64,000 nucleotides of DNA from Carboxylicivirga linearis (lineage in GTDB: Bacteria; Bacteroidota; Bacteroidia; Bacteroidales; Marinilabiliaceae). The notes beneath the pieces are model-generated. The model was not told where the DNA came from, ran no database searches, and was given only the letters and a program-made list of their open reading frames with translations. The stretch is from NCBI RefSeq assembly GCF_018271995.1, contig NZ_JAGUCO010000003.1, positions 310,001 through 374,000 of the forward strand, written 5' to 3'. A program made the position numbers and the translations under genes. Positions within the stretch are counted from its first letter, which is position 1. The number at the start of each line of letters is the position of its first letter. Shown here piece after piece: positions 1 to 64,000 of the stretch.

Positions 1-436
1 TAAATTTGAATAAAAAAGGCATTTTACCTTTCATTCCCCAAGTTAGTTCGCACATTTCACCTTTGCCGCTTAACATCCAGAATACATCAGAGCGAGATTT
101 GAACGGTTTTAAAAATCGTATTTCCTGTTCAAGAGAAACATCTTTTTTTAAGGATTTGTGCTCAATCTCACCAACCCCCACCATTTTGCCGGTCCACTTA
201 TAAACGGCCCCAATGGCTTTACCATCTTTACTTACCGAGACATTAGCATCGGGTTCGAGACATAACCATGGCGACCATGATGTCCAGGTATTAAAATCAG
301 AAATAAGTTCAAATGCTTTTTCTCTGGATACATCCAATTCTATCGATCGGGTTATGTAATACGATCCGTCTATTGAAGCTAACCATACTGTCAGGCCCAA
401 TAGTACTAGTATAAATATAAGTAGTGCGTAAATCAT
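1..436 (-). CDS. SRPBCC (START/polyketide cyclase-like) protein, C-terminus cut by window edge
   Basis: The minus strand from an ATG at 436 stays open to the left edge, giving 145 codons. The protein starts with one membrane segment (residues 1-21, MIYALLIFILVLLGLTVWL). It then has the typical SRPBCC opening: ITRSIELDVSREKAFELISD, followed by FNTWTSWSPW and GAVYKWTGKM. Such proteins form a hydrophobic cavity for small ligands; in Bacteroidota this membrane-anchored type is usually annotated as SRPBCC or polyketide cyclase with no known ligand. It is divergent from the histidine kinase gene at 611, with about 170 bp between them. Family call is good; function unknown. The C-terminal half is missing only because the window ends. 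Confidence 0.72.
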   Translation of the reverse strand, partial: MIYALLIFILVLLGLTVWLASIDGSYYITRSIELDVSREKAFELISDFNTWTSWSPWLCLEPDANVSVSKDGKAIGAVYKWTGKMVGVGEIEHKSLKKDVSLEQEIRFLKPFKSRSDVFWMLSGKGEMCELTWGMKGKMPFLFKF

Positions 437-610
437 AATCGAATATTAGTTTGTATCAGGGCGGGGATATATGGCTTTCTAATTTAATCAGCTATTTTGT
501 CAAAGTCAACAGGTAACTAATTATAGCTAAATTAAACGTGTTTGGAGTTTGTTAAAGTGTTACTTTAAAAATGTTGTTATCTTTAAAGATTCAATAGAAA
601 AGCATATTTG

Positions 611-3600
611 ATGAGACAATTGGGAGCAGGAGGACTAGGTAAGTCTATTCAAAGAAAAGTTATTATTGGTTTTGGTATCATTATCATGATTCTTTTTCTG
701 GTTTCATTTATGAGTATCAATGGTATTCATCAATTGTCGCATGTGGTTTCTAATACAGAGGTGGTGAATCGCTTGCAGGATCAAATTTCCGATTTAAGAT
801 TAAATGAAAAGCGAGTTCTTATCTCAGGTAATTCTTCCCTTAAAATTAGAGTTGATACTATTTCCCGTAATATCACCAACCTTCTAAAGGAAATTAATCA
901 GTCTGACATAAATGATGAAACCAAAAGTGAGTTGGAACCTTTTGCCGAATTGGTAAGTGAATTCAATAAGAATTTTAGTTTGTATGTTTCACTACACGAA
1001 TTGTTGGATACAACAGATGATCAGAATGACTCATTATTTAAAAGTATTGAAACAATAGAAATCAATCAATTCGAAACAATTGGGAAATGGTTTCGGCCGG
1101 GATCAGAGAAATATAATAGTGTTACTCGAGAGTTTAATGATATACATTCAAATTTAATTTCCATCCGGGTTATTCAAACCCGAATACAGAATAGGTTAAT
1201 TCAAGGCGGTGAGCGCGATACCCTTAATGTTCGCTTTGATAGGACCTTAAAAAAGTCATTCGAGATTGAAAACATTGTTAATAATGCAGAGGTTCGTGAG
1301 TTTATGAGTGACTTCCGAAATGTTTTTAGAGCCTATGAACAAACAACCATACAAATTCTCAATCTAAGTGAAAACATCAATACAGCCCAACGCGGTTTAA
1401 TCAGTGCCGGAAGCGAAATGCAGAAACGCTCTAAAAAAGCATCTCTATTACAAAGTAAGCAACTAACTAAGTGGGGCGATTTAAGTATGAACTTCCTGAT
1501 TATATTGGTAGTTGTTGCTATACTCGGAGCAGGCTTTGTACTGGCATTTTTTATATATACCATTACTTCTGATGAAAGAAAAAGGAAAGATATTGAAGGG
1601 GCAATTGAAGATAATCGTCGTTTGCTTGATGATATCATCAATAACAGTAAAGCTCTCATTTTTGTAAAAGATTTAGAAGGAAGGTACACATTGGTAAATC
1701 AAAACTGGTGTGAAGAAGTAGGGGTGACCGAATCGGAGGTGATCGGTAAACAGGCAGATAAGTTTTTTGATGCTGAGGTAGTTGAGCATTGGAATGAAGT
1801 TGATGAACAGGTGATAAAATCAGGTGTTGCTGTTCACTTCGAAGAAGGTATGGAATTAAAAAAAGGCAGAAGGTATTTTCTGTCTAATAAGTTCCCAATA
1901 AGAAATACAGAGGGCGAAATAACTGCAATTTGCAGTATATCAACTGATATTACTGAGTTAAACGAAGCTTTGCGCGACCTGGAAAGAAGTCGTGAGAATT
2001 ATCGAAATATAGTAACCAATGTGCCGGGTATTGTTTATACCGGAACGATGGACGATAGCCGCTCGATGTCTTTCTTAAGTAGCGGATTTACGAAAGTAAC
2101 CGGTTTTGATAAAGAGAACTTTTTAAATGGGGTTCAGTCGTTCACCAATATGATAGTTGAAGGTGATAGAGAAAGAGTATTAGAAACTATCAAGCAGGCA
2201 GTGGCCCGTAATCAGTCCTTCGAAATTGAGTATCGTATTGAAGATGTGAAAGGAGAGAAGAGATGGCTTCATGAAAAAGGAATGCCTATTAAGCAACTTG
2301 AAAATTCGGGGTATTACTTGCAGGGTGTAATGATTGATATGACAGCCCAAAAAGAAGCCATTTCGGAAGTAATGTTGCGCGATAGGTTTTTGGAAGGTGT
2401 AGCTGAGGCGGTTAAGGAGTTGATTGCCAATCAGGAGGCTGAAGAAGCTCTTCTGAAATCATTACGTATTGTAGCGCAGAGTGCCATGGTCGATCATTCA
2501 TTTATTTTTGTAAATGAACCAATTGGGAAAGATGGTCAGCCAAGGTTTTCGCATCATTACGAATGGCAGAAAGATCAAATAAAACCAATTCAACGGCCGG
2601 AATTACAAAATGTAAGTTATCAGGAAATAGGCTCCAGATGGTACCATTCATTAGCAGATAAGAAAGAAATCAGCGGATTTAAAGATGACTTTATAAAAGA
2701 GGAGCAGGTGCTTTTCGAAAAGTTAAATATTCAGAGTATACTTATAGTCCCGGTTTTTGCCCGAGATGAATTTTGGGGTTTTATAGGCTTTGGAAATATT
2801 AATAAAGGATTACCTTGGGTTGAATCGAACAGGGCTATTTTTAGAGCTTATACGGTTACTCTTGGTATTGCCATTGCAAAAGAGCGTGATTCGGTGCTGC
2901 TTAAAGAAGCAAAAGATGCAGCTGAAGCAGCTACCCAGGCAAAAAGTGATTTTCTGGCGAGGATGAGTCACGAGATTCGCACTCCAATGAATGCTATTGT
3001 TGGATGGACTCATCTTGCTATTGAGAAAGAAGCAGCTCATTCTCATAGCGATTATTTGCATAAAATTCAGGCAAGTTCTAAGTCCCTCCTGGGAATTATT
3101 AACGATATACTTGACTTCTCAAAGATTGAGGCTGGCAAGCTTATTTTAGAAAATATCGATTTTGATCTTGAACAGGTATTTGATGATTTAAGTAATATGG
3201 TGAGTTACAAAGCTCACGAAAAAGGGCTTGAATTTATTTACGCTCTGGATGCCGATGTTCCACTTAATTTGGTGGGCGATCCTTTACGACTATCTCAAAT
3301 ACTTATCAATCTGGTAAATAATGCCATTAAATTTACCAATGAAGGAGAAGTGGTTACGAGTGTATTAGTATTGCAGGAAGACGATAATGATGTTGAATTA
3401 TTGTTTGAGGTAAAAGACTCAGGTATTGGTATTAAGCCCGATCTGCAACAATATTTATTTGAATCATTCTCGCAGGCCGATGTTTCAACCACCCGAAAAT
3501 ATGGTGGAACCGGACTTGGTTTGGCAATTTGTAAGCGACTTACAGGTTTAATGGGAGGACGTATTTGGGTTGAAAGCGAATATGGAATGGGAAGTTCCTT

Positions 3601-4960
3601 CTTCTTTACTGTTAAGGTTGGTAAAAATAAAGTTCAAAAACGCGATCTTCTAATTCCACCTAAAGACCTGGAGGGAATTGAAATATTGTTGATAATATCT
3701 CATCCAGTTACCTCCCATATTCATAAAGACATGCTTGAGCTGCTTGGTTTTAAAGTAACCATGGTGGGTAGTTTAGAAAAAGCAATGGTGAAGTTGGTTG
3801 AAAGTAATCAGAAAAAAGTCTTTGACTTGATTATAATGGATTGGGAATTGCAGAGAGAGAATAATGTAGATGCTGCTTTTGAACTAAAAAAGCATAATAA
3901 AAATTCAATTCCTTTAATCATTCTTATACCAGCTTTTAATCAGGATCCAATTCTCCTTAATTTTATTGAATCAAATCCTAAGGTGTGGTCGGTAGTAAAA
4001 CCTGTCAATTACTCTACTATTTACGATGGTTGTATGGAAGCCTTAGGAAAGGAAAAATCAACTGTTTCATGGCGTAAGAAAGAACCGGATTTGTACCTTA
4101 AGGAACTGAAAAAGTTGAAGGATGTATTGGTACTTTTGGTGGAAGATAATGAAGCTAATCAGATGATTGGCATTGAGTTGTTGGAGCTTGCTAATGTTAG
4201 TGTGGAAGTGGCCTCCAATGGTAAAGAGGCAGTTACTCTATTAAAGAAAAGAGGTCCAAATTATTACGATCTTATTCTAATGGATATTCAAATGCCTGTG
4301 ATGGATGGCTTTGACGCTACCAAAGAAATTTTGCAATCTTCGGGTTTTAAAGAAATGCATATTGTTGCCATGACGGCTGACGCCATTGATGGAGCTAAAG
4401 AAAAATACCTGAAAGCCGGAATGGTGGATATGATTTCTAAGCCTATCGATCCGGAACAGGTCTATAATAAGGTTCTAAAATGGGTTAACAAGCAAAGAGG
4501 TATTATGCAATCCAAGAGGAGACCTGTAAAAGTGATTGACCAATCGGAAAATCAAATTGCAGAGAATTTACCTGAAGTTAATACCTATCCTCCTATTGAA
4601 GGGATAAATGTGGAAGAAGGAGTGAAACGATTTGCGAATAGATGGGATTTCTTCAAGCGACTATTGCAGCGTTTTTATTTCGATCATCTCAATTTTGTAA
4701 AGGAATTTAATGAATTAAAAGTTAAGGATAGAGAGGCTGCAGAGCGTATGTTGCATTCGTTCAAAGGAATTTCCGGTACTATTTCTGCACCTAAGTTATA
4801 TGAAATGGCTATAAAGGTTGAAAAATATTTTAAAGAAGATAGTCCGTCATTTAGTGAAGGCTTTATTGCTATGACAAAAGAGTTGGAAACAATTTTAAAG
4901 GAATTAAGTATAAACAAAGAAGTGGATATTGAGGGGGTAGATAAACAAAATTCTAACTAA
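611..4960 (+). CDS. Hybrid sensor histidine kinase/response regulator (PAS-PAS-GAF-HisKA-HATPase-REC-REC-HPt)
   Basis: This is a 1449-residue membrane kinase that probably runs a whole phosphorelay in one chain. Counted from the ATG at 611 (an in-frame TTG at 608 is the less likely start), two membrane segments (about 19-36 and 294-318) flank a roughly 255-residue extracytoplasmic sensor region. Then follow two PAS domains (about 335-450 and 465-585), a GAF-like region (600-760), HisKA with His787 in SHEIRTP, and an ATPase with the N box (LVNNAIKF), DSGIGI and GGTGLGL. A first receiver (about 1022-1145) keeps Asp1077 and Lys1130 but lacks the usual acidic pair. A second receiver (1172-1292) is intact, with VEDN, Asp1225 and Lys1277. 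An HPt domain has His1382 in LHSFKG. The downstream lipoprotein gene starts at the next base, so the two are probably co-transcribed. No DNA-binding output domain or partner regulator lies nearby. Confidence 0.93.
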   Translation: MRQLGAGGLGKSIQRKVIIGFGIIIMILFLVSFMSINGIHQLSHVVSNTEVVNRLQDQISDLRLNEKRVLISGNSSLKIRVDTISRNITNLLKEINQSDINDETKSELEPFAELVSEFNKNFSLYVSLHELLDTTDDQNDSLFKSIETIEINQFETIGKWFRPGSEKYNSVTREFNDIHSNLISIRVIQTRIQNRLIQGGERDTLNVRFDRTLKKSFEIENIVNNAEVREFMSDFRNVFRAYEQTTIQILNLSENINTAQRGLISAGSEMQKRSKKASLLQSKQLTKWGDLSMNFLIILVVVAILGAGFVLAFFIYTITSDERKRKDIEGAIEDNRRLLDDIINNSKALIFVKDLEGRYTLVNQNWCEEVGVTESEVIGKQADKFFDAEVVEHWNEVDEQVIKSGVAVHFEEGMELKKGRRYFLSNKFPIRNTEGEITAICSISTDITELNEALRDLERSRENYRNIVTNVPGIVYTGTMDDSRSMSFLSSGFTKVTGFDKENFLNGVQSFTNMIVEGDRERVLETIKQAVARNQSFEIEYRIEDVKGEKRWLHEKGMPIKQLENSGYYLQGVMIDMTAQKEAISEVMLRDRFLEGVAEAVKELIANQEAEEALLKSLRIVAQSAMVDHSFIFVNEPIGKDGQPRFSHHYEWQKDQIKPIQRPELQNVSYQEIGSRWYHSLADKKEISGFKDDFIKEEQVLFEKLNIQSILIVPVFARDEFWGFIGFGNINKGLPWVESNRAIFRAYTVTLGIAIAKERDSVLLKEAKDAAEAATQAKSDFLARMSHEIRTPMNAIVGWTHLAIEKEAAHSHSDYLHKIQASSKSLLGIINDILDFSKIEAGKLILENIDFDLEQVFDDLSNMVSYKAHEKGLEFIYALDADVPLNLVGDPLRLSQILINLVNNAIKFTNEGEVVTSVLVLQEDDNDVELLFEVKDSGIGIKPDLQQYLFESFSQADVSTTRKYGGTGLGLAICKRLTGLMGGRIWVESEYGMGSSFFFTVKVGKNKVQKRDLLIPPKDLEGIEILLIISHPVTSHIHKDMLELLGFKVTMVGSLEKAMVKLVESNQKKVFDLIIMDWELQRENNVDAAFELKKHNKNSIPLIILIPAFNQDPILLNFIESNPKVWSVVKPVNYSTIYDGCMEALGKEKSTVSWRKKEPDLYLKELKKLKDVLVLLVEDNEANQMIGIELLELANVSVEVASNGKEAVTLLKKRGPNYYDLILMDIQMPVMDGFDATKEILQSSGFKEMHIVAMTADAIDGAKEKYLKAGMVDMISKPIDPEQVYNKVLKWVNKQRGIMQSKRRPVKVIDQSENQIAENLPEVNTYPPIEGINVEEGVKRFANRWDFFKRLLQRFYFDHLNFVKEFNELKVKDREAAERMLHSFKGISGTISAPKLYEMAIKVEKYFKEDSPSFSEGFIAMTKELETILKELSINKEVDIEGVDKQNSN

Positions 4961-6526
4961 ATGAGGATTCTAAGTATTTTTCTCTTTTCACTTATTCTTA
5001 TCTCGTGTGAAGATGCTCTTCGTTCTCCCGGGAAACCTCTTATGCAATTTGATTTCAATAACGAAATTGTTAACAAGGGGATGGGTAAGCTGGATATTGA
5101 GGGGGATGCAATGGTAAGTTATTACTATGGAGAAAAAGATACCTGTCTCGATTTAATGGCTTCAGCAAAATATCGAAAACCCATAATCATTAATTATCAG
5201 GATGACTTTTCGTTTGAAGATTACGATGGATATACCGTTTCTGTTTGGATACAAAAAGCTCGCAATGATAATGAAAGTTATAGTGTCCTTTCGCAACAAA
5301 CCTATTTAGATGGTAAATGGCTAGGTTGGGAATTACGAGCTGAAAATTGTGGCTCATGGAGCTGGGTTTATCGTGATAGTATACAAACCTGGAAGTATCA
5401 ACCTACTTCTTTGAGGCAACCTGTAAATGATGGTAATTGGCACCAGTTAACGTATAGCTATAATAAAAACTCGCAAGAAGCTCGCCTGTATTATGATGGA
5501 GAAAACGTGGCTGTTTACTCTTTGTTTGGGAATACATTCAGTATAAAATCAGTTCCGTTACGTGTAGGAGTGAGTCCTGCTTCAGCTTCTGAGAATATAG
5601 ATATTTTTAATGGTAGGATTGATAATTTAGCTGTTTGGTCGCGAACACTGGAATCAGAAGAAGTTCATACTGTCTATAGATTAAAAGAAAAAAAGAAGTT
5701 TAAACGACCTGTTAGCGGTGATGTATTTAAGGTTTTGACATGGAATATCTGGCAAGGAGCAATTCATGAGGGGAAAAGAGTAGGGGCGGAGCGTATCTTA
5801 GATGTTCTTCAATCGTCAGAAGCCGATTTGATTATGTTGCAGGAAATGGCAGGTGAGGGGCCTTATTTAGCTGATGGTCTTGGGTTTTATTTATATCAGA
5901 GAAATAAGGACTTGGGAGTGCTTAGCCGATATCCATTGGAAGAGGCAAATAACGTATTTAGAGTACATAATTCTGGTTGTATAAAAGTTGATTTGGGTGC
6001 TGATCAAAAGGTTTTTGCTTGCCCAATCTCATTGACAGAAGAGCCACGACTGGATTCATATATAAAAAGTGGAAATGCGGACGTTGATACAATCATATAT
6101 CGTGAAAACGAATTCAGAGGAAGAGAAATAACCTTTATTCTGGGTGAATTAAGGCATTTGATGTTTACCAATAAAAATACTCCCATGATTTTAGGTGGAG
6201 GTTTTAACAGTGGATCACATCTGGATTGGACGGAACGGAATCAAGATCTTCATATGGGGCTTGTTGTTGAATATCCGGTGACTAAACAGGTTGAAAAGGC
6301 TGGGTTTACAGATACATATCGCAGCTCTCATCCTGATGAAGTTGTAGACAAAGGGTATACCTGGTCAACTAAATTTAAAAGTGCTTTTCCTAATCGTACA
6401 GACTTTATCTATTCATTTGGCGAAGATATTCATATTGAAGAAAGTTATGTGTTAGATGACCATCAGGTAAGTTTCCCTTCGAGCCACGCTGCTGTGGTAA
6501 CCGTATTTAATTTAGAAAAAAAATAA
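4961..6526 (+). CDS. Lipoprotein with LamG-like domain and endonuclease/exonuclease/phosphatase (EEP) domain
   Basis: The 521-residue product begins with a lipobox signal peptide (FSLILISC, Cys16). Residues about 60-235 look like a concanavalin/LamG jelly-roll (NDGNWHQLTYSYN, NGRIDNLAVWSRTL). Residues about 255-518 have the EEP fold, with TWNIW (Asn262), LQEM (Glu295) and the TDFIY strand. Two catalytic positions differ from the EEP consensus: the Asp of the GDxN motif is Gly414 (GGGFNSG), and the Asp of the terminal SDH motif is Ser508 (PSSHAAV). Activity is therefore doubtful, although the fold is clear. The ATG directly follows the kinase stop codon, which suggests translational coupling. 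A role as an envelope sensor partner or as a carbohydrate- or phosphoester-binding lipoprotein is inference only. Confidence 0.8.
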   Translation: MRILSIFLFSLILISCEDALRSPGKPLMQFDFNNEIVNKGMGKLDIEGDAMVSYYYGEKDTCLDLMASAKYRKPIIINYQDDFSFEDYDGYTVSVWIQKARNDNESYSVLSQQTYLDGKWLGWELRAENCGSWSWVYRDSIQTWKYQPTSLRQPVNDGNWHQLTYSYNKNSQEARLYYDGENVAVYSLFGNTFSIKSVPLRVGVSPASASENIDIFNGRIDNLAVWSRTLESEEVHTVYRLKEKKKFKRPVSGDVFKVLTWNIWQGAIHEGKRVGAERILDVLQSSEADLIMLQEMAGEGPYLADGLGFYLYQRNKDLGVLSRYPLEEANNVFRVHNSGCIKVDLGADQKVFACPISLTEEPRLDSYIKSGNADVDTIIYRENEFRGREITFILGELRHLMFTNKNTPMILGGGFNSGSHLDWTERNQDLHMGLVVEYPVTKQVEKAGFTDTYRSSHPDEVVDKGYTWSTKFKSAFPNRTDFIYSFGEDIHIEESYVLDDHQVSFPSSHAAVVTVFNLEKK

Positions 6527-6578
6527 TAGCGGGTAAGGGTTTTTATTTCTTAAATTGTCCTTGATAAAACCGAAGTAA

Positions 6579-7148
6579 ATGGGTACATCTTATGATTTAG
6601 ATGTTAATGAGCAATCTCTTTTGAATAGTATTAAAGAAGGAGATGAGAAAGCTTTTGAATATTTATTTAAAAGCTATTACCCCCACTTGGTTTTATTTGC
6701 GCAAAAATATTTAAATGATCGGGATTTGTCTGAAAGCTTGGTGCAAGATGTATTTGTTAATATGTGGATGAAGCGTGAAGATATGTCCATTCGATCATTA
6801 AAGGGTTTTTTGGTGGTGGCTGTTCGAAATAAATGTAACAACGAATTGAAGCATCAAAAAGTGGTTAGAGAGTTTGAAAAATCAAACGAAACGACTCCAA
6901 TAGAAGAATTACCTCATTATAACGATGAAATTTATTTAAATAAAATTAATGAGGTGATTGACCAGTTGCCGGCTCAGCGGAAACGTATTTTTCGTATGAG
7001 TAGGATGGACGGTTTAAAATATAGAGAGATTGCTGATAAACTGAATATTTCGCCAAAAACTGTGGAAGTGCAAATGGGTAAGTCACTTAAGTTTTTGCGA
7101 GAAAAGCTTCAGCCATTAAAAAGGCAGTTGCTAGGTTTATTTTTGTGA
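6579..7148 (+). CDS. ECF RNA polymerase sigma-70 factor (FecI-like)
   Basis: The 189-residue protein has region 2 at about 20-90 (AFEYLFKSYYPHLVLFAQKY, LVQDVFVNMW) and region 4 at about 125-178 (LPAQRKRIFRMSRMDGLKYR, then an HTH ending in SPKTVEVQMG). This is the layout of the Bacteroidota-expanded ECF family. Such factors redirect RNA polymerase to a few promoters once released by a membrane anti-sigma. The FecR gene follows after 43 bp and is the likely cognate anti-sigma. The family call is secure from both domains and gene order; the target genes are not visible beyond the adjacent operon. Confidence 0.95.
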   Translation: MGTSYDLDVNEQSLLNSIKEGDEKAFEYLFKSYYPHLVLFAQKYLNDRDLSESLVQDVFVNMWMKREDMSIRSLKGFLVVAVRNKCNNELKHQKVVREFEKSNETTPIEELPHYNDEIYLNKINEVIDQLPAQRKRIFRMSRMDGLKYREIADKLNISPKTVEVQMGKSLKFLREKLQPLKRQLLGLFL

Positions 7149-7191
7149 TTAATAATAAGGGTAAATAAAGTGTGAAATGTCCTTAAGTTGA

Positions 7192-8172
7192 ATGATGAAA
7201 CAGAAAAGATCACATAGTATCGATTGGGATTTAATAGCTAAGGATATAGCTGGTGAGTTAAGTCAGAATGAGCATGATAGGCTGAATAATGAATTATCAG
7301 CTGATAATGACTTGCTGGGACAGCTAGGTGAGCTATGGGGTGATGCCAAGTATGCGCAGGAATTAAAAACAATTGATACCAATAAAGCGTGGTCGAAAGT
7401 TCAGAATGATATACATCACAAGCAGAGGTACCGTTTAATGAACGGTTGGAAAAAAGGTATGTTAGTAGCAGCTACTGTAGTTATTGCTTTAGGTGCATAT
7501 GTACTGATTAAGAACTTGGTTTCGGATGACAAATTTACCAGTGTTATTGCTCAAAATGAAGTAACACACATTCAACTTACAGATGGAACAAAAGTGGATT
7601 TAAATATAGGTAGTGCACTTAAGTATCCCAATGTTTTTGATGCTGAAACAAGAAAGGTAGAACTTCTGGGGGAAGCATTTTTTGATGTTGCCCGAAATGA
7701 GAATCAACCCTTTGTTATAGAAACCAATAATCTTCGGATTAAAGTTTTAGGAACATCCTTTAATGTAAAAGCAAATGTTGAAAATGGCAACGAAATAGTC
7801 ACAGTGTCATCTGGCAAGGTGGAAGTATGGCATAATACAAGCCATGTTGTATTGGAAAAAGGAGAGGCTGTGGATTTTGATGTAGAATCTAAGGAGTTGG
7901 TGAAAACTTCAGTGGTAAACGTTAATTACAAAGCCTGGAAAACGCGAGAAATAAAATTTGAAGATGTTTCGCTGAGAGAAGTAATTGCCATTATAGAATC
8001 GGTTTACCATATTACAATTGAGGTGGATGAAAGTGTTGAGGTGGATAGTTTAATTCTTAATGCTCAATTTAGTCATGATAACCTAGAGCATGTTATGCGA
8101 GTGGTTTGTCAAACATTCAACCTGCAATCTAGTCGTGAAGAAGATAAATATCGAATAGAATCTGTTAGATAG
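7192..8172 (+). CDS. FecR-family anti-sigma factor with C-terminal DUF4974
   Basis: The gene encodes 326 residues. An N-terminal cytoplasmic sigma-binding region (1-85) is followed by one membrane helix (about 88-107, GMLVAATVVIALGAYVLI). The periplasmic FecR domain (about 115-215) includes LTDGTKVDLNIGSALKYP and GEAFFDVARNENQPFVIET. A C-terminal DUF4974 domain (about 253-322) has IKFEDVSLREVIAIIESVY. In this family the periplasmic part reads the state of an outer-membrane receptor through its STN domain and controls release of the sigma factor. Tandem ATGs at 7192 and 7195 leave the exact start open by one residue. An STN-domain protein follows, but it has no beta-barrel. Confidence 0.94.
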   Translation: MMKQKRSHSIDWDLIAKDIAGELSQNEHDRLNNELSADNDLLGQLGELWGDAKYAQELKTIDTNKAWSKVQNDIHHKQRYRLMNGWKKGMLVAATVVIALGAYVLIKNLVSDDKFTSVIAQNEVTHIQLTDGTKVDLNIGSALKYPNVFDAETRKVELLGEAFFDVARNENQPFVIETNNLRIKVLGTSFNVKANVENGNEIVTVSSGKVEVWHNTSHVVLEKGEAVDFDVESKELVKTSVVNVNYKAWKTREIKFEDVSLREVIAIIESVYHITIEVDESVEVDSLILNAQFSHDNLEHVMRVVCQTFNLQSSREEDKYRIESVR

Positions 8173-8245
8173 CTGGGAAGAAAATTGTATTTTAATGCGG
8201 AGTTCCATTAAAGGACCTTTCTCTTTCAATGCTTAGTACTAACAA

Positions 8246-9730
8246 ATGAAGATATCCATTAACAAGAGAATAAGTGTGTTTGTGTTGATTTTCGGATCAC
8301 TTCTATCATTGCATGCACAAACATTTAATTTCCATTATAATCAAATTTCTCTCGGAGCTTTAATGGATACTATATCCAACCAAACAAATATTAAAATTTC
8401 CTATGATGCAAAAGCTGTTCCGGTTGACAGTATTATTGCAATAAACAAGAGTCAGATACATCCTTATGCTTTGTTACAATCAATTCTGAAAGAGAGAAAT
8501 TTAGTATTGTCTTTTAGTAACAACCAAATTGTAATAAGTGAATCCAATAAAAAGCAAGAAAGTCCATTTCTAAGGATCAAAGGAAAAGTGTGCGATGATG
8601 CTGATAGTTCAGCAATGCCGATGGTTAATGTTACCATAAAGAATAAAGCATTGGGCACAATAACTAATATGGATGGCAAATATGAATTCGTTGTTCCATC
8701 GGAATATATTAACGACACACTGGTGTTTTCTTATTTAGGGTATTTAAACAGTTTGTTTAAGGTTAATGAAGTTGATAGTCTGTTAACGGTACGAATGAAA
8801 AGTCATGATATTAAACTAAAAGAAATTGAAGTTCGATATCAGGAAGTAGATGATATAATTGAAGGAATTAAGAAAAATAAAGCAGATAATTATTTCAATA
8901 CTCAAACCATTTTAACCGGTTTTTTCAGAGAATCAATTAAGCAGGATAATAAGTTCGTGCAAGTGTCAGAGGCTATTATCCAAATTCAAAAACCTTCGTA
9001 TAAAAATCTTTTAAGTCTTGAAAGGGTAAGGTTTATAAAAGGTAGAAAGCTTTCAGGTTTGCACGCAATGGAATCGATTAATTTCAAACTCGAAGGAGGT
9101 CCTTATCAGTTCTCAAGAATTGATGTAGCCCGATATTTCGAATTTTTACCCAAAGAGGAAGATCAAAATACCTACAGGTATACCTATGAAGGTGTTAATT
9201 ACATGGATGATGAGATGGTATATCAGATTGGTTTTGCACCTGTTGACGATGATGGAGAGTTAAACTATCAAGGAAAGATAATGGTTCATTCACAATCTTA
9301 TGCAATCGTACATGTTGATTTTGAATTAACTAAAAAGTCACTAAGACACAGTAGAAAAGCCTTAATAAAGAAATCAACCAGAAGGATTAAAGCTAAACCT
9401 CTGAAGGCAAAATACTACATTGATTATAGAAGGTTGAACAATAAGTGGATACTCAATAAGGTTGGCGGAGAAATTGCCATATTTATCAACGATAAGGATC
9501 AAAAAATAGATTCAGAATTTGTAGGAATATCAGAATTATTAATTAGTAATTGTGAGTTTGATAAGGAAGAGCGTTTTAAGGCATCAGAGTTATTTAAACC
9601 CAATTATGTTTTGGCTGATGAGATTGAAGAAACAGATGAAAAATTCTGGGAAAATTATAATATTATAAAACCAGATGAGGAACTGGAGAAAGTATTTAAA
9701 GCCAGAAAAACACAAGAGAAAGAAAAATAA
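8246..9730 (+). CDS. STN domain plus carboxypeptidase-regulatory-like domain protein, no TonB barrel
   Basis: The 494-residue product has a signal peptide ending at LSLHAQ (residue 25). An STN domain (about 26-100) includes LGALMDTISNQTNIKISYD and an NNQIVIS end. A CarboxypepD_reg-like beta-sandwich (about 108-186) has IKGKVCDDADSSAMPMVNVT and TNMDGKYEF. About 250 further residues, rich in charged beta-strand-like segments, end in a coiled, lysine-rich tail (EKVFKARKTQEKEK). In the usual sigma/FecR/receptor locus this position holds a roughly 1000-residue SusC-type TonB-dependent receptor; here no plug or barrel is present. The C-terminal region resembles lone carboxypeptidase-like regulatory proteins of Bacteroidota (possibly DUF5686-related, low certainty). 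It may supply the STN signal to FecR. Confidence 0.82.
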   Translation: MKISINKRISVFVLIFGSLLSLHAQTFNFHYNQISLGALMDTISNQTNIKISYDAKAVPVDSIIAINKSQIHPYALLQSILKERNLVLSFSNNQIVISESNKKQESPFLRIKGKVCDDADSSAMPMVNVTIKNKALGTITNMDGKYEFVVPSEYINDTLVFSYLGYLNSLFKVNEVDSLLTVRMKSHDIKLKEIEVRYQEVDDIIEGIKKNKADNYFNTQTILTGFFRESIKQDNKFVQVSEAIIQIQKPSYKNLLSLERVRFIKGRKLSGLHAMESINFKLEGGPYQFSRIDVARYFEFLPKEEDQNTYRYTYEGVNYMDDEMVYQIGFAPVDDDGELNYQGKIMVHSQSYAIVHVDFELTKKSLRHSRKALIKKSTRRIKAKPLKAKYYIDYRRLNNKWILNKVGGEIAIFINDKDQKIDSEFVGISELLISNCEFDKEERFKASELFKPNYVLADEIEETDEKFWENYNIIKPDEELEKVFKARKTQEKEK

Positions 9731-9797
9731 GGTTGCTCTCAAAAAAGTTGATGGGACGATAAAATGAGTGGTTTTATTGCCTGTTCCGAAAGCAACC
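9731..9797. other. Nested inverted-repeat structure between convergent genes
   Basis: GGTTGCT (9731-9737) pairs perfectly with AGCAACC (9791-9797). Inside it, GGGAC (9753-9757) pairs with GTTCC (9783-9787, one G-T), and ATAAAA (9759-9764) pairs with TTTTAT (9772-9777) around a 7-nt loop. No T-run follows on the plus strand, so it is not a standard intrinsic terminator. It could be a 3' UTR structure, a processing or attenuation element, or a small RNA. Confidence 0.4.
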
Positions 9798-9823
9798 TCA
9801 TGGGATTGGTCATTGAAAAAATC

Positions 9824-10063
9824 CTATGCGCAATGTCTCTGTAAATAATCAATAGTAGATTTTACAGATGTTAATTGCACTACTTCGTCGTTTTTAATAT
9901 CAAGATCAAATTTCGTTTCCAAATAAAAAAGGAAACAATTCATGTCTAAATCATCAACAAAAAGCTCATCACGAAAGCTAGCTTCTTCACTAATTCGACT
10001 CTTAGGTACACCAGTTTTTCTTAAAACTTTGTACAAATTTCGTCTAATCGCTTTTGCATTCAT
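9824..10063 (-). CDS. Acyl carrier protein-like small protein lacking the phosphopantetheine serine
   Basis: The 79-residue product (ATG at 10063; an in-frame TTG lies 12 bases further out) aligns by eye with acyl carrier proteins. It has an amphipathic first helix, then a segment ending in FVDDLDMNCFLFYLETKFDL, and a closing VKSTIDYLQRH helix that matches the usual TV.DAVDYI end. The family attachment motif is D-S-L; here the sequence reads D-D-L, so the serine that carries 4'-phosphopantetheine is replaced by Asp. No fatty-acid or polyketide gene lies nearby. It may be a non-carrier structural or regulatory ACP paralogue. The fold assignment is moderate and the loss of serine is directly visible. 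Confidence 0.62.
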   Translation of the reverse strand: MNAKAIRRNLYKVLRKTGVPKSRISEEASFRDELFVDDLDMNCFLFYLETKFDLDIKNDEVVQLTSVKSTIDYLQRHCA

Positions 10064-10125
10064 AACTATAATCAATTATTAATTCATCTATAAGACAAAC
10101 TAAATTCTTTTTGGACGTACGTTTA

Positions 10126-10154
10126 TTTTGAATTTTTTTCAAAAAAATTCAAAA
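10126..10154. promoter_or_regulatory. Perfect 29-bp inverted repeat in a divergent promoter region
   Basis: TTTTGAATTTTTTT (10126-10139) is the exact reverse complement of AAAAAAATTCAAAA (10141-10154), with one central base. An ACGTACGT palindrome lies just before it (10115-10122). Both sit between the divergent ACP-like gene (start 10063) and the outer-membrane protein gene (start 10260). An operator, or an intrinsically structured or bent promoter element, is plausible; nothing here says which. Confidence 0.45.
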
Positions 10155-10215
10155 TTATTAATAATAATGGCGTAAGTGATTGTTATACAGTGTGAATAAT
10201 GCTAAAATAAAAATG

Positions 10216-10223
10216 TACATTTG
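10216..10223 (+). promoter_or_regulatory. Candidate Bacteroidota -7 element (TACATTTG)
   Basis: TACATTTG fits the TAnnTTTG -7 consensus of Bacteroidota and lies 36 bp upstream of the outer-membrane protein start at 10260. No convincing -33 TTG is seen at the usual spacing. Confidence 0.45.
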
Positions 10224-10259
10224 TAGCTTCTAATAATAAAATAACAAAGAAGGATTGAG

Positions 10260-11441
10260 GTGAGTAAGTGTTGGCGGAAAATGACAATAATAGTCATTGT
10301 GCTTTTGCGTGTTTTAATTTCTGTTCATGGTCAGGTTGATTCAACTAGTTTGATTATTAATAATCTGGACTCTCTTCGTTTTGCAAAAATCGAAAACAAA
10401 AATTTTAGGATTATGCCTTATCTGGCACCTTCCTACACTCCTGAAACTGAATTTTTACTGTCTTGCGGAGGTTTAATAACCTTTAAAACCCAGCAATTAA
10501 ATAGTCTTTTAAACCGGTCTTCAATACCTTTCTCACTTGGATATAGTTCAAATGGGGCTGTAACAATCAATATCCAGAATGTAATTTACCTTGCTGATGA
10601 TAGACTACGAACTTTAGGTGAGTTTATTTACAGAGATATGCCTGATAACTATTGGGGAGTTGGATATGAAAATGGATTGAATGTTCCTAAATCAAATCAA
10701 ACAACAGGGTATAAACGCATGTACTGGCGTTTTTATGAAAGGTTTATGTTTCGCACCTATAAAGATCTATTCATAGGAGCTGTAATAGATATGAATGGAA
10801 CTGTTGCTTCAGAGCTTAATGATTATATGAAACAGGATGAATATGTGCAGGCCAATGGAACTGAAATCAGTAATACCGGCTTTGGAATAGCTGTAGAATA
10901 TGATACAAGAGATTTTGTGCAGAATGCTTATGAAGGAGTGTTTGTAAGTGCTACTATGTTATTATTTCAACAATATTTGGGTGGAAACACGAGTTATAGA
11001 GTGGCTGAGTTTGATTATCGACAATACTTTAAAGTGCAGCGAGAAAGACGTACATTAGCTTGGATGATAAAAGCTCGCCATTCATTTGGCGATGAAATTC
11101 CATGGTCGGATATGGCTATGTTAGGTGGGCCGTTTAATATGCGAGGGTATACATTGGGGCGGTTTAGAGATAAAAATGCTTGGAGTCTAACGGCAGAGTA
11201 TCGACACATGTTTAAGCGCAAAACAATTAATAAACGAGGAGACTATAACAGTCGATTGGGTTATGTTACATGGTTGGGAGCTGGAACTGTATCGGGTCAA
11301 ATAAAAGAGTTTAATGGCTTATTACCCAATGCTGGTGTGGGCCTTCGATTTGAATTGCAGCCTCGTATGAATGTTCGGTTTGATTATGGTATAGCTAAAG
11401 GTGAAAACGGGGTGTATATTACTTTTTCTGAAGCATTTTAG
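10260..11441 (+). CDS. BamA/TamA-family (Omp85-like) outer-membrane beta-barrel protein
   Basis: The product has 393 residues from a GTG at 10260, or 386 from the ATG at 10281; GGATTGAGG just before the GTG favours the longer form slightly. A signal peptide ends near SVHGQ. There is no POTRA repeat: the mature protein is essentially a barrel with alternating strands. Late in the chain come LAWMIKARHSFGDEIPWSDM and the surface-antigen signature LGGPFNMRGYTLGRFRDK, followed by LRFELQPRMNVRFDYGIAKG. The GP..MRGY..G segment matches the conserved lid-loop region of bacterial surface antigen (Omp85) proteins. POTRA-less patatin- or BamA-related barrels of this length are common in Bacteroidota, with unknown cargo. 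It stands as a single gene. Confidence 0.82.
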   Translation: MSKCWRKMTIIVIVLLRVLISVHGQVDSTSLIINNLDSLRFAKIENKNFRIMPYLAPSYTPETEFLLSCGGLITFKTQQLNSLLNRSSIPFSLGYSSNGAVTINIQNVIYLADDRLRTLGEFIYRDMPDNYWGVGYENGLNVPKSNQTTGYKRMYWRFYERFMFRTYKDLFIGAVIDMNGTVASELNDYMKQDEYVQANGTEISNTGFGIAVEYDTRDFVQNAYEGVFVSATMLLFQQYLGGNTSYRVAEFDYRQYFKVQRERRTLAWMIKARHSFGDEIPWSDMAMLGGPFNMRGYTLGRFRDKNAWSLTAEYRHMFKRKTINKRGDYNSRLGYVTWLGAGTVSGQIKEFNGLLPNAGVGLRFELQPRMNVRFDYGIAKGENGVYITFSEAF

Positions 11442-11502
11442 AGTATCATTGACTTTGCTTGAGCTGTTAATAACTTTTACAAAACGGACTGATTTATTAA
11501 TT

Positions 11503-11531
11503 TTTGCACTTGCGTATCAATCTTATATTTG
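11503..11531 (+). promoter_or_regulatory. Candidate promoter of the DUF4494 gene
   Basis: TTTG (11503-11506) and TATATTTG (11524-11531) are separated by 17 bp. This matches the -33 and -7 elements used by Bacteroidota housekeeping sigma factor. The start codon is 21 bp downstream. Confidence 0.55.
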
Positions 11532-11552
11532 TAGCCATAAAAATAAAGAAGT

Positions 11553-12128
11553 ATGCAAAACTTATTTGAGTGTAAGGTAAAGTACGAAAAAATAGATGAG
11601 GCGTCAGGTAAGGAAAAGAAAGTGAGTGAAACCTATCTGATCGATGCCGTTTCCTTTACAGAGGCCGAATCTCGTATCTACAAAGAGATGGAGATGATGG
11701 TTCGTGGCGAATTTGTTGTAACCAATATTCGTAAGGCCAACTATACTGAGATTTTTGATAATGAAGATGGAGATCGTTGGTTTAAGAGTAAAATATCGTT
11801 TGCTTCGGTTGATGAAAAATCGGGTAAAGAGAAAAAGGTAAGTAACCAGATTTTGGTTATGGCAAGCAACGTAAAAGATGCTTTCGATAAAATCCATGAA
11901 GGAATGGGTGGAATGACTGTTGATTTTGATATTAATGCCATTTCTGAAAGTCCGATAATGGATTTCTTCCCTTATTTTAATGATGATGTGAACACCGAAA
12001 TACCAGCTCACCTTAAACCTATCGAACGTAACGAAGAAGTAGAAGAAGAGCAGGTGGTTGAAGAAGAAATCATCGAAGAAGATGAAGATACAGATGAACA
12101 AGTATATGATGAAGAAATTGATTCATAA
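11553..12128 (+). CDS. DUF4494 domain protein with acidic C-terminal tail
   Basis: The 191-residue cytoplasmic-looking protein has an internal duplication. The segment FECKVKYEKIDEASGKEKKV followed by SETYLIDAVSFTEAESRIY is echoed by FKSKISFASVDEKSGKEKKV followed by SNQILVMASNVKDAFDKIH. This is the DUF4494 arrangement, conserved in Bacteroidota and of unknown function. The last 40 residues are almost all Glu/Asp (EEVEEEQVVEEEIIEEDEDT), giving a strongly acidic tail. It stands alone, with its own promoter-like element and a terminator. Family recognition is good; no function can be claimed. Confidence 0.88.
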   Translation: MQNLFECKVKYEKIDEASGKEKKVSETYLIDAVSFTEAESRIYKEMEMMVRGEFVVTNIRKANYTEIFDNEDGDRWFKSKISFASVDEKSGKEKKVSNQILVMASNVKDAFDKIHEGMGGMTVDFDINAISESPIMDFFPYFNDDVNTEIPAHLKPIERNEEVEEEQVVEEEIIEEDEDTDEQVYDEEIDS

Positions 12129-12150
12129 TTTGTTTTTAACAAAATATTTA

Positions 12151-12182
12151 AAAAAAGGAGTCAGGGTATGACTCCTTTTTTT
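12151..12182 (+). terminator. Rho-independent terminator after the DUF4494 gene
   Basis: GGAGTCA-GGGTA-TGACTCC forms a perfect 7-bp stem with an A-run before it and TTTTTTT after it, 22 bp beyond the stop codon. Confidence 0.88.
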
Positions 12183-12275
12183 GTATCAGATTAGTTCCTT
12201 TTCTTAAGGACTATTAAAAAAATGTAAATCATACCTAAGTTGACAAAAGGCATATAATTTGTAATAACCTGCTCC

Positions 12276-12283
12276 TAATTTTG
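12276..12283 (+). promoter_or_regulatory. Candidate -7 element upstream of serine dehydratase
   Basis: TAATTTTG matches TAnnTTTG and lies 17 bp before the ATG at 12301. TTTG at 12258-12261 could be an upstream element, but the spacing (14 bp) is short. Confidence 0.35.
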
Positions 12284-12300
12284 GTTAAATTTTAAGAGCC

Positions 12301-13518
12301 ATGATGGAGTCGATTAAAGAGATTTATAAAATCGGAAGCGGACCTTCGAGTAGTCATACTATGGGACCGAAAAAGGCAGCTGAGATGTTTTTGAAGCGTC
12401 AGCCTGATGCGGCTCGCTATGAGGTTACTCTGTTTGGTAGTCTGGCAGCTACCGGAAGAGGTCACCTGACTGATTGGGCCATTGAAAAGGTTTTTAAAGA
12501 GAGGAAGCTAAAGATTAATTGGAGGCCGGATGTTTTTCTGCCTCGTCATTCGAATGCATTATCGTTTACCGCTTTTAATGATATGGGAGTTGAGCTGGAT
12601 AGCTGGACTGCATATAGTGTTGGAGGCGGCACTGTAATAGATGATTTTAAGCAGGAAGAAACTAAGGCTATTTACGAACTAACCACTTTGGATGAAATTC
12701 TTCAGTATTGCGATGATAATGGATTGCAGATTTGGGAGTACGTAGAAGAGGTTGAAGGAAAGGAAATCTGGGATTACTTAAGCAAGGTATGGAGAGCAAT
12801 GTCAAAAGCTGTTGAAAAAGGTTTAGATGAAGAAGGAACTTTGCCAGGAGCACTGAAGCTTCCACGAAAAGCAGCATCGTATTACACCAAGGCTAAAAAC
12901 TTTAGTGGAAAAATGGAGCGTAGATCCATGATTTTTGCTTACGCTTTGGCTGTATCAGAGCAAAATGCATCCGGAGGAACCATTGTTACGGCTCCAACAT
13001 GCGGTGCCTGTGGTGTAGTGCCAGCTGTTTTAAAGTTTGTTCAAACCTATTATAATGCTTCTGAGAAGAAAATATTGCGAGCCTTGGCTACTGCCGGTTT
13101 AATTGGTAATCTGGTAAAATACAATGCTTCTATTTCAGGAGCAGAAGTGGGGTGCCAGGGCGAAGTTGGAACAGCGTGTGCAATGGCATCTGCTGCAGCT
13201 ACTCAGTTGTTTGGTGGCAGTATCTTTCAGATTGAATATTCAGCTGAAATGGGACTGGAGCATCATTTGGGCTTAACATGTGATCCAATAGCCGGATTGG
13301 TTCAAATTCCGTGTATAGAGCGAAATGCTTTTGCCGCAGCGCGCGCGTTAAATCATAATACCTATGTTCTATTGTCTGATGGACGTCACCGAATTACCTT
13401 TGATGAAGTAGTACGCGCTATGAAACAAACGGGGCACGACTTACCAAGTTTATACAAAGAAACATCAACTGGCGGATTGGCTGTTTTTCACTCTAACAAG
13501 AAAGATTGTAAAGCATAA
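12301..13518 (+). CDS. sdaA: L-serine ammonia-lyase (iron-sulfur-dependent L-serine dehydratase)
   Basis: This 405-residue single-chain enzyme should deaminate L-serine to pyruvate and ammonia using a [4Fe-4S] cluster. The N-terminal beta-domain starts with the signature IGSGPSSSHTMGP. The C-terminal alpha-domain carries GGTIVTAPTCGACGVVPAVL, GEVGTACAMASAA and CDPIAGLVQIPCIERN, which hold the conserved cluster-binding cysteines. Length and domain order match the fused type found in E. coli SdaA/SdaB. Tandem ATGs at 12301 and 12304 leave a one-residue ambiguity. It is monocistronic, bounded by the terminator just after its stop. Confidence 0.96.
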   Translation: MMESIKEIYKIGSGPSSSHTMGPKKAAEMFLKRQPDAARYEVTLFGSLAATGRGHLTDWAIEKVFKERKLKINWRPDVFLPRHSNALSFTAFNDMGVELDSWTAYSVGGGTVIDDFKQEETKAIYELTTLDEILQYCDDNGLQIWEYVEEVEGKEIWDYLSKVWRAMSKAVEKGLDEEGTLPGALKLPRKAASYYTKAKNFSGKMERRSMIFAYALAVSEQNASGGTIVTAPTCGACGVVPAVLKFVQTYYNASEKKILRALATAGLIGNLVKYNASISGAEVGCQGEVGTACAMASAAATQLFGGSIFQIEYSAEMGLEHHLGLTCDPIAGLVQIPCIERNAFAAARALNHNTYVLLSDGRHRITFDEVVRAMKQTGHDLPSLYKETSTGGLAVFHSNKKDCKA

Positions 13519-13519
13519 A

Positions 13520-13545
13520 AAAATCCCGGTAAATCCCGGGATTTT
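13520..13545 (+). terminator. Rho-independent terminator after sdaA
   Basis: AAAATCCCGG and CCGGGATTTT pair over 10 bp around a 6-nt loop, starting two bases after the sdaA stop codon. The structure is symmetric, but the nearest minus-strand gene ends 173 bp away. Confidence 0.85.
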
Positions 13546-13717
13546 AAGCTCTAAAAATACAATTGTTGAATAAATCTGGTGATGACTCATTATGGAATGA
13601 ATCATATGTGCAAATATAGATTTATAAATGAGACTGCCAAATGATGCATGTTAGTCTAATGGATTAAAAGCTAGGATTGTATTTTGTATTTGCCTAAAAA
13701 TAGTAATTGAGAATGTT

Positions 13718-14416
13718 CTATAATAATAGTGGTAGCAACTGATCCAGTGCACTTATTTCATGAGTAATGTTCTTTTCGTGTTGTAATTGTTTGCTATTAA
13801 AAAAGACTTGATCGATTCCAGCTTTTATGGCCCCTTCGATATCTGCTTCGAGGCTATCTCCAATTACCAGTGCTTCTTTTTTACTTGTATTGCAGCTTCT
13901 AATAAAATAATCGAAGAAATAAGGATGTGGCTTTTGAACGCCTATCAACTCCGAGATATAAATATTTTTAAAGAATGGTGCCAGACCACTATTCTTTAAT
14001 TTTTTGCTTTGCACTTCGCGAAAACCATTGGTGATAATATGCATTTGATAATGCGGTTGCAGTTTCTTCAATACTTCAATGGTATTCGGGAATAGCCTAG
14101 TTTTAGTTGGGCTAACAGCAAGGTATTGTTTTGCAAATTCCTGTGCAATGGCTATGTCATCAAATCCAACTTCAGAAAATGGCAGATAAAAACGTTGCGT
14201 ATTTAATGTTTTCTTATCTACATTACCTTTTCTGTATTGACTCCATAAATACAAATTATGTGTTTCATAACGGGCATGAAAATCATTAAAATCATCGAAA
14301 TATTTATTCAGATGAAAGGAATCGAAAAGCTCGATGAGTGTTTCTTCCGAGTTGGCTTCAAAATCCCATAAAGTATGATCTAAATCGAAAAACAGATGTT
14401 TGTATTTTCTTTCCAT
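13718..14416 (-). CDS. YjjG-family HAD hydrolase (noncanonical pyrimidine nucleotidase)
   Basis: The 232-residue HAD-superfamily phosphatase has motif I FFDLDHTLWDFE (Asp11 nucleophile, Asp13), motif II MHIITNGF, Lys in GVQKPHPYFF, and motif IV LVIGDSLEADIEGAIKAGI. Residues 15-90 form the helical cap. The combination of DLDHTLWDF and GDSLEADI is typical of YjjG-like nucleotidases, which remove phosphate from noncanonical pyrimidine nucleotides; the substrate is inferred from family only. A TATCTTTG element lies upstream at 14432-14439. It is transcribed separately from the lipoprotein gene upstream, since a terminator lies between them. Confidence 0.85.
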   Translation of the reverse strand: MERKYKHLFFDLDHTLWDFEANSEETLIELFDSFHLNKYFDDFNDFHARYETHNLYLWSQYRKGNVDKKTLNTQRFYLPFSEVGFDDIAIAQEFAKQYLAVSPTKTRLFPNTIEVLKKLQPHYQMHIITNGFREVQSKKLKNSGLAPFFKNIYISELIGVQKPHPYFFDYFIRSCNTSKKEALVIGDSLEADIEGAIKAGIDQVFFNSKQLQHEKNITHEISALDQLLPLLL

Positions 14417-14431
14417 AACCGCAATTTGTTA

Positions 14432-14439
14432 CAAAGATA
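14432..14439 (-). promoter_or_regulatory. Candidate -7 element for the YjjG-like gene
   Basis: Read on the minus strand the sequence is TATCTTTG, fitting TAnnTTTG, and lies 15 bp from the ATG at 14416. Confidence 0.45.
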
Positions 14440-14456
14440 GTTTAGCTTTCAGCAAT

Positions 14457-14487
14457 AAAAAAGCGACCTCATATGAGATCGCTTTTT
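14457..14487 (-). terminator. Terminator after the coiled-coil lipoprotein gene
   Basis: AAAAAGCGA and TCGCTTTTT flank CTCATATGAG, giving a long, nearly perfect hairpin with T-runs on both sides. It lies 26 bp past the stop at 14513. Confidence 0.82.
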
Positions 14488-14512
14488 CAGTTGGAATTGA
14501 ATCCTGTATTTT

Positions 14513-15376
14513 TTAGTTAACCTGTACAACTAAATAACGAGATCTGCTCCAGAATGCTTCTTTATCAGCAATTTTTAGTACTATACTTCCTTCTTCTACT
14601 TCCTCTAAAGTATAAGATGATTCGGGATGCACAGTTAAGATCTTAGCTTTAGGACGGAATAAAGGAATGGAATCAATCTCACGATAGTCGATGGTAGTGA
14701 AATAATCTTCGTCATAACCTTCACCTGTTACCGTTTTTTTACTGAATAGTCCATTGCTTTCAATAATTTTTTGATCTAAAAGTTCCTTTTTAGTTCCAAA
14801 GACATAGTGGGCTTTATACAATTCTTCAGTAGCTTCTGCTAATTGCTGTTGAGTAGCATTTCTAACATTCTCCAATGAGTCAACAACACTTTGCAAACCG
14901 TCAATAGTAAAGTTTAACTCGGTTATTTCAAGGCTTTGATTTTCCAGTTGTTGTTTAAGCTTGATAATTTCCAGAGTTTTTTCTTTTAACTGATTATTTA
15001 AGCGTGTAACCAGTTTGTTAAGATTTGCATTGTTGGTTCCTGATTGCTTCAGGTCTTTTTCCAGTTTTGAAATCTGCTCTTTATTCTGAAGCATTAAATC
15101 ATAAATCAACTGAATGTCACTGTTGATTCGGTCTTCCAGAGCTTTTCCTGAAGCCTCGCCACTGGCAACGTTCATACTAATGATATTTTCTTTTTCTTTT
15201 ATTTGCTGTAGGTTATCGTCAATTGATATCATAGCAGTAACCAAACTGTTCATCTGTCGATCTTTCTCCGCTACAGCCATCATTAAAGAATCTTTTTCGC
15301 GTTTTACATCGCTTGAGTCAGTCATATTACAAGCTGATGTAAGTATGATCAGAACGATAGGAATAAGTTTTTTCAT
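14513..15376 (-). CDS. Coiled-coil lipoprotein, function unknown
   Basis: Starting from the ATG at 15376 the product has 287 residues. That start places a classic lipoprotein signal (KKLIPIVLIILTSAC, Cys16) at the N-terminus. A longer reading from 15421 would overlap rsmI and bury the signal. Residues about 25-190 are a long, heptad-like coiled coil (KLVTRLNNQLKEKTLEIIKL and neighbours). The last 90 residues form a compact beta-rich end with TVTGEGYDEDYFTTIDYREI. Similar envelope coiled-coil lipoproteins are widespread in Bacteroidota without assigned roles. It follows rsmI by 22 bp, so the two are probably in one operon. Confidence 0.8.
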   Translation of the reverse strand: MKKLIPIVLIILTSACNMTDSSDVKREKDSLMMAVAEKDRQMNSLVTAMISIDDNLQQIKEKENIISMNVASGEASGKALEDRINSDIQLIYDLMLQNKEQISKLEKDLKQSGTNNANLNKLVTRLNNQLKEKTLEIIKLKQQLENQSLEITELNFTIDGLQSVVDSLENVRNATQQQLAEATEELYKAHYVFGTKKELLDQKIIESNGLFSKKTVTGEGYDEDYFTTIDYREIDSIPLFRPKAKILTVHPESSYTLEEVEEGSIVLKIADKEAFWSRSRYLVVQVN

Positions 15377-15398
15377 ACAGTAAAATTTTTGTGGGTGT

Positions 15399-16076
15399 TT
15401 ACTTGTGTGCGTTTCCTTCAACTACAATTACTATTTCTCCTTTAACGGTTTTTGAAGAGAAATATTGTATAAGTTCTTCCAGCGTACCTGGCTTATTTTC
15501 TTCATGTAACTTACTTAATTCCCTCGAAACAGAAGCTCTTCTATCTTTTCCAAAGTGTTCAGCAAACTGTGTTAATGTTTTTACCAGCCGATAGGGCGAC
15601 TCATAAAAAATCATTGTTCTGTTTTCCTCCGCCAACAATTCTAATCGAGTTTTCCTTCCTTTTTTAGGAGGCAGGAAACCTTCAAAACAAAAGCGATCGT
15701 TGGGTAATCCAGAATTGACAATTGCCGGAATAAGAGCTGTTGCGCCAGGCAAACATTCAACTTCAACTTCTTCATCAAGGCATTTGCGAACTACCAAATA
15801 ACCTGGATCAGAAATGGCTGGTGTACCGGCATCCGATACCAAAGCTGCATTTTCACCTGCTAAGAGGCGGTTAACAACATTTTCAACCGTGGCATGTTCG
15901 TTGAATTTATGGTGCGACATCATTCGGGTGTTTACCTCAAGATGCTTTAGTAAGAAACCGGTTGTTCGGGTATCTTCCGCCAAAATAAAATCTACCTCCT
16001 TTAAAACCTTAATGGCTCGTAATGTAATATCCTCCAGGTTGCCGATGGGAGTCGGTACAACAAATAATTTACCCAT
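15399..16076 (-). CDS. rsmI: 16S rRNA (cytidine1402-2'-O)-methyltransferase RsmI
   Basis: This 225-residue tetrapyrrole-methylase-fold enzyme 2'-O-methylates C1402 in the decoding centre of 16S rRNA. It has all the family signatures: VVPTPIGNLEDITLRA at the N-terminus, ILAEDTRTTGFLLKHL, ALVSDAGTPAISDPGYLVV, the SAM-binding LPGATALIPAIVNSGLPNDR, FEGFLPPKKGRK and IFYESPYRL. The SRELSK-containing segment lies near residue 190. The protein is somewhat short because it ends right after the core domain, as do many Bacteroidota RsmI proteins. It lies 6 bp downstream of the acidic-linker protein gene. Confidence 0.96.
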   Translation of the reverse strand: MGKLFVVPTPIGNLEDITLRAIKVLKEVDFILAEDTRTTGFLLKHLEVNTRMMSHHKFNEHATVENVVNRLLAGENAALVSDAGTPAISDPGYLVVRKCLDEEVEVECLPGATALIPAIVNSGLPNDRFCFEGFLPPKKGRKTRLELLAEENRTMIFYESPYRLVKTLTQFAEHFGKDRRASVSRELSKLHEENKPGTLEELIQYFSSKTVKGEIVIVVEGNAHK

Positions 16077-16082
16077 ATCAGC

Positions 16083-16880
16083 TTATATAAATCTGCGTTG
16101 AATATTCTTAATAAATGATTGGCTTACTTCGTTATCATCATCCCAGTTAAAATTTGATTTTAAAAACTGACGGGCTGAATCAAACGAGTCCATAGTGTTT
16201 AATTGATCAAGTGTTTGATTTAGTTTTTCCATGTTACCATCAAACAACTCTCGTTGGTAATAAAAACGATCGTTTATTCCAATGGCTTTTCTCACATCGT
16301 CAACCGGTTTGCCAATTTGAGAGATATGATTTCCCTCTTTCTTCACTGCTATTTGCTCATTTACCGACTTGGTCTCGGAATGCATCTTCTCTCCTAATAC
16401 GGAACTTTTCTTCTCTTCTGGTTTCTCATTCTGTTCCTCGGGGGCAGCTTCTATTACAGGTTCTGATTTTTCTTGTACCGAGGTGGAAGGTTTTTCTTCT
16501 TTCTTCGGATCAATGTTTTTTTCAACTTCAATCTTTTTAACTTCCACTTCAGTTATTACTTCGTTAACATCAGTGGTTGCTGAAGAAGCTTCACCACTTA
16601 CAAATTGTTCTGAGGATTCGGCAATTTCATCGGCCTCTTTTTCCGGAGTAATGGTTCTGACGGAAGAAGTTAGGCTCGATTCTGTAGGTATCTCAACTGG
16701 TTGATCTGATTCCTGCACCGATTCAAGCAACGAGAGTTCTTCGCTGATATTATTCAGTTTAGTCTTTGCCAGATTGATAAATGCTGGATTAACAGCAGTC
16801 TTGCCCTTAAATGTAGACACTAATGTGTGCATTTCATTTAGGTCGTTCAAAATTATGTCGATAAGTGCTTCTCTTTCCAT
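16083..16880 (-). CDS. Conserved hypothetical protein with folded ends and a long acidic linker
   Basis: The 265-residue protein is not recognisable beyond a pattern seen in Bacteroidota. A helical N-terminal segment (1-55) includes IILNDLNEMHTLVSTFKGKT and a KLNNISEELSLLE helix. A linker (56-190) is rich in Glu, Ser, Thr and Val and low in complexity. A compact C-terminal module starts at GINDRFYYQRELFDGNMEKL and ends in FNWDDDNEVSQSFIKNIQRR. The C-terminal module looks conserved and is probably a protein-interaction domain. The protein has no signal peptide. The gene is divergent from tdk and leads the rsmI-lipoprotein operon. Confidence 0.72.
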   Translation of the reverse strand: MEREALIDIILNDLNEMHTLVSTFKGKTAVNPAFINLAKTKLNNISEELSLLESVQESDQPVEIPTESSLTSSVRTITPEKEADEIAESSEQFVSGEASSATTDVNEVITEVEVKKIEVEKNIDPKKEEKPSTSVQEKSEPVIEAAPEEQNEKPEEKKSSVLGEKMHSETKSVNEQIAVKKEGNHISQIGKPVDDVRKAIGINDRFYYQRELFDGNMEKLNQTLDQLNTMDSFDSARQFLKSNFNWDDDNEVSQSFIKNIQRRFI

Positions 16881-16903
16881 GGTAAAAAACGTAGCATTTT
16901 ACT

Positions 16904-16919
16904 TACTTTTGCAAAGGTA
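16904..16919. promoter_or_regulatory. Face-to-face -7 elements of a divergent promoter (acidic-linker protein / tdk)
   Basis: TACTTTTG on the plus strand (16904-16911) abuts CAAAGGTA (16912-16919), which is TACCTTTG on the minus strand. Both fit TAnnTTTG and point away from each other towards starts at 16952 and 16880. Polymerase binding at one would occlude the other. Confidence 0.5.
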
Positions 16920-16951
16920 GTGATTGCAATTTAAAAAACTTCGTAGACTAA

Positions 16952-17524
16952 ATGTTTCTTGAAAATAAGGCTAATAGAGACTCGCAAAGAGGTTGGATTG
17001 AGGTGATTGTAGGGTCAATGTTTTCGGGTAAAACCGAAGAATTATTAAGAAGATTGAAAAGGGCTGAGATAGCCAAACAAAAAGTTGAGATTTTTAAACC
17101 CATGGTTGATGTGCGTTATAGTGATACGGAAGTTGTGTCGCACGATTCTAATGCTATAACATCAACTCCGGTTGAGTCTTCAGGTAATATCTTACTGCTA
17201 AGTAGTAATGTAAACGTTGTAGGTATTGATGAAGCGCAATTTTTTGATAATGGTTTGGTAGATGTTTGTGAGAAACTGGCCAATCAGGGAATCAGAGTGA
17301 TTGTGGCTGGTTTGGATATGGATTTTAAAGGCAAGCCTTTTGGTCCTATGCCGAATTTGTTGGCTACGGCCGAATATGTTACTAAGGTTCACGCCATTTG
17401 TATGCGATGTGGCGATCTTGCTCATTTCTCTCATCGATTATCAGAAAATGAAAAGCTTGTTTTGTTGGGCGAAAAGGCAGAATATGAACCTCTTTGCCGT
17501 AAATGTTATGCTAAATTAAAATAG
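16952..17524 (+). CDS. tdk: Thymidine kinase (type II)
   Basis: The 190-residue enzyme phosphorylates thymidine with ATP for dTMP salvage. Evidence is the P-loop [19 protein letters not shown] (Lys27), [11 protein letters not shown], the Walker B/catalytic DEAQFF at 93-98, and a structural zinc site built from Cys150/Cys153 (CMRC) and Cys182/Cys185 (CRKC). Length matches bacterial type II TK. Its stop is two bases before the murF-alr start, so the pair is co-transcribed. Confidence 0.97.
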
Positions 17525-17526
17525 AT

Positions 17527-19974
17527 ATGGCCCAAATTACGCTCCAACAGTTTGCCAAATATGCAGAAGCTGAATTACATGGAAATTCAGAAGCAACTAT
17601 TGAGCGTATTGTTTTTGATAGTAGAAAATTATTATTGACTGATGGGGCTCTTTTTATTGCAGTAAAAGGAGCAAACCATGATGGCCATTCATATATATCA
17701 AATTTATATAGCAGGGGTGTAAGAGCCTTTTTGGTTGAAAAAGGATTTGACTATAGCGGTTTTACAGAGGCAGGATTTATTATTGTTGATAATTCAGTGC
17801 AAGCTCTTCATAAGGTTGTGTCTCAAATGAGGAAAGGCTTTCATTTTCCGGTCGTAGGTATTACAGGAAGTAATGGAAAAACCATTGTTAAGGAGTGGGC
17901 TGCCCGAATTCTTGATAAAAAATTGAAAGTAGGACGCTCGCCCAGAAGTTACAATAGTCAGCTGGGAGTCCCTCTGTCGGTTTTTATGTTAGAAGATGAT
18001 TGTGATGTTGCTCTTATCGAGGCCGGAATTTCATTGCCTGGAGAGATGGATGTCTTGCAGAGGATTATTGATCCTCAGATTGGTATTATCACTAATATTG
18101 GTCAGGCCCACCAAGAGAATTTTCAATCAATCCAACATAAACTTGAAGAAAAGCTCAAACTCTTTAAAAATTCAGAATATCTACTCTTTAATATTGATGA
18201 TGAAGTAATTCATAAAGGTGTTCAAGAGGAATTACCAGCCGTGAAGACTCTTACTTACGGAAGTTCTGCAGATGCTTCCTTACAAATTTTACATCAGTCA
18301 GAAGATGCTTCGGGAAAGATCATAAAAGTAAGTTTTAAAGAAAAGGAATTTGATTTAACTATTCCTTTTAACGATGAGGCTTCGGTTGAAAATGTGTTAG
18401 TGTCCGTTTTGCTTGCAATGCATCTTTATATAAATGTGAAACAGGTGAAAGAAGCGGTAAAAGCCCTTCAACCTGTGGCAATGCGTTTGGAGCAAAAAGA
18501 AGGCATTAATAATTGCATACTCATTGATGATGCCTATAATTCCGATTTAACATCACTTGAATTAGCTCTCGATTTTCTGGATCAGTTAGGTGCTAAAAAA
18601 GGGTTGAGTAAAACCTTAATTCTCTCAGATATTTACCAAAGTGGTATGGATTCTGATGAGTGGTTTGGTCAAATTCAACGCTTAATTGAACTGAAAGGAA
18701 TTGGGCGATTCATTGGAATTGGACCAGAATTATATAAGGCTATGGGGGGTGTAAATGCATACCATGCAACAGAAGAATTCTTAAATAGTGTTCATATCAA
18801 TAGTTTTAGGGATGAAGCCATATTATTGAAAGGTTCTCGATCATTTTCTTTTGAACACATATCATCTTTTCTGGAACAACGCCGGCATAAAACAATTCTG
18901 GAAATAGACCTAAATGCCTTGATGCAAAATGTCCAAACATTTCGCTCAATGTTAACTCCCGGAGTGAAAATGTTGGCTATGGTAAAAGCTTTTTCATATG
19001 GCAGTGGCTCGTTCGAAATTGCCAATGTGCTTCAGCGTCAGAAGGTGGATTATTTAGGTGTTGCCTTTGCCGATGAAGGAATTGAATTGCGTGAAGCAGG
19101 AATCAACTTACCCATCATTGTTATGAATCCTGAGTTGAGTAGTTTTCCGTTGATGCTTCAATATGATCTGGAACCTGAAATTTATAGTTTTCATTTGCTG
19201 GAAAGTTTTTTAGATGCAGCAGAAAGGCAGGGTAATCAAAATGTTTCGGTGCACATTAAGATAGATTCCGGTATGAATCGAATGGGATTTTTACCTGATG
19301 AAATGGATAAATTGATTACTCGTCTTAACCAAACATCGTTGCTTAAGGTATCAACTGTTTTCTCTCATTTGGCAGGTAGTGATGAGGATGTACATGATGA
19401 TTTTACGCGACAACAAGGTCAGGTGTTTAACGATTGTTGTGCCAAATTAAAAAATGGCTTGGGATATAATTTTATTCGCCATATTTTAAACTCAGCTGGT
19501 ATTGAGCGATTTCCGGAAATGCAAATGGAAATGGTTCGATTGGGTATTGGAATGTATGGTGTGTCATCGAATAATCAGGAATTAAAAAATGTTGCCACAT
19601 TAAAATCATATGTATCGCAGCTGAAGCAGGTTAAGAAAAGTGAGACCATTGGTTATGGAAGAAAAGGAGTTGCCATTGAAGACAAAACAATAGCCATTGT
19701 TCCGGTTGGTTATGCCGATGGACTAAACCGATTGTTAAGTAATGGAGTTGGTAACTTGATTATTAATCATCAAAAAGCTCCCATTATTGGTAATATTTGC
19801 ATGGATATGTGCATGGCTGATGTTACAAATCTGAAGGTCTCAGAGGGTGATGAAGTGGAAATATTTGGTGAAGAAAATACCATTGAGGAGATGGCTCAAA
19901 AACTTGAAACCATCCCTTATGAGATTCTAACCAGTATTAGCCGAAGAGTAAAGCGGGTTTATTTTCTTGAATAA
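17527..19974 (+). CDS. murF-alr: Bifunctional UDP-MurNAc-tripeptide:D-Ala-D-Ala ligase / alanine racemase (MurF-Alr fusion)
   Basis: This 815-residue cytoplasmic fusion both makes D-alanine and adds D-Ala-D-Ala to the peptidoglycan precursor. The MurF half (1-about 448) has the ATP loop GITGSNGKT (111-119), the SYNSQLGVPLSVF segment and LIEAGISLPGEMDVL. The racemase half (about 453-815) has the PLP lysine Lys487 in AMVKAFSYGSG, the base-side tyrosine Tyr710 in TIGYGRKG, and PVGYADGLNRLLSNG. The fused form is a known Bacteroidota arrangement. Neither half shows loss of key residues. The gene sits two bases after tdk. Confidence 0.96.
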   Translation: MAQITLQQFAKYAEAELHGNSEATIERIVFDSRKLLLTDGALFIAVKGANHDGHSYISNLYSRGVRAFLVEKGFDYSGFTEAGFIIVDNSVQALHKVVSQMRKGFHFPVVGITGSNGKTIVKEWAARILDKKLKVGRSPRSYNSQLGVPLSVFMLEDDCDVALIEAGISLPGEMDVLQRIIDPQIGIITNIGQAHQENFQSIQHKLEEKLKLFKNSEYLLFNIDDEVIHKGVQEELPAVKTLTYGSSADASLQILHQSEDASGKIIKVSFKEKEFDLTIPFNDEASVENVLVSVLLAMHLYINVKQVKEAVKALQPVAMRLEQKEGINNCILIDDAYNSDLTSLELALDFLDQLGAKKGLSKTLILSDIYQSGMDSDEWFGQIQRLIELKGIGRFIGIGPELYKAMGGVNAYHATEEFLNSVHINSFRDEAILLKGSRSFSFEHISSFLEQRRHKTILEIDLNALMQNVQTFRSMLTPGVKMLAMVKAFSYGSGSFEIANVLQRQKVDYLGVAFADEGIELREAGINLPIIVMNPELSSFPLMLQYDLEPEIYSFHLLESFLDAAERQGNQNVSVHIKIDSGMNRMGFLPDEMDKLITRLNQTSLLKVSTVFSHLAGSDEDVHDDFTRQQGQVFNDCCAKLKNGLGYNFIRHILNSAGIERFPEMQMEMVRLGIGMYGVSSNNQELKNVATLKSYVSQLKQVKKSETIGYGRKGVAIEDKTIAIVPVGYADGLNRLLSNGVGNLIINHQKAPIIGNICMDMCMADVTNLKVSEGDEVEIFGEENTIEEMAQKLETIPYEILTSISRRVKRVYFLE

Positions 19975-19986
19975 TACTTGTGATTA

Positions 19987-20694
19987 TTAACCTAGTCGAG
20001 ATATTTTCTCTAAAGTATCTTCATCCAATATTTTAATGACTCTGCCATTAACGGCCAGGACTTTCTCATTAACAAACGTAGTAAGGGTACGAATAGCATT
20101 GGATGTTGTCATGTTTGAAAAGTTGGCTAAATCTTCACGCGATAAATAAACACTTAGCGTTTGTCCATCTTCTTCATAGCCATATACCTCTTTTAATACG
20201 CAAAGACTCTCGGCCAATCGTCCACGAATGTGTTTTTGAGTAAGAGTTACTGTCCTATAACGAGCAAACCCTAATTCTTTGGCCATCGATTTCATAAATG
20301 TCATCGATAAAGCTGGATTGGTTTGCATCAATTTGTAAATTACAGTGCGGGGAATATGAAATATGGTGCAGGGTTCAATAACTTCGGCTGCTGCTATGTG
20401 TAAATCTTCAGCAAATAAAGCTCTATAGCCAATAAAATCAGGAGCACTTGCCATTCTTACTATTTGCTCACGACGCCCAACACCTTCTTTAAATATCTTA
20501 ACCTTTCCCGATCCAAGACAAAGTAAACCTGTAGGTTTATCACTCTCACGATATATGATGTCATTCTTTTTGTAAGCTAAAGTTGTATGATTATCCAAAA
20601 GATAACTTCTTTCTTCTTCGCTAAGAATGTTATAAAGATTAGGAATGTCCTTAATAGTAGGAATTATTTCCTCCGACTTTTTTTTCGCCGCCAT
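19987..20694 (-). CDS. Crp/Fnr-family transcriptional regulator
   Basis: From the ATG at 20694 (MAAKKK) the product has 235 residues. The N-terminal cyclic-nucleotide-binding fold (about 20-135) contains KKNDIIYRESDKPTGLLCLG and GYRALFAEDLHIAAAEVIEP. The C-terminal winged HTH (about 150-225) contains RGRLAESLCVLKE, LSREDLANFSNMTTSNAIRT and NGRVIKILD. No Fe-S cysteine cluster is present, so it is not a classical oxygen-sensing Fnr; the effector is unknown. A palindrome overlaps its predicted promoter, suggesting autoregulation. The 3' end converges on murF-alr with 12 bp between. Confidence 0.92.
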   Translation of the reverse strand: MAAKKKSEEIIPTIKDIPNLYNILSEEERSYLLDNHTTLAYKKNDIIYRESDKPTGLLCLGSGKVKIFKEGVGRREQIVRMASAPDFIGYRALFAEDLHIAAAEVIEPCTIFHIPRTVIYKLMQTNPALSMTFMKSMAKELGFARYRTVTLTQKHIRGRLAESLCVLKEVYGYEEDGQTLSVYLSREDLANFSNMTTSNAIRTLTTFVNEKVLAVNGRVIKILDEDTLEKISRLG

Positions 20695-20711
20695 GTTTAT
20701 GTTGTAAAACA

Positions 20712-20732
20712 GTGTTATATAACACAAATTTA
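20712..20732 (-). promoter_or_regulatory. Promoter with overlapping 14-bp palindrome upstream of the Crp/Fnr gene
   Basis: On the minus strand TAAATTTG (20732-20725) fits the -7 consensus. It runs straight into the perfect palindrome GTGTTATATAACAC (20725-20712), which would cover the transcription start, 18 bp from the ATG at 20694. This is the position of a repressing or autoregulatory operator. A close variant occupies the same place upstream of lpdA. Confidence 0.55.
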
Positions 20733-20789
20733 ATAAAAAATGGATTGAGCACCTTATTTATTAATAAAATTAGGTGTTCATCACATATT

Positions 20790-22439
20790 TTAGTATTTGG
20801 CTACAAGAGGCATTCTACGTCCCATGCCAAAGGCCTTGCCAGAAACACGCAGCGTGGGAGCTGTTTGAAAACGTTTGTATTCATTCATATTTACCAGTCG
20901 CACAGCCTTTTTAACGGTTGCTTCATCAAAACCATCGTTGATAATGTCAGCCGGAGATTCATGTTTTTCGATGTATTTAAATAGGATAGCATCCAAAACG
21001 TCATAATCGGGTAGTGAATCAGAATCTTTTTGATCCGGACGTAATTCAGCTGAAGGTGGTTTTACAATGGTGTTTTCCGGAATGATTTCAGTTTCTCGGT
21101 TGATGTATCTTGCCAGTTTAAAAACATCGGTTTTATAAACGTCGCCTAATACCGAAAGTCCTCCGTTCATATCACCGTACAAAGTGCCATACCCTACTGC
21201 TGCCTCACTTTTATTAGAAGTGTTTAGTAAGATGTGTCCGAATTTATTGGATAATGCCATCAATAAAGTGCCGCGAATCCTGGCTTGCATATTTTCTTCA
21301 GTAACATCTTCATTTTTACCTTCAAATAAAGGCCCCATTATAAAGTTGTAGGTGTTAAAGATCTCTTTTATCGGTACAATATTATACTCAATATCAAGAT
21401 TATTGGCTAAATCAACAGCGTCTTTTATTGAATGTTCCGATGAATATTGAGAAGGCAGTAATAGTACCCGAATATTTTCCTTACCTAATGCTTTCTCGGC
21501 AAGAGCTACGGTCACGGCAGAGTCAATACCACCCGATAGTCCGAGAGTAGCTTTGGTAAAGCCCATTTTTGCAAAATAATCGCGAATACCACAAATCAAT
21601 GCATCATGAATTAAACCAATGGTTTCTTTGCTGGTTTGAGACTGAGTAGCCGCCTTGTCTATGGTGTCAATGTCAACTTCAATTATATCTTCTTCAAAAG
21701 TTTGAGTAGATCCGATTATTTCGCCTTTTGAATTTACAGCCATGCTGTTACCATCAAAAATGAGTTCGGTATTGGCTCCAACCTGATTGACATAAATGAA
21801 TGGTATTTGAAAGTTCTTTGCCTTATTTCGCACAATGTTTTGGCGAACATCTACCTGAGTATATGAAAATGGAGATGCCGCAATGTTAACCGCAAAATCA
21901 GGTTTTTGCTTATTTAACTCGTCCATTGGTGAAATGGTATACAATTTATCTCGGGCAAATGCATTGGCAACGGGTTGGTCATCCCAGATATCTTCACAAA
22001 TGGTAACAGCTACTTTTTTGCCGTTTATGTTAGCAATTTTAAACTGTTTGTTTGGCTCAAAATAACGGTATTCATCAAAAACGTCGTAATTGGGCAATAG
22101 TGTTTTACGCACAATTTGCTGAATGCCACCATCGCTTAAAATGTATGCTGCATTGTATAAATTCTTGCCAAGAGGTTCGGGATTGATTTCCGGAGCACCC
22201 ACTATGGCAGTTATACCCACGCAACTACTAGCAATCTTATTTATCGCTTCGTTACATTTTTCAATAAATTCTTTTCTTTCTAAAAAGTCATATGATGGAT
22301 AACCACAAACAGCCAGCTCAGAAAATACAACTAATTCTGCTCCGTTTTCTTTAGCTTGCTCTATAGTCTTAATAATCTTTCCTGAATTGGATTCAAAATT
22401 TCCAATGTGATAATTCAACTGGGCCAATACAACCTTCAT
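20790..22439 (-). CDS. nadE: Glutamine-dependent NAD+ synthetase
   Basis: The 549-residue enzyme amidates deamido-NAD to NAD+ with ammonia taken from glutamine. The N-terminal glutaminase (nitrilase fold, about 1-260) keeps the catalytic triad Glu41 (VVFSELAVCGYPSYD), Lys112 (VRKTLLPNYDVF) and Cys148 (VTICEDIW). The C-terminal synthetase has the PP-loop LGLSGGIDSAVTVALAEKAL, NTSNKSEAAVGYGTLYGD and PSAELRPDQKDSDSLPDYDV. Length and order match the two-domain bacterial form. It is followed, 24 bp past its start in the opposite direction, by the outer-membrane protein gene reading the same way. Confidence 0.97.
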   Translation of the reverse strand: MKVVLAQLNYHIGNFESNSGKIIKTIEQAKENGAELVVFSELAVCGYPSYDFLERKEFIEKCNEAINKIASSCVGITAIVGAPEINPEPLGKNLYNAAYILSDGGIQQIVRKTLLPNYDVFDEYRYFEPNKQFKIANINGKKVAVTICEDIWDDQPVANAFARDKLYTISPMDELNKQKPDFAVNIAASPFSYTQVDVRQNIVRNKAKNFQIPFIYVNQVGANTELIFDGNSMAVNSKGEIIGSTQTFEEDIIEVDIDTIDKAATQSQTSKETIGLIHDALICGIRDYFAKMGFTKATLGLSGGIDSAVTVALAEKALGKENIRVLLLPSQYSSEHSIKDAVDLANNLDIEYNIVPIKEIFNTYNFIMGPLFEGKNEDVTEENMQARIRGTLLMALSNKFGHILLNTSNKSEAAVGYGTLYGDMNGGLSVLGDVYKTDVFKLARYINRETEIIPENTIVKPPSAELRPDQKDSDSLPDYDVLDAILFKYIEKHESPADIINDGFDEATVKKAVRLVNMNEYKRFQTAPTLRVSGKAFGMGRRMPLVAKY

Positions 22440-22463
22440 TCCCTAAATCTCTTTTATCTTGAA

Positions 22464-23102
22464 TTAAAAAATTACTCCAAACTGAAAAGTAAAGCGTTTC
22501 AGGTTGGCTTTGTCATCAATATTATAATCAGATATTTCTTTTGTAATGTCAATAAATCCACCACTGTATATCAAACCGATGGTTAAAAATGTACTTCCTC
22601 CTAAAGAGTATTCCATTCCACCGCCAAGCTGGTAGCCCATATCAAAAAAGTTCACATCTTTGCTTAGGCTGTTATTGTCACCATCAGTAGCTTTTATATT
22701 GAATTGTGTATACAATCCAAACTGACCGTAGTAACGCGAACGGTGAAATTCGTTGGTAAGCAGCTTCAGGCTTAAAGGCACTTCAATATACTTTAATCGG
22801 TAGGTTGTGTTAAGATCATTATACAATTCAGGCTCAGCTGTTCCGTCATAGGTTAACTTTCCTCCTGTAGTATTAATTGTTAAGCCTGTTGAAAATGCGT
22901 AATTGGTATCGAAAAAGTTATCCATTAAAATACCAAAATTGTATCCAAACAAGCTTCCGTTTGAGCTAACGGCACTCTCATCAGAACTCATCCACGATAT
23001 TTGTGGACTTAATAAAAAACCGAGTCTTGTTTTTTTCTCTGTTTGGGCGTTGGTCAATATACAGATAAGCAAACCTGCCAGAATTAAAAGCTTTCTTTGC
23101 AT
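22464..23102 (-). CDS. Outer-membrane beta-barrel (PorT-like/porin family) protein
   Basis: Choosing the ATG at 23102 gives a clean signal peptide (MQRKLLILAGLLICILTNAQ) and a 212-residue product. The mature part alternates amphipathic beta strands, with GYNFGILMDNFFDTNYAFST, KYIEVPLSLKLLTNE, YGQFGLYTQFN and LGGGMEYSLGGSTFLTIGLI, and ends in FTFQFGVIF. The strand pattern and the EVPLSLKL segment are typical of the outer-membrane beta-barrel family that includes PorT-like proteins. The specific role is unknown. It lies upstream of nadE in the same direction and divergent from gldB, 69 bp apart. Confidence 0.82.
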   Translation of the reverse strand: MQRKLLILAGLLICILTNAQTEKKTRLGFLLSPQISWMSSDESAVSSNGSLFGYNFGILMDNFFDTNYAFSTGLTINTTGGKLTYDGTAEPELYNDLNTTYRLKYIEVPLSLKLLTNEFHRSRYYGQFGLYTQFNIKATDGDNNSLSKDVNFFDMGYQLGGGMEYSLGGSTFLTIGLIYSGGFIDITKEISDYNIDDKANLKRFTFQFGVIF

Positions 23103-23132
23103 CGTGTAATGTTTAATTGGTTGAAATCTGTA

Positions 23133-23140
23133 CAAACTTA
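23133..23140 (-). promoter_or_regulatory. Candidate -7 element for the outer-membrane protein/nadE unit
   Basis: Minus-strand TAAGTTTG fits TAnnTTTG and lies 30 bp before the ATG at 23102, inside the divergent spacer with gldB. Confidence 0.42.
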
Positions 23141-23171
23141 CTTATTTTTACAGCAAATAAAAGAATTGATT

Positions 23172-24185
23172 ATGCAAGCTTTCAACAAAAAACACCTGTT
23201 TTATGTAGTTTTAGGTTTTATTTTGATATCCTGCGGCAGGGGTATAGATACTCCGGATGTGAGTGATATTGAAGTGGAAATTGATTCTCATTTGTTTTTT
23301 AAGGATTTGTTTGAGAATGGCAGCGAGAATATTGAGCAGAAGGCTGAGAATTTAAAACACAAATATGGAAGCTACTTTTATGCTTATTGTCAAAAAATAA
23401 TTGGCATTGGTAGTCCTGATCATCCTGAATTTTCCGGTCGATTAAAAGCGTTTTTAGATTATGATGCCAATAAAGATGTTTTTGAAAAATGTAAGGATCA
23501 GTATGCTAATGTGGAGGAAATTATTAAAGGTACTGAGCAGGCCTTTCAATATTATAAGTATTATTTTCCTGAGGTGTCTATCCCTGATTTGTATTTTCAC
23601 ATTTCAGGGTTTAATCAGTTTGTAGCAGTTGATTCTGCATGGATATCGGTAAGTGTTGAGAAATACCTGGGTGAAGATTGTGAATTTTACGAATGGTTGG
23701 CCGAACCTCAGTATCTTCGAAAAAGAATGGTTCGCGATAAAATAGTACCCGATATTATCAAAGCCATGGCCTTGACTTCTTTTTCAGATCGTATGAAGAG
23801 TAATGATGTGATAAGTAGTATGGTTGAGAAGGGTAAAGTGTTGTATTTTGTTCATCTTATGATTCCAGATATTAAAAAACACCTTTTGTTTGATATGTCG
23901 AAAAAGGAAGTGAAATGGTGCGAAAAATTTGAAGCTGATATTTGGGCAAGCATGGTGGAACGAAAAGATTTGTTTAACACAGACAGGATGGTTATTCAAA
24001 AATATACAGGTGATAGTCCGTTTACCTATTACTTTGGGCAAGACTCGCCGGGAAGAGCAGCTGTGTATTTAGGGTATCAGATTGTATATGAGTATATGAA
24101 TAATAATCCTGAACTTTCGATAAAAGATCTAATGAATGAGAAGGATGGTCATATGATTTTTCAGCAATCAAGGTTCCGACCTTAA
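23172..24185 (+). CDS. gldB: Gliding motility lipoprotein GldB homologue
   Basis: The product has 337 residues from the ATG at 23172, which places a lipobox (VVLGFILISCGRG, Cys about 20) directly after a short signal. Conserved-looking blocks are SHLFFKDLFENGSENIE, the FPEVSIPDLYFHISGFNQFV strand, YLGEDCEFY, and the C-terminal FTYYFGQDSPGRAAVYLGYQ. The last block resembles the distinctive GldB end. GldB is an envelope lipoprotein needed for flavobacterial gliding and tied to type IX secretion machinery. Nearby nadE fits a gene order I recall from gliding Bacteroidota. gldC is not adjacent here. Family call is good; actual gliding is not shown by this window. Confidence 0.82.
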   Translation: MQAFNKKHLFYVVLGFILISCGRGIDTPDVSDIEVEIDSHLFFKDLFENGSENIEQKAENLKHKYGSYFYAYCQKIIGIGSPDHPEFSGRLKAFLDYDANKDVFEKCKDQYANVEEIIKGTEQAFQYYKYYFPEVSIPDLYFHISGFNQFVAVDSAWISVSVEKYLGEDCEFYEWLAEPQYLRKRMVRDKIVPDIIKAMALTSFSDRMKSNDVISSMVEKGKVLYFVHLMIPDIKKHLLFDMSKKEVKWCEKFEADIWASMVERKDLFNTDRMVIQKYTGDSPFTYYFGQDSPGRAAVYLGYQIVYEYMNNNPELSIKDLMNEKDGHMIFQQSRFRP

Positions 24186-24195
24186 TACAAATAGA

Positions 24196-24996
24196 ATGGT
24201 TAAAATAGGATTAGTTCAGTTTGCTCCTAACATGGGAGATGTGAAAGCCAATATTGAGCAGATAAAAGAGTTGGTTAATTCAAGAGAAAGGTGTGACATG
24301 TATGTGCTACCCGAATTGGCGAATTCAGGGTATCGTTTTCAAAATCGTAAAGAGGCTATTTCATATGCTGAGCAAACAACTGATAGTGTTTTTTTGAAAG
24401 CCTTGATTTCCATCGCTGAAGAAAAAGAGGCTTATCTGGTATCCGGTTTTTGTGAACTTTCTGACGATAAGCTGTATAATTCTTCTGTATTGGTTGGGCC
24501 TGAGGGTGTGGTTGGAATCTATCGTAAGCTCCATCTGTTTATGGATGAAAAAGATATTTTTGAGCCCGGTGATTTGGGTTTGCCCGTATTTGAAACAAAA
24601 ATAGGAAAAATTGGAATGCAGGTTTGTTTTGACTGGATGTTCCCTGAGACCTGGCGTGTGCTGGCTATGAAAGGAGCTCTTTTAGTTGCTCATCCTTCTA
24701 ACTTAGTTCTTCCATATTGTCAAAGTGTTGTTCAATCATATGCATTGATAAATAAGATATTTATTGCCACAACCAATCGTATTGGAGAGGAGCGAGATTT
24801 AGTTTTTACTGGTCAATCGGTATTGGTTGGTCCAGATGGGGAAACAATAGTTAAGGCTGATGATAAAGAGAAGGTGTTATTAATAGAGGAGGTGGATTTA
24901 TCTGTGGCCCTCAACAAACAAATTACGCAAAGAAATCAAGCCTTTAATGATCGTCGAAAAGATGTTTATGGGAATTTAAACTTGACTGATGCTTGA
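24196..24996 (+). CDS. Carbon-nitrogen hydrolase (nitrilase superfamily)
   Basis: The 266-residue amidohydrolase has the triad Glu40 (YVLPELANSGYRF), Lys111 (IYRKLHLFMDEKD) and Cys144 (IGMQVCFDWMFPETWR). The late segment TGQSVLVGPDGETIV is also typical. The superfamily cleaves non-peptide C-N bonds; the GMQVCFDWMFPE context resembles carbamoylase or omega-amidase-like members, but the substrate cannot be fixed from sequence. It starts 10 bp after gldB and its 3' end overlaps the next gene by 8 bp, so gldB, this gene and the cyclo-ligase likely form one transcript. Confidence 0.88.
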   Translation: MVKIGLVQFAPNMGDVKANIEQIKELVNSRERCDMYVLPELANSGYRFQNRKEAISYAEQTTDSVFLKALISIAEEKEAYLVSGFCELSDDKLYNSSVLVGPEGVVGIYRKLHLFMDEKDIFEPGDLGLPVFETKIGKIGMQVCFDWMFPETWRVLAMKGALLVAHPSNLVLPYCQSVVQSYALINKIFIATTNRIGEERDLVFTGQSVLVGPDGETIVKADDKEKVLLIEEVDLSVALNKQITQRNQAFNDRRKDVYGNLNLTDA

Positions 24997-25528
24997 AAAA
25001 AAAGAACTTAGAAAATATATTCGCTCATTAAAAAAGGAGATTCCAGAAGAAGAATATGCTAGGCAGGATTATATAATCAATAAAAAACTTGCTGTAGCAG
25101 AAGAGTTTGTAAATGCAAAGAATGTTTTGCTTTATTGGTCAATGGATGACGAGGTTTCAACTCATGATTTCATTCTTAAATATTATCAGAAAAAAAATAT
25201 TTATCTACCTGTGATTAAAGGCGATGATCTGGATATCGTTTTGTTTTCTGGTAAGGATTGTTTGGTTGAAGGACCTAAATACGGAATTCCAGAGCCCTCT
25301 GGTGACAAGTTAAATGATGAAAAATTAATTGATTTGGTTGTTGTTCCGGGTGTAGCCTTTGATACGGAAGGAAACCGAATGGGTAGGGGGGCAGGATATT
25401 ACGATCGAATATTAAAGCGTGTTCAGCAAGCTGCGAGAGTAGCTTTGGCTTACTCATTTCAGATGATTGAAAAGGTTCCGGTCGAACCACACGATATACA
25501 AATGGATAGAGTAATTTATCCAAAATAA
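24989..25528 (+). CDS. 5-formyltetrahydrofolate cyclo-ligase
   Basis: The 179-residue enzyme converts 5-formyl-THF to 5,10-methenyl-THF with ATP, returning a storage folate to one-carbon metabolism. It shows the basic N-terminal EKKELRKYIRSLKKEIP, KKNIYLPVIKGDDLDIVLF, YGIPEPSGD, VVVPGVAFDTEGNRMGRGAG and the ATP-binding GYYDRIL end. Length is normal. Its ATG at 24989 lies inside the last codons of the nitrilase gene (8-bp overlap), a sign of translational coupling. Confidence 0.95.
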   Translation: MLEKKELRKYIRSLKKEIPEEEYARQDYIINKKLAVAEEFVNAKNVLLYWSMDDEVSTHDFILKYYQKKNIYLPVIKGDDLDIVLFSGKDCLVEGPKYGIPEPSGDKLNDEKLIDLVVVPGVAFDTEGNRMGRGAGYYDRILKRVQQAARVALAYSFQMIEKVPVEPHDIQMDRVIYPK

Positions 25529-25552
25529 AAAAGCCCCAAACGGGGCTTTTTT
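25527..25552. terminator. Bidirectional terminator between cyclo-ligase and ferredoxin genes
   Basis: AAAAAGCCCC-AAAC-GGGGCTTTTTT forms a strong stem with A- and T-runs on opposite sides, serving both the plus-strand cyclo-ligase gene and the minus-strand ferredoxin gene. Confidence 0.9.
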
Positions 25553-25566
25553 ATATTTTCTTTTAC

Positions 25567-25734
25567 TTACGCTGGATGAATTGCTTCAGTTGGGCAAACA
25601 TCTGCACATGTACCACAATCAGTACAAGCTTCGCCATCAATTTTGTAGATATCTCCTTCAGAAATTGCATCTACTGGACATTCATCAACACAAGTACCGC
25701 AAGCAATACAGTCTTCATTAATTACGTAGGCCAT
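25567..25734 (-). CDS. 2[4Fe-4S] ferredoxin
   Basis: The 55-residue protein (ATG at 25734) carries two CxxCxxCxxxCP clusters, CIACGTCVDECPVDAI and CTDCGTCADVCPTEAI. This is the pseudo-symmetrical clostridial-type ferredoxin that shuttles low-potential electrons, for example for pyruvate:ferredoxin oxidoreductase. Such a protein fits an anaerobic or facultative Bacteroidota lifestyle. A TAATTTTG -7-like element lies upstream on the minus strand at 25776-25769. It is monocistronic. Confidence 0.97.
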   Translation of the reverse strand: MAYVINEDCIACGTCVDECPVDAISEGDIYKIDGEACTDCGTCADVCPTEAIHPA

Positions 25735-25768
25735 TTTTTTATTCTTTACATGGTTATTATTATTCAAG

Positions 25769-25776
25769 CAAAATTA
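25769..25776 (-). promoter_or_regulatory. Candidate -7 element of the ferredoxin gene
   Basis: Minus-strand TAATTTTG fits TAnnTTTG, 34 bp before the ATG at 25734. The flanks are almost pure A/T. Confidence 0.42.
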
Positions 25777-25896
25777 TTTGCTTTTTTTTATATATTAAAA
25801 GAATTCGTTAGTAAACAACTTTATTTTTAAAGGTTATAAATAAGGCTTCGAGGTCTTAAATATAGTAAAGTGCAGAAATACAGGTGTTAGTGTTCT

Positions 25897-27096
25897 TTAT
25901 TGGTCTTCTGTGTTATGGGTTTTCATAAATTTAAATCCTAAATAAGCCATTAGCCCAGCTGCTGTTTCCAGCGATTTTTCATTCAAATTAAACTGAGGAG
26001 TATGCAAACTACCCGTTTCTGTTTCATCTTGAGCTACTCCAAAGCGGTAGAAAGTAGATGGGTATTTTTGTGAGAAATAACCAAAATCTTCAGCTGTCAT
26101 TCGAATGTCCATTAACTCTGTATTCTCTTTACCAAGGTATTCGTTTGAAAAGTCAATGGCTTGTTCTGTGATGTATTCAGTATTGTGTACTACCGGATAT
26201 CCGTCTTTGATGTCGACTTCGCATTCTGCACCCATACATTTCGCTGTACTTTGTGCAATGTCGCGAATTTTCTCTTTTATTTTTGCACGCCATTCTTCAT
26301 TCATTGTGCGCAGCGTGCCGGCAATTGTAACTTTTTCCGGAATAATATTGGTTGCTCCATCAGCAATCACTTTTCCAAAAGAAAGTACGGTTGGTATTTG
26401 AGCAGGTACTATTCTACTTACAATCTGCTGAAGGGCAACAATGATATGCGATGCAATTAAAACATTATCAGTTAATGCATGGGGCATAGCTGCATGACCA
26501 CCTTTGCCTTTAACGGTTAAATGTACTTCGTCTCCAGATGCCATATACATTCCTCGTTTGAAACCAACATGACCTGTTTTCATATTGGGTAGTACATGTT
26601 GTCCAATTATTAAATCTGGTTCAATATCGCTAAATAATCCTTCTTCCATCATTAATTTAGCACCCCCGGGAAATACTTCTTCAGCTGGTTGGAATATTAA
26701 TAATATGGTACCTTCAAATTCGGTTTTCAATTCGTTTAAGATCATGGCTGCTCCCAATAGAGCTGCGGTATGGGCATCGTGACCACAAGCATGCATTACA
26801 CCTTCGTTACGAGAGGTGAATTCAAGATCTGTTGATTCTTTGATTGGTAGGGCATCCATATCGGCACGAAGAGCGATTGTTCTATTACCAGGATTTTTAC
26901 CTTCTATTCGACCTAAAATTCCGGTTTTAACAAATCCGTCCTTATAGGGAATACCCATTTTATCAAGATTCTCTTTTATATAGGCTGATGTTTTGTGTTC
27001 TTCAAAAGATAATTCTGGATTTGAATGTAAATGCCTTCTTATGGCAATAATGTCTTGAATATATTTTTGTGTAAGTTCCTGTATTTTTGTTTTCAT
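25897..27096 (-). CDS. M20-family amidohydrolase (N-acyl-amino acid hydrolase type)
   Basis: From the ATG at 27096 the enzyme has 399 residues, the usual length; an extended reading frame further upstream contains no signal and crosses the promoter-like region. Motifs are IRRHLHSNPELSFEEHKTS, ALRADMDALPIKESTDLEF, MHACGHDAHTAALLGAAMIL (metal ligands Cys/His/Asp), FQPAEEVFPGGAKLMMEEG, IGQHVLPNMKTG and DIRMTAEDFGYFSQKYPSTF. These mark the M20D subgroup with a lid dimerisation domain in the middle (about 190-310). Members hydrolyse N-acyl amino acids, hippurate or related amides; the natural substrate is unknown. The protein has no signal peptide, so it acts in the cytoplasm. Confidence 0.93.
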   Translation of the reverse strand: MKTKIQELTQKYIQDIIAIRRHLHSNPELSFEEHKTSAYIKENLDKMGIPYKDGFVKTGILGRIEGKNPGNRTIALRADMDALPIKESTDLEFTSRNEGVMHACGHDAHTAALLGAAMILNELKTEFEGTILLIFQPAEEVFPGGAKLMMEEGLFSDIEPDLIIGQHVLPNMKTGHVGFKRGMYMASGDEVHLTVKGKGGHAAMPHALTDNVLIASHIIVALQQIVSRIVPAQIPTVLSFGKVIADGATNIIPEKVTIAGTLRTMNEEWRAKIKEKIRDIAQSTAKCMGAECEVDIKDGYPVVHNTEYITEQAIDFSNEYLGKENTELMDIRMTAEDFGYFSQKYPSTFYRFGVAQDETETGSLHTPQFNLNEKSLETAAGLMAYLGFKFMKTHNTEDQ

Positions 27097-27163
27097 GCTA
27101 TTTTCACTGATCCTTCCAAAATCCAAAATAATTGGTTTTCGGATTGGTTTATATTTTATATGG

Positions 27164-27171
27164 CAAAGATA
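27164..27171 (-). promoter_or_regulatory. Candidate -7 element of the amidohydrolase gene
   Basis: Minus-strand TATCTTTG matches TAnnTTTG, 67 bp upstream of the ATG at 27096. It supports that ATG rather than the far upstream in-frame extension, because transcription would begin after any earlier start. Confidence 0.45.
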
Positions 27172-27197
27172 ATAGAGTTTACGTGAGATGAGAAAGG

Positions 27198-27223
27198 TTT
27201 GATTAATTGTGGGATTAATCAAA
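27198..27223. promoter_or_regulatory. Perfect 10-bp-arm inverted repeat in the divergent 27097-27400 region
   Basis: TTTGATTAAT (27198-27207) and ATTAATCAAA (27214-27223) are exact reverse complements with a 6-nt spacer. It lies upstream of both the minus-strand amidohydrolase and the plus-strand DUF1573 gene. The AT-rich dyad could be an operator. The rest of this 304-bp gap shows only the two elements listed separately. Confidence 0.4.
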
Positions 27224-27369
27224 GGTGTAAAATAATAATTAGTGTTTATTTTTTAATCCCTCTGGAAAAATGTTGTTAGATTTGTCGGCAATGTTAAAAT
27301 TATCTTAAAGTGGCTTGTTATTTGAACACTTTCTTATACATTTCGTATACATTAGAATAAAACACATAA

Positions 27370-27383
27370 ACTAACTAGTTAGT
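27370..27383. promoter_or_regulatory. 14-bp palindrome ACTAACTAGTTAGT upstream of the DUF1573 gene
   Basis: ACTAACTAGTTAGT is a perfect palindrome ending 17 bp before the ATG at 27401. Its form resembles TetR-type operators, but no TetR gene is in the window. Confidence 0.35.
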
Positions 27384-27400
27384 ATAAATTATAATTAACT

Positions 27401-28486
27401 ATGAAGAGGATCTTTATAATATTGGCAGTTGCCATATTAGGCACTTCAGTGATGAGTGCTCAGCATGCAAAAGCAAATTTAAATTTTAACGAAACCATTT
27501 ATGATTTTGGTGAGATTCAGGAATCAAAAGGTAAAGTTGAACACGTATTTAGTTTTAAAAACACTGGTGGTCAGCCAATGGTATTGCATAATGTAAAAGC
27601 TTCATGTGGTTGTACAACTCCGGAATGGACTAAGACACCTATCCCTCCTGGGGGAACTGGTGAAGTAAAAGCTACTTTTGATCCGCGAAATCGTCCGGGT
27701 AACTTCAATAAAACAATCACTGTTCAGTCAAATGCTCAGAACGGTACTGTTGTTTTGCGTATTACCGGTAAAGTGTTGCCACGTGAAAAAACAGTGGAAG
27801 ATATTTATCCACGTAACATGGATTTAATTCGATTGGAATCGTCTCATATGGCATTTACCAAAATGACTCCCGATCAGAAAAAATCAGAACAGCTAAAAAT
27901 AATAAGTACATCAGATGCACCTCTTAAGATTTCTTTTGCTAATGTGCCTAAGCATGTTACCATTAAATCGGTTCCTGAAGTATTGAAGCCTAACCAGGCA
28001 GGTGTAATTACAGCTACGTATGATGCATCTGTAAAGAATGATTGGGGATTTGTAACTGACAATGTTTTTATCAATTTTAATGATGAGAAAAATTACAAAA
28101 ACCGCTTAACTCTTAGTGCTTCTATTGAAGAGGATTTTAATAGCTGGAGTGCAGAAAAACTAGCTGAGGCTCCAGTAGTAAGTATTGAAGAGAAAACCTG
28201 GAATTTTGGTGATATTACGCAAGGAGATAAAGTTACCCATAAGTTTATGGTTAAAAATGATGGCAAAAGCGAGTTAGTTATTCGTAAAGTAAAAGCATCA
28301 TGTGGATGCACAGCTATAAAGCCGGCAAAAACGGTATTGGCTCCTGGCGAAACAACATCTATTGTTGCAGAATTTAATTCAGCACACAAAACAGGTCGTC
28401 AGAATAAGTCGGTTACTATTGTAACCAACGATCCTAAAAATACAACAACTTTGTTGCGAATCAGCGGAAACGTAACAATTCAGTAA
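27401..28486 (+). CDS. Secreted protein with two DUF1573 (ASH/HYDIN-like) domains
   Basis: The 361-residue protein has a signal peptide (MKRIFIILAVAILGTSVMSA). Two related Ig-like modules lie at about 27-125 and 262-360. Each carries a YDFGEI/WNFGDI opening, a V..FKNTG/V..VKNDG strand and a conserved KASCGCT motif (KASCGCTTPEW and KASCGCTAIKP). The centre (about 130-255) is a less conserved domain with a similar strand pattern. DUF1573 proteins are abundant in Bacteroidota envelopes; their function is not established. The paired CGC motifs may bind metal or form disulfides. It has its own 5' region with a palindrome and a terminator after it. Confidence 0.9.
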   Translation: MKRIFIILAVAILGTSVMSAQHAKANLNFNETIYDFGEIQESKGKVEHVFSFKNTGGQPMVLHNVKASCGCTTPEWTKTPIPPGGTGEVKATFDPRNRPGNFNKTITVQSNAQNGTVVLRITGKVLPREKTVEDIYPRNMDLIRLESSHMAFTKMTPDQKKSEQLKIISTSDAPLKISFANVPKHVTIKSVPEVLKPNQAGVITATYDASVKNDWGFVTDNVFINFNDEKNYKNRLTLSASIEEDFNSWSAEKLAEAPVVSIEEKTWNFGDITQGDKVTHKFMVKNDGKSELVIRKVKASCGCTAIKPAKTVLAPGETTSIVAEFNSAHKTGRQNKSVTIVTNDPKNTTTLLRISGNVTIQ

Positions 28487-28509
28487 TAGAATTAATGATA
28501 ATATAATCG

Positions 28510-28541
28510 GGAGAGTCAGTTTTTTGCCGACTCTCCTTTTT
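28510..28541 (+). terminator. Rho-independent terminator after the DUF1573 gene
   Basis: GGAGAGTC (28510-28517) and GACTCTCC (28529-28536) form an 8-bp stem followed by TTTTT. The next gene starts 20 bp later. Confidence 0.88.
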
Positions 28542-28561
28542 GTGTAAATAATACAGTTGTC

Positions 28562-29680
28562 ATGTCGACATTTGATGAACATCATCATATTGAAAATGAT
28601 CCTTCATATAAAGGGTTGAAAGTGAATAAAGGGGTAGAATCAGTACCTACAGTTAATCCGGATGCAGCCAAACGTTTTCTGAAAAAGAAAAAGCCACGTT
28701 TAGCGATTGACGATTATGTGAAGGGCATACTGGATGGAAATGTTACTGTATTAAGCCAGGCTGTTACCATGGTTGAGAGTTCAAAGCCCGATCACCAGGA
28801 GATAGCTCAGCAGATTATAGAAAAGTGTTTACCCTACGCCGGAAAAAGTATTCGCCTGGGAATAACTGGTGTGCCAGGAGCTGGGAAAAGTACTTTTATA
28901 GAGTCAATGGGTATGCATATAATCCGTAATGGTGGCAAATTAGCAGTGTTAGCCATTGATCCTTCAAGTGAACGTTCAAAAGGAAGTATTCTGGGAGATA
29001 AAACTCGAATGGAAAAACTTTCAGGTGAAAGCAATGCTTATATTCGTCCCTCTCCATCAGCCGGATCATTAGGAGGTGTGGCTCGTAAAACAAGAGAAAC
29101 AATTATTCTTTGCGAGGCGGCCGGATTTGATACCATTTTTATTGAAACAGTAGGTGTTGGACAATCTGAAACGGCTGTGCACTCAATGGTTGATTTCTTT
29201 TTATTGCTTATGCTGGCCGGTGCAGGTGATGAGCTGCAGGGAATTAAAAGGGGCATAATGGAAATGGCCGATGCCATTACAATTAATAAAGCTGATGGTT
29301 CAAATAAAGAAAGAGCCAATCTGGCGCAAGCCGAGTATCGAAGTGCCTTGCATTTATTTCCACCAACTAAATCAGGTTGGACTCCCGAGGTAAAAACATG
29401 TTCGTCGTTATACCATGAGGGAATTGCGGAAATATGGGATATGGTACAGGAATATGTAGAATTAACTAAGAACAATAATTACTTTGAAGCCAATCGTAGA
29501 TCACAAGCTAAGTATTGGATGTACGAAAGTATAAATGAACAACTTCGAAATCATTTTTATCAGCGAGAGGAAATAAAATCTGGCCTTGAGTTGAATGAAA
29601 AGTTGGTTTTAAACGATGAAAAGAGTTCCTTTATGGCTGCCAAAGATTTGTTGGATAAATATTTTAAAAATATTAAGTAA
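28562..29680 (+). CDS. meaB: Methylmalonyl-CoA mutase-associated GTPase MeaB
   Basis: The 372-residue G-protein chaperone protects and reloads adenosylcobalamin in methylmalonyl-CoA mutase. The N-terminal helical region (1-95) leads to the P-loop GITGVPGAGKSTFIESMG, LAIDPSSERSKGSILGDKTR, PSPSAGSLGGVARKTRETI, the switch region IETVGVGQSE and the guanine-specificity NKADG (as NKAD). The C-terminal arm supports dimerisation. The mutase subunits are not in the window. The gene starts right after a terminator. Confidence 0.96.
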   Translation: MSTFDEHHHIENDPSYKGLKVNKGVESVPTVNPDAAKRFLKKKKPRLAIDDYVKGILDGNVTVLSQAVTMVESSKPDHQEIAQQIIEKCLPYAGKSIRLGITGVPGAGKSTFIESMGMHIIRNGGKLAVLAIDPSSERSKGSILGDKTRMEKLSGESNAYIRPSPSAGSLGGVARKTRETIILCEAAGFDTIFIETVGVGQSETAVHSMVDFFLLLMLAGAGDELQGIKRGIMEMADAITINKADGSNKERANLAQAEYRSALHLFPPTKSGWTPEVKTCSSLYHEGIAEIWDMVQEYVELTKNNNYFEANRRSQAKYWMYESINEQLRNHFYQREEIKSGLELNEKLVLNDEKSSFMAAKDLLDKYFKNIK

Positions 29681-29712
29681 CTAAAGCCGCGAGGTTATAA
29701 AAGAAAGAAGAA

Positions 29713-30819
29713 ATGAAAAATTGGATGTTAGCAATCTTAAGTGTTGCTTTGTTGGCTTCTTGCCAGCCTAAAAATTATCAGATTACAGGAACGCTTGAGG
29801 GTGTGACAGCTGAAAACGTGATTTTAAAAAATCTTAGAAAAGGAAGGCCAGTAACAATGGATTCAGCCAAAGTAGTAGATGGTTCTTTCTCATTTACTGG
29901 TTCGGTAGAAAATCCTGAATTTGCAATTTTATTTGTTGAAGGCATACAACAACCTATAACTTTCTTCATTGAAAATTCAAAAATTACCATTAATGGTACA
30001 GTTGATGATTTAGCAAATGCTGAAATAACAGGTTCTTCATTAAACGATTTATGGGTGAAATTTAATGATGAAATTCCAGGAAAAGACCGTATGCAGGAAT
30101 TGCAGAAAGAGTATGCGCAAGTTCAAATGAGCCCAGATCAGGATAAGCAGGAAAAGATGAAAGTGTTGGGTGAAGAGGCTAACACAATAATGGGAGAGCA
30201 ACAAGCATATTACAATAAGTTCTTGGAAGAAAATACCAATAACGCAATTGGTGCTTTTATTGCTTTGTCAATGGGGCAGCAAATGCCATTGGAAGAAATT
30301 AAACCAACTTTTGAAAAATTGGAAGCTGCTATGCCAACTCATGCTTATATTGCTGAATTAAAAGAAGTAATTGAAGCAAAAGAAAAGCGTGAAGCAAGTT
30401 TGGCTGCTACAAAAGTAGGTGCTGCAGCTCCTGATTTTACTTTAAAAACCAAAGACGGAGAAGAAGTTAGCTTAAGCAGCTTCAAAGGAAAATATGTATT
30501 AGTTGATTTCTGGGCTAGCTGGTGTCAGCCATGTCGTCAGGAGAATCCTAATGTAGTGAAAGCGTATAACAAATATAATTCTAAAGGATTTGAAGTTTTC
30601 AGTGTTTCTGTTGATGATAATGAAGAAAAATGGTTAGAAGCTGTTGATGCTGATGGTTTAGTTTGGACTCAAGTTAGAGATGCCGAGAAAGAAGTGGGTA
30701 GACTATATGCTGTTCAAAGCATCCCTACAACCCTTTTATTGGATAAAGAAGGTGTGATTATAGCTAAAAACCTTAGAGGTGCAGCTTTAGAAGAAAAATT
30801 AGCTGAGCTGTTGAACTAG
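29713..30819 (+). CDS. DUF4369/TlpA-family thioredoxin lipoprotein, CQPC active site
   Basis: The 368-residue lipoprotein has a lipobox (LSVALLASCQPKN, Cys17). A DUF4369 beta-sandwich (about 22-115) includes ITGTLEGVTAENVILKNLRK. A helical linker follows (about 115-230), then a TlpA/AhpC-type thioredoxin fold (about 233-368). Its active site is DFWASWCQPCRQENP, with Cys-Gln-Pro-Cys where the paralogue has Cys-Gly-Pro-Cys, and the cis-proline segment is SIPTTLLLDKEG. Such proteins are envelope thiol reductases, often serving cytochrome maturation. The next gene encodes a full-length paralogue 16 bp downstream, so this is a recent tandem duplication and probable operon. Confidence 0.92.
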   Translation: MKNWMLAILSVALLASCQPKNYQITGTLEGVTAENVILKNLRKGRPVTMDSAKVVDGSFSFTGSVENPEFAILFVEGIQQPITFFIENSKITINGTVDDLANAEITGSSLNDLWVKFNDEIPGKDRMQELQKEYAQVQMSPDQDKQEKMKVLGEEANTIMGEQQAYYNKFLEENTNNAIGAFIALSMGQQMPLEEIKPTFEKLEAAMPTHAYIAELKEVIEAKEKREASLAATKVGAAAPDFTLKTKDGEEVSLSSFKGKYVLVDFWASWCQPCRQENPNVVKAYNKYNSKGFEVFSVSVDDNEEKWLEAVDADGLVWTQVRDAEKEVGRLYAVQSIPTTLLLDKEGVIIAKNLRGAALEEKLAELLN

Positions 30820-30835
30820 TTTTCAATACGAATTT

Positions 30836-31930
30836 ATGAATAAAATAGCACTAGGGCTCTTATCAATATTATTGTTGGTAAGTGCCTGTAATACAAAGCC
30901 TGTTTTTACCTTAAAGGGAAAATTGACTGGTGAAACAGATAAAGCTCTTTTAGTTGGGGTGGTTGATAAAGAAGGATATCATGTGGTTGATACTGTCACT
31001 CTTAAAGATGGAGTAGTTGACTATAGCACTTTTCTTGATCAACCATTATTAATGATTGTTGGACTTGATGGAAGCCGTCAGCATAGTGTCTTCTTTGCTG
31101 ATAATGGTGCTTATACTATTGAGGGAGATATTCAAAACCTTAAAGATGCAACGCTAACAGGAGGACAGCTTTTTACTGATTATGAAAAAGTAAAAAAGCT
31201 CGACTCTGAATTTAGTGTTCTTCTGCAAGACCTGAGAATGGCTTATGGTGAAGCATCTCAAGCTGGAGATGAAGCTAAGATGAAAGAAATAGATGAAACT
31301 TATGATGCGGCTTTTGAGAAAAACAATAGCGATAAAATGTCATTTGTTTCAGCCAATCCGTCATCGCCAGTAGCTGCTTATGTTGTTTATGATTCATATC
31401 GCCATCAACCATTAGAGGATATTAAGGTTGCAATGGCTGAATTGGATCAATCAATTGCATCGTCACCTTATTATCAGTTGATAAATGAGCGTGCTGCAAA
31501 ACTGGAAACAGTTGCGGTTGGTCAGGTTGCTCCTGATTTTACATTGAACGACACAGAGGGTAATGCATTTTCATTGTCTTCATTAAAAGGAAAATATGTT
31601 TTGGTTGATTTCTGGGCGAGCTGGTGCGGACCATGTCGCAGAGAGAACCCGAATGTAGTTAAGCTATACGCAGAGTTCAAAGATAAAGGATTTGATATTT
31701 TAGGAGTATCATTAGATGAAAAAGAAGATGCATGGTTAAAGGCTATTGAAGATGATCAATTGGCATGGAATCATGTATCAGATTTAAAAGGATGGAAGAA
31801 TGAAGCGGCTCAACTTTATGCTGTTTCAAGTATACCACATACAGTGTTATTAGATCCGGAAGGAAAAATAATTGCTAAAAATCTTAGAGGTGAAGAACTT
31901 CGTACTAAGATTGCAGAATTATTGAATTAA
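30836..31930 (+). CDS. DUF4369/TlpA-family thioredoxin lipoprotein, CGPC active site
   Basis: The 364-residue paralogue of the preceding protein has the same order: lipobox LLLVSACNTK (Cys18), DUF4369 (about 23-115), helical linker with PSSPVAAYVVYDSYRHQPLE, and a thioredoxin-like domain with DFWASWCGPCRRENPNVVKL and SIPHTVLLDPEGKIIAKNLR. The thioredoxin halves are highly similar between the two genes, whereas the DUF4369 and linker parts have diverged strongly, hinting at different partners or ligands. A terminator follows. Confidence 0.92.
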   Translation: MNKIALGLLSILLLVSACNTKPVFTLKGKLTGETDKALLVGVVDKEGYHVVDTVTLKDGVVDYSTFLDQPLLMIVGLDGSRQHSVFFADNGAYTIEGDIQNLKDATLTGGQLFTDYEKVKKLDSEFSVLLQDLRMAYGEASQAGDEAKMKEIDETYDAAFEKNNSDKMSFVSANPSSPVAAYVVYDSYRHQPLEDIKVAMAELDQSIASSPYYQLINERAAKLETVAVGQVAPDFTLNDTEGNAFSLSSLKGKYVLVDFWASWCGPCRRENPNVVKLYAEFKDKGFDILGVSLDEKEDAWLKAIEDDQLAWNHVSDLKGWKNEAAQLYAVSSIPHTVLLDPEGKIIAKNLRGEELRTKIAELLN

Positions 31931-31954
31931 AAAAATATCATCTCAATGATATAG

Positions 31955-31984
31955 AAAAGGGAGCTTTTATGCTCCCTTTTTTTA
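31955..31984 (+). terminator. Terminator after the tandem TlpA genes
   Basis: AAAAGGGAGC and GCTCCCTTTT pair around a TTTTAT loop, followed by further T residues, 25 bp after the stop. Confidence 0.9.
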
Positions 31985-32026
31985 TGAACTGAAATATTTA
32001 TCATTTTATTTCAAACCACCCGCCTA

Positions 32027-32044
32027 TAAATTTGTTATGTAACA
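32027..32044 (+). promoter_or_regulatory. lpdA promoter with overlapping TGTTATGTAACA dyad
   Basis: TAAATTTG (32027-32034) fits the -7 consensus and runs into the near-perfect dyad TGTTATGTAACA (32033-32044). The box is identical in sequence to the one before the Crp/Fnr gene, and the dyad has the same register with one changed central base. The lpdA ATG is 66 bp downstream. Confidence 0.5.
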
Positions 32045-32110
32045 GATGCCTTTTTGTTTTTAGGCTGGAATGTTAAATAATAATAGAAAGTAGAATTAAA
32101 ACACAATTAT

Positions 32111-33502
32111 ATGAATTACGATGTTATTGTCATAGGTAGTGGTCCGGGTGGTTATGTGGCTGCAATCAGAGCTTCTCAATTGGGATTAAAAGTAGCTGTA
32201 GTTGAGCGTTCTGAATTGGGTGGAATATGTTTGAATTGGGGGTGTATTCCAACAAAATCATTATTAAAAAGTGCAAGTGTATTTGAATATTTACAACATG
32301 CACAGGACTATGGCGTGACAATTGACGGCGAAGCAAAAGCTGATTTCGCTGCTATGGTAAAGCGAAGCAGAGGTGTAGCTGAAGGAATGAGCGGAGGTAT
32401 TCAATATCTCTTCAAGAAGAACAAAATTGATGTTATCAAAGGAACCGGTAAGTTACTTGGTAATAAAAAAGTTGAAGTAACCACCGAGTCGGGAGAAAAA
32501 CAGGAATATCAGTCAGATCATATTATTCTGGCAACGGGAGCACGTAGTCGTCAATTACCAAATTTGCCTCAGGATGGTGAAAAGGTAATTGGTTACCGTA
32601 AAGCTTTAGTACTGGATAAGCAACCAGAATCAATGATAGTGGTTGGATCAGGTGCTATCGGAAGTGAATTTGCGTATTTCTATAATGCAATTGGTACAAA
32701 GGTTACTTTGGTTGAATATATGCCAAATATTGTACCGGTGGAGGATGAGGAAGTATCTAAGCAATTGGCTCGCTCATTTAAAAAGGCCGGTATTAAAGTA
32801 ATGACCGGAGCGGAAGTTACAAAGGTTGATACTTCTGGTGATAAAGTAAAAACAGTAATTAAAACGAAAAAAGGTGAGGAGGAGCACGAAGCAGATATTG
32901 TTTTGTCGGCTGTAGGTATTACACCAAACCTTGAGAATTTAGGCCTTGAAGACGTTGGCGTTGAAATTGAAAACGGACGTGTTAAAGTGGATGAATTTTA
33001 CCAAACTTCTGTTAAAGGAGTATATGCCATAGGTGATATTGTACCTGGTCAAGCTTTAGCTCACGTAGCATCAGCAGAAGGTATTATATGTGTTGAAAAA
33101 ATTGCAGGACACCATCCTGAAGGATTGGACTATGGTAACATTCCGGGTTGTACATACACTGTGCCTGAAGTGGCTTCAGTTGGAATGACCGAGAAAGCAG
33201 CCAAGGATGCCGGGTATGAGCTTAAAGTGGGTAAATTTCCGTTCTCAGCATCAGGTAAGGCTAGTGCTGCCGGACATAAAGATGGCTTCGTAAAACTAAT
33301 ATTTGATGCTAAATACGGTGAGTTATTAGGCGCTCATTTGATTGGTGCCAATGTTACTGAAATGATTGCCGAACTGGTAACGGCTCGTAAATTGGAAACA
33401 ACCGGCCATGAAATTATTAAAGCAGTTCATCCGCATCCAACTATGTCGGAAGCTGTGATGGAAGCGGCGGCAGCAGCTTATGATGAAGTAATTCACATCT
33501 AA
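32111..33502 (+). CDS. lpdA: Dihydrolipoyl dehydrogenase (E3)
   Basis: The 463-residue flavoprotein reoxidises lipoamide of 2-oxo acid dehydrogenases or the glycine cleavage system, passing electrons to NAD+. The sequence shows FAD-binding GSGPGGYVAAIRASQLG, the redox disulfide GGICLNWGCIPTKS (Cys40/Cys45), NAD-binding VVGSGAIGSEFAYF, the second FAD motif YAIGDIVPGQALAHVASAEG and the catalytic-base end HPHPTMSEAVMEAA. Length is normal. No E1 or E2 gene is adjacent, so it is probably a shared E3. The promoter carries the dyad also found before the Crp/Fnr gene. Confidence 0.96.
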   Translation: MNYDVIVIGSGPGGYVAAIRASQLGLKVAVVERSELGGICLNWGCIPTKSLLKSASVFEYLQHAQDYGVTIDGEAKADFAAMVKRSRGVAEGMSGGIQYLFKKNKIDVIKGTGKLLGNKKVEVTTESGEKQEYQSDHIILATGARSRQLPNLPQDGEKVIGYRKALVLDKQPESMIVVGSGAIGSEFAYFYNAIGTKVTLVEYMPNIVPVEDEEVSKQLARSFKKAGIKVMTGAEVTKVDTSGDKVKTVIKTKKGEEEHEADIVLSAVGITPNLENLGLEDVGVEIENGRVKVDEFYQTSVKGVYAIGDIVPGQALAHVASAEGIICVEKIAGHHPEGLDYGNIPGCTYTVPEVASVGMTEKAAKDAGYELKVGKFPFSASGKASAAGHKDGFVKLIFDAKYGELLGAHLIGANVTEMIAELVTARKLETTGHEIIKAVHPHPTMSEAVMEAAAAAYDEVIHI

Positions 33503-33524
33503 AAAAGATGAAGCTTACATATAT

Positions 33525-33552
33525 AAAAAAGGGACTTTAAGTCCCTTTTTTT
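33525..33552. terminator. Bidirectional terminator between lpdA and the TM2 gene
   Basis: AAAAAGGGAC and GTCCCTTTTT pair around a short TTTAA loop, with A- and T-runs on opposite sides. The last T bases overlap the stop region of the minus-strand TM2 gene at 33551. Confidence 0.9.
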
Positions 33553-33892
33553 ATATTAATATCTTAATCTCTCTAGCCACTCTTTGATTGTATTCAAATG
33601 CCAGGTTTTTGTGATTAACCAAATCAACAATAGTTCCAATCAAACATAACCCACCGGTTAAAAGGTAGAGAATGCCCATTCCTATTTGGTTCATTAGGAA
33701 TCGATGTATTCCAGCTACCCAAACCAAGCCAATTAAAGCTGTTAATAAAATGGTTTGTGGATCTTTTCTTCTTCCCCGATAAATTAAAATAAAGTTCTGA
33801 ACCTGCTCATCAGAACTGTCTTTCAGTAACGATTCAAGAAAGATGGCCTCTTCGCTGTCGGCCTCAGGTAATAAAGTAAAAATTCTATTCAT
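33551..33892 (-). CDS. TM2 domain-containing membrane protein
   Basis: The 113-residue protein has a soluble N-terminal 45 residues with PEADSEEAIFLESLLKDSSD. Two membrane helices follow (about 46-66 and 72-93) in the TM2 pattern: LIGLVWVAGIHRFLMNQIGM with the charged HRF turn, then GILYLLTGGLCLIGTIVDLV. TM2 proteins are small membrane proteins of unclear role in bacteria. The gene overlaps the upstream DUF2752 gene by 8 bp, an arrangement seen in other Bacteroidota. Confidence 0.9.
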   Translation of the reverse strand: MNRIFTLLPEADSEEAIFLESLLKDSSDEQVQNFILIYRGRRKDPQTILLTALIGLVWVAGIHRFLMNQIGMGILYLLTGGLCLIGTIVDLVNHKNLAFEYNQRVAREIKILI

Positions 33893-34205
33893 TCTTCGTC
33901 GAATTAAAGGTTATAAGTTTAATGTCTGGTTTAAGTATTTTATAGGCTCTGAAAATCAGTATAACAATTGCTAAAAAACCCATAGGGTGCGAATGCCAGG
34001 ATTCCACAAAATGTCCTTTAAAAAAGAACGAAATGGAATGTCCCAAACCACAGCCAGGGCAAAAATTTATACCCAGGTTTTTAAAAAGGCAAAGTGAATA
34101 ATGGGATTCAGCTTCAGGGTTGGTAAATGCAAGCAATACTAAAGACAATATCCAGAAATAAGCTTCTAAATGACTCTTCTTAAATTGATAGCTGACTTTT
34201 ACCAC
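33885..34205 (-). CDS. DUF2752 membrane protein
   Basis: The 106-residue product starts at a GTG (34205); no ATG suits. It has two predicted membrane helices (about 12-30 and 70-90) around the family core GINFCPGCGLGHSISFFFKG, followed by HSHPMGFLAIVILIF. The CPGCG(L/M) motif and the HP.G end define DUF2752. The two cysteines could bind metal or be redox-active; no function is established. It overlaps the TM2 gene, with which it is probably co-translated. Confidence 0.87.
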   Translation of the reverse strand: MVKVSYQFKKSHLEAYFWILSLVLLAFTNPEAESHYSLCLFKNLGINFCPGCGLGHSISFFFKGHFVESWHSHPMGFLAIVILIFRAYKILKPDIKLITFNSTKNE

Positions 34206-34279
34206 CAGATAGCTTTTAAAAAAATGAAATTAATGAATTTTTTCAGTATATCCTCAGGTAAAGAAGAAAAATGTATTTC

Positions 34280-35233
34280 CTATTGATTAGATATTGGTAT
34301 TGTATCTAATATAGAGGTTAGTTGTTGCTCATTTATCTGTTCCAGTATGTCAATAACCGGAAAGTAACTATAGCTGGTTGAGTCGTTTTGTAAGATGTAA
34401 TTAAATTTAAGCCCCATTTCAACTATCGAATCCTGTCTACTAGTAATATTTAATTTATACAATTCGGGTTTGAAAACAACCTTAGCAAAGTGTTTTCCAT
34501 CCCGGCATTTTAAAAAGTAACCTGCTTCATTACCATTAATCCGGTAATTTTTTTGATAGCCATGTAACGGAGCATTTTCTATTTCAAGAAAAAATGACTC
34601 ACTTATTTGATTGCTGTAAACCGGAAATATTCCACCTTCTTGTGTGGCAAATAGTTCAATTTCGTAGTTGTTCTGTTGCTTTTTAATATTCAGGCCGATG
34701 TCAAACTGGCTAAGATTGCTTTGTTGATTTAAAAAATCAAAACCTTTTTTTTGTGTCGAGGTTCCATATTTTCGTTTACCACTCGTATAAATCATTTGCT
34801 GACTAATGAATGGTGCATTGGAATGAAAACCTTTTTCATTTAATGACATCTGCAAATCAATACTATTATCAGAACGATGTAAGTAAATCGTATCGGGTAA
34901 TTTGCTTTTACTAATAAAGTATGATTCATTAAAGGTCTGATGGCGGGTTGGTTCTACTAAAATGTTTACCCGGTAAGCTTTTTCAAATCTACAGAAGAAT
35001 TGGCCATTTGCATCAGACAGAAGGTGGTGCTCCTCCACTTTGGATTGATCAATGTTGGATTGGAAAAGAGCTTTAGTTTGTATGCTCGTAAAAGGAACCG
35101 GTTGGTGTGTTTCGGAGTCAAGTATTACTCCATTCCATACAACATTATACGACTCCTTTGAGCAAGAATAAGACAGGAATACTAAAATTAGTACTCCTAA
35201 TCTATATGTTATATGAAATCCATTCAGGTTCAC
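34280..35233 (-). CDS. Hypothetical lipoprotein with N-terminal carboxypeptidase-regulatory-like fold
   Basis: The 317-residue product starts at a GTG (35233), six bases after the surA stop. A lipoprotein signal (GVLILVFLSYSC, Cys24) is followed by a beta-sandwich segment (about 30-115) with WNGVILDSETHQPVPFTSIQ and LLSDANGQFFCRF, the pattern of carboxypeptidase-regulatory-like domains. The rest (about 120-317) is beta-rich and not recognised. Position at the end of the parvulin cassette suggests an envelope role linked to outer-membrane protein assembly, but that is inference from context. Confidence 0.72.
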   Translation of the reverse strand: MNLNGFHITYRLGVLILVFLSYSCSKESYNVVWNGVILDSETHQPVPFTSIQTKALFQSNIDQSKVEEHHLLSDANGQFFCRFEKAYRVNILVEPTRHQTFNESYFISKSKLPDTIYLHRSDNSIDLQMSLNEKGFHSNAPFISQQMIYTSGKRKYGTSTQKKGFDFLNQQSNLSQFDIGLNIKKQQNNYEIELFATQEGGIFPVYSNQISESFFLEIENAPLHGYQKNYRINGNEAGYFLKCRDGKHFAKVVFKPELYKLNITSRQDSIVEMGLKFNYILQNDSTSYSYFPVIDILEQINEQQLTSILDTIPISNQ

Positions 35234-35239
35234 ATTAGC

Positions 35240-36592
35240 TTACTCTTTAACCCATCCCATGTACTCAAAATCGCAATTTACCCATTTTTTATCAATGGTG
35301 ATATAGGTTTCTTTTTGTTTTGCCTTAATCCACTTATCAAGTGTTTCCTGTTGCTTTTGATTTTCCAGCATCATTTGTAACATCTGATAATCGTCGCGTA
35401 GGTTAGCTTTATGTGGGTCTGTTTTCTTTTTAAGTTTTACCAAACAGTAGGTTTCCTGACCTTTGGTTTCGTCAAGCATATAAAACGAAGGAGAGATATC
35501 ATCTACACTCATTGTTTGTAATTGCTTGTTGATGGCCACAGGGATTTGAGATAACTCAAATTTAGCGGTTCCGGTTTGAGGATTCAGCATCAGCCCTCCA
35601 CTGGTACGTGAGTCTTTGTCCATCGAAAAACGAAGTGCTGCTTCTTCAAACGACATGGTTTTGTCCATTATTAAGCCACGGATAGTATCCAGGTTAGCTT
35701 GAGTTTCTTCACGTGCTGCTGTTGAAACTTTAGGTTTAATCAGTATGTGTCTACAGTTGATACGCTCTCCTTTTCGGTCGATTAACTGAATGATATGATA
35801 CCCGTATTCTGTTTCAACAATTTTTGATACTTTGTTTTTATCCTGCAGGTTAAAAGCAACACTGGCAAATTCAGGAACTAATCCCGAACGTGGCATCCAA
35901 CCAAGTTCACCACCACGGGCTGCCGAACCTTTATCTTCGGAGTATAACACAGCAAGTGTCGCAAAGTCACGTCCTTCGTTTATCTGACGTTGGAAATCGC
36001 GTAATTGAGTTTTTACTCTGTCAATTTCTTTTTGTTCAACTTTAGGGTACAATACAATTTGTTGTAATTCAAATTGAGTAGGTACCATAGGTAAACTGTC
36101 CTTATCTGCATTTCTGTAAAAAGCACGAATTTCGGCAGGAGTAACTTTTACATCTTTAGTGATTTCACCCTGCATCTGCTGAGTCATCATTTTTGTACGA
36201 ATCATCTCCATTTGGTCGCGCTTAATCTGAAGAAGTGATTTGTTAAAATACTCTTCCAGTTTTTCTTTACTACCAATTTGATTGATAAAATAATTGATGG
36301 TGGCATCAACCTGATTTACTACCTGGTTTTCGCTAACCTCAATACTATCTAATTTAGCTTGATTAAGTAGTAGTTTACTAATCAATTGCTGTTCAAAAAT
36401 GTTGCATTTCAGGTCTCCCGGGAAATTTACACCTTCCATTAAAGCTTGTTCGTACTGATGCTCAATGTCTGATTTAAGAATGGCATTATCGCCAACAACG
36501 GCAATAACTTCGTCAATAACATTTGTTTGAGCATTGGTGTTAAAAAAAACAATGATAGAAGCGAACAAGCTGATTACTATATTTTTTCGCAT
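35240..36592 (-). CDS. surA: SurA-like periplasmic peptidyl-prolyl isomerase/chaperone
   Basis: The 450-residue product has a signal peptide ending in NTNAQ. The SurA N-domain (about 25-160) starts IDEVIAVVGDNAILKSDIEH. Two parvulin domains follow: 172-272 with FELQQIVLYPKVEQKE, GGELGWMPRSGLVPEF and EYGYHIIQLIDRKGE, and about 279-388 with CRHILIKPKVS and SGGLMLNP. The second parvulin is less complete. SurA proteins escort unfolded barrel proteins to the BAM complex. The gene follows the chaperone-like 286-residue gene in a minus-strand run after guaB. Confidence 0.88.
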   Translation of the reverse strand: MRKNIVISLFASIIVFFNTNAQTNVIDEVIAVVGDNAILKSDIEHQYEQALMEGVNFPGDLKCNIFEQQLISKLLLNQAKLDSIEVSENQVVNQVDATINYFINQIGSKEKLEEYFNKSLLQIKRDQMEMIRTKMMTQQMQGEITKDVKVTPAEIRAFYRNADKDSLPMVPTQFELQQIVLYPKVEQKEIDRVKTQLRDFQRQINEGRDFATLAVLYSEDKGSAARGGELGWMPRSGLVPEFASVAFNLQDKNKVSKIVETEYGYHIIQLIDRKGERINCRHILIKPKVSTAAREETQANLDTIRGLIMDKTMSFEEAALRFSMDKDSRTSGGLMLNPQTGTAKFELSQIPVAINKQLQTMSVDDISPSFYMLDETKGQETYCLVKLKKKTDPHKANLRDDYQMLQMMLENQKQQETLDKWIKAKQKETYITIDKKWVNCDFEYMGWVKE

Positions 36593-36736
36593 GTTTTCGG
36601 TTTTGTATTCCTTTTCTAAAATTTAGGCATTTAAATGCCATTAGTAATATAAATAAAGGTGTATTATTGCCTTGCAAATATAAAAAAAAGATTAGCTTTT
36701 CTGCCCTCAATTAGTTAATTGCAAGCGATTGCTCTA

Positions 36737-37597
36737 CTAATAGAACTTAACTGATTTCTTATCCAGACCTTCTTCATAAAGATCGTTCTCCAACTGTTTT
36801 AAAAATTCCAGTCGTTTTTTATTCACTAAAACGGCTTTTATTTTTTCTTCAACATACTCAATTGGAGCCAACTCCGAAGGTAATTTATATTCTTTAATGG
36901 ATAAAAAATATTGGTTTAATGAATCTGAAGTTTTATAAAACTTGTTGTACTTCACAAACTGATCGGTACGCTTAATGGGTTCAGGTAATGCAATATTAAT
37001 ATCTTCCATGGGTAGCCATTGATCAAGAAAAATTTCATATTTCTTGGCATTCTGAAAACAATAGGTTTCCAGTTTTACCAAATCTTCCTGATCATCTGAA
37101 CGATATAATTTCTCTAAGGTGTTAATGTTGGGTGCTGTTTTAGGAACCGTTACAAAAACACCTTTTATAATCACATCCTCCAATCGGAAATTATCTTCCA
37201 TATCTTCATACCACTTTTTGATTTCGCTACTGGTAATGAAGGGGGTAAATTTTTGTGCCAGTAATTTTTGTTGGTATTTATGAATCAGCAATGAGCGACG
37301 ATATTCCTCAAGAAGTTGTTCTACATTTTTTTCTTTCGGATTAAGATTAAGTTCTGCTTTGCGTAATAATAATTCAGAGCGAATCCAGCGGTTTATATAG
37401 TCTTGAACAAATACAATGCTATCTTCAGCTGATAAATGATTAGGTACAGCAGAACTAACCATTCCAATGGTTAATTGTCGGTTGCCAACCGATACCAACG
37501 GCCGTGAAGCTTCATTATCAGGTTTTGACTGACACCCTTGAAAAAGGGCGCCTATTGTTATAATAGTAAATAATAGATATTGGAAAGAATATCTCAT
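36737..37597 (-). CDS. SurA-N-like lipoprotein chaperone without a parvulin domain
   Basis: The 286-residue product has a lipobox (IGALFQGCQSK, Cys22). The body is helical: FVQDYINRWIRSELLLRKAE and LNPKEKNVEQLLEEYRRSLL resemble the SurA/PpiC N-terminal chaperone lobe. The later part (about 150-286) with LPMEDINIALPEPIKRTDQF lacks the parvulin signatures (no GG.LG, no G.H/YHI). Sandwiched between two parvulin-domain genes, it is probably a co-chaperone of the same pathway. The product is commonly called a peptidyl-prolyl isomerase by similarity, but the catalytic domain is absent here. Confidence 0.72.
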   Translation of the reverse strand: MRYSFQYLLFTIITIGALFQGCQSKPDNEASRPLVSVGNRQLTIGMVSSAVPNHLSAEDSIVFVQDYINRWIRSELLLRKAELNLNPKEKNVEQLLEEYRRSLLIHKYQQKLLAQKFTPFITSSEIKKWYEDMEDNFRLEDVIIKGVFVTVPKTAPNINTLEKLYRSDDQEDLVKLETYCFQNAKKYEIFLDQWLPMEDINIALPEPIKRTDQFVKYNKFYKTSDSLNQYFLSIKEYKLPSELAPIEYVEEKIKAVLVNKKRLEFLKQLENDLYEEGLDKKSVKFY

Positions 37598-37664
37598 TTT
37601 AAAATATTGGTTAAGAAGCGATTATTGCAAGCAAATATACAATTCTTATAAAGCTATCGAAATA

Positions 37665-39593
37665 TTATTGTTTTTTATCTACGATAGCGGTTGTATTAAT
37701 CTCAGGTTTATATTTTTCTCTCAGTTCTTTAATCCAGTTTTCTTCCATTTGCTTTTGGTAATCTGATAAAACCTGTCCTCTTACTTCGTTTAATTCACGC
37801 TCAGTCATAGGTTTTAATTCACCTAAAGTAACAAGATATTTATATTCCCCTTTCGCTTTAGTTTTGTCACCCCAAACTTGTTTGTCGAGTAATGGGTATT
37901 GACCTTTTGTAAAACTGCCTTCCTCAACATTAGCAAAAGTTGAAAGTACATTTTGTATTGAATCGGTTAAGGTAAAGTCAGGAGTTGATATCATTGACAT
38001 AATTTTCTTAAGGTCTTTCTTCTTATTGCATTGTATCAGGGTTCCTTCAAAACGTTCCGGCAAAATATAATCAGCCTTGTGTTTGGCAAAGTAATTTTCT
38101 AATCCTGTAGTATCTTCCGATGCTTTATTCCAGATCTCTTTTTGGCTGATTTCAAATATCAATAATCCATCGTGATATTCGTTCATTAAAAAGCGGAATT
38201 CAGGGTATTTATCTTCAAGAATACTTTTTTCGTAGGTTAGAAGACCATCCTCGGCACATTCGTTCCAATGTTTTACGTAGGATTTTTCATTTAGTCTGCT
38301 TAATGCCACACGCTTTGATTTCAGGTATTCAGCAAAATCTTCAGAGCTTATTTCTTGCTTATTGAAGCTTGCAAGAGTATAGTTTTTTGCTGCAATTTCA
38401 TCAAGTGTAAGGTCGCTTTTTTGTTCTTTATTAGCAGCAATTGTTTTATATATACTATTTAAAGCTTCACTATTTTCATTGTAATTGTACTCTTTCTTAA
38501 GCCTGTTGATCGTTGCTTTTTTACCGGCATAGGCACGTTCGTCGCGCTTAATTTTTTGCTCTATTTCCTCTCTGCTATCTTCCAGGCTCTTCATTGATTT
38601 TTTATCAACACGCTTAATGATATGCCAACCAAATGGAGTTTGTACCGGCTCCGATATTTGTCCGTTTTCGGTAAGCGCAAAAGCAGCATCAGCAAATTCA
38701 GGTACCATTCGCCCAGTGTTAAACCAAGGAAGTTCACCATTGGTGCTTAGCGAGTTTTTATCATCGGTATATTTTTTTACCATTTCGGTAAAATCTGCTC
38801 CGTTCTGTAAAAGAGCATAAATTGAGTCAATTTCAACCTTGGCTTTATCCTTTACTGTTTGAGGCGCATTCTGTGGATACATCTTCATTATATGCGCTAC
38901 TTTTATTTCACCTTGATTAGGGCGCTTGTCTTTCACATATATAAGGTGATATCCAAATGAAGTACGAGTGATGTCTGAAGCCTGACCAACTTCAGTATTA
39001 TATGCCGCCTTTTCGAAAGGATACACCATCATAAAACCTGTGAAATAACCTAAATTACCTCCTTTGGCTGATGACGGACAATCAGACTTTTCTTTAGCCA
39101 ATTTTTCAAATGAATCTAAATCGGTTATCTGTGATTGTATCTCTTTAATTTTATTGTATGCGGACAGTGTATCTGCCGGACTTGGTGATTGAGGTAACTT
39201 AACAAGTATATGATAAGCATTCAGCTCGTAACTTAAGTGGTTGTATGCTTCTTCAATAACTGCTTCTGTAGCTTTTTTGTCGGTTAAGTATGGCTTTGCC
39301 AATTCGTTGCGGTAGTATTCCAGTTCGCTTTTAAAACTTGGAATTGTATCGTACCCCTGATCCATTGCTTCTAAAACTTTAAGCTTGTAGTTTACAAATA
39401 AGGGAATGTATTCCTTCTTGCTTAAAGGATTCTGTGAGAGTGAATTGTTTTTATTGTAAATGTAATTGAATTCATCTATGCTATACTGATGATCATCAAC
39501 GGTTAATAAATTTGTATTTTGAGCCTCACTCACTAAGGTAGTTAGAGTAAGAATTGCAACTAATATGCTACGAAAGATATTTTGCTTGTTCAT
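37665..39593 (-). CDS. Periplasmic parvulin-type peptidyl-prolyl isomerase (PpiD/SurA-like)
   Basis: The 642-residue protein has a signal peptide ending SEAQN. An N-terminal chaperone lobe (about 27-118) is followed by two parvulin domains: 123-222 with YELNAYHILVKLPQS, GGNLGYFTGFMMVYPFE and SFGYHLIYVKDKRP, and about 231-330 with VAHIMKMYPQNA, NGELPWFNTGRMVPEF and FGWHIIKRVDKKS. A long C-terminal helical/beta region (340-642) is unassigned. It likely acts on outer-membrane and secreted proteins. It is 181 bp downstream of guaB, beyond a terminator, and leads the three-gene chaperone run. Confidence 0.88.
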   Translation of the reverse strand: MNKQNIFRSILVAILTLTTLVSEAQNTNLLTVDDHQYSIDEFNYIYNKNNSLSQNPLSKKEYIPLFVNYKLKVLEAMDQGYDTIPSFKSELEYYRNELAKPYLTDKKATEAVIEEAYNHLSYELNAYHILVKLPQSPSPADTLSAYNKIKEIQSQITDLDSFEKLAKEKSDCPSSAKGGNLGYFTGFMMVYPFEKAAYNTEVGQASDITRTSFGYHLIYVKDKRPNQGEIKVAHIMKMYPQNAPQTVKDKAKVEIDSIYALLQNGADFTEMVKKYTDDKNSLSTNGELPWFNTGRMVPEFADAAFALTENGQISEPVQTPFGWHIIKRVDKKSMKSLEDSREEIEQKIKRDERAYAGKKATINRLKKEYNYNENSEALNSIYKTIAANKEQKSDLTLDEIAAKNYTLASFNKQEISSEDFAEYLKSKRVALSRLNEKSYVKHWNECAEDGLLTYEKSILEDKYPEFRFLMNEYHDGLLIFEISQKEIWNKASEDTTGLENYFAKHKADYILPERFEGTLIQCNKKKDLKKIMSMISTPDFTLTDSIQNVLSTFANVEEGSFTKGQYPLLDKQVWGDKTKAKGEYKYLVTLGELKPMTERELNEVRGQVLSDYQKQMEENWIKELREKYKPEINTTAIVDKKQ

Positions 39594-39719
39594 TATAACT
39601 AAAATTTGGAATTTAAACCATCAATAACTAACGGATGCAAATGTAAAATATTATTGATGGCTTTAGATAATATTGCAAAGTAAATTTTTGTGAGCGATGA
39701 GGCAATTGGCAGGTAGCTC

Positions 39720-39753
39720 AAAAAAAAAGCCTGAATCAAAAATGACTCAGGCT
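39720..39753 (-). terminator. Terminator after guaB
   Basis: On the minus strand AGCCTGA and TCAGGCT pair around a short interior, followed by TTTTTTTT. It lies 22 bp beyond the guaB stop and separates guaB from the chaperone genes, although read-through is possible. Confidence 0.85.
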
Positions 39754-39774
39754 AAAAATATGCGTTGTTTTTAT

Positions 39775-41244
39775 TTATCTTGAATAGTTAGGAGCTTCCC
39801 TTGTGATAGAAACATCATGTGGGTGACTCTCATTCATACCTGCATTGGTAATTTTAGTGAATTTTGCATTGTGAAGATCATCAATGGTTGCTGCCCCACA
39901 GTATCCCATTCCAGCTCTTAATCCACCAATAAGTTGATAAATTACTTCGTATAAAGTTCCTTTATACGGTACGCGAGCTGAAATTCCTTCCGGCACTAAT
40001 TTTTTTACATCGTCTTCTACATCCTGAAAGTAGCGGTCTTTTGATCCCTTTTGCATCGCTTCAACAGATCCCATTCCACGATATGCTTTAAACTTTCTTC
40101 CGTTATAGATAATAGTGTCACCCGGCGATTCATCAACCCCGGCAAACATACTACCTGCCATTACAGCATGAGCTCCAGCTGCCAATGCTTTTACAATATC
40201 ACCCGAGTAACGTAAGCCACCATCAGCAATTACCGGAACACCTGTTCCTTCAAGAGCTTTTGATACTTCGTAAATTGCAGAAAGTTGAGGAACTCCCACG
40301 CCTGCAATTACACGAGTTGTACAAATAGACCCCGGACCAATACCAACTTTTACTCCATCAGCACCGGCTTTAACAAGGTCTAAAGCAGCTTCGGCAGTTG
40401 CGATATTACCAACTACCACTTCCAAATCTGGATAGCGTTTTTTTGTTTCGCCTAAAGTTTCAATCACTCCTCTACTATGCCCGTGAGCAGTGTCAATAAC
40501 GATGGCATCAACATTGGCTTCCACTAAGGCTTCAATACGCTCAAAGGTATCTGCTGTTACACCAACACCTGCTGCCACACGTAAACGGCCTTTTTCATCT
40601 TTACAGGCGCGAGGCTTATCTTTTGCTTTGGTAATATCTTTATAGGTAACCAGTCCGATTAATTTATTATTGGCATCAACAACTGGTAACTTTTCAATTT
40701 TGTATTGCTGAAGAATTGCAGCTGCCTTTTCCAAATCGGTACTTTGATTGGTAGTGACAAGGTTTTCGGTTGTCATTACTTCGTCGATAGAACGATCCAT
40801 GTTTGGTTCGAAACGAAGGTCGCGGTTAGTTACAATACCAACCAGGAAACCGGCATTATCAACAACAGGAATACCACCGATTTTATATTCTTTCATCAAA
40901 TCTAAAGCCTGACCAACAGTGCTACCGTGTAATATGGTAACAGGATTATAGATCATACCGTTTTCAGCACGCTTCACGGTTAATACCTGACGAGCTTGTT
41001 CGGTAATACTCATGTTTTTGTGTATTACACCAATACCACCTTCACGTGCAATGGCAATTGCCAAACGCGCTTCTGTTACTGTATCCATAGCAGCAGATAC
41101 AATTGGTGTGTTAACCACAATGTTTCTTGAAAAAAGACCGTTTAATTTTACGTCCCTGGGAAGAACTTGTGAATAAGCAGGGATGAGTAAAACATCATCA
41201 AAGGTTAAACCTTCCGTAACGATTTTATCCTCAGTAAATGACAT
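39775..41244 (-). CDS. guaB: Inosine-5'-monophosphate dehydrogenase
   Basis: The 489-residue enzyme oxidises IMP to XMP, the committed step to GMP. The TIM barrel is split by two CBS domains (about 95-145 and 155-207). The catalytic loop [20 protein letters not shown] contains Cys308. [18 protein letters not shown] opens the protein, [19 protein letters not shown] lies in the barrel, and the flap segment has [17 protein letters not shown]. Length and layout are standard. The upstream 230 bp contain the 41420-41439 dyad. Confidence 0.98.
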
Positions 41245-41419
41245 GGAACCTTGTTTTTGGGATTAAAAAATTTTGGCAAAAGTAGTAAAAAATAGTTCAG
41301 AAAAACCTACTGAAAATGTTAAACTTGGTTTAATCTTTTTGAGGCGACTGTTTGGTCTGTGAAAAATGATTTAAAAAGAAGTTTGTGTTATGTGATCTAT
41401 CTTCTGAAAATCAGTGCTG

Positions 41420-41439
41420 ATGTGAAAATATTCTCACAT
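41420..41439. promoter_or_regulatory. TGTGA-N8-TCACA dyad upstream of guaB
   Basis: ATGTGAAAATATTCTCACAT is an 18/20 symmetrical dyad, 176 bp upstream of guaB and 37 bp beyond the ZIP gene stop. It resembles cyclic-nucleotide-receptor-type sites but with an 8-bp rather than 6-bp centre. It could also be a weak 3' stem of the ZIP transcript, although no T-run follows. Confidence 0.3.
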
Positions 41440-41475
41440 GTTTATTAAACTAAAAAATATCATTAAAATTAGGGA

Positions 41476-42291
41476 TTACCCTAAGGCCACATCCAAAAGC
41501 ATCATGGTAGCAAATCCAAGCATGGCTCCAATAGTAGATAAATCGGTTTCGTTACCTGTTTGTGATTCAGGTATTAACTCTTCTACTACCACAAAAATCA
41601 TTGCTCCCGCAGCAAACGATAAGGCATAGGGTAGAATAGGAGTGATGGTAAGTACTAGGTAGGCACCAATAACACCTGCAATAGGTTCAACAATACCTGA
41701 TAACTGTCCGTAGTTAAAAGCTTTTAACCTGGAAAAGCCTTCGCGTCTGAGAGGAATTGAAACAGCAGCTCCTTCCGGGAAGTTTTGCAAACCTATACCA
41801 AAGGCTAATGCTATTGCTCCTGCTAAAACTCCTGGCTCCGGTGTATTAGCTAATGCTCCAAATGCTACACCTACGGCTAACCCTTCCGGTATATTATGAA
41901 GCGTAATTGCCAGAACTAATAATATACTTCTTTGCCAGGTGGTTTTAATTCCTTCTGCTTTATCTCTTGATAATCCCATATGAAGATGAGGGAGTATCTT
42001 ATCAACTATTAAAAGAAATGCACCTCCGGCAAGGAATCCGATTACGGCCGGCAACCATGCAATACCTCCATTACCTTCTTCCATTTCTATGGCAGGCTTT
42101 AGTAATGACCAAAAACTGGCTGCAATCATTACGCCGGCTGCAAAACCCAACATGGAATTTAAAATCTTTTTATTGATTGATTTAAAAAAGAAAACCATAG
42201 AAGCTCCGGCAGCTGTTACAAACCATGTAAAAGAGGTTGCAACAAGAGCTAATATAATTGGGTTGTATTCTAGTATCGATTCTAAGTTCAT
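41476..42291 (-). CDS. ZIP-family metal transporter
   Basis: From the ATG at 42291 the product has 271 residues and eight predicted membrane helices. Helices IV and V carry the metal-path motifs [20 protein letters not shown] and [20 protein letters not shown] (HNIPEG and QNFPEG). The loop after helix III has [12 protein letters not shown], a histidine-containing metal-binding stretch. The GufA-like layout matches bacterial ZIP transporters that import Zn2+ or other divalent metals. No metal regulator lies nearby. Confidence 0.93.
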
Positions 42292-42357
42292 CACTGTCTG
42301 GTTTAATATTTATTGAATAAATATAAACAACCAATATAGTAAATGGTTTTTGAGTAT

Positions 42358-42891
42358 TTAAATCTTAGCTTTTTTATCAAGAGCTTCCCATGTTTCTCGT
42401 CGAATAGCAAAGATTAATTCATCTTCAAATCGATTCTTTTTGAATATGGTTCTTTCGAATTTGGCTTCCATCTTAAAATGGTTTTTGACAAGAGCTCTTT
42501 GAGATGCAGTATTTGATCCAAATACACTAGCATATAATCTATTGATGTCAAATGAGGTGAATGCAAAATCGAGAACTTTTTTAATAGCCACGCTAATTAT
42601 TCCCTGTCCCCAAAATGGTTCGGCCAGCCAATATCCTAATTCTGCATTTTTAATGTGGATATCTTGTTGTGGATGAACTCCAATACCCCCAATGGCTTCT
42701 CCATCTAAATCAATAGCGAAGATGTGAACTGGATTATCCTGATTGGCAAACTCAATAAATGCTTTCCCGTCTTCCTCAGTGTAAGGGTGTGGAAATTTGT
42801 TTGTCAGGTTTTTAGCAATGTTCCAATTGTTGGCATACTTAACCAAGCTACTTAAGTCATTGGGGTGCCAGGGGCGTAATGTTAGGTTCAT
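42358..42891 (-). CDS. GNAT N-acetyltransferase (RimJ/RimL type)
   Basis: The 177-residue product has the GNAT3 pattern: LTLRPWHPNDLSSLVKYANN at the start, IFAIDLDGEAIGGIGVHP, then AELGYWLAEPFWGQGIISVA with the acetyl-CoA-binding Q/RGxG turn, and INRLYASVFGSNTASQRALV. These match acetyltransferases that modify protein N-termini or small molecules; the substrate is unknown. It is 26 bp downstream of the carbonic anhydrase gene. Confidence 0.92.
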   Translation of the reverse strand: MNLTLRPWHPNDLSSLVKYANNWNIAKNLTNKFPHPYTEEDGKAFIEFANQDNPVHIFAIDLDGEAIGGIGVHPQQDIHIKNAELGYWLAEPFWGQGIISVAIKKVLDFAFTSFDINRLYASVFGSNTASQRALVKNHFKMEAKFERTIFKKNRFEDELIFAIRRETWEALDKKAKI

Positions 42892-42916
42892 TCTTGTAGG
42901 TTCGTTCTTCTAATTT

Positions 42917-43543
42917 TTATTTAAGGTGATATATTTCCATTACATTCTCAAGGAGCTGTTCAAAATCGATTTCTAAATCAATTAGTTTACCACTATGAAT
43001 ATCCCAAACCCATCCATGCACAGTAATATGACGATCGCGATATCCTCTTTGTACTTCGGCTGTTTTAATAACATTCAGACATTGTTCCTGTACATTAAGT
43101 TCCACCAATCTATTATATCTGCTTTCTTCATCTTCAATGGCATTTAACTCATCTTTGTGAATTCGATATACATCGCGGATGTTTCTTAACCAGGGATTAA
43201 GAATGCCTAAATCTTCAGATTGCATAGCTGCCTTTACGCCACCACAGTGATAATGTCCACATACAACAATGTGATTTACTTTTAGGTGAACAACTGCATA
43301 ATCGATTACTGACATAGCACTTAAATCGGTATTAGGAACCATGTTGGCAATGTTTCGATGTACAAATACCTCTCCCGGTTTTAATCCCATTAATTCTTCC
43401 GCAGTAACTCTGCTATCTGAACAGCCAATGTATAGAATGTCGGGACTTTGCCCTTCGGTAAGCTTTTCGAAGAACTTGGAGTCTTTTTTCAATTTTTCCA
43501 GAACCCACTCCTGATTATTTTTAAAAATCTTTTGAATATCCAT
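42917..43543 (-). CDS. Beta-class carbonic anhydrase
   Basis: The 208-residue zinc enzyme interconverts CO2 and bicarbonate. Zinc ligands and the catalytic dyad are all visible: Cys41, Asp43 and Arg45 in GCSDSRVTAEELMG, and His97 and Cys100 in VCGHYHCGGVKAA. FVHRNIANMVPNTD is the conserved active-site strand. Length fits the plant-like beta class. It lies in a minus-strand run with the GNAT gene downstream. Confidence 0.96.
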   Translation of the reverse strand: MDIQKIFKNNQEWVLEKLKKDSKFFEKLTEGQSPDILYIGCSDSRVTAEELMGLKPGEVFVHRNIANMVPNTDLSAMSVIDYAVVHLKVNHIVVCGHYHCGGVKAAMQSEDLGILNPWLRNIRDVYRIHKDELNAIEDEESRYNRLVELNVQEQCLNVIKTAEVQRGYRDRHITVHGWVWDIHSGKLIDLEIDFEQLLENVMEIYHLK

Positions 43544-43641
43544 AGTTACCTGTATTTAAGAAAGTGCAATATAATATAAGATCATTGACTTATCATTTCT
43601 TTAGCTAATTCTATATAAAAAGCTAATTGATGCAAGAATGT

Positions 43642-45171
43642 TTAATCTGAGTTTAAATGTTTTAATGAATAAATGTCACTTCTTCTGTCTTTTAGGTTTT
43701 TAACGCTACCAAATTGGTTTAATTCGCGCAACATACCTATATCAACATCAGCAATCAATATCATTTCGGTATTTGGTGTAGCTTCAGCCTTAATACCATT
43801 GGTAGGAAAGGCAAAATCACAAGGTGTAAAGACCATTGACTGTGCATACTGTATATCCATATTGTGTACCTTAGGCAGGTTGCCAACACTGCCGGCTATC
43901 GCTACATAACATTCGTTTTCAATAGCACGGGCCTGAGCGCAATGTCTTACTCGGGAATATCCATTTTGAGTGTCAGTAAGGAAGGGAACAAAAAGAATAT
44001 CCATACCTTCATCGGCCAGGAGTCGCCCTAATTCAGGAAACTCAACATCGTAGCAAATTAAAATACCAATATTACCACAGTCGGTTTCAAAAGTCTTTAA
44101 TTGTTGGCCTCCTTGCAGACCCCATACTTTAGCCTCATCAGGTGTTACATGTATTTTTTCAAAGCGCTCAATTCCACCATCTCTTTTACAAAGGTAGCCA
44201 ACGTTGTATAGTTCATTATCAACTAATTCAGGCATGCTTCCCGTAATAATATTAATGTTATAGGTTATGGCCAGTTGCGAGAATCGTTGAACCACCAAAT
44301 CAGTGTATTCCGCCAGTCGTCGAATAGCTTCCGGCTCCGATAAATGGTTGTATTCCGACATCAATGGAGCATTAAAGAATTCGGGAAATAGAGCAAAGTC
44401 GGAGCGATAGCCGGATACCGCATCAACAAAGTACTCTACTTGTTGCATTACTTCGTCCAAATCTTTGTATAAGCGCATTTGCCATTGAATCAAACCCAGT
44501 CGAACAATTGTTTTGGTAGTGGTAGCACTCTCTGTTGGTTGCTCGTGGTAGATATTATTCCATTCTAATAATACAGCGAATTCATTTGATTCTTTGTCGC
44601 CTTCCAGATATCCTTTCAGTATTTTTTTGGGATGAAAATCGTTTGACATTTGAAAGTCAAGTACCGGATCGTGTATTTCTTTTTTGCGAACTTTTTCAAT
44701 GTATTCTTTGGGAGTCATCTCCTCAGAATATTTATGAAAATTTGGAATGCGCCCTCCAAAAACAATACTTTTCAGGTTAAGCTTTTCGCATAATTCTTTT
44801 CGGTAATCATACAACCTTCTTCCCAGTCGCAAACCACGAAATTTAGGTCTGATAAACACATCTATGCCATATAAAACATCTCCTTTATTGGTATGTGTAC
44901 TAAAGGTATAGTTGCCGGTTATATCTCTATAGGTATGCTTGGCATCGTATTTTTTATAATCAACAATGATGGAGAGGGCACAGCCAGCCAATTCATTATC
45001 AATTTTTATGGCTACTTGTCCTTCCGGAAATTTTTGAAGTAAAGCTTTAATATGGTTTTCTTTCCAATAGGCATTTTGCATATTGGAATAAGCTTCAATC
45101 ATCGCATTCTTAATCTCTTCGTAATCTTCTATCTTCAGGTATACTAATTCAATGTTATCTATATTGTCCAT
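43642..45171 (-). CDS. GNAT acetyltransferase / carbon-nitrogen hydrolase fusion
   Basis: The 509-residue cytoplasmic protein joins an N-terminal GNAT domain (about 8-200, with VLYGIDVFIRPKFRGLRLGR as the acetyl-CoA loop) to a C-terminal nitrilase domain (about 222-500). The nitrilase triad is Glu264 (ALFPEFFNAP), Lys339 (FEKIHVTPDE) and Cys373 (ILICYDVEFPELG). This bifunctional architecture is known from many bacteria (YhcX-like) but its substrates are not established. A two-step acylation and deamidation of one metabolite is an inference. It lies 16 bp downstream of the MscS gene. Confidence 0.93.
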   Translation of the reverse strand: MDNIDNIELVYLKIEDYEEIKNAMIEAYSNMQNAYWKENHIKALLQKFPEGQVAIKIDNELAGCALSIIVDYKKYDAKHTYRDITGNYTFSTHTNKGDVLYGIDVFIRPKFRGLRLGRRLYDYRKELCEKLNLKSIVFGGRIPNFHKYSEEMTPKEYIEKVRKKEIHDPVLDFQMSNDFHPKKILKGYLEGDKESNEFAVLLEWNNIYHEQPTESATTTKTIVRLGLIQWQMRLYKDLDEVMQQVEYFVDAVSGYRSDFALFPEFFNAPLMSEYNHLSEPEAIRRLAEYTDLVVQRFSQLAITYNINIITGSMPELVDNELYNVGYLCKRDGGIERFEKIHVTPDEAKVWGLQGGQQLKTFETDCGNIGILICYDVEFPELGRLLADEGMDILFVPFLTDTQNGYSRVRHCAQARAIENECYVAIAGSVGNLPKVHNMDIQYAQSMVFTPCDFAFPTNGIKAEATPNTEMILIADVDIGMLRELNQFGSVKNLKDRRSDIYSLKHLNSD

Positions 45172-45187
45172 AGACGGTTATTTGAGT

Positions 45188-47092
45188 TTATTTTTTCTGA
45201 TCTTTCTTTTCAATGTTTACAACAAAGCCTTCGGGTTGATAGTTTTCCGATCTATATTCCGGTGGGATAGTAGTGGTGTTTCCATCGCGCGCTGCTCGGT
45301 AGTGAGGCGATAATATTTCAATACCTTTTTCATTACAAACATCCTGTATGTTTTGGTGAAGGTTGGAATAAATCAAGGCTTGTTTACTGGCCTCATTGGT
45401 ATAGGCATTTATTTGGTAACTTACATAAAAGTCATCGAGTGCAGTTTGCAGAACATATGGCTTAGGTTCTTTTAAGATCATATCAGTTCGCAAAGCTGCT
45501 TCAATTAAGGCTTCATGCATATTTCTCCAGGGAATATCATATCCAATTGTAACTGTTGAATTAACAATTAATCCGCTCTTTGCAGCTATACTGGTATAGT
45601 TAGTTGTATTGCCGGTTAATACTGATGAATTAGGAATGGTGATAATCTCGTTTTTGATGGTTTTTATGCGAGTAACCAACAATGACTTTTCAACCACATC
45701 GCCAGAAACATCAGCAATTTTTATTCGATCACCAATTTTAAACGGACGCATGTAGGTAATCACCAAACCAGCTATCATATTAGAGATGGCCGATGATGAT
45801 CCGAGTGAGAATAATATTCCGATAAAAACAGAAACCCCTTTAAATATATCGGACTTGGAGTTGGGTAAAAGTGGAAAAATCAAGACAAACATAAATGCAT
45901 AAAGCAAAAATTTAACAATGCTATATGTTGGCATAGCCCAATCGGCATGGAATCCTGATATTTTGAGTTTTTCTGATTCTATTTCATGAAAAATGTATCG
46001 CACAAATTTGATTACATACCGCATGACCAGATAAATAACTAAAATACTGAACAGATCAGGCAGGTAATTCCATACTGCTATGATTACTCCTTTAAATGGC
46101 GACCATATTAATTGAAACAGAGCATCGGCCCAATGGCGTGAAAAAGGAAATATGCTGAAAATTATGGGCAGCGTAATATATAATAACAACACATAAGTGA
46201 ACCATCGGAGTAATTTAATAAACACTTCAATGGTTTTTATTTCTTGTTCTACGGTTAGAAAAATGTAATCCTTGTACGAAAGATTCTTCAACCAATTATC
46301 TTTTTTCAGCATTATCAGGTTCATCAGCTTGGCATATCCTTTTCCTATAAGCCATATAATAAATCCGGTAATTAAAATAACCATTAGAACCAGTCCAACC
46401 CGAACTAACAGTTTTGAAATCTTATTTTCGTTTTTAGCATTGATGAGTGAAGTTTGTATCGAACTTTTTATCTGATTGGATAGTGTTCGAATGTCAAGAC
46501 CATACCACATGGCATCCATCTCAGAAATGCTCATTAATATGGTTTTTCCGTATATAACATCGAATGAATTTTCGGAATCCTTAACTAAGATAGAATCGGG
46601 ATTTAAAAAATCATTATCGTATAATTGCTCAATTTTCCTGTTGATATTAGAAGCTCTTTCTTGTGCTGTTAAAGGGCCGAATTTTGAATAAATGATAATA
46701 ATGGTGTCATTTAAAATGCCTAAAACAGGAAAGCCTTCTGCCTTTTTTCGAAGCGAATTAATATGAGCCAATTTTTTCTGAAGCCTCTGATCTTCCTCTT
46801 GTTTAATGGTTCGTAATTGATTTAAAAGGGTTTCCTTCTCAATGTTATCAGTGGTTTTTAATTGTTTAATCTGATTTTCTAGCTCCAGTTTTTTTAATGA
46901 ATCGCTTTGTCGCTGATTTTCCACCTCTTTTAAACGTTCACTAATGTTGAGTAATACATTTAAGTTTATAGTGTCGCTCGAAACCTGAAGGCTGTCTGAG
47001 GTTTGTATAGTGCTGTCTGGCTGGCCGTATAATAATTGACCTGTTATTGACAGAAGTAAAATAAAGGTAAAAACTCTGCTCATATTTACCAT
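45188..47092 (-). CDS. MscS-family mechanosensitive ion channel with N-terminal coiled coil
   Basis: The 634-residue protein has a signal peptide (VFTFILLLSITGQLLYG) and a periplasmic coiled coil (about 45-115). A linker carries KFGPLTAQERASNINRKIEQ. At least five membrane helices lie between about 228 and 450. The pore-lining helix and beta domain include GSSSAISNMIAGLVITYMRP, FKIGDRIKIADVSGDVVEKS and TIPNSSVLTGNTTNYTS. The C-terminal alpha/beta domain (about 530-615) closes the vestibule. This enlarged form releases solutes on osmotic downshock. Two in-frame ATGs (47092, 47083) are both possible starts. Confidence 0.92.
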   Translation of the reverse strand: MVNMSRVFTFILLLSITGQLLYGQPDSTIQTSDSLQVSSDTINLNVLLNISERLKEVENQRQSDSLKKLELENQIKQLKTTDNIEKETLLNQLRTIKQEEDQRLQKKLAHINSLRKKAEGFPVLGILNDTIIIIYSKFGPLTAQERASNINRKIEQLYDNDFLNPDSILVKDSENSFDVIYGKTILMSISEMDAMWYGLDIRTLSNQIKSSIQTSLINAKNENKISKLLVRVGLVLMVILITGFIIWLIGKGYAKLMNLIMLKKDNWLKNLSYKDYIFLTVEQEIKTIEVFIKLLRWFTYVLLLYITLPIIFSIFPFSRHWADALFQLIWSPFKGVIIAVWNYLPDLFSILVIYLVMRYVIKFVRYIFHEIESEKLKISGFHADWAMPTYSIVKFLLYAFMFVLIFPLLPNSKSDIFKGVSVFIGILFSLGSSSAISNMIAGLVITYMRPFKIGDRIKIADVSGDVVEKSLLVTRIKTIKNEIITIPNSSVLTGNTTNYTSIAAKSGLIVNSTVTIGYDIPWRNMHEALIEAALRTDMILKEPKPYVLQTALDDFYVSYQINAYTNEASKQALIYSNLHQNIQDVCNEKGIEILSPHYRAARDGNTTTIPPEYRSENYQPEGFVVNIEKKDQKK

Positions 47093-47444
47093 TAATTAAT
47101 TGTGATAAATGGTCGTTTCTTCATACTAGGAACTAATTCAAGTTGAATAAGTTTAATGTATAATAAAATTTGCTCAATAAGTCTACATCTCAAAACACAG
47201 GTGCTTTTGGGGATGAAATATATGCAAACCTTTTTAAGTCTTCCATTCAAAGGGTAAAATTATTTTGATGACATAGAAAAGTGGCATGAAATGATGGCGG
47301 CTACCGTTCACGAATGAACATCAAATGTTCGTTCATGGACAGCAATTATTAATGTGTAATACTCATAAGTAGCAGTTTGATAGGAGATTATAAAAAAGGG
47401 TCTAAAGCTTGTTTTCTTTTGGTTGAAACTAAAAATTTTGAGTT
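47093..47444. other. 352-bp divergent intergenic region
   Basis: This stretch separates the minus-strand MscS gene from the plus-strand TonB_C gene. I see no ORF of substance. The only clear structure is the imperfect inverted repeat at 47306-47340, listed separately. Confidence 0.5.
47306..47340. promoter_or_regulatory. 15-bp-arm imperfect inverted repeat
   Basis: The arms GTTCACGAATGAACA and TGTTCGTTCATGGAC match at 12 of 15 positions around a TCAAA loop; two of the three mismatches are G-T pairs when read as RNA. It lies about 105 bp before the TonB_C gene and 214 bp before the MscS gene, so an operator is possible. Confidence 0.4.
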
Positions 47445-48197
47445 ATGAGAAGAGTTATTTTATTTGTAGGATTTGTTTTGCTTTCCGTTTGTGTGATGGC
47501 GCAGGAAGAAATGAAGCAAAAGTTTATCAAGGAAACAAAGGTGATGGCGCCTGTTTTTATTGGTGATGAGAATGTGAATGATACCAAGGCCACGTTTAAT
47601 CAATACTTGGTTAAGGAATTGGATTATCTGAAAGATGACGCATATGTTTTAGATGAGGGAATTGTTTCGGTAAACTTTAAAATTCAAGCCGATGGTTCAT
47701 TAACTGACGCAATGGTGGTGAACTCTGTTTCGCGAGCATTGGATAGAATTGTATTGAAAGTAGTTGAAAAAAGTAATCAATTGTGGCTGCCAGGTGAGAT
47801 TAATGGAAACCCAACGGAAATGGATCAAACTGTTTATGTGAAGTTTGATTTGGAAGGTAATCCATCTCATCGAATAATGGCACAAAACAATCTGTTAATG
47901 GCGGTAAAAGATATTAGATCAATAGCTAATATTAATGAAAATGTTTTTTTGAATGCCAATAGGAAGGAAAACAAAATACAACGAAAACTTAATTCAGCAG
48001 AGCGGTTTTTGTGTACGGCAGAAAAATATAGACCTGATGAAACATCAATCGTATTTTGGCAAGCCAGATTGTATGAATTGCAAGGAGAAGAAGAATTAAA
48101 GAATGAACGTTTACAGAAGTTTAATGAGTTGGCTGAGCAGAAAATGTATGAGGAAGAGTTATTAAATTCGAATCAATTAGCTGTAGTAAAATTTTAA
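47445..48197 (+). CDS. Secreted protein with TonB C-terminal-like domain
   Basis: The 250-residue product has a signal peptide (RRVILFVGFVLLSVCVMAQ). Residues about 60-138 form a TonB_C-like domain: GIVSVNFKIQADGSLTDAMV, then IVLKVVEKSNQLWLPGEING and VYVKFDLEGNP. The rest (140-250) is helical, possibly TPR-like, with RFLCTAEKYRPDETSIVFWQ. A true TonB has an uncleaved membrane anchor and a proline-rich spanner; neither is present. This protein is therefore probably a soluble periplasmic or surface protein rather than an energy transducer. Confidence 0.8.
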   Translation: MRRVILFVGFVLLSVCVMAQEEMKQKFIKETKVMAPVFIGDENVNDTKATFNQYLVKELDYLKDDAYVLDEGIVSVNFKIQADGSLTDAMVVNSVSRALDRIVLKVVEKSNQLWLPGEINGNPTEMDQTVYVKFDLEGNPSHRIMAQNNLLMAVKDIRSIANINENVFLNANRKENKIQRKLNSAERFLCTAEKYRPDETSIVFWQARLYELQGEEELKNERLQKFNELAEQKMYEEELLNSNQLAVVKF

Positions 48198-48224
48198 GGG
48201 TAGGTTTATTTATATTGATTATGC

Positions 48225-48253
48225 AAGCAGGAGTTGAAGCTTCTGCTTTTTTT
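48225..48253 (+). terminator. Terminator after the TonB_C gene
   Basis: AAGCAGGAG and CTTCTGCTT pair over 9 bp (one G-T) around a 6-nt loop, followed by a T-run. It lies 28 bp after the stop at 48197. Confidence 0.8.
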
Positions 48254-48317
48254 ATTGTTATAAAAATTATTTTCTAACTATTTTAGCCATTGATACAAAT
48301 TACAATCTCAATCTTTT

Positions 48318-49307
48318 ATGAAAAAATTGTTTGTTTTAAGTCTACTGCTTATCTCCGTTTTCAACCTTTCTGCGCAACGAAATAAAATAAGACAAAATGT
48401 GCCTCTGGATTCCATTGTGCTAAGTGATCCGTTTATATTGGCCGATGAAGCCAGCCAAATGTATTACATGACTGGAACTGGTGGCCGAATGTGGAAAAGT
48501 CCGGATTTAAAATTGTGGGAAGGACCATATAAGGTAGCTCAAACCGATCCTGCATCATGGATGGGGCCACGACCAATGATATGGGCAGCTGAGTTATTTC
48601 ACTACCAAAACAAGTATTACTATTTTGCCACATTTACCAATAGAGAGGTTAAAATTGACACGGTTAGAGGTAATGTTATTGAACGCAGAGCTTCGCATAT
48701 ATTAGCAAGTGATAAGCCTGACGGACCTTATGTGCCTATGCAGGACTCTATTTATCTTCCTGAAGATTTACCTACTTTAGATGGTACTTTTTGGGTTGAT
48801 ACTGACGGTAAACCATACATGATTTACTGTGGAGAATGGCTTGCGAATTGGAATGGTACCATGGAGAAAATTGAATTGAAATCTGATTTGAGTGGTTCCA
48901 TTGGAGAAGGTAAAATTCTCTTCAGAGCCAGTGATTCACCTTGGAGCAAAGAAAAGGATGAAGATGGGAATGATATTTTTAACAAAGTAACAGACGGACC
49001 TTTTCTTTTTAAAACCGAAACCGGTCGTTTGGGAATGATCTGGACCAGCTGGGTATATAATGTTTACACACAAGGTGTGGCTTACTCGCAAAGTGGAACA
49101 CTTGATGGCCCCTGGATACATGAGGAAGAACCTATTACGCCACCTAATTTTGGTCATGGTATGTTATTTCAAACCTTAGAAGGGCAGTGGTTAATGTCAG
49201 TTCATAGTCATAAGGTTGTTGATGGTCGATATATTCGGGTTCCTCATTTGTTTAAAGTTGATCTATCGGGTGATAAATTGGTTGTTGGTGAAATTTATAA
49301 TCCTTAA
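48318..49307 (+). CDS. Glycoside hydrolase family 43-like protein
   Basis: The 329-residue protein has a signal peptide (KKLFVLSLLLISVFNLSAQ) and a five-bladed propeller. The catalytic-base aspartate is in VLSDPFILADEASQMYYMTG (Asp37) and a second aspartate is in LPTLDGTFWVDTDGKPYMIY (Asp155). WAAELFHYQNKYYYFATFTN matches the WAPE region. The position of the general acid reads VTDGPFLFKT (Asp226) rather than the textbook E-G-P; the same change exists in some Bacteroidota GH43-like lineages, so it may be normal for the subgroup. Predicted targets are arabinan or xylan side chains or related glycans. It starts a two-gene unit with the SGNH esterase 10 bp downstream. Confidence 0.85.
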   Translation: MKKLFVLSLLLISVFNLSAQRNKIRQNVPLDSIVLSDPFILADEASQMYYMTGTGGRMWKSPDLKLWEGPYKVAQTDPASWMGPRPMIWAAELFHYQNKYYYFATFTNREVKIDTVRGNVIERRASHILASDKPDGPYVPMQDSIYLPEDLPTLDGTFWVDTDGKPYMIYCGEWLANWNGTMEKIELKSDLSGSIGEGKILFRASDSPWSKEKDEDGNDIFNKVTDGPFLFKTETGRLGMIWTSWVYNVYTQGVAYSQSGTLDGPWIHEEEPITPPNFGHGMLFQTLEGQWLMSVHSHKVVDGRYIRVPHLFKVDLSGDKLVVGEIYNP

Positions 49308-49317
49308 AACTATTTAA

Positions 49318-49998
49318 ATGAAGCAGCTATCATTAATCTTTACCCTACTTGTAATGATGTTTTTTAATCAGAATACCGAAGCACAGGACTGGCCCAATTT
49401 GGGACGGTTCAAAGCTGAAAATGAGAAATTGGGTGAGCCTGCCAAAAAGGAAAAGAGAGTTGTGTTTATGGGCAATTCCATTACCGAAGGATGGAGTCAG
49501 CATTATCCCGAATTTTTTAAAGATAAGCCATATATCAACCGGGGCATAAGTGGTCAAACAACTCCACAGATGCTCATTCGTTTTCGCCCTGATGTTGTTG
49601 ATTTGCAACCCAAGGTTGTTGTAATATTAGCAGGTATAAATGATATAGCAGGTAATACGGGTCCTTCTTCATTGAAAATGATAATGGATAACATTAAATC
49701 AATGGCTGAATTGGCTAAGGTCAATAAAATAAAAGTGGTTTTGTGTTCTGTTTTACCGGCCAATGATTTTCCCTGGAATCCTGGAACAGAACCAGCTAAT
49801 AAGGTTATTGAACTAAACCGGATGATAGAAAACTATGCCGAAGAAAATAAAATGATCTATGTCGATTATTTTTCAGCGATGGTGGATGATCAGAAAGGAT
49901 TGAGAAATGAATTGACTTATGATGGTGTTCATCCTAATAAAGAAGGGTATCAAATAATGGAACCATTGGTTGAGGCAGCCATTAAAAAAGCATTGTAA
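49318..49998 (+). CDS. SGNH/GDSL-type hydrolase (acyl-esterase)
   Basis: The 226-residue secreted protein (signal peptide to about NQNTEAQ) has the SGNH blocks. Block I is VVFMGNSITEGWSQHYPEFF, with the catalytic Ser in GNS. Block II Gly is in INRGISGQTTPQMLIRFRPD, block III Asn in VILAGINDIAGN, and block V Asp/His in YDGVHPNKEGYQIM. These enzymes remove acetyl or other acyl groups from sugars. Pairing with a GH43 gene supports joint action on a decorated plant or algal polysaccharide, but no SusC/SusD pair is present. Confidence 0.9.
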   Translation: MKQLSLIFTLLVMMFFNQNTEAQDWPNLGRFKAENEKLGEPAKKEKRVVFMGNSITEGWSQHYPEFFKDKPYINRGISGQTTPQMLIRFRPDVVDLQPKVVVILAGINDIAGNTGPSSLKMIMDNIKSMAELAKVNKIKVVLCSVLPANDFPWNPGTEPANKVIELNRMIENYAEENKMIYVDYFSAMVDDQKGLRNELTYDGVHPNKEGYQIMEPLVEAAIKKAL

Positions 49999-50020
49999 TT
50001 CTGATAAAATAAAATATTGA

Positions 50021-50059
50021 GGACGTCTCTGGTCATTGTTAACCGAGACGTCTTTTTTT
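50021..50059 (+). terminator. Terminator after the GH43-SGNH unit
   Basis: GACGTCTC (50022-50029) and GAGACGTC (50045-50052), extended by GGT/ACC, form a strong stem followed by TTTTTTT. Confidence 0.9.
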
Positions 50060-50156
50060 ATGATGCGCAGGAAAAGATAAAAAATGGAGTCAAATAAAAT
50101 GAATCTCCTTATTAGCAACTTTCCATAAATACAATTTAAAAAGTAGAAGGTAAAAA

Positions 50157-50681
50157 ATGGATAAACAAAGAAAGTTTTCGATTAACAAATTAATGCGCTC
50201 ACTGCATCGCGATATTGGATTTTTGGTGATTGGCATGACACTTATTTATGCTATAAGTGGTATTGTATTATTATATCGCGATACTAATTTCTTAAAATCA
50301 GAGAAAGTAATAGAAAGAACTATTGATGCGGGTATCTCAGAAAATGATTTGGGAGGTGCTTTGAGAATGCGTCACTTCAGAGTTGAAAAATCAGAGGGTG
50401 ATTTAATTTATTTTAATGGAAATGGCACATACAATCAATCAACAGGGCTTGTGAAATATTCTGTAAACTCTTTGCCCGAGTGGATAAATAAGATGAATAG
50501 CTTTCATAAAACAATGAGTAGAAATGTTATGCATTGGTTTGGATTGGTTTATGGAATTGCACTTACCTTTTTGGCTGTTTCTTCATTTTGGATGTTTAAA
50601 GTCAAGACCCGTTTATTTAAAAGAGGGATGATTTTTACGGCTGTTGGATTGATTTTAGCAATTGTATTATTGTTTGTGTAA
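50157..50681 (+). CDS. PepSY-associated transmembrane protein
   Basis: The 174-residue protein has three membrane helices (about 19-38, 121-143, 150-173). The first block LMRSLHRDIGFLVIGMTLIY followed by AISGIVLLYRD, and NSFHKTMSRNVMHWFGLVYG, match the PepSY_TM helix pattern with histidines that in relatives bind heme or handle iron-siderophore reduction. The small extracytoplasmic part (about 45-115) includes EKSEGDLIYFNGNGTYNQST. It is shorter than the usual multi-domain PepSY reductases. It is monocistronic, bounded by terminators. Confidence 0.85.
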   Translation: MDKQRKFSINKLMRSLHRDIGFLVIGMTLIYAISGIVLLYRDTNFLKSEKVIERTIDAGISENDLGGALRMRHFRVEKSEGDLIYFNGNGTYNQSTGLVKYSVNSLPEWINKMNSFHKTMSRNVMHWFGLVYGIALTFLAVSSFWMFKVKTRLFKRGMIFTAVGLILAIVLLFV

Positions 50682-50687
50682 AACTAA

Positions 50688-50722
50688 ATAAGTGACATGT
50701 TCTGAGTGGTCATGTCACTTAT
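50688..50722. terminator. Bidirectional terminator between PepSY and DUF4884 genes
   Basis: ATAAGTGACATG (50688-50699) and CATGTCACTTAT (50711-50722) pair perfectly over 12 bp around an 11-nt loop, with a T-rich run after it. It sits between two convergent genes. Confidence 0.82.
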
Positions 50723-50726
50723 ATTT

Positions 50727-50993
50727 TTATTCGGACTTAATGTGATTACTTATTTGTGTTTTGGTCGTATCATTTTTACTGCTGGTAACATCTCCGTTAC
50801 AGTTGGTGAAATACACATAATTTCCATCGTCTCTAAAACGATACACTTTACATCCATCATGTTCAAAAAGATATTCTACTGTATAGGTTTCGTTGTTTTT
50901 AGGCGGCTCACTTGTTAAAGGTTGCTCAATAGAGCACGAGTGAAACATAAAAGCTGTGCAAATAATCAAGCCTGATTTTAAAAGAGTCTTCAT
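50727..50993 (-). CDS. Small DUF4884 lipoprotein
   Basis: The 88-residue product has a lipobox (GLIICTAFMFHSCSIEQ, Cys20). The mature part carries YTVEYLFEHDGCKVYRFRDD and YVYFTNCNGDV, the DUF4884 signature with two conserved cysteines that probably form a disulfide. Function is unknown; the family is found in Bacteroidota. The gene is alone, convergent with the PepSY gene. Confidence 0.85.
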   Translation of the reverse strand: MKTLLKSGLIICTAFMFHSCSIEQPLTSEPPKNNETYTVEYLFEHDGCKVYRFRDDGNYVYFTNCNGDVTSSKNDTTKTQISNHIKSE

Positions 50994-51122
50994 TACGATC
51001 TGGTTTTAGTTATATGTAAAATTACTATACTAATTTATTCATCACAAAAAGCGAGTCTGTTTTATGGTGTTGAAAAATATTTTGAAATAAATGAATAGTT
51101 CAGAGTAACTTTATACTCGCAT

Positions 51123-53030
51123 ATGGACATTTTTCATCACATACTAAAACAATACTGGGGGTATACTCAGTTCAGACCCTTGCAAGAGGATATTATACGT
51201 TCGGTAGCATCGGGTAAAGACACGCTGGGTCTAATGCCAACTGGTGGAGGTAAGTCGTTGACCTTTCAGGTTCCCGGATTAGCCAAAGAAGGCATTTGTT
51301 TGGTGGTTACACCCTTGATTGCCTTGATGAAAGATCAGGTAGCTAATTTGCGTAGTCGTGATGTAAAAGCTGCAGCTATTCATTCTGGTCTTACGCGTGA
51401 TGAAATAAATGTAATTCTTGAGAACTGCATTTTTGGTGGAACCAAGTTTTTGTATTTATCACCTGAACGGATTGGAACCGAATTATTCCTTGAAAAGTTA
51501 CCTCATATGCCGGTTTCGATGCTGGCTATTGATGAGGCGCATTGTATATCGCAGTGGGGATATGATTTTCGTCCTTCATATTTAAAGATTGCAGAAGTAA
51601 GAGAACATTTGCCTGATGTGCCGGTTCTTGCTCTTACAGCAACAGCCACACCAGATGTGGTGAAGGATATTCAGCAAAAATTGCTTTTCAAAGAAGATAA
51701 TGTATTTGAAAAAAGTTTTAAGCGCGATAACCTGGCTTATGTGGTGCGGTATGCCGAGGATAAAGAAGAGCAGTTGGTAAAGGTGCTGCAAAAAGTACCG
51801 GGTAGTGCTGTGGTATATGTTCGAAGTCGCAAAAAAACCAAAGAGTATGCGGAGTTATTGTTGAAGAATGGAATTTCAGCATCCTCATTTCATGCAGGGA
51901 TGCCCCAGGAGGTGAAAGACGAAAAGCAAAAGCGTTGGACTCAAAATGAAATACGGGTAATGGTTTCGACCAATGCCTTTGGAATGGGAATTGATAAACC
52001 CGATGTGCGTGTGGTTGTACATATGGATGCACCCGATTCGTTGGAAGCTTATTTTCAAGAGGCTGGGCGTGCCGGCAGGGACGAGAAAAAGGCATATGCC
52101 TTGCTGTTGTGGTCCAATAACGATAAAGCGCGATTAAAGCGAAGCATCCCAATGTCTTTTCCTGAAAAAGAAACTATTTTAAATGTTTACAAAGCTTTAG
52201 GTAATTTCTTTCAATTAGCTGTTGGCAGTGGTTTTGGTATGGTATACGATTTTGATATGGGCTTATTTTGCAGCACTTACAAAATGAATGTGATGGTGGT
52301 GTTCAATAGCCTTAAGATTCTGCAGCGTGCCGGATATCTCGAATTCACCGAAGAGTTGAATTTATCATCCAAAGTAATTTTTATTTTGCGCCGCGATGAG
52401 TTGTATAAATTTCAGGTTGCTAATGAGGATTATGATACTTTCATTAAACTATTGCTTCGGTCATACACCGGATTGTTTACAGAGTATGTTTCAATTAATG
52501 AAGAGGTGTTGGCAAAGCGAATGAATGTTACCCGTCAGGTGATTTACGAATACCTGGTTACCTTATCAAAATTAAAGGTGATAAAATTTATTCCTCAGCG
52601 TAAAACTCCACTTATTACGTATACAACATCGCGCGAGGATACCAAGTATATTGAACTGCGTAAGGAAGTTTATAAAGACAGAAAAACGCGTTATGAAGAT
52701 CGTATTGAAAGTGTAATTGAATACGGAAGTACCAATCATATTTGTAGGAGTAAGTTGTTGTTAAGCTACTTTGGTCAGAAAAATATTGAAAACTGCGGGC
52801 AATGTGATGTCTGTCAGCAAATGAAAAAGACTGATCTTTCGGTTAATACCTTTGATGAAATAGAGCAGCAGGTTAAAAAACTACTTAGGAATAATCCCAT
52901 GACCTTCAATGAACTGTCGCTTCAATTGAAAGTAGATGAAAATGATCTTCAGAAAGTAATCCGATGGCTTGAAGAATACGAAGTGATGGGTGAGAATGAA
53001 CAAGGGAAGTTTGAATGGTGGCGCAATTAG
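51123..53030 (+). CDS. recQ: RecQ-family ATP-dependent DNA helicase
   Basis: The 635-residue 3'-5' helicase acts in recombination and fork repair. Motif 0 is YWGYTQFRPLQEDIIRSVAS. The Walker A is MPTGGGKSLTFQ (Lys44), the Walker B is AIDEAHCISQWGYDFRPSY, and motif III is ALTATATPDVV. Domain 2 contains VMVSTNAFGMGIDKPDVRVV and YFQEAGRAGRDE. The zinc-binding segment has HICRSKLLLSYFG and CGQCDVC. A winged-helix-like end follows, but no typical HRDC domain is visible, which fits a shorter Bacteroidota RecQ paralogue. It is followed by the large repeat-bearing gap. Confidence 0.95.
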   Translation: MDIFHHILKQYWGYTQFRPLQEDIIRSVASGKDTLGLMPTGGGKSLTFQVPGLAKEGICLVVTPLIALMKDQVANLRSRDVKAAAIHSGLTRDEINVILENCIFGGTKFLYLSPERIGTELFLEKLPHMPVSMLAIDEAHCISQWGYDFRPSYLKIAEVREHLPDVPVLALTATATPDVVKDIQQKLLFKEDNVFEKSFKRDNLAYVVRYAEDKEEQLVKVLQKVPGSAVVYVRSRKKTKEYAELLLKNGISASSFHAGMPQEVKDEKQKRWTQNEIRVMVSTNAFGMGIDKPDVRVVVHMDAPDSLEAYFQEAGRAGRDEKKAYALLLWSNNDKARLKRSIPMSFPEKETILNVYKALGNFFQLAVGSGFGMVYDFDMGLFCSTYKMNVMVVFNSLKILQRAGYLEFTEELNLSSKVIFILRRDELYKFQVANEDYDTFIKLLLRSYTGLFTEYVSINEEVLAKRMNVTRQVIYEYLVTLSKLKVIKFIPQRKTPLITYTTSREDTKYIELRKEVYKDRKTRYEDRIESVIEYGSTNHICRSKLLLSYFGQKNIENCGQCDVCQQMKKTDLSVNTFDEIEQQVKKLLRNNPMTFNELSLQLKVDENDLQKVIRWLEEYEVMGENEQGKFEWWRN

Positions 53031-53196
53031 CCAATTATTTAAAAAGAGAGAAGACGGAAGACAGAATATCCATTTGCTTTTTGAATATGTCAATCACAAT
53101 TCAACGATTTAACAGTTCAACAACTTAACAATGAAAGACGGAGAACCAAATTCCATCATTATTAATCCATAACCATAAACAATTTATACAGGTGAA
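53031..53196. other. Intergenic segment before the 21-bp array
   Basis: There is no gene here. A short direct repetition occurs at about 53098-53130 (TTCAACGATTTAACAG followed by TTCAACAACTTAACA). Such ATTTAACAATTCAAC-like strings are common low-complexity sequence in Bacteroidota spacers. No terminator for recQ is evident. Confidence 0.4.
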
Positions 53197-53616
53197 AAAG
53201 GTGCAAGGGGTTACCTCTGAGGTACCCCTCCCCACCTTGAAGCTCGACGTTTCGACCTTTTACCTCGGGTGATGAAGCAAAAAGCTCGATGAATGGAGAT
53301 TTTACCTTGGTGATATCACCTCTGAGGTACTCTTTTCCACCTCAAAGGTTAACGCTCGGCCCCTTAACCTCGAACGATGGAGCAAAAAGCTTGGTGTGTG
53401 GATCTTTTTAGTCGACGCTTGAACCAAAAAGCTCGGCGTTTCGACCTTTTAACTTGGGTATTGGAGCAAAAAACTTAGAAAGCGGATCTTTTTTGGCAGC
53501 GAATGTACCTTTAATGGTAAGGTATGATCTTCAAAGCCCGGTACATTCACCTTTTTTCTTCAGTGTTGAACCTCAAATACAGGAAAGCCGACCTAAAAGA
53601 CCAGTGTATTGATCAA
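53197..53616. repeat. Degenerate 21-bp tandem array, 20 units, with phased A/T-tracts
   Basis: The 420 bp divide without a gap into twenty 21-bp units. The best-conserved units start AAAGCTCGGCG and end CGACCTT (53239-53259 and 53428-53448); others alternate with units ending in GAGCAA or GAACCAA, giving a 42-bp super-period over much of the array. Unit borders create short A- or T-tracts centred near 53260, 53281, 53302, 53386, 53407, 53428, 53449, 53470, 53491 and 53554, all multiples of 21 bp apart. Units 53218-53238 and 53323-53343 are a second closely matching pair (TGAGGTAC start). Read in the unit frame, 8 of 20 units contain a stop codon, so it is not a gene. GC content is higher than in neighbouring spacers. 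Confidence 0.85.
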
Positions 53617-53897
53617 TTTATCATGAAGTGACTTATTAGTATTTTGAACTCCGACTATAAAATTAGCTGAGTAGGGTAGGCCGGGGTAAAGTATTAATTA
53701 AACGATGTGTCGATTATTGCCAGAGTATAAAATTGCAGTTGCCTTCTGTTACAATTAATCATTAATGTATCGCTCATCACCAATCCTTTTACATAGTCAT
53801 TAGCTATTCGCTTTTAGGTGCACTCTCCTTTTTTTTTCTTACTTTTGCTCGACAATTATTAGTATACAGAACGTAGCGAGGGAGATTATTAAATAGT
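53617..53897. other. Intergenic segment after the 21-bp array
   Basis: There is no gene in this stretch. The 21-bp pattern fades within about 40 bp. Two similar strings, GACTATAAAATTAGC and GAGTATAAAATTGCA, occur about 75 bp apart. TACTTTTG at 53840-53847 fits the -7 consensus, 50 bp before the DUF5063 start. Confidence 0.4.
53840..53847 (+). promoter_or_regulatory. Candidate -7 element of the DUF5063 operon
   Basis: TACTTTTG fits TAnnTTTG, 50 bp upstream of the ATG at 53898 and downstream of a T-rich run. No -33 element is convincing. Confidence 0.42.
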
Positions 53898-54527
53898 ATG
53901 GAAGAACCATTAAAGCATGTAGTTTATTCGAAAAATGTGATTGAATTTGTGACGGTAGCCAAAGAATATTGCGAATTTTTGGAAGGTGCCGAACAATACC
54001 CTCGACGCGAATTTATTACTATTGCCACCCGCATTATTCCTCTTCTTTATATAAAAGCCAGTATGTTATCAAGAGTTGAAGCTCAGATGGAAGATGAACT
54101 GGAAAAGACAGTGGATGAGATGACCTATGCACATATTCAGAATAAGATTGAACTATTATTGGGTCGCTTCAACGATTACCTGGAAGTATTTAATCAGGAT
54201 ATGCAACGAAGTGATACGCCGGTAATTTCGTATATTGCAGAGGATTTTACGGACATGTATCAGGACCTGAAAGATTTTATTTCATCGTATCGTATAGGAG
54301 TTACTGAAATAATGAATGATGCTTTGTCGGCGGTTCAGGAAAATTTTGAATTGTATTGGGGGCAAAAAGCCGTGAATACCTTGAGGGCTCTTCATGCCGT
54401 ATTATATGGAGAAGAAGACCTGGATGAAGAGGAAGGTGAAGAAGAGGTGAAAGAGGAAAGAAGAAAGGATACCTGGTTCGATCGTTTTCAAAAAGAATGG
54501 TCGGATGAAGATGATGAACTTAGTTAA
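53898..54527 (+). CDS. DUF5063 domain protein
   Basis: The 209-residue soluble helical protein has VIEFVTVAKEYCEFLEGAEQ, PRREFITIATRIIPLLYIKA, and later YIAEDFTDMYQDLKDFISSY and FELYWGQKAVNTLRALHAVL. These match DUF5063. The C-terminus is strongly acidic (EEDLDEEEGEEEVKEE). Its position just before a 3'-5' exonuclease and an rRNA methyltransferase is repeated in many Bacteroidota, so a role in RNA or ribosome biology is an inference. No function is established. Confidence 0.88.
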   Translation: MEEPLKHVVYSKNVIEFVTVAKEYCEFLEGAEQYPRREFITIATRIIPLLYIKASMLSRVEAQMEDELEKTVDEMTYAHIQNKIELLLGRFNDYLEVFNQDMQRSDTPVISYIAEDFTDMYQDLKDFISSYRIGVTEIMNDALSAVQENFELYWGQKAVNTLRALHAVLYGEEDLDEEEGEEEVKEERRKDTWFDRFQKEWSDEDDELS

Positions 54528-54539
54528 AACAACATTTGA

Positions 54540-55142
54540 ATGCAGAAAACCATTTCGAAGGAAGCACTGAGTGAACTTCCGTTGCAACATTTCGAAGGTG
54601 ATGTAGTAGTGGTTGAAGACGAGAGTAAAATAGAAGAACTGGTGCGTGAATTGGAACAACATTCCGTTATTGGTTTTGATACAGAAACAAAGCCTTCTTT
54701 TCAGAAGGGAAAAGTAAATAAGGTAGCTTTGTTGCAGTTGGCTACCTCTGATCAGGGATACCTGTTCAGAATGAATAAAACAGGTTTTCATCCTGCATTA
54801 GTTCGTTTATTAGAAAATCAGGACATTGCTAAAATAGGGGTGGGAATCAGAGATGATTTAAGAGGATTAAATCGCCTGGTTCCATTCAAACATGCAGGTT
54901 TTGTTGAGTTACAGGATTACGTAAAGCAAGTGGGTATTGAAGACACCAGCCTACGAAAATTGGCCGGATTGGTTCTTCATTTCAGAGTCAGCAAACGACA
55001 GCGTTTATCCAATTGGGAAGCGCCACATTTAACACCCAGCCAGGTTATTTATGCAGCCACTGATGCCTGGGTTGCCATTGAGCTTTATAAAAAGCTTACA
55101 GCATTATTTCCAAAAGAAGAAGTACAAACATTAAGTATCTGA
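54540..55142 (+). CDS. 3'-5' exonuclease (RNase D-like DEDD fold)
   Basis: The 200-residue protein has the three Exo motifs. Exo I is IGFDTETKPSFQKGKVNKVA (DxE), Exo II is KIGVGIRDDLRGLNRL with Asp, and Exo III is YAATDAWVAIELYKKL, the DEDDy form with Tyr. FVELQDYVKQVG and LSNWEAPHLTPSQVIYAA also fit. No HRDC domain is present. It is likely a single-domain RNA or DNA exonuclease. It starts 12 bp after the DUF5063 gene and 6 bp before the methyltransferase gene, so all three are one operon. Confidence 0.93.
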   Translation: MQKTISKEALSELPLQHFEGDVVVVEDESKIEELVRELEQHSVIGFDTETKPSFQKGKVNKVALLQLATSDQGYLFRMNKTGFHPALVRLLENQDIAKIGVGIRDDLRGLNRLVPFKHAGFVELQDYVKQVGIEDTSLRKLAGLVLHFRVSKRQRLSNWEAPHLTPSQVIYAATDAWVAIELYKKLTALFPKEEVQTLSI

Positions 55143-55148
55143 TAATAT

Positions 55149-56336
55149 ATGGCTAAGTTGCCAAAGTTAGTTTTAAAGCCCGGGAAAGAGCACAGTCTTA
55201 ATCGCTATCATCCATGGGTGTTTTCAGGAGCCATCAAAAAAATTAAAGGTGATTTGATTGAAGGCGATCTGGTGGAAGTGTTGGATAGTCATGACAATTT
55301 TCTGGCTATAGGTCACTCTATCATAGGATCCATCTCAGTTCGGATACTTACTTTTACTCAGGAAGAAATAGATTATGAATTCTGGAAAAGCAGAATTCAA
55401 AAAGCTTTTGAACTGCGCAAAGCGGTTGGTTTGATTGATAACCCGGAGACAAATGCTTTTCGTCTGGTACATGGCGAAGGTGATTACCTGCCGGGTTTAA
55501 TTATCGATTTCTATAACGGAACAGCGGTTGTGCAAATGCATACAGTAGGTATGTATCGCATTGAAGAAACCATTATAAAAGCTTTAACCGAAGTGATGGG
55601 CGATCGTCTGAAATCGGTTTTTAGCAAGTCGGAAGGCACCTTACCATATAAAGCACATGTAACGGCTGTAAACCGATATGTTTTTGGTAATAAATCGGAG
55701 AAAGTTGCACTTGAAAACGGATTAAAGTTTCATGTTGATTGGGAAAAAGGACAGAAGACCGGCTTTTTTGTTGATCAGCGCGAAAACAGGTCGTTGATAG
55801 AGCATTACAGTAAAGGGCGAGAGGTCCTAAATATGTTTTGTTATACCGGTGGATTCTCGTTTTATGCCATGCGTGGAGGTGCTAAGGTGGTGCATTCGGT
55901 TGATAGTTCGGAACGTGCCATTTATATAACCAATAATAATGTTGAGTTGAACTTCCCGGGCGATGAACGCCATCAGGCATACGCCGAGGATGCATTTAAA
56001 TATTTGGGAGGCATCAAAGATAAGTATGATCTTATTATTCTGGATCCGCCTGCATTTGCAAAACATCAGAATGTGGTGAAGAATGCTATACAGGGATATC
56101 GCAGGTTAAATGCCAAAGCCATAGAACAGATTCGTTCCGGTGGAATTATCTTTACTTTCTCCTGCTCGCAGGTGATAAGTAAAGAGCAGTTCAGAACTAT
56201 GGTCTTTTCTGCAGCGGCACGTGCTAACCGTAAAGTTCGTATATTGCAACAACTAACCCAACCAGCTGATCATCCGGTGGATATTTATCATCCCGAAGGA
56301 GAATACCTGAAAGGGTTGGTTATTTATGTAGAATAA
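55149..56336 (+). CDS. Class I SAM-dependent rRNA cytosine methyltransferase (RlmI-like)
   Basis: The 395-residue enzyme has an N-terminal PUA domain (about 1-75; LVLKPGKEHSLNRYHPWVFS) and a middle domain with GDYLPGLIIDFYNGTAVVQM. The Rossmann methyltransferase has GQKTGFFVDQRENRSLIE, LNMFCYTGGFSFYAMRGGAK for SAM, and LIILDPPAFAKHQ. The catalytic cysteine is in FTFSCSQVISKEQF. RlmI methylates C1962 of 23S rRNA at C5; the same architecture makes that target likely. It is the third gene of the DUF5063 operon. Confidence 0.93.
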   Translation: MAKLPKLVLKPGKEHSLNRYHPWVFSGAIKKIKGDLIEGDLVEVLDSHDNFLAIGHSIIGSISVRILTFTQEEIDYEFWKSRIQKAFELRKAVGLIDNPETNAFRLVHGEGDYLPGLIIDFYNGTAVVQMHTVGMYRIEETIIKALTEVMGDRLKSVFSKSEGTLPYKAHVTAVNRYVFGNKSEKVALENGLKFHVDWEKGQKTGFFVDQRENRSLIEHYSKGREVLNMFCYTGGFSFYAMRGGAKVVHSVDSSERAIYITNNNVELNFPGDERHQAYAEDAFKYLGGIKDKYDLIILDPPAFAKHQNVVKNAIQGYRRLNAKAIEQIRSGGIIFTFSCSQVISKEQFRTMVFSAAARANRKVRILQQLTQPADHPVDIYHPEGEYLKGLVIYVE

Positions 56337-56357
56337 TACATTGAAAAAAGATACTGT

Positions 56358-57593
56358 TTGAAATTTAAAGAATTCAATTTTGCCAATGAGTTGCTTGATG
56401 GCTTAGATGCCATGCGTTTCGAGAAAGCAACTCCTGTTCAGGAGAAAACCATTCCGGTAATTAAGGAAGGGAGTGATTTAATTGCGTGTGCGCAAACCGG
56501 AACAGGTAAAACTGCTGCTTATCTTCTACCGGTATTGGATAAACTGATTCGTAACGGACATAAAGATATCAATGCTTTAATTTTGGTTCCTACACGTGAG
56601 CTTGCCATACAAATTGACCAGCAAATGGAGGGCTTTGGGTATTTTCTGGATGTGTCATCAACAGCCATTTATGGAGGTAATGATAAGGAAGAGTGGAACC
56701 GTCAAAAGAATGCTCTTACCACTGGTGCTGATATTGTTATTGCTACTCCCGGTCGATTGATTCAGCATTTGAGTATGGGATATGTAAATATGTCAACCTT
56801 GCAGCATCTTATTTTGGATGAGGCAGACCGTATGCTGGATATGGGATTCTTTGAGGATATTATGCAAGTAGTAACACATCTTCCCAAAGAACGTCAGACT
56901 TTGATGTTTTCGGCAACCATGCCACCTAAAATCAGGGAGCTGGCAAAAAATATTCTGCACGATCCCGAGGAGGTAAATATATCCATTAGTAAACCTGCTG
57001 AAGGTATTTTACAGGCGGCTTATATGGTTTACGATACCCAGAAAATTCCTTTGCTTAACGGTTTACTGAAAGATAAAGACTTACCAAGTATCATTATTTT
57101 TTCATCAACCAAAATTAAGGTGAAAGAGATCAGTCGTTCGCTGCTGAATAATGGTTTTAATGCCAAGGCTATTCATTCTGATTTGGAGCAGGCTGAGCGA
57201 GAAGATGTATTGCGCGAATTCCGTAATCGTAATGTACAGATACTGGTGGCAACCGATATTATTGCCCGTGGTATTGATATTGAAAAGATTGATTTGGTTA
57301 TCAACTTTGATGTACCACGCGATGCTGAGGATTATGTACATCGTGTTGGAAGAACGGCTCGTGCTGCCACACAAGGGGTTGCCATTACTTTAATTAATGA
57401 AAAAGAAATATTGGAATTTTATCGAATCGAGCAATTGATTGAGACTAATGTATTTAAAATTCCATTGCCTCCCGATTTGGGTGAAGCTCCTGTGTACAAT
57501 CCTGAGGAACTAAAAAAAGGACGGAAACGCAAAGGCGGATACAAAGGAAAAAAGAAAAAGAACTTCAAAAAGAAAGATCATAATAAATCGTAA
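56358..57593 (+). CDS. DEAD-box RNA helicase with basic C-terminal tail
   Basis: The 411-residue protein starts at a TTG (56358), preceded by GAAAAAAGA. That start is needed to keep the Q motif (FKEFNFANELLDGLDAMRF, then TPVQEKTIPV); the next ATG would remove it. The motifs are CAQTGTGKTAAYLLP, PTRELAIQI, LDEADRMLDMGF, SAT, IFSSTKIKVKEIS, VATDIIARGIDIEKIDLVIN and HRVGRTARA. The tail is lysine-rich (KKGRKRKGGYKGKKKKNFKK) and likely binds RNA. The class assists ribosome assembly or RNA turnover. It follows the rRNA methyltransferase by 21 bp. Confidence 0.94.
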   Translation: MKFKEFNFANELLDGLDAMRFEKATPVQEKTIPVIKEGSDLIACAQTGTGKTAAYLLPVLDKLIRNGHKDINALILVPTRELAIQIDQQMEGFGYFLDVSSTAIYGGNDKEEWNRQKNALTTGADIVIATPGRLIQHLSMGYVNMSTLQHLILDEADRMLDMGFFEDIMQVVTHLPKERQTLMFSATMPPKIRELAKNILHDPEEVNISISKPAEGILQAAYMVYDTQKIPLLNGLLKDKDLPSIIIFSSTKIKVKEISRSLLNNGFNAKAIHSDLEQAEREDVLREFRNRNVQILVATDIIARGIDIEKIDLVINFDVPRDAEDYVHRVGRTARAATQGVAITLINEKEILEFYRIEQLIETNVFKIPLPPDLGEAPVYNPEELKKGRKRKGGYKGKKKKNFKKKDHNKS

Positions 57594-57620
57594 AAACAAC
57601 GTTTTATTGATGGGAGAAAT

Positions 57621-57653
57621 TGTTGCCTGTTTCACTTCGGATCAGGCAATTCT
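57621..57653 (+). terminator. Possible terminator after the DEAD-box gene
   Basis: TTGCCTG (57623-57629) and CAGGCAA (57643-57649) pair over 7 bp with a 13-nt loop, followed by a T-rich but interrupted stretch. It is weaker than the other terminators here. Confidence 0.45.
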
Positions 57654-57677
57654 TGTCTTTAATCTAATAATTAAATC

Positions 57678-59807
57678 ATGCAAAACTTATTTGTTGACAT
57701 CATATCCAAAGAATTAAGTCTGGCTGCCCGCAATGTGGCCAATGTTTTAACCTTGTTCGACGAGGGAGCTACCATACCTTTTATCAGTCGTTATCGAAAA
57801 GAGATGACCGGAAGTATGGATGAGGTTCAAGTGGGGGCTGTAAAAGAGCGTTATGAGAAACTTCAGGAAATAGAAAAACGCAAAGAGTCCATATTAAAAT
57901 CGATGGATGAGCAGGGTGTGTTAACAGATGAGTTGGAATCTAAGATTAAAGCAAGTTACAATCTTACCGAACTGGAAGATATTTACCTGCCATACAAACC
58001 CAAACGAAAAACCCGTGCGGTAAAAGCCCGGGAAAAAGGTTTGGAGCCATTGGCTAAAATTATAATGAAACAGCATGAGCGTGATGTGGAAGGACGTGCG
58101 GCTTCTTTCGTAAATAAAGAGGTGGCTAATGTTGAGGAGGCTTTACAGGGCGCTCGTGATATTATTGCTGAATGGATTAATGAGCATAAGGTAGGACGTG
58201 AGATTGTGCGTTCGGTATTTGAGAAAGAGGCTGTTATTTCTTCTAAATTAGTGAAAGGAAAAGAGGAAGAAGCGGCTAAATATAAAGATTACTTCGAGTG
58301 GTCGGAACCTTTGAAAAAATGTCCTTCGCACCGTTATCTGGCCATGCGTCGTGGAGAGAAAGAAGGATATTTAAAATTGAATATTTCGCCCGATGCCGAA
58401 TATGCCATGGAGCGCCTGGATCGTTTCTTTGTAAAGGGAGATACAGATTCTGCAGCTCAGGTGCAGGACGCAGTGACAGATGCTTATAAGCGATTATTGG
58501 CTCCATCTATCGAAACAGAGTTTTCTAATTTGTTTAAAGAAAAATCAGACGAAGAGGCCATAAAAGTATTTACCGATAATTTAAGACAATTATTATTGGC
58601 ATCCCCATTGGGACAGAAACGAGTATTAGCTCTTGATCCGGGTTATCGTACCGGTTGTAAAGTGGTTTGTTTGGATCAATATGGCGATTTATTGGAGAAT
58701 GCCACAATTTATCCCCATCCGCCTCAAAACGACTATAAAAAATCGAGTGATACTATAATAAAGCTGGTTGCCAAGCATAAAATTGAAGCTATTGCTATTG
58801 GCAACGGAACAGCATCTCGCGAAACGGAAGCATTTGCTAAAGGTTTGTCATTTGCCCATAAGGTAGAAGTATTTGTTGTGAGCGAAGATGGTGCTTCGGT
58901 TTATTCTGCAGGAAAAGTAGCCCGTGAAGAGTTTCCTGATTATGATGTGACGGTTCGTGGTGCTGTTTCCATCGGTCGCAGGTTAATGGATCCATTGGCT
59001 GAACTGGTAAAGATTGATCCTAAATCAATAGGAGTTGGACAGTATCAGCACGATGTGGATCAATCGCAGTTGAAAAAATCACTGGATACAGTTGTGGAGT
59101 CGTGTGTAAACTCTGTTGGAGTTAATTTAAATACAGCCAGTAAGCACTTGTTAACCTATGTTTCCGGACTAGGACCTCAATTAGCACAAAACATTGTTGA
59201 TTACCGATCGGAAAATGGAGCCTTCACATCGCGCGATGAATTAAAGAAGGTAACACGTTTGGGAGCGAAAGCCTATGAACAGAGTGCAGGCTTCTTGCGA
59301 ATATCATCTGCAAAAAATCCATTGGATAACACGGCTGTTCATCCCGAATCATATAAGTTGGTAAAGCAAATGGCCAAAGATCTGCATTGCGAAGTAGCCG
59401 ACTTGATTAAAGATAAAACACTACGCAGTAAAGTTGATTTGCAAAGATATGTAACCGACAAAGTGGGATTGCCAACCTTAAATGATATTATGCAGGAGTT
59501 GGATAAGCCGGGAAGAGATCCCCGTGAAGCTATTAAAGCTTTTTCATTTGCTGAGGGCATTTATTCCATTGATGATTTACACGAAGGGATGGAATTGCCC
59601 GGACTGGTTACAAATATCACCAAATTCGGAGCTTTTGTAGATGTGGGTGTAAAGCAGGATGGATTAGTTCATATTTCACAGTTAGCCAATCAGTATGTGA
59701 GTGACCCTAACCAGATTGTAAAATTACAGCAACAGGTTAAAGTAAGAGTGTTAGAAATAGACCATCAACGAAAAAGAATACAGCTTTCGATGAAAGGACT
59801 TAATTAG
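57678..59807 (+). CDS. tex: Tex-like RNA-binding transcription accessory protein
   Basis: The 709-residue protein has the Tex order. The N-terminal helical domain includes VLTLFDEGATIPFISRYRKE and LEDIYLPYKPKRKTRAVKAR. A YqgF-like RNase H fold has RVLALDPGYRTGCKVVCLDQ and AIAIGNGTASRETEAFAKGL. A helix-hairpin-helix region has VNLNTASKHLLTYVSGLGPQ and SENGAFTSRDELKKVTRLGA. A C-terminal S1 domain (about 632-708) has GMELPGLVTNITKFGAFVDV and GLVHISQLANQYV. Tex binds nucleic acid and influences transcription and ribosome-associated processes. Its last codons overlap the convergent kinase gene by 4 bp. Confidence 0.96.
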   Translation: MQNLFVDIISKELSLAARNVANVLTLFDEGATIPFISRYRKEMTGSMDEVQVGAVKERYEKLQEIEKRKESILKSMDEQGVLTDELESKIKASYNLTELEDIYLPYKPKRKTRAVKAREKGLEPLAKIIMKQHERDVEGRAASFVNKEVANVEEALQGARDIIAEWINEHKVGREIVRSVFEKEAVISSKLVKGKEEEAAKYKDYFEWSEPLKKCPSHRYLAMRRGEKEGYLKLNISPDAEYAMERLDRFFVKGDTDSAAQVQDAVTDAYKRLLAPSIETEFSNLFKEKSDEEAIKVFTDNLRQLLLASPLGQKRVLALDPGYRTGCKVVCLDQYGDLLENATIYPHPPQNDYKKSSDTIIKLVAKHKIEAIAIGNGTASRETEAFAKGLSFAHKVEVFVVSEDGASVYSAGKVAREEFPDYDVTVRGAVSIGRRLMDPLAELVKIDPKSIGVGQYQHDVDQSQLKKSLDTVVESCVNSVGVNLNTASKHLLTYVSGLGPQLAQNIVDYRSENGAFTSRDELKKVTRLGAKAYEQSAGFLRISSAKNPLDNTAVHPESYKLVKQMAKDLHCEVADLIKDKTLRSKVDLQRYVTDKVGLPTLNDIMQELDKPGRDPREAIKAFSFAEGIYSIDDLHEGMELPGLVTNITKFGAFVDVGVKQDGLVHISQLANQYVSDPNQIVKLQQQVKVRVLEIDHQRKRIQLSMKGLN

Positions 59808-61279
59808 TATACTTTTTGATTTACTGGTTCAGATACAGTGGGGAAGGCGATTGAAAAAATACTGCCTTTCCCTTCAGTACTTTCAACAATGATATCGGCC
59901 TTCATCATTTGGGCCAGATCTTTACACAGAAATAGACCTAAGCCTGTGCCTGGTTCATTTTGTGTGCCACGGGTTGATGTTTTTTGGCAGGGTTTAAATA
60001 AGCAGGCAATATACTCAGAGCTCATTCCTACACCTTCATCGATTATATCAATGTAGGTTAATTTCTCGTCTGTTCGTGTGCCAATTTTAATAGATCCATC
60101 TACATAGGAAAACTTAACTGCATTAGAGATAATATTTCTAAGGATAGTACTTAAAATACCTTCATCAGCTAAAATTTCAGTTTTTGGATTAATAAATGTA
60201 TCAATCCTGATGCGTTTATGATTTAGGTTGTTGTGAAGTAATCCCAGGGTATTATTAACCACACTAAGTACATTAATAGCATGGGCTTGTGGATGAATAA
60301 GGTTGTTTTGTTGTTTCGACCAATCCAGAATATTCTCTAATAATTCTAAGCCTTGGTGAGAAGAACGTTTAATGGATTTTAAGATCGATATAATATCTTC
60401 ATTATTATACGATTTATAGTCGGCAAGTAATAAATCAACAATGGATGTTTGAGCAGCAAAGGGTGATTTTAAATCATGTCCGATTATACTGAATAACTTG
60501 TTTTTAATTTCTATCGCCTCTTCCAGACTTTTTTTCTGCTTTTCAATTGTTATCTGATGTTCTTCCAGTTTCTGATTCAGTATTTTTTCTTTCTTTAACT
60601 GAAGTAAATTCATTTCATTCTTTTGTTTTTCTAAGGCTAAATCAAGTTTAACAGAGTTTTGCTGTTTTATGCTAACCAGTTGTTTGTTAACCAGTCTCTT
60701 GATCATCTCAGGTACTCCCAAAAGAAAATATCCCATAATTAGCAGGTAGGTGCTTTTATATATCTGACCGGCCCAGTTGGCTGAGGCTACTTGATCCAAC
60801 AATGTAGGATCGATATGCGGTAGTCTTATAAAATAAATGAGATTAAAACAGAAAATGGAATATATGGTTGAGAATATTACCAATCTTCCATCGTACCTCA
60901 ACACCGATAAAAGTATTAAAACCGGATATAGAAAAATAGAAGCTGCAGTTGTAACTGCTATGGGTTGGAAAAAATATGAATAATTAAAAATGTGTAGTGA
61001 TAAGATAGAAATATCAAAAGTGGCAGATAAAAATCTTATCCAGGTGGCGCTTCCAAATTTTTTAAGCAAGAAATTGAGAGCTGCATTGTAGAAGATGTAT
61101 ATACTGGCCAGAAACAAAGATATTAAGGCTCTTTCCTCGTATCCTGCAAAATAGATGTACCCAACAAAAAATAAAATGACAATGATGAGAAACCATCGAA
61201 AGCGAATTACTTTTTGTTCGCCCCAAACGGCATCGTCTTTGAAAAGACTTCGGAATTGTTGTGTGTTAGGTTTTAGCAT
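59804..61279 (-). CDS. Membrane sensor histidine kinase
   Basis: From the ATG at 61279 the product has 491 residues. The N-terminal region (about 25-215) has six or seven membrane helices, including RWFLIIVILFFVGYIYFAGY and AASIFLYPVLILLSVL, with short loops. A coiled coil (about 215-260; EKQKNEMNLLQLKKEKILNQ) leads to HisKA with FSIIGHDLKSPFAAQTSIVD. The ATPase domain has ISNAVKFSYVDGSIKIG, DIIDEGVGMS and NEPGTGLGLFLCKDLAQM. The GHDLK variant is common in Bacteroidota kinases. No response regulator is adjacent, so it is an orphan kinase. It is convergent with tex. Confidence 0.93.
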   Translation of the reverse strand: MLKPNTQQFRSLFKDDAVWGEQKVIRFRWFLIIVILFFVGYIYFAGYEERALISLFLASIYIFYNAALNFLLKKFGSATWIRFLSATFDISILSLHIFNYSYFFQPIAVTTAASIFLYPVLILLSVLRYDGRLVIFSTIYSIFCFNLIYFIRLPHIDPTLLDQVASANWAGQIYKSTYLLIMGYFLLGVPEMIKRLVNKQLVSIKQQNSVKLDLALEKQKNEMNLLQLKKEKILNQKLEEHQITIEKQKKSLEEAIEIKNKLFSIIGHDLKSPFAAQTSIVDLLLADYKSYNNEDIISILKSIKRSSHQGLELLENILDWSKQQNNLIHPQAHAINVLSVVNNTLGLLHNNLNHKRIRIDTFINPKTEILADEGILSTILRNIISNAVKFSYVDGSIKIGTRTDEKLTYIDIIDEGVGMSSEYIACLFKPCQKTSTRGTQNEPGTGLGLFLCKDLAQMMKADIIVESTEGKGSIFSIAFPTVSEPVNQKVY

Positions 61280-61485
61280 GAGTAGGATATACGAATTCAA
61301 ATATAATACTTTGAAATATTATTTTGTGAAGAAAGACTGCTGTTTTTTTACAATTGGATGAAAGAATTACATGGAAATCTTGAAAAATGTTGTTAAAAAA
61401 AAGGTCAATCGGATAAAAATTCGTTTTTTAGCATTTCCTGAAAAAATCCGAATACTAATTTCGTTCATTCTAATGACCTAGATCT

Positions 61486-63264
61486 ATGCAAGAGATTAAC
61501 AGTTTTCTACAATTAATTGATTCTTATATTGGTAGTCACTTTTGGTTTGTGTGGTTGCTTTTGGGAACCGGTATTTTCTTTACGGTTTATCTTAAATTTC
61601 CACAAATCAGGTATTTTAAATATGCAATTCGTATTGTCAGAGGAAAGTACGATAAAGAAGGAGATGAAGGAGATACTTCACATTTTCAGGCATTAACAAC
61701 AGCTCTTTCAGGAACAGTAGGTACCGGTAATATAGCAGGAGTGGCATTGGCCGTTCATTTGGGTGGGCCGGCGGCTTTATTCTGGATGTTGGTAACGGCT
61801 ATGATTGGTATGACTACCAAATTTGTTGAGGTTACACTTTCGCATAAATACCGCGAGAAGGCAGCTGACGGTACAATAGCAGGAGGCCCGATGTACTTCA
61901 TGCGCGAACGATTAAATTTTAAACTTCCTTCAGGTAAATTGGTTAAATCAGGAAAGTGGATTGCTGCTATTTTTGCTTTTGCAACGGTACTTTCTTCTTT
62001 CGGTACGGGTAACCTGCCTCAGGTAAATAGTATTTCCAATTCAATATTTGCCACTTTTGGTTTACCTCATGTAATTACCGGATTTGTTTTAGCAATTTTA
62101 TTAGGGTTTGTAATAATTGGCGGAATTAAACGAATAGCCAAAGTTACCTCGCGATTGGTTCCAACTATGGCTCTTATCTATTTTATTGGGGCTATCTCGG
62201 TTATTGCAATGAATTACGAAAATATCTGGCCATCTATACAGGCAATTTTTGCAGATATATTTACAGGCTCATCAGCAACCGGAGGTTTTTTAGGAGCAAC
62301 TTTAGCTTTTGCTTTTAATCGGGGTGTAAACCGAGGCTTATTCTCTAATGAGGCCGGTCAGGGGTCAGCCCCTATTGCTCACGCAGCAGCCAGAGCTCAT
62401 GAGCCAGTATCAGAAGGAATGGTTGCATTGCTTGAACCCTTTATCGATACTATTATCATTTGTACGTTAACCGGACTAACGCTTTTGTCATCTGGTGTTT
62501 GGAATGAAAAGCTGGACAACCGTTTTCAAATGGCCGATTTGCAGATTCTGCAAGGGACTAATTACGATGATACAACTCAGGAAGGAAAGTTGGTTTTGGC
62601 AAAGCATATAAACGGAGATGAAACCTTACCTCTGTTTACCGGGGAGATGAAAGTAAAAGATGGTGAAATTACTTCTGATGTTCAGTTAATACACTCGCGA
62701 TCTTTGGCTGAAAATGTTGTAGTAAAACAAGGCAAAAAGCCTTATAACGGAAGTATTAAAGTACAAAATGGACTTGTACAACTGCAAGAGGAACATCTTG
62801 GCATGATGGCCAGGTTGAAAGCTCAGTTTTCATCATCATCAGATAGTAAGAAAATTGTATTTGAGGGAAAATCACTTTTACATAGTGCACCATTAACAAC
62901 CGTTGCTTTTACCAAAGGCTGGTTTGGTTCATGGGGCCAATACATCGTTTCTATTGGATTATTATTATTTGCTTTCTCAACCGCTATCTCGTGGTCGTAC
63001 TACGGCGACAGGGCAATTACTTACCTTTGGGGCTCTAAAGCGGTTATTTGGTACCATCTGATTTATGTAATTGGATTCTTTTTAGCATCCTTTGTGGATA
63101 CAACCATTATTTGGACATTATCCGGGATTACCATTGCTTTAATGACTATTCCAAACTTAATTGGGTTATTGATATTACACAGAGAGATGAAAGGGGAGGT
63201 GAAGTTATTCTGGAAAGAATATAAAAATCGTTTCCCTGAAGAAAAAGGAGTGCCGGTTGATTAA
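61486..63264 (+). CDS. Alanine/glycine:cation symporter (AGCS family) with about 125-residue internal insert
   Basis: The 592-residue transporter takes up small amino acids with Na+ or H+. Family motifs are [82 protein letters not shown] and the late [14 protein letters not shown]. Normal AGCS proteins have about 450-480 residues. Here, between LTLLSSGVW (to about 340) and the [13 protein letters not shown] helix (about 474), lies a hydrophilic insert of roughly 125 residues with repeated [10 protein letters not shown] and [10 protein letters not shown] strands. From membrane topology the insert is a loop; its side is not certain. It starts a unit with the LysO genes 11 bp downstream. Confidence 0.93.
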
Positions 63265-63275
63265 ATGATTTCCTC

Positions 63276-63569
63276 ATGACATCATATATTGTTATAGGTC
63301 TTTTTATTGCTGGGATATTTATCGGACGGCAATTAAAAAATAAAGAAAAAACGCGCAAAAGGGTAGATAAGGCAGTAAATTATGCAATTTACCTTTTGCT
63401 TTTTCTTTTGGGCATTTCGGTAGGTATAAATGAGGATATTATTCAAAATTTTTCAAGAATTGGATATAAGGCATTACTACTAACCATTGGAGCTCTTGCT
63501 GGAAGTATTTTATTGGCAAAAGTGATTTATATTTTCTTCTTTAAAAAGTATCAGGAAAAAGAAAGCTGA
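63276..63569 (+). CDS. LysO-type exporter, N-terminal half protein
   Basis: The 97-residue membrane protein has three helices (about 4-20, 32-50, 66-89): SYIVIGLFIAGIFIGRQL, YAIYLLLFLLGISVGINEDI and ALLLTIGALAGSILLAKVIY. It matches the N-terminal half of LysO (DUF340), the lysine exporter. The C-terminal half is a separate gene that starts at 63569, sharing one base with this stop codon (an ATGA-type overlap), which implies coupled translation. The split form is frequent in Bacteroidota and not a frameshift artefact. Confidence 0.88.
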   Translation: MTSYIVIGLFIAGIFIGRQLKNKEKTRKRVDKAVNYAIYLLLFLLGISVGINEDIIQNFSRIGYKALLLTIGALAGSILLAKVIYIFFFKKYQEKES

Positions 63570-64000
63570 TGAAAGGAAGCTTGATAATATTATCCTTCTT
63601 CGTTGCCGGATTATTAGGTGGCTTATCGAATATTTTCCCCGATTGGTTACTAAACGATGATCTTACCACTTATGCTTTGTACTTTCTAATGATAGTGGTC
63701 GGAATAAGTATTGGAAGTGATGCAAATGCCTTTTCGGTGTTAAGAAAAATGAATATCAGAGTTTTATTAGTGCCTTTGGTAGTTATTATAGGAAGCTTGG
63801 CTGGTGCAGCTCTGGTAGCCATTTTTTTGAGTGATATTACTATTCAGCAAGCAATGGCGGTTGGAGCCGGCTTTGGCTATTATTCTTTATCGAGCATTTT
63901 TATTAGTAAATTAAGTGGCGACGAGTTGGGTGTTGTTGCTTTATTGTCTAATATTTTCAGAGAGATTTTTACGCTTCTGTTAATGCCTTTGTTGGTGCGA
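63569..64000 (+). CDS. LysO-type exporter, C-terminal half protein, cut by window edge
   Basis: The reading frame from the ATG at 63569 is open to the right edge (144 codons). It shows LIILSFFVAGLLGGLSNIFP, LYFLMIVVGISIGSDANAF, AMAVGAGFGYYSLSSIFISK and VALLSNIFREIFTLLLMPLL. The GFGYYSLS and SNIFRE segments are the conserved LysO core, thought to line the substrate path for lysine export. It pairs with the short gene just upstream; the C-terminus lies beyond the window. The AGCS symporter, LysO-N and LysO-C genes may form one amino-acid transport unit. Confidence 0.88.
   Translation, partial: MKGSLIILSFFVAGLLGGLSNIFPDWLLNDDLTTYALYFLMIVVGISIGSDANAFSVLRKMNIRVLLVPLVVIIGSLAGAALVAIFLSDITIQQAMAVGAGFGYYSLSSIFISKLSGDELGVVALLSNIFREIFTLLLMPLLVR

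What the first reader, a model, noticed from the sequence alone, without database searches (positions are those of the whole stretch)
53197..53616. Strictly 21-bp-periodic array with A/T-tracts in helical phase
Twenty back-to-back 21-bp units fill 420 bp between recQ and the DUF5063 gene. Unit identity is low, but length is kept exactly, including two places where an extra 21-bp half-step breaks the 42-bp super-period. Ten A/T-tracts fall at multiples of 21 bp, two turns of B-DNA. Conserved spacing with drifting sequence suggests selection for geometry (intrinsic bend, nucleoid-protein or polymerase docking) rather than for a protein; 8 of 20 units have stops in the unit frame. I do not know a named repeat family with this period.
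Basis: seen in the sequence. Interest (0 to 1): 0.8.

Follow-up and report, generated by a model that had tools for sequence, protein, structure and literature searches.

The report
Helix-phased DNA array beside unknown gene
A strictly 21-base-periodic stretch of non-coding bacterial DNA is real, and sequences built the same way turn up right after the gene of an unnamed small protein in many Bacteroidota, which suggests an undescribed protein-plus-DNA-platform system.

Summary
In detail: 53197-53616 has autocorrelation peaks at 21, 42, 63, 84, 105 and 126 bp, z 6.6-11.2. The strongest period is 105 bp (5x21). The array is non-coding and absent around the DUF5063 gene in 13 of 13 congeners.

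Across 85 copies of that gene, the strongest downstream period is 21, 22, 42, 43 or 44 bp in 70; upstream in 13 of 83. In genes drawn after the link was seen it is 23 of 30.

Unit letters differ between arrays. Shared are palindromic units in helical phase, a terminator-like hairpin between gene and array in 31 of 53 (2.6 expected) and no variable spacers. The window array is a gene-less copy.

Best reading: a duplex-DNA platform bound cooperatively, probably by the neighbour-gene protein. Linkage and geometry are shown; binding and function are inferred.

The parts
53197..53616 (+). 21-bp-periodic array, 20 units; + strand corresponds to the sense of the linked gene at the C88 locus
53212..53237 (+). 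C-rich palindromic unit TACCTC-T-GAGGTACCCCTCCCCACCT, shared with arrays in other genera
   Evidence: similar units downstream of 14 of 85 linked genes
53218..53322 (+). first 105-bp block (five 21-bp unit types)
53323..53427 (+). second 105-bp block
53428..53511 (+). third block, 84 bp, one unit type missing
53512..53616 (+). fourth block, strongly diverged
   Evidence: weak
51123..53030 (+). recQ helicase gene (neighbour, not part of the element)
53898..54527 (+). DUF5063 gene (neighbour, not part of the element)

Best explanation
The array belongs to a class of helically phased palindromic arrays that normally sit just downstream of a gene for an uncharacterised protein of about 157 residues (predicted mostly helical, at low confidence). 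I think the array is a duplex-DNA platform. Palindromic half-sites recur at whole helical turns, so a two-fold-symmetric protein, most simply the product of the linked gene, binds side by side on one face of the helix and forms a cooperative nucleoprotein patch. Helical spacing and dyad symmetry are held; the letters drift together within each array. The patch would act as a local anchor (segregation-like or nucleoid-organising) or as a barrier beyond the gene's 3' end. The window copy is a gene-less satellite that could be served in trans by the protein made at the other locus of the same genome. Shown here: periodicity, dyads, gene linkage, terminator position, absence in congeners. Inferred: binding, cooperativity, function.
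For: Linkage: best downstream period is 21/22/42/43/44 in 70 of 85 gene copies against 13 of 83 upstream, 51 of 62 (49 above every one of 20 shuffles) against 10 of 60 upstream; in the rows fetched after the link was seen (L109-L137) 23 of 30. Pattern test: of 8 public contigs holding the shared unit, the 5 inside 21-bp arrays lie in genomes that have the gene (4 genomes; L075 is from the same isolate as L073), and the 3 outside arrays lie in genomes where none was found. Geometry: palindromicity repeats at 10.5, 21, 31.5 and 42 bp; pairing at the best dyad phase 0.429, at the best other phase 0.348, mean of others 0.246, over 50 arrays. DNA level: terminator-like hairpin between stop codon and array in 31 of 53 against 2.6 in shuffles. 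Letters track the protein: word similarity rises with protein identity over 51 arrays (Mantel r 0.316, reached by 0 of 2000 permutations).
Against: No DNA-binding fold was recognised; both AlphaFold models are poor (pLDDT 58 and 61) and fold searches gave nothing usable. Mean net charge of the protein is -3.1, with a positive C-terminal tail in 22 of 29. Two Sunxiuqinia paralogues 94% identical have clearly different array words. The Mantel result may be plain co-inheritance. Eleven of 62 gene copies lack a fitting period, and three of the five pattern-found arrays (L071, L075, L076) have no family gene in the DNA fetched around them. The 10.5-bp dyad spacing follows automatically once 21-bp units are palindromic. 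The window array's own palindromes are weak (pairing 0.36).
Confidence: 0.5

Rival explanations
1. A repeat that spreads: gene plus array is a REPtron-like selfish unit, arrays are copied to new sites by the protein or by recombination, and the window array is a non-autonomous offspring.
For: Gene-less copy at a site where 13 of 13 congeners have none; other arrays without a gene nearby in L071, L075, L076; patchy presence, 23 of 149 relatives and 31 of 395 Bacteroidota, this genome included in both; up to 6 gene copies per genome; BLAST homology between the two array loci of this genome is confined to the array.
Against: No transposase family match; only two array loci found in this genome; I identified no target-site duplication, though I made no systematic search for one; the C88 gene and array are in the same place in a sister species; upstream arrays are not seen above chance.
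Confidence: 0.22
2. Passive DNA element: phased A-tracts and palindromes bend DNA or place a host nucleoid protein or RNA polymerase; the linked protein is incidental.
For: A-tracts in phase here and in 36 of 54 arrays at p 0.05; the W/S pattern repeats at 21 bp.
Against: The tight gene linkage and GC-rich arrays with two A-tracts only (L117, L155).
Confidence: 0.14
3. The array is transcribed and works as RNA, for example a guide array like TIGR, or a stack of stem-loops read by the protein.
For: Minus-strand fold somewhat better than shuffles (z -2.8); alternating unit types recall TIGR dual repeats (passages of PMC12045711).
Against: No variable spacers: median longest low-information run 3 columns, 8 or more in only 2 of 52 arrays, both with five units; plus strand z -1.2; no Rfam match; arrays often lie beyond the gene's terminator.
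Confidence: 0.08
4. Decayed coding repeat or ordinary minisatellite.
For: Period is a multiple of 3; tandem duplication clearly shapes the arrays (neighbouring 105-bp blocks 91% and 71% like the first at C88).
Against: Stops in all six frames of the window array and of the C88 array; the 22- and 43-bp periods are not multiples of 3; the same period after the same gene in distant genomes.
Confidence: 0.03

Closest known systems
Plasmid iterons with Rep, and ParB/ParR/StbA-type centromere arrays (recalled)
   Same: Short tandem sites spaced by whole helical turns beside the gene of one small protein
   Different: Found on chromosomal-type contigs, several divergent copies per genome, unit letters not conserved; no Pfam match to any Rep or Par family; array often beyond the gene's terminator
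REP/RAYT elements (REPtrons; PMC3733652, passages read)
   Same: Palindromic intergenic repeats associated with a gene of the host genome, also found without it
   Different: No transposase match; two array loci here, not many dispersed copies; strict 21-bp tandem order; one-sided
TIGR-Tas arrays (PMC12045711, passages read)
   Same: Small stand-alone protein next to an array of alternating units
   Different: No variable spacers, repeat of 42-44 bp where tigRNAs are 36 nt, no Nop match in Pfam
Bacterial minisatellites / VNTRs (recalled)
   Same: Tandem repeats that grow and shrink in blocks
   Different: Length is tied to the helix, units are palindromic, and the position is tied to one gene family

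Membership tests
Iteron / centromere (ParB, ParR, StbA) array | Tandem sites at helical spacing | tested here: met
Iteron / centromere (ParB, ParR, StbA) array | Linked gene belongs to a known Rep or Par family | tested here: not met
   0 of 29 members match such a Pfam family; no NCBIfam match for 4 members
Iteron / centromere (ParB, ParR, StbA) array | Protein binds the array | not testable with these tools
   needs EMSA or ChIP
REP / RAYT | Y1 tyrosine transposase gene | tested here: not met
   no Pfam match in 28 of 29 members, one weak unrelated hit (KIF21A_2nd, E 0.008) in the other
REP / RAYT | Many dispersed copies in the genome | tested here: not met
   two array loci in G000 by blastn and by a 105-position model; arrays with unrelated letters would be missed
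TIGR-Tas | Conserved edge/loop repeats with variable spacers of about 9 nt | tested here: not met
   (52 arrays)
TIGR-Tas | Nop-domain protein | tested here: inconclusive
   no Pfam match, but structure models too poor to compare folds
Rfam RNA families | Match to a curated model | tested here: not met
   0 matches at E up to 1 in 52900-54000
Intrinsically curved A-tract DNA | A-tracts in helical phase | tested here: met
   window 11.5 of 12; not general, 36 of 54 arrays at p 0.05; curvature itself was not computed

The most novel reading that the evidence does not exclude
An undescribed, widespread protein-plus-DNA system of Bacteroidota: a protein that reads DNA by helical spacing and dyad symmetry, in the extreme with little dependence on sequence, polymerises on a palindromic array beside its own gene and can act on gene-less arrays elsewhere in the chromosome, a chromosomal analogue of a centromere or of a nucleosome-like docking patch.
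Probability: 0.3. Interest if true: 0.93.

Novelty: categorically new. Interest (0 to 1): 0.8.

Why it matters
A protein family without a name is tied, in genera far apart, to DNA whose letters drift while its helical geometry does not. If the protein binds these arrays, it is a clean natural case of recognition by spacing and symmetry, and a chromosomal anchor or barrier that the family libraries searched here do not cover. The solo copy between recQ and DUF5063 gives a testable locus: does the protein of another locus occupy it?

Tried and rejected

Phylum of the second lineage: record titles call L073 and L075 Verrucomicrobiaceae, but the genome search drew what looks like the same sample for the phylum of that genome and for that of a Rhodospirillales genome, so it is probably Pseudomonadota; I do not claim Verrucomicrobiota.

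Full report
THE OBSERVATION. The stretch 53197-53616 is periodic at 21 bp far beyond chance: against 1000 dinucleotide shuffles the identity at lags 21, 42, 63, 84, 105 and 126 stands 6.6 to 11.2 standard deviations up, and no shuffle exceeded 4.7 at any lag to 130. The strongest lag is 105, because five unit types follow one another in fixed order; one block lacks a unit, giving spacings of 105 and 84. Eleven of twelve A/T tracts are in phase. All six frames hold stops, and no member of the protein family described below is recognisable in the window, best E 3.8.

AGE AND PLACE. The DUF5063 gene was found in all 14 genomes of the genus, and the 13 others show no 21-bp array within about 1.5 kb of it: their best 21-bp score is 0.405 against 0.528 here. 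In G006, whose DUF5063 protein is the most similar, recQ and DUF5063 are 223 bp apart against 867 bp here. In this genome one other locus is related: contig C88, pieces 77-85% identical. A sequence model of the 105-bp block finds only these two places here and the C88 counterpart in G001; its two weak hits elsewhere in the genus are chance. Both searches see only arrays with similar letters.

THE LINKED GENE. The C88 array and its counterpart in G001 follow a gene for a 159-aa protein. Three of the eight public contigs found with a 19-letter pattern from the shared unit are Prolixibacteraceae: Sunxiuqinia, Maribellus, Mangrovibacterium. Their arrays have 21-bp units with other letters. The Sunxiuqinia array follows a gene of the same family, and so does that of L073; for L071, L075 and L076 no family gene lies in the DNA fetched around the array, though the genomes have one elsewhere. 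The family has no Pfam match beyond one weak unrelated hit (29 members), no NCBIfam match (4 members) and no significant PDB sequence match (best E 0.22). Median pairwise identity is 32%.

TESTING THE LINK. I first saw the link in relatives, then tested it on genes drawn from 395 genomes across the phylum (the tool returned one locus for most genomes, so further copies were not all examined). In one search, 51 of 62 copies have their strongest downstream periodicity (of 12-59) at 21, 22, 42, 43 or 44 bp, 49 of them above all of 20 shuffles; upstream 10 of 60; by chance about one in ten. One more copy was set aside for lack of downstream DNA. Counting only the rows fetched after the link was seen (L109-L137), 23 of 30 fit, 22 of them above all shuffles. 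With more copies added the count is 70 of 85, plus two at 32 bp, about three helical turns, against 13 of 83 upstream. Copies are related to each other and one interrupted gene (L143) is counted as two pieces, so these are not independent trials. The eleven exceptions are L090 and L125 (best period 32), L093, L101, L122, L123, L132, L133, L135, the first gene of the L136 pair and the plasmid copy L138. In 327 kb of fetched DNA away from these positions, 7 stretches pass the same threshold, against 15 in 24 kb downstream of the genes; four of the 7 are masked, low-complexity or shorter repeats, and the other three, the window among them, were known or fetched for their array.

ANATOMY. The arrays are rows of palindromes: the dyad signal repeats at 10.5, 21, 31.5 and 42 bp and at none of the other spacings printed; the half-steps follow from palindromic units of 21 bp. 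Pairing at the best dyad phase averages 0.429, at the best other phase 0.348, at the others 0.246, in 50 arrays; exchanging arms among units lowers it little (0.430 to 0.404, mean z 0.85), so symmetric sites rather than stems are kept. A C-rich unit (GGGGTACYT or its complement) occurs downstream of 14 of 85 genes and upstream of none, at the far end of the array in the two Sunxiuqinia copies. Between stop codon and array 31 of 53 loci have a terminator-like hairpin by a loose rule, 2.6 expected in base shuffles. Columns of the 42-44 bp repeat show no spacer-like runs.

EVOLUTION. Two Sunxiuqinia paralogues have 86-93% identical DNA in and around the gene and beyond the array, yet array units with visibly different words (the alignment list was cut at eight rows) and a word correlation of 0.21 at 94% protein identity. 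Other pairs keep alignable arrays (L128/L129, 89% over gene and array). Word similarity rises with protein identity over 51 arrays (Mantel r 0.316; below 70% identity r 0.223); common descent alone could give this. Distribution is patchy: 23 of 149 relatives and 31 of 395 Bacteroidota, this genome included in both, and 2 of 398 in the phylum of the second lineage, one of which was the centre of the search.

MECHANISM. Position beyond the terminator, dyads in helical phase, tolerance of letters and lack of spacers or stable RNA folds favour a duplex-DNA site for a symmetric protein bound side by side. The linked gene is the simplest candidate. That it binds, and what the patch does, is inference. 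The structure models are too poor to show a fold. A spreading repeat is the main rival and may be true at the same time, since the window array is a gene-less newcomer.

LITERATURE. Eight searches of the held library aimed at this subject listed no paper whose title or abstract start describes such arrays or the protein; five of the eight returned nothing because many terms were required together, so the net was coarse. One further search located the TIGR paper. Two papers were read in passages only: PMC12045711 and PMC3733652. Most subscription journals and all preprints are not held, so prior description cannot be excluded.

Noticed in passing
window 27700-28300 and about 30060: Secondary periodicities of 108 bp and 90 bp, multiples of 3 and so possibly protein repeats.
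   Followed up: no
window 53044-53132: Short imperfect repeats of 7 and 16 bp between recQ and the array.
   Followed up: no
L050 5550-5602: Sequence just beyond the C88 array recurs at two places in G006, a genome in which the gene was not found.
   Followed up: partly
L057 286-570 and 866-1117: In G001 the region before DUF5063 holds two short ORFs with similar stretches, possibly another lineage-specific duplication in the same place.
   Followed up: no
L070 near 5007: A 16-bp tandem repeat lies upstream of the Sunxiuqinia gene; stretches upstream of the gene match its paralogue's locus several times.
   Followed up: partly
L159 and L160: Two paralogues in one genome share 91% over 1.44 kb, with a nearly identical stretch after the gene, suggesting recent conversion.
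   Followed up: partly
L073, L075: Record titles say Verrucomicrobiaceae, but the genome search seems to group this genome with a Rhodospirillales genome at phylum level.
   Followed up: partly
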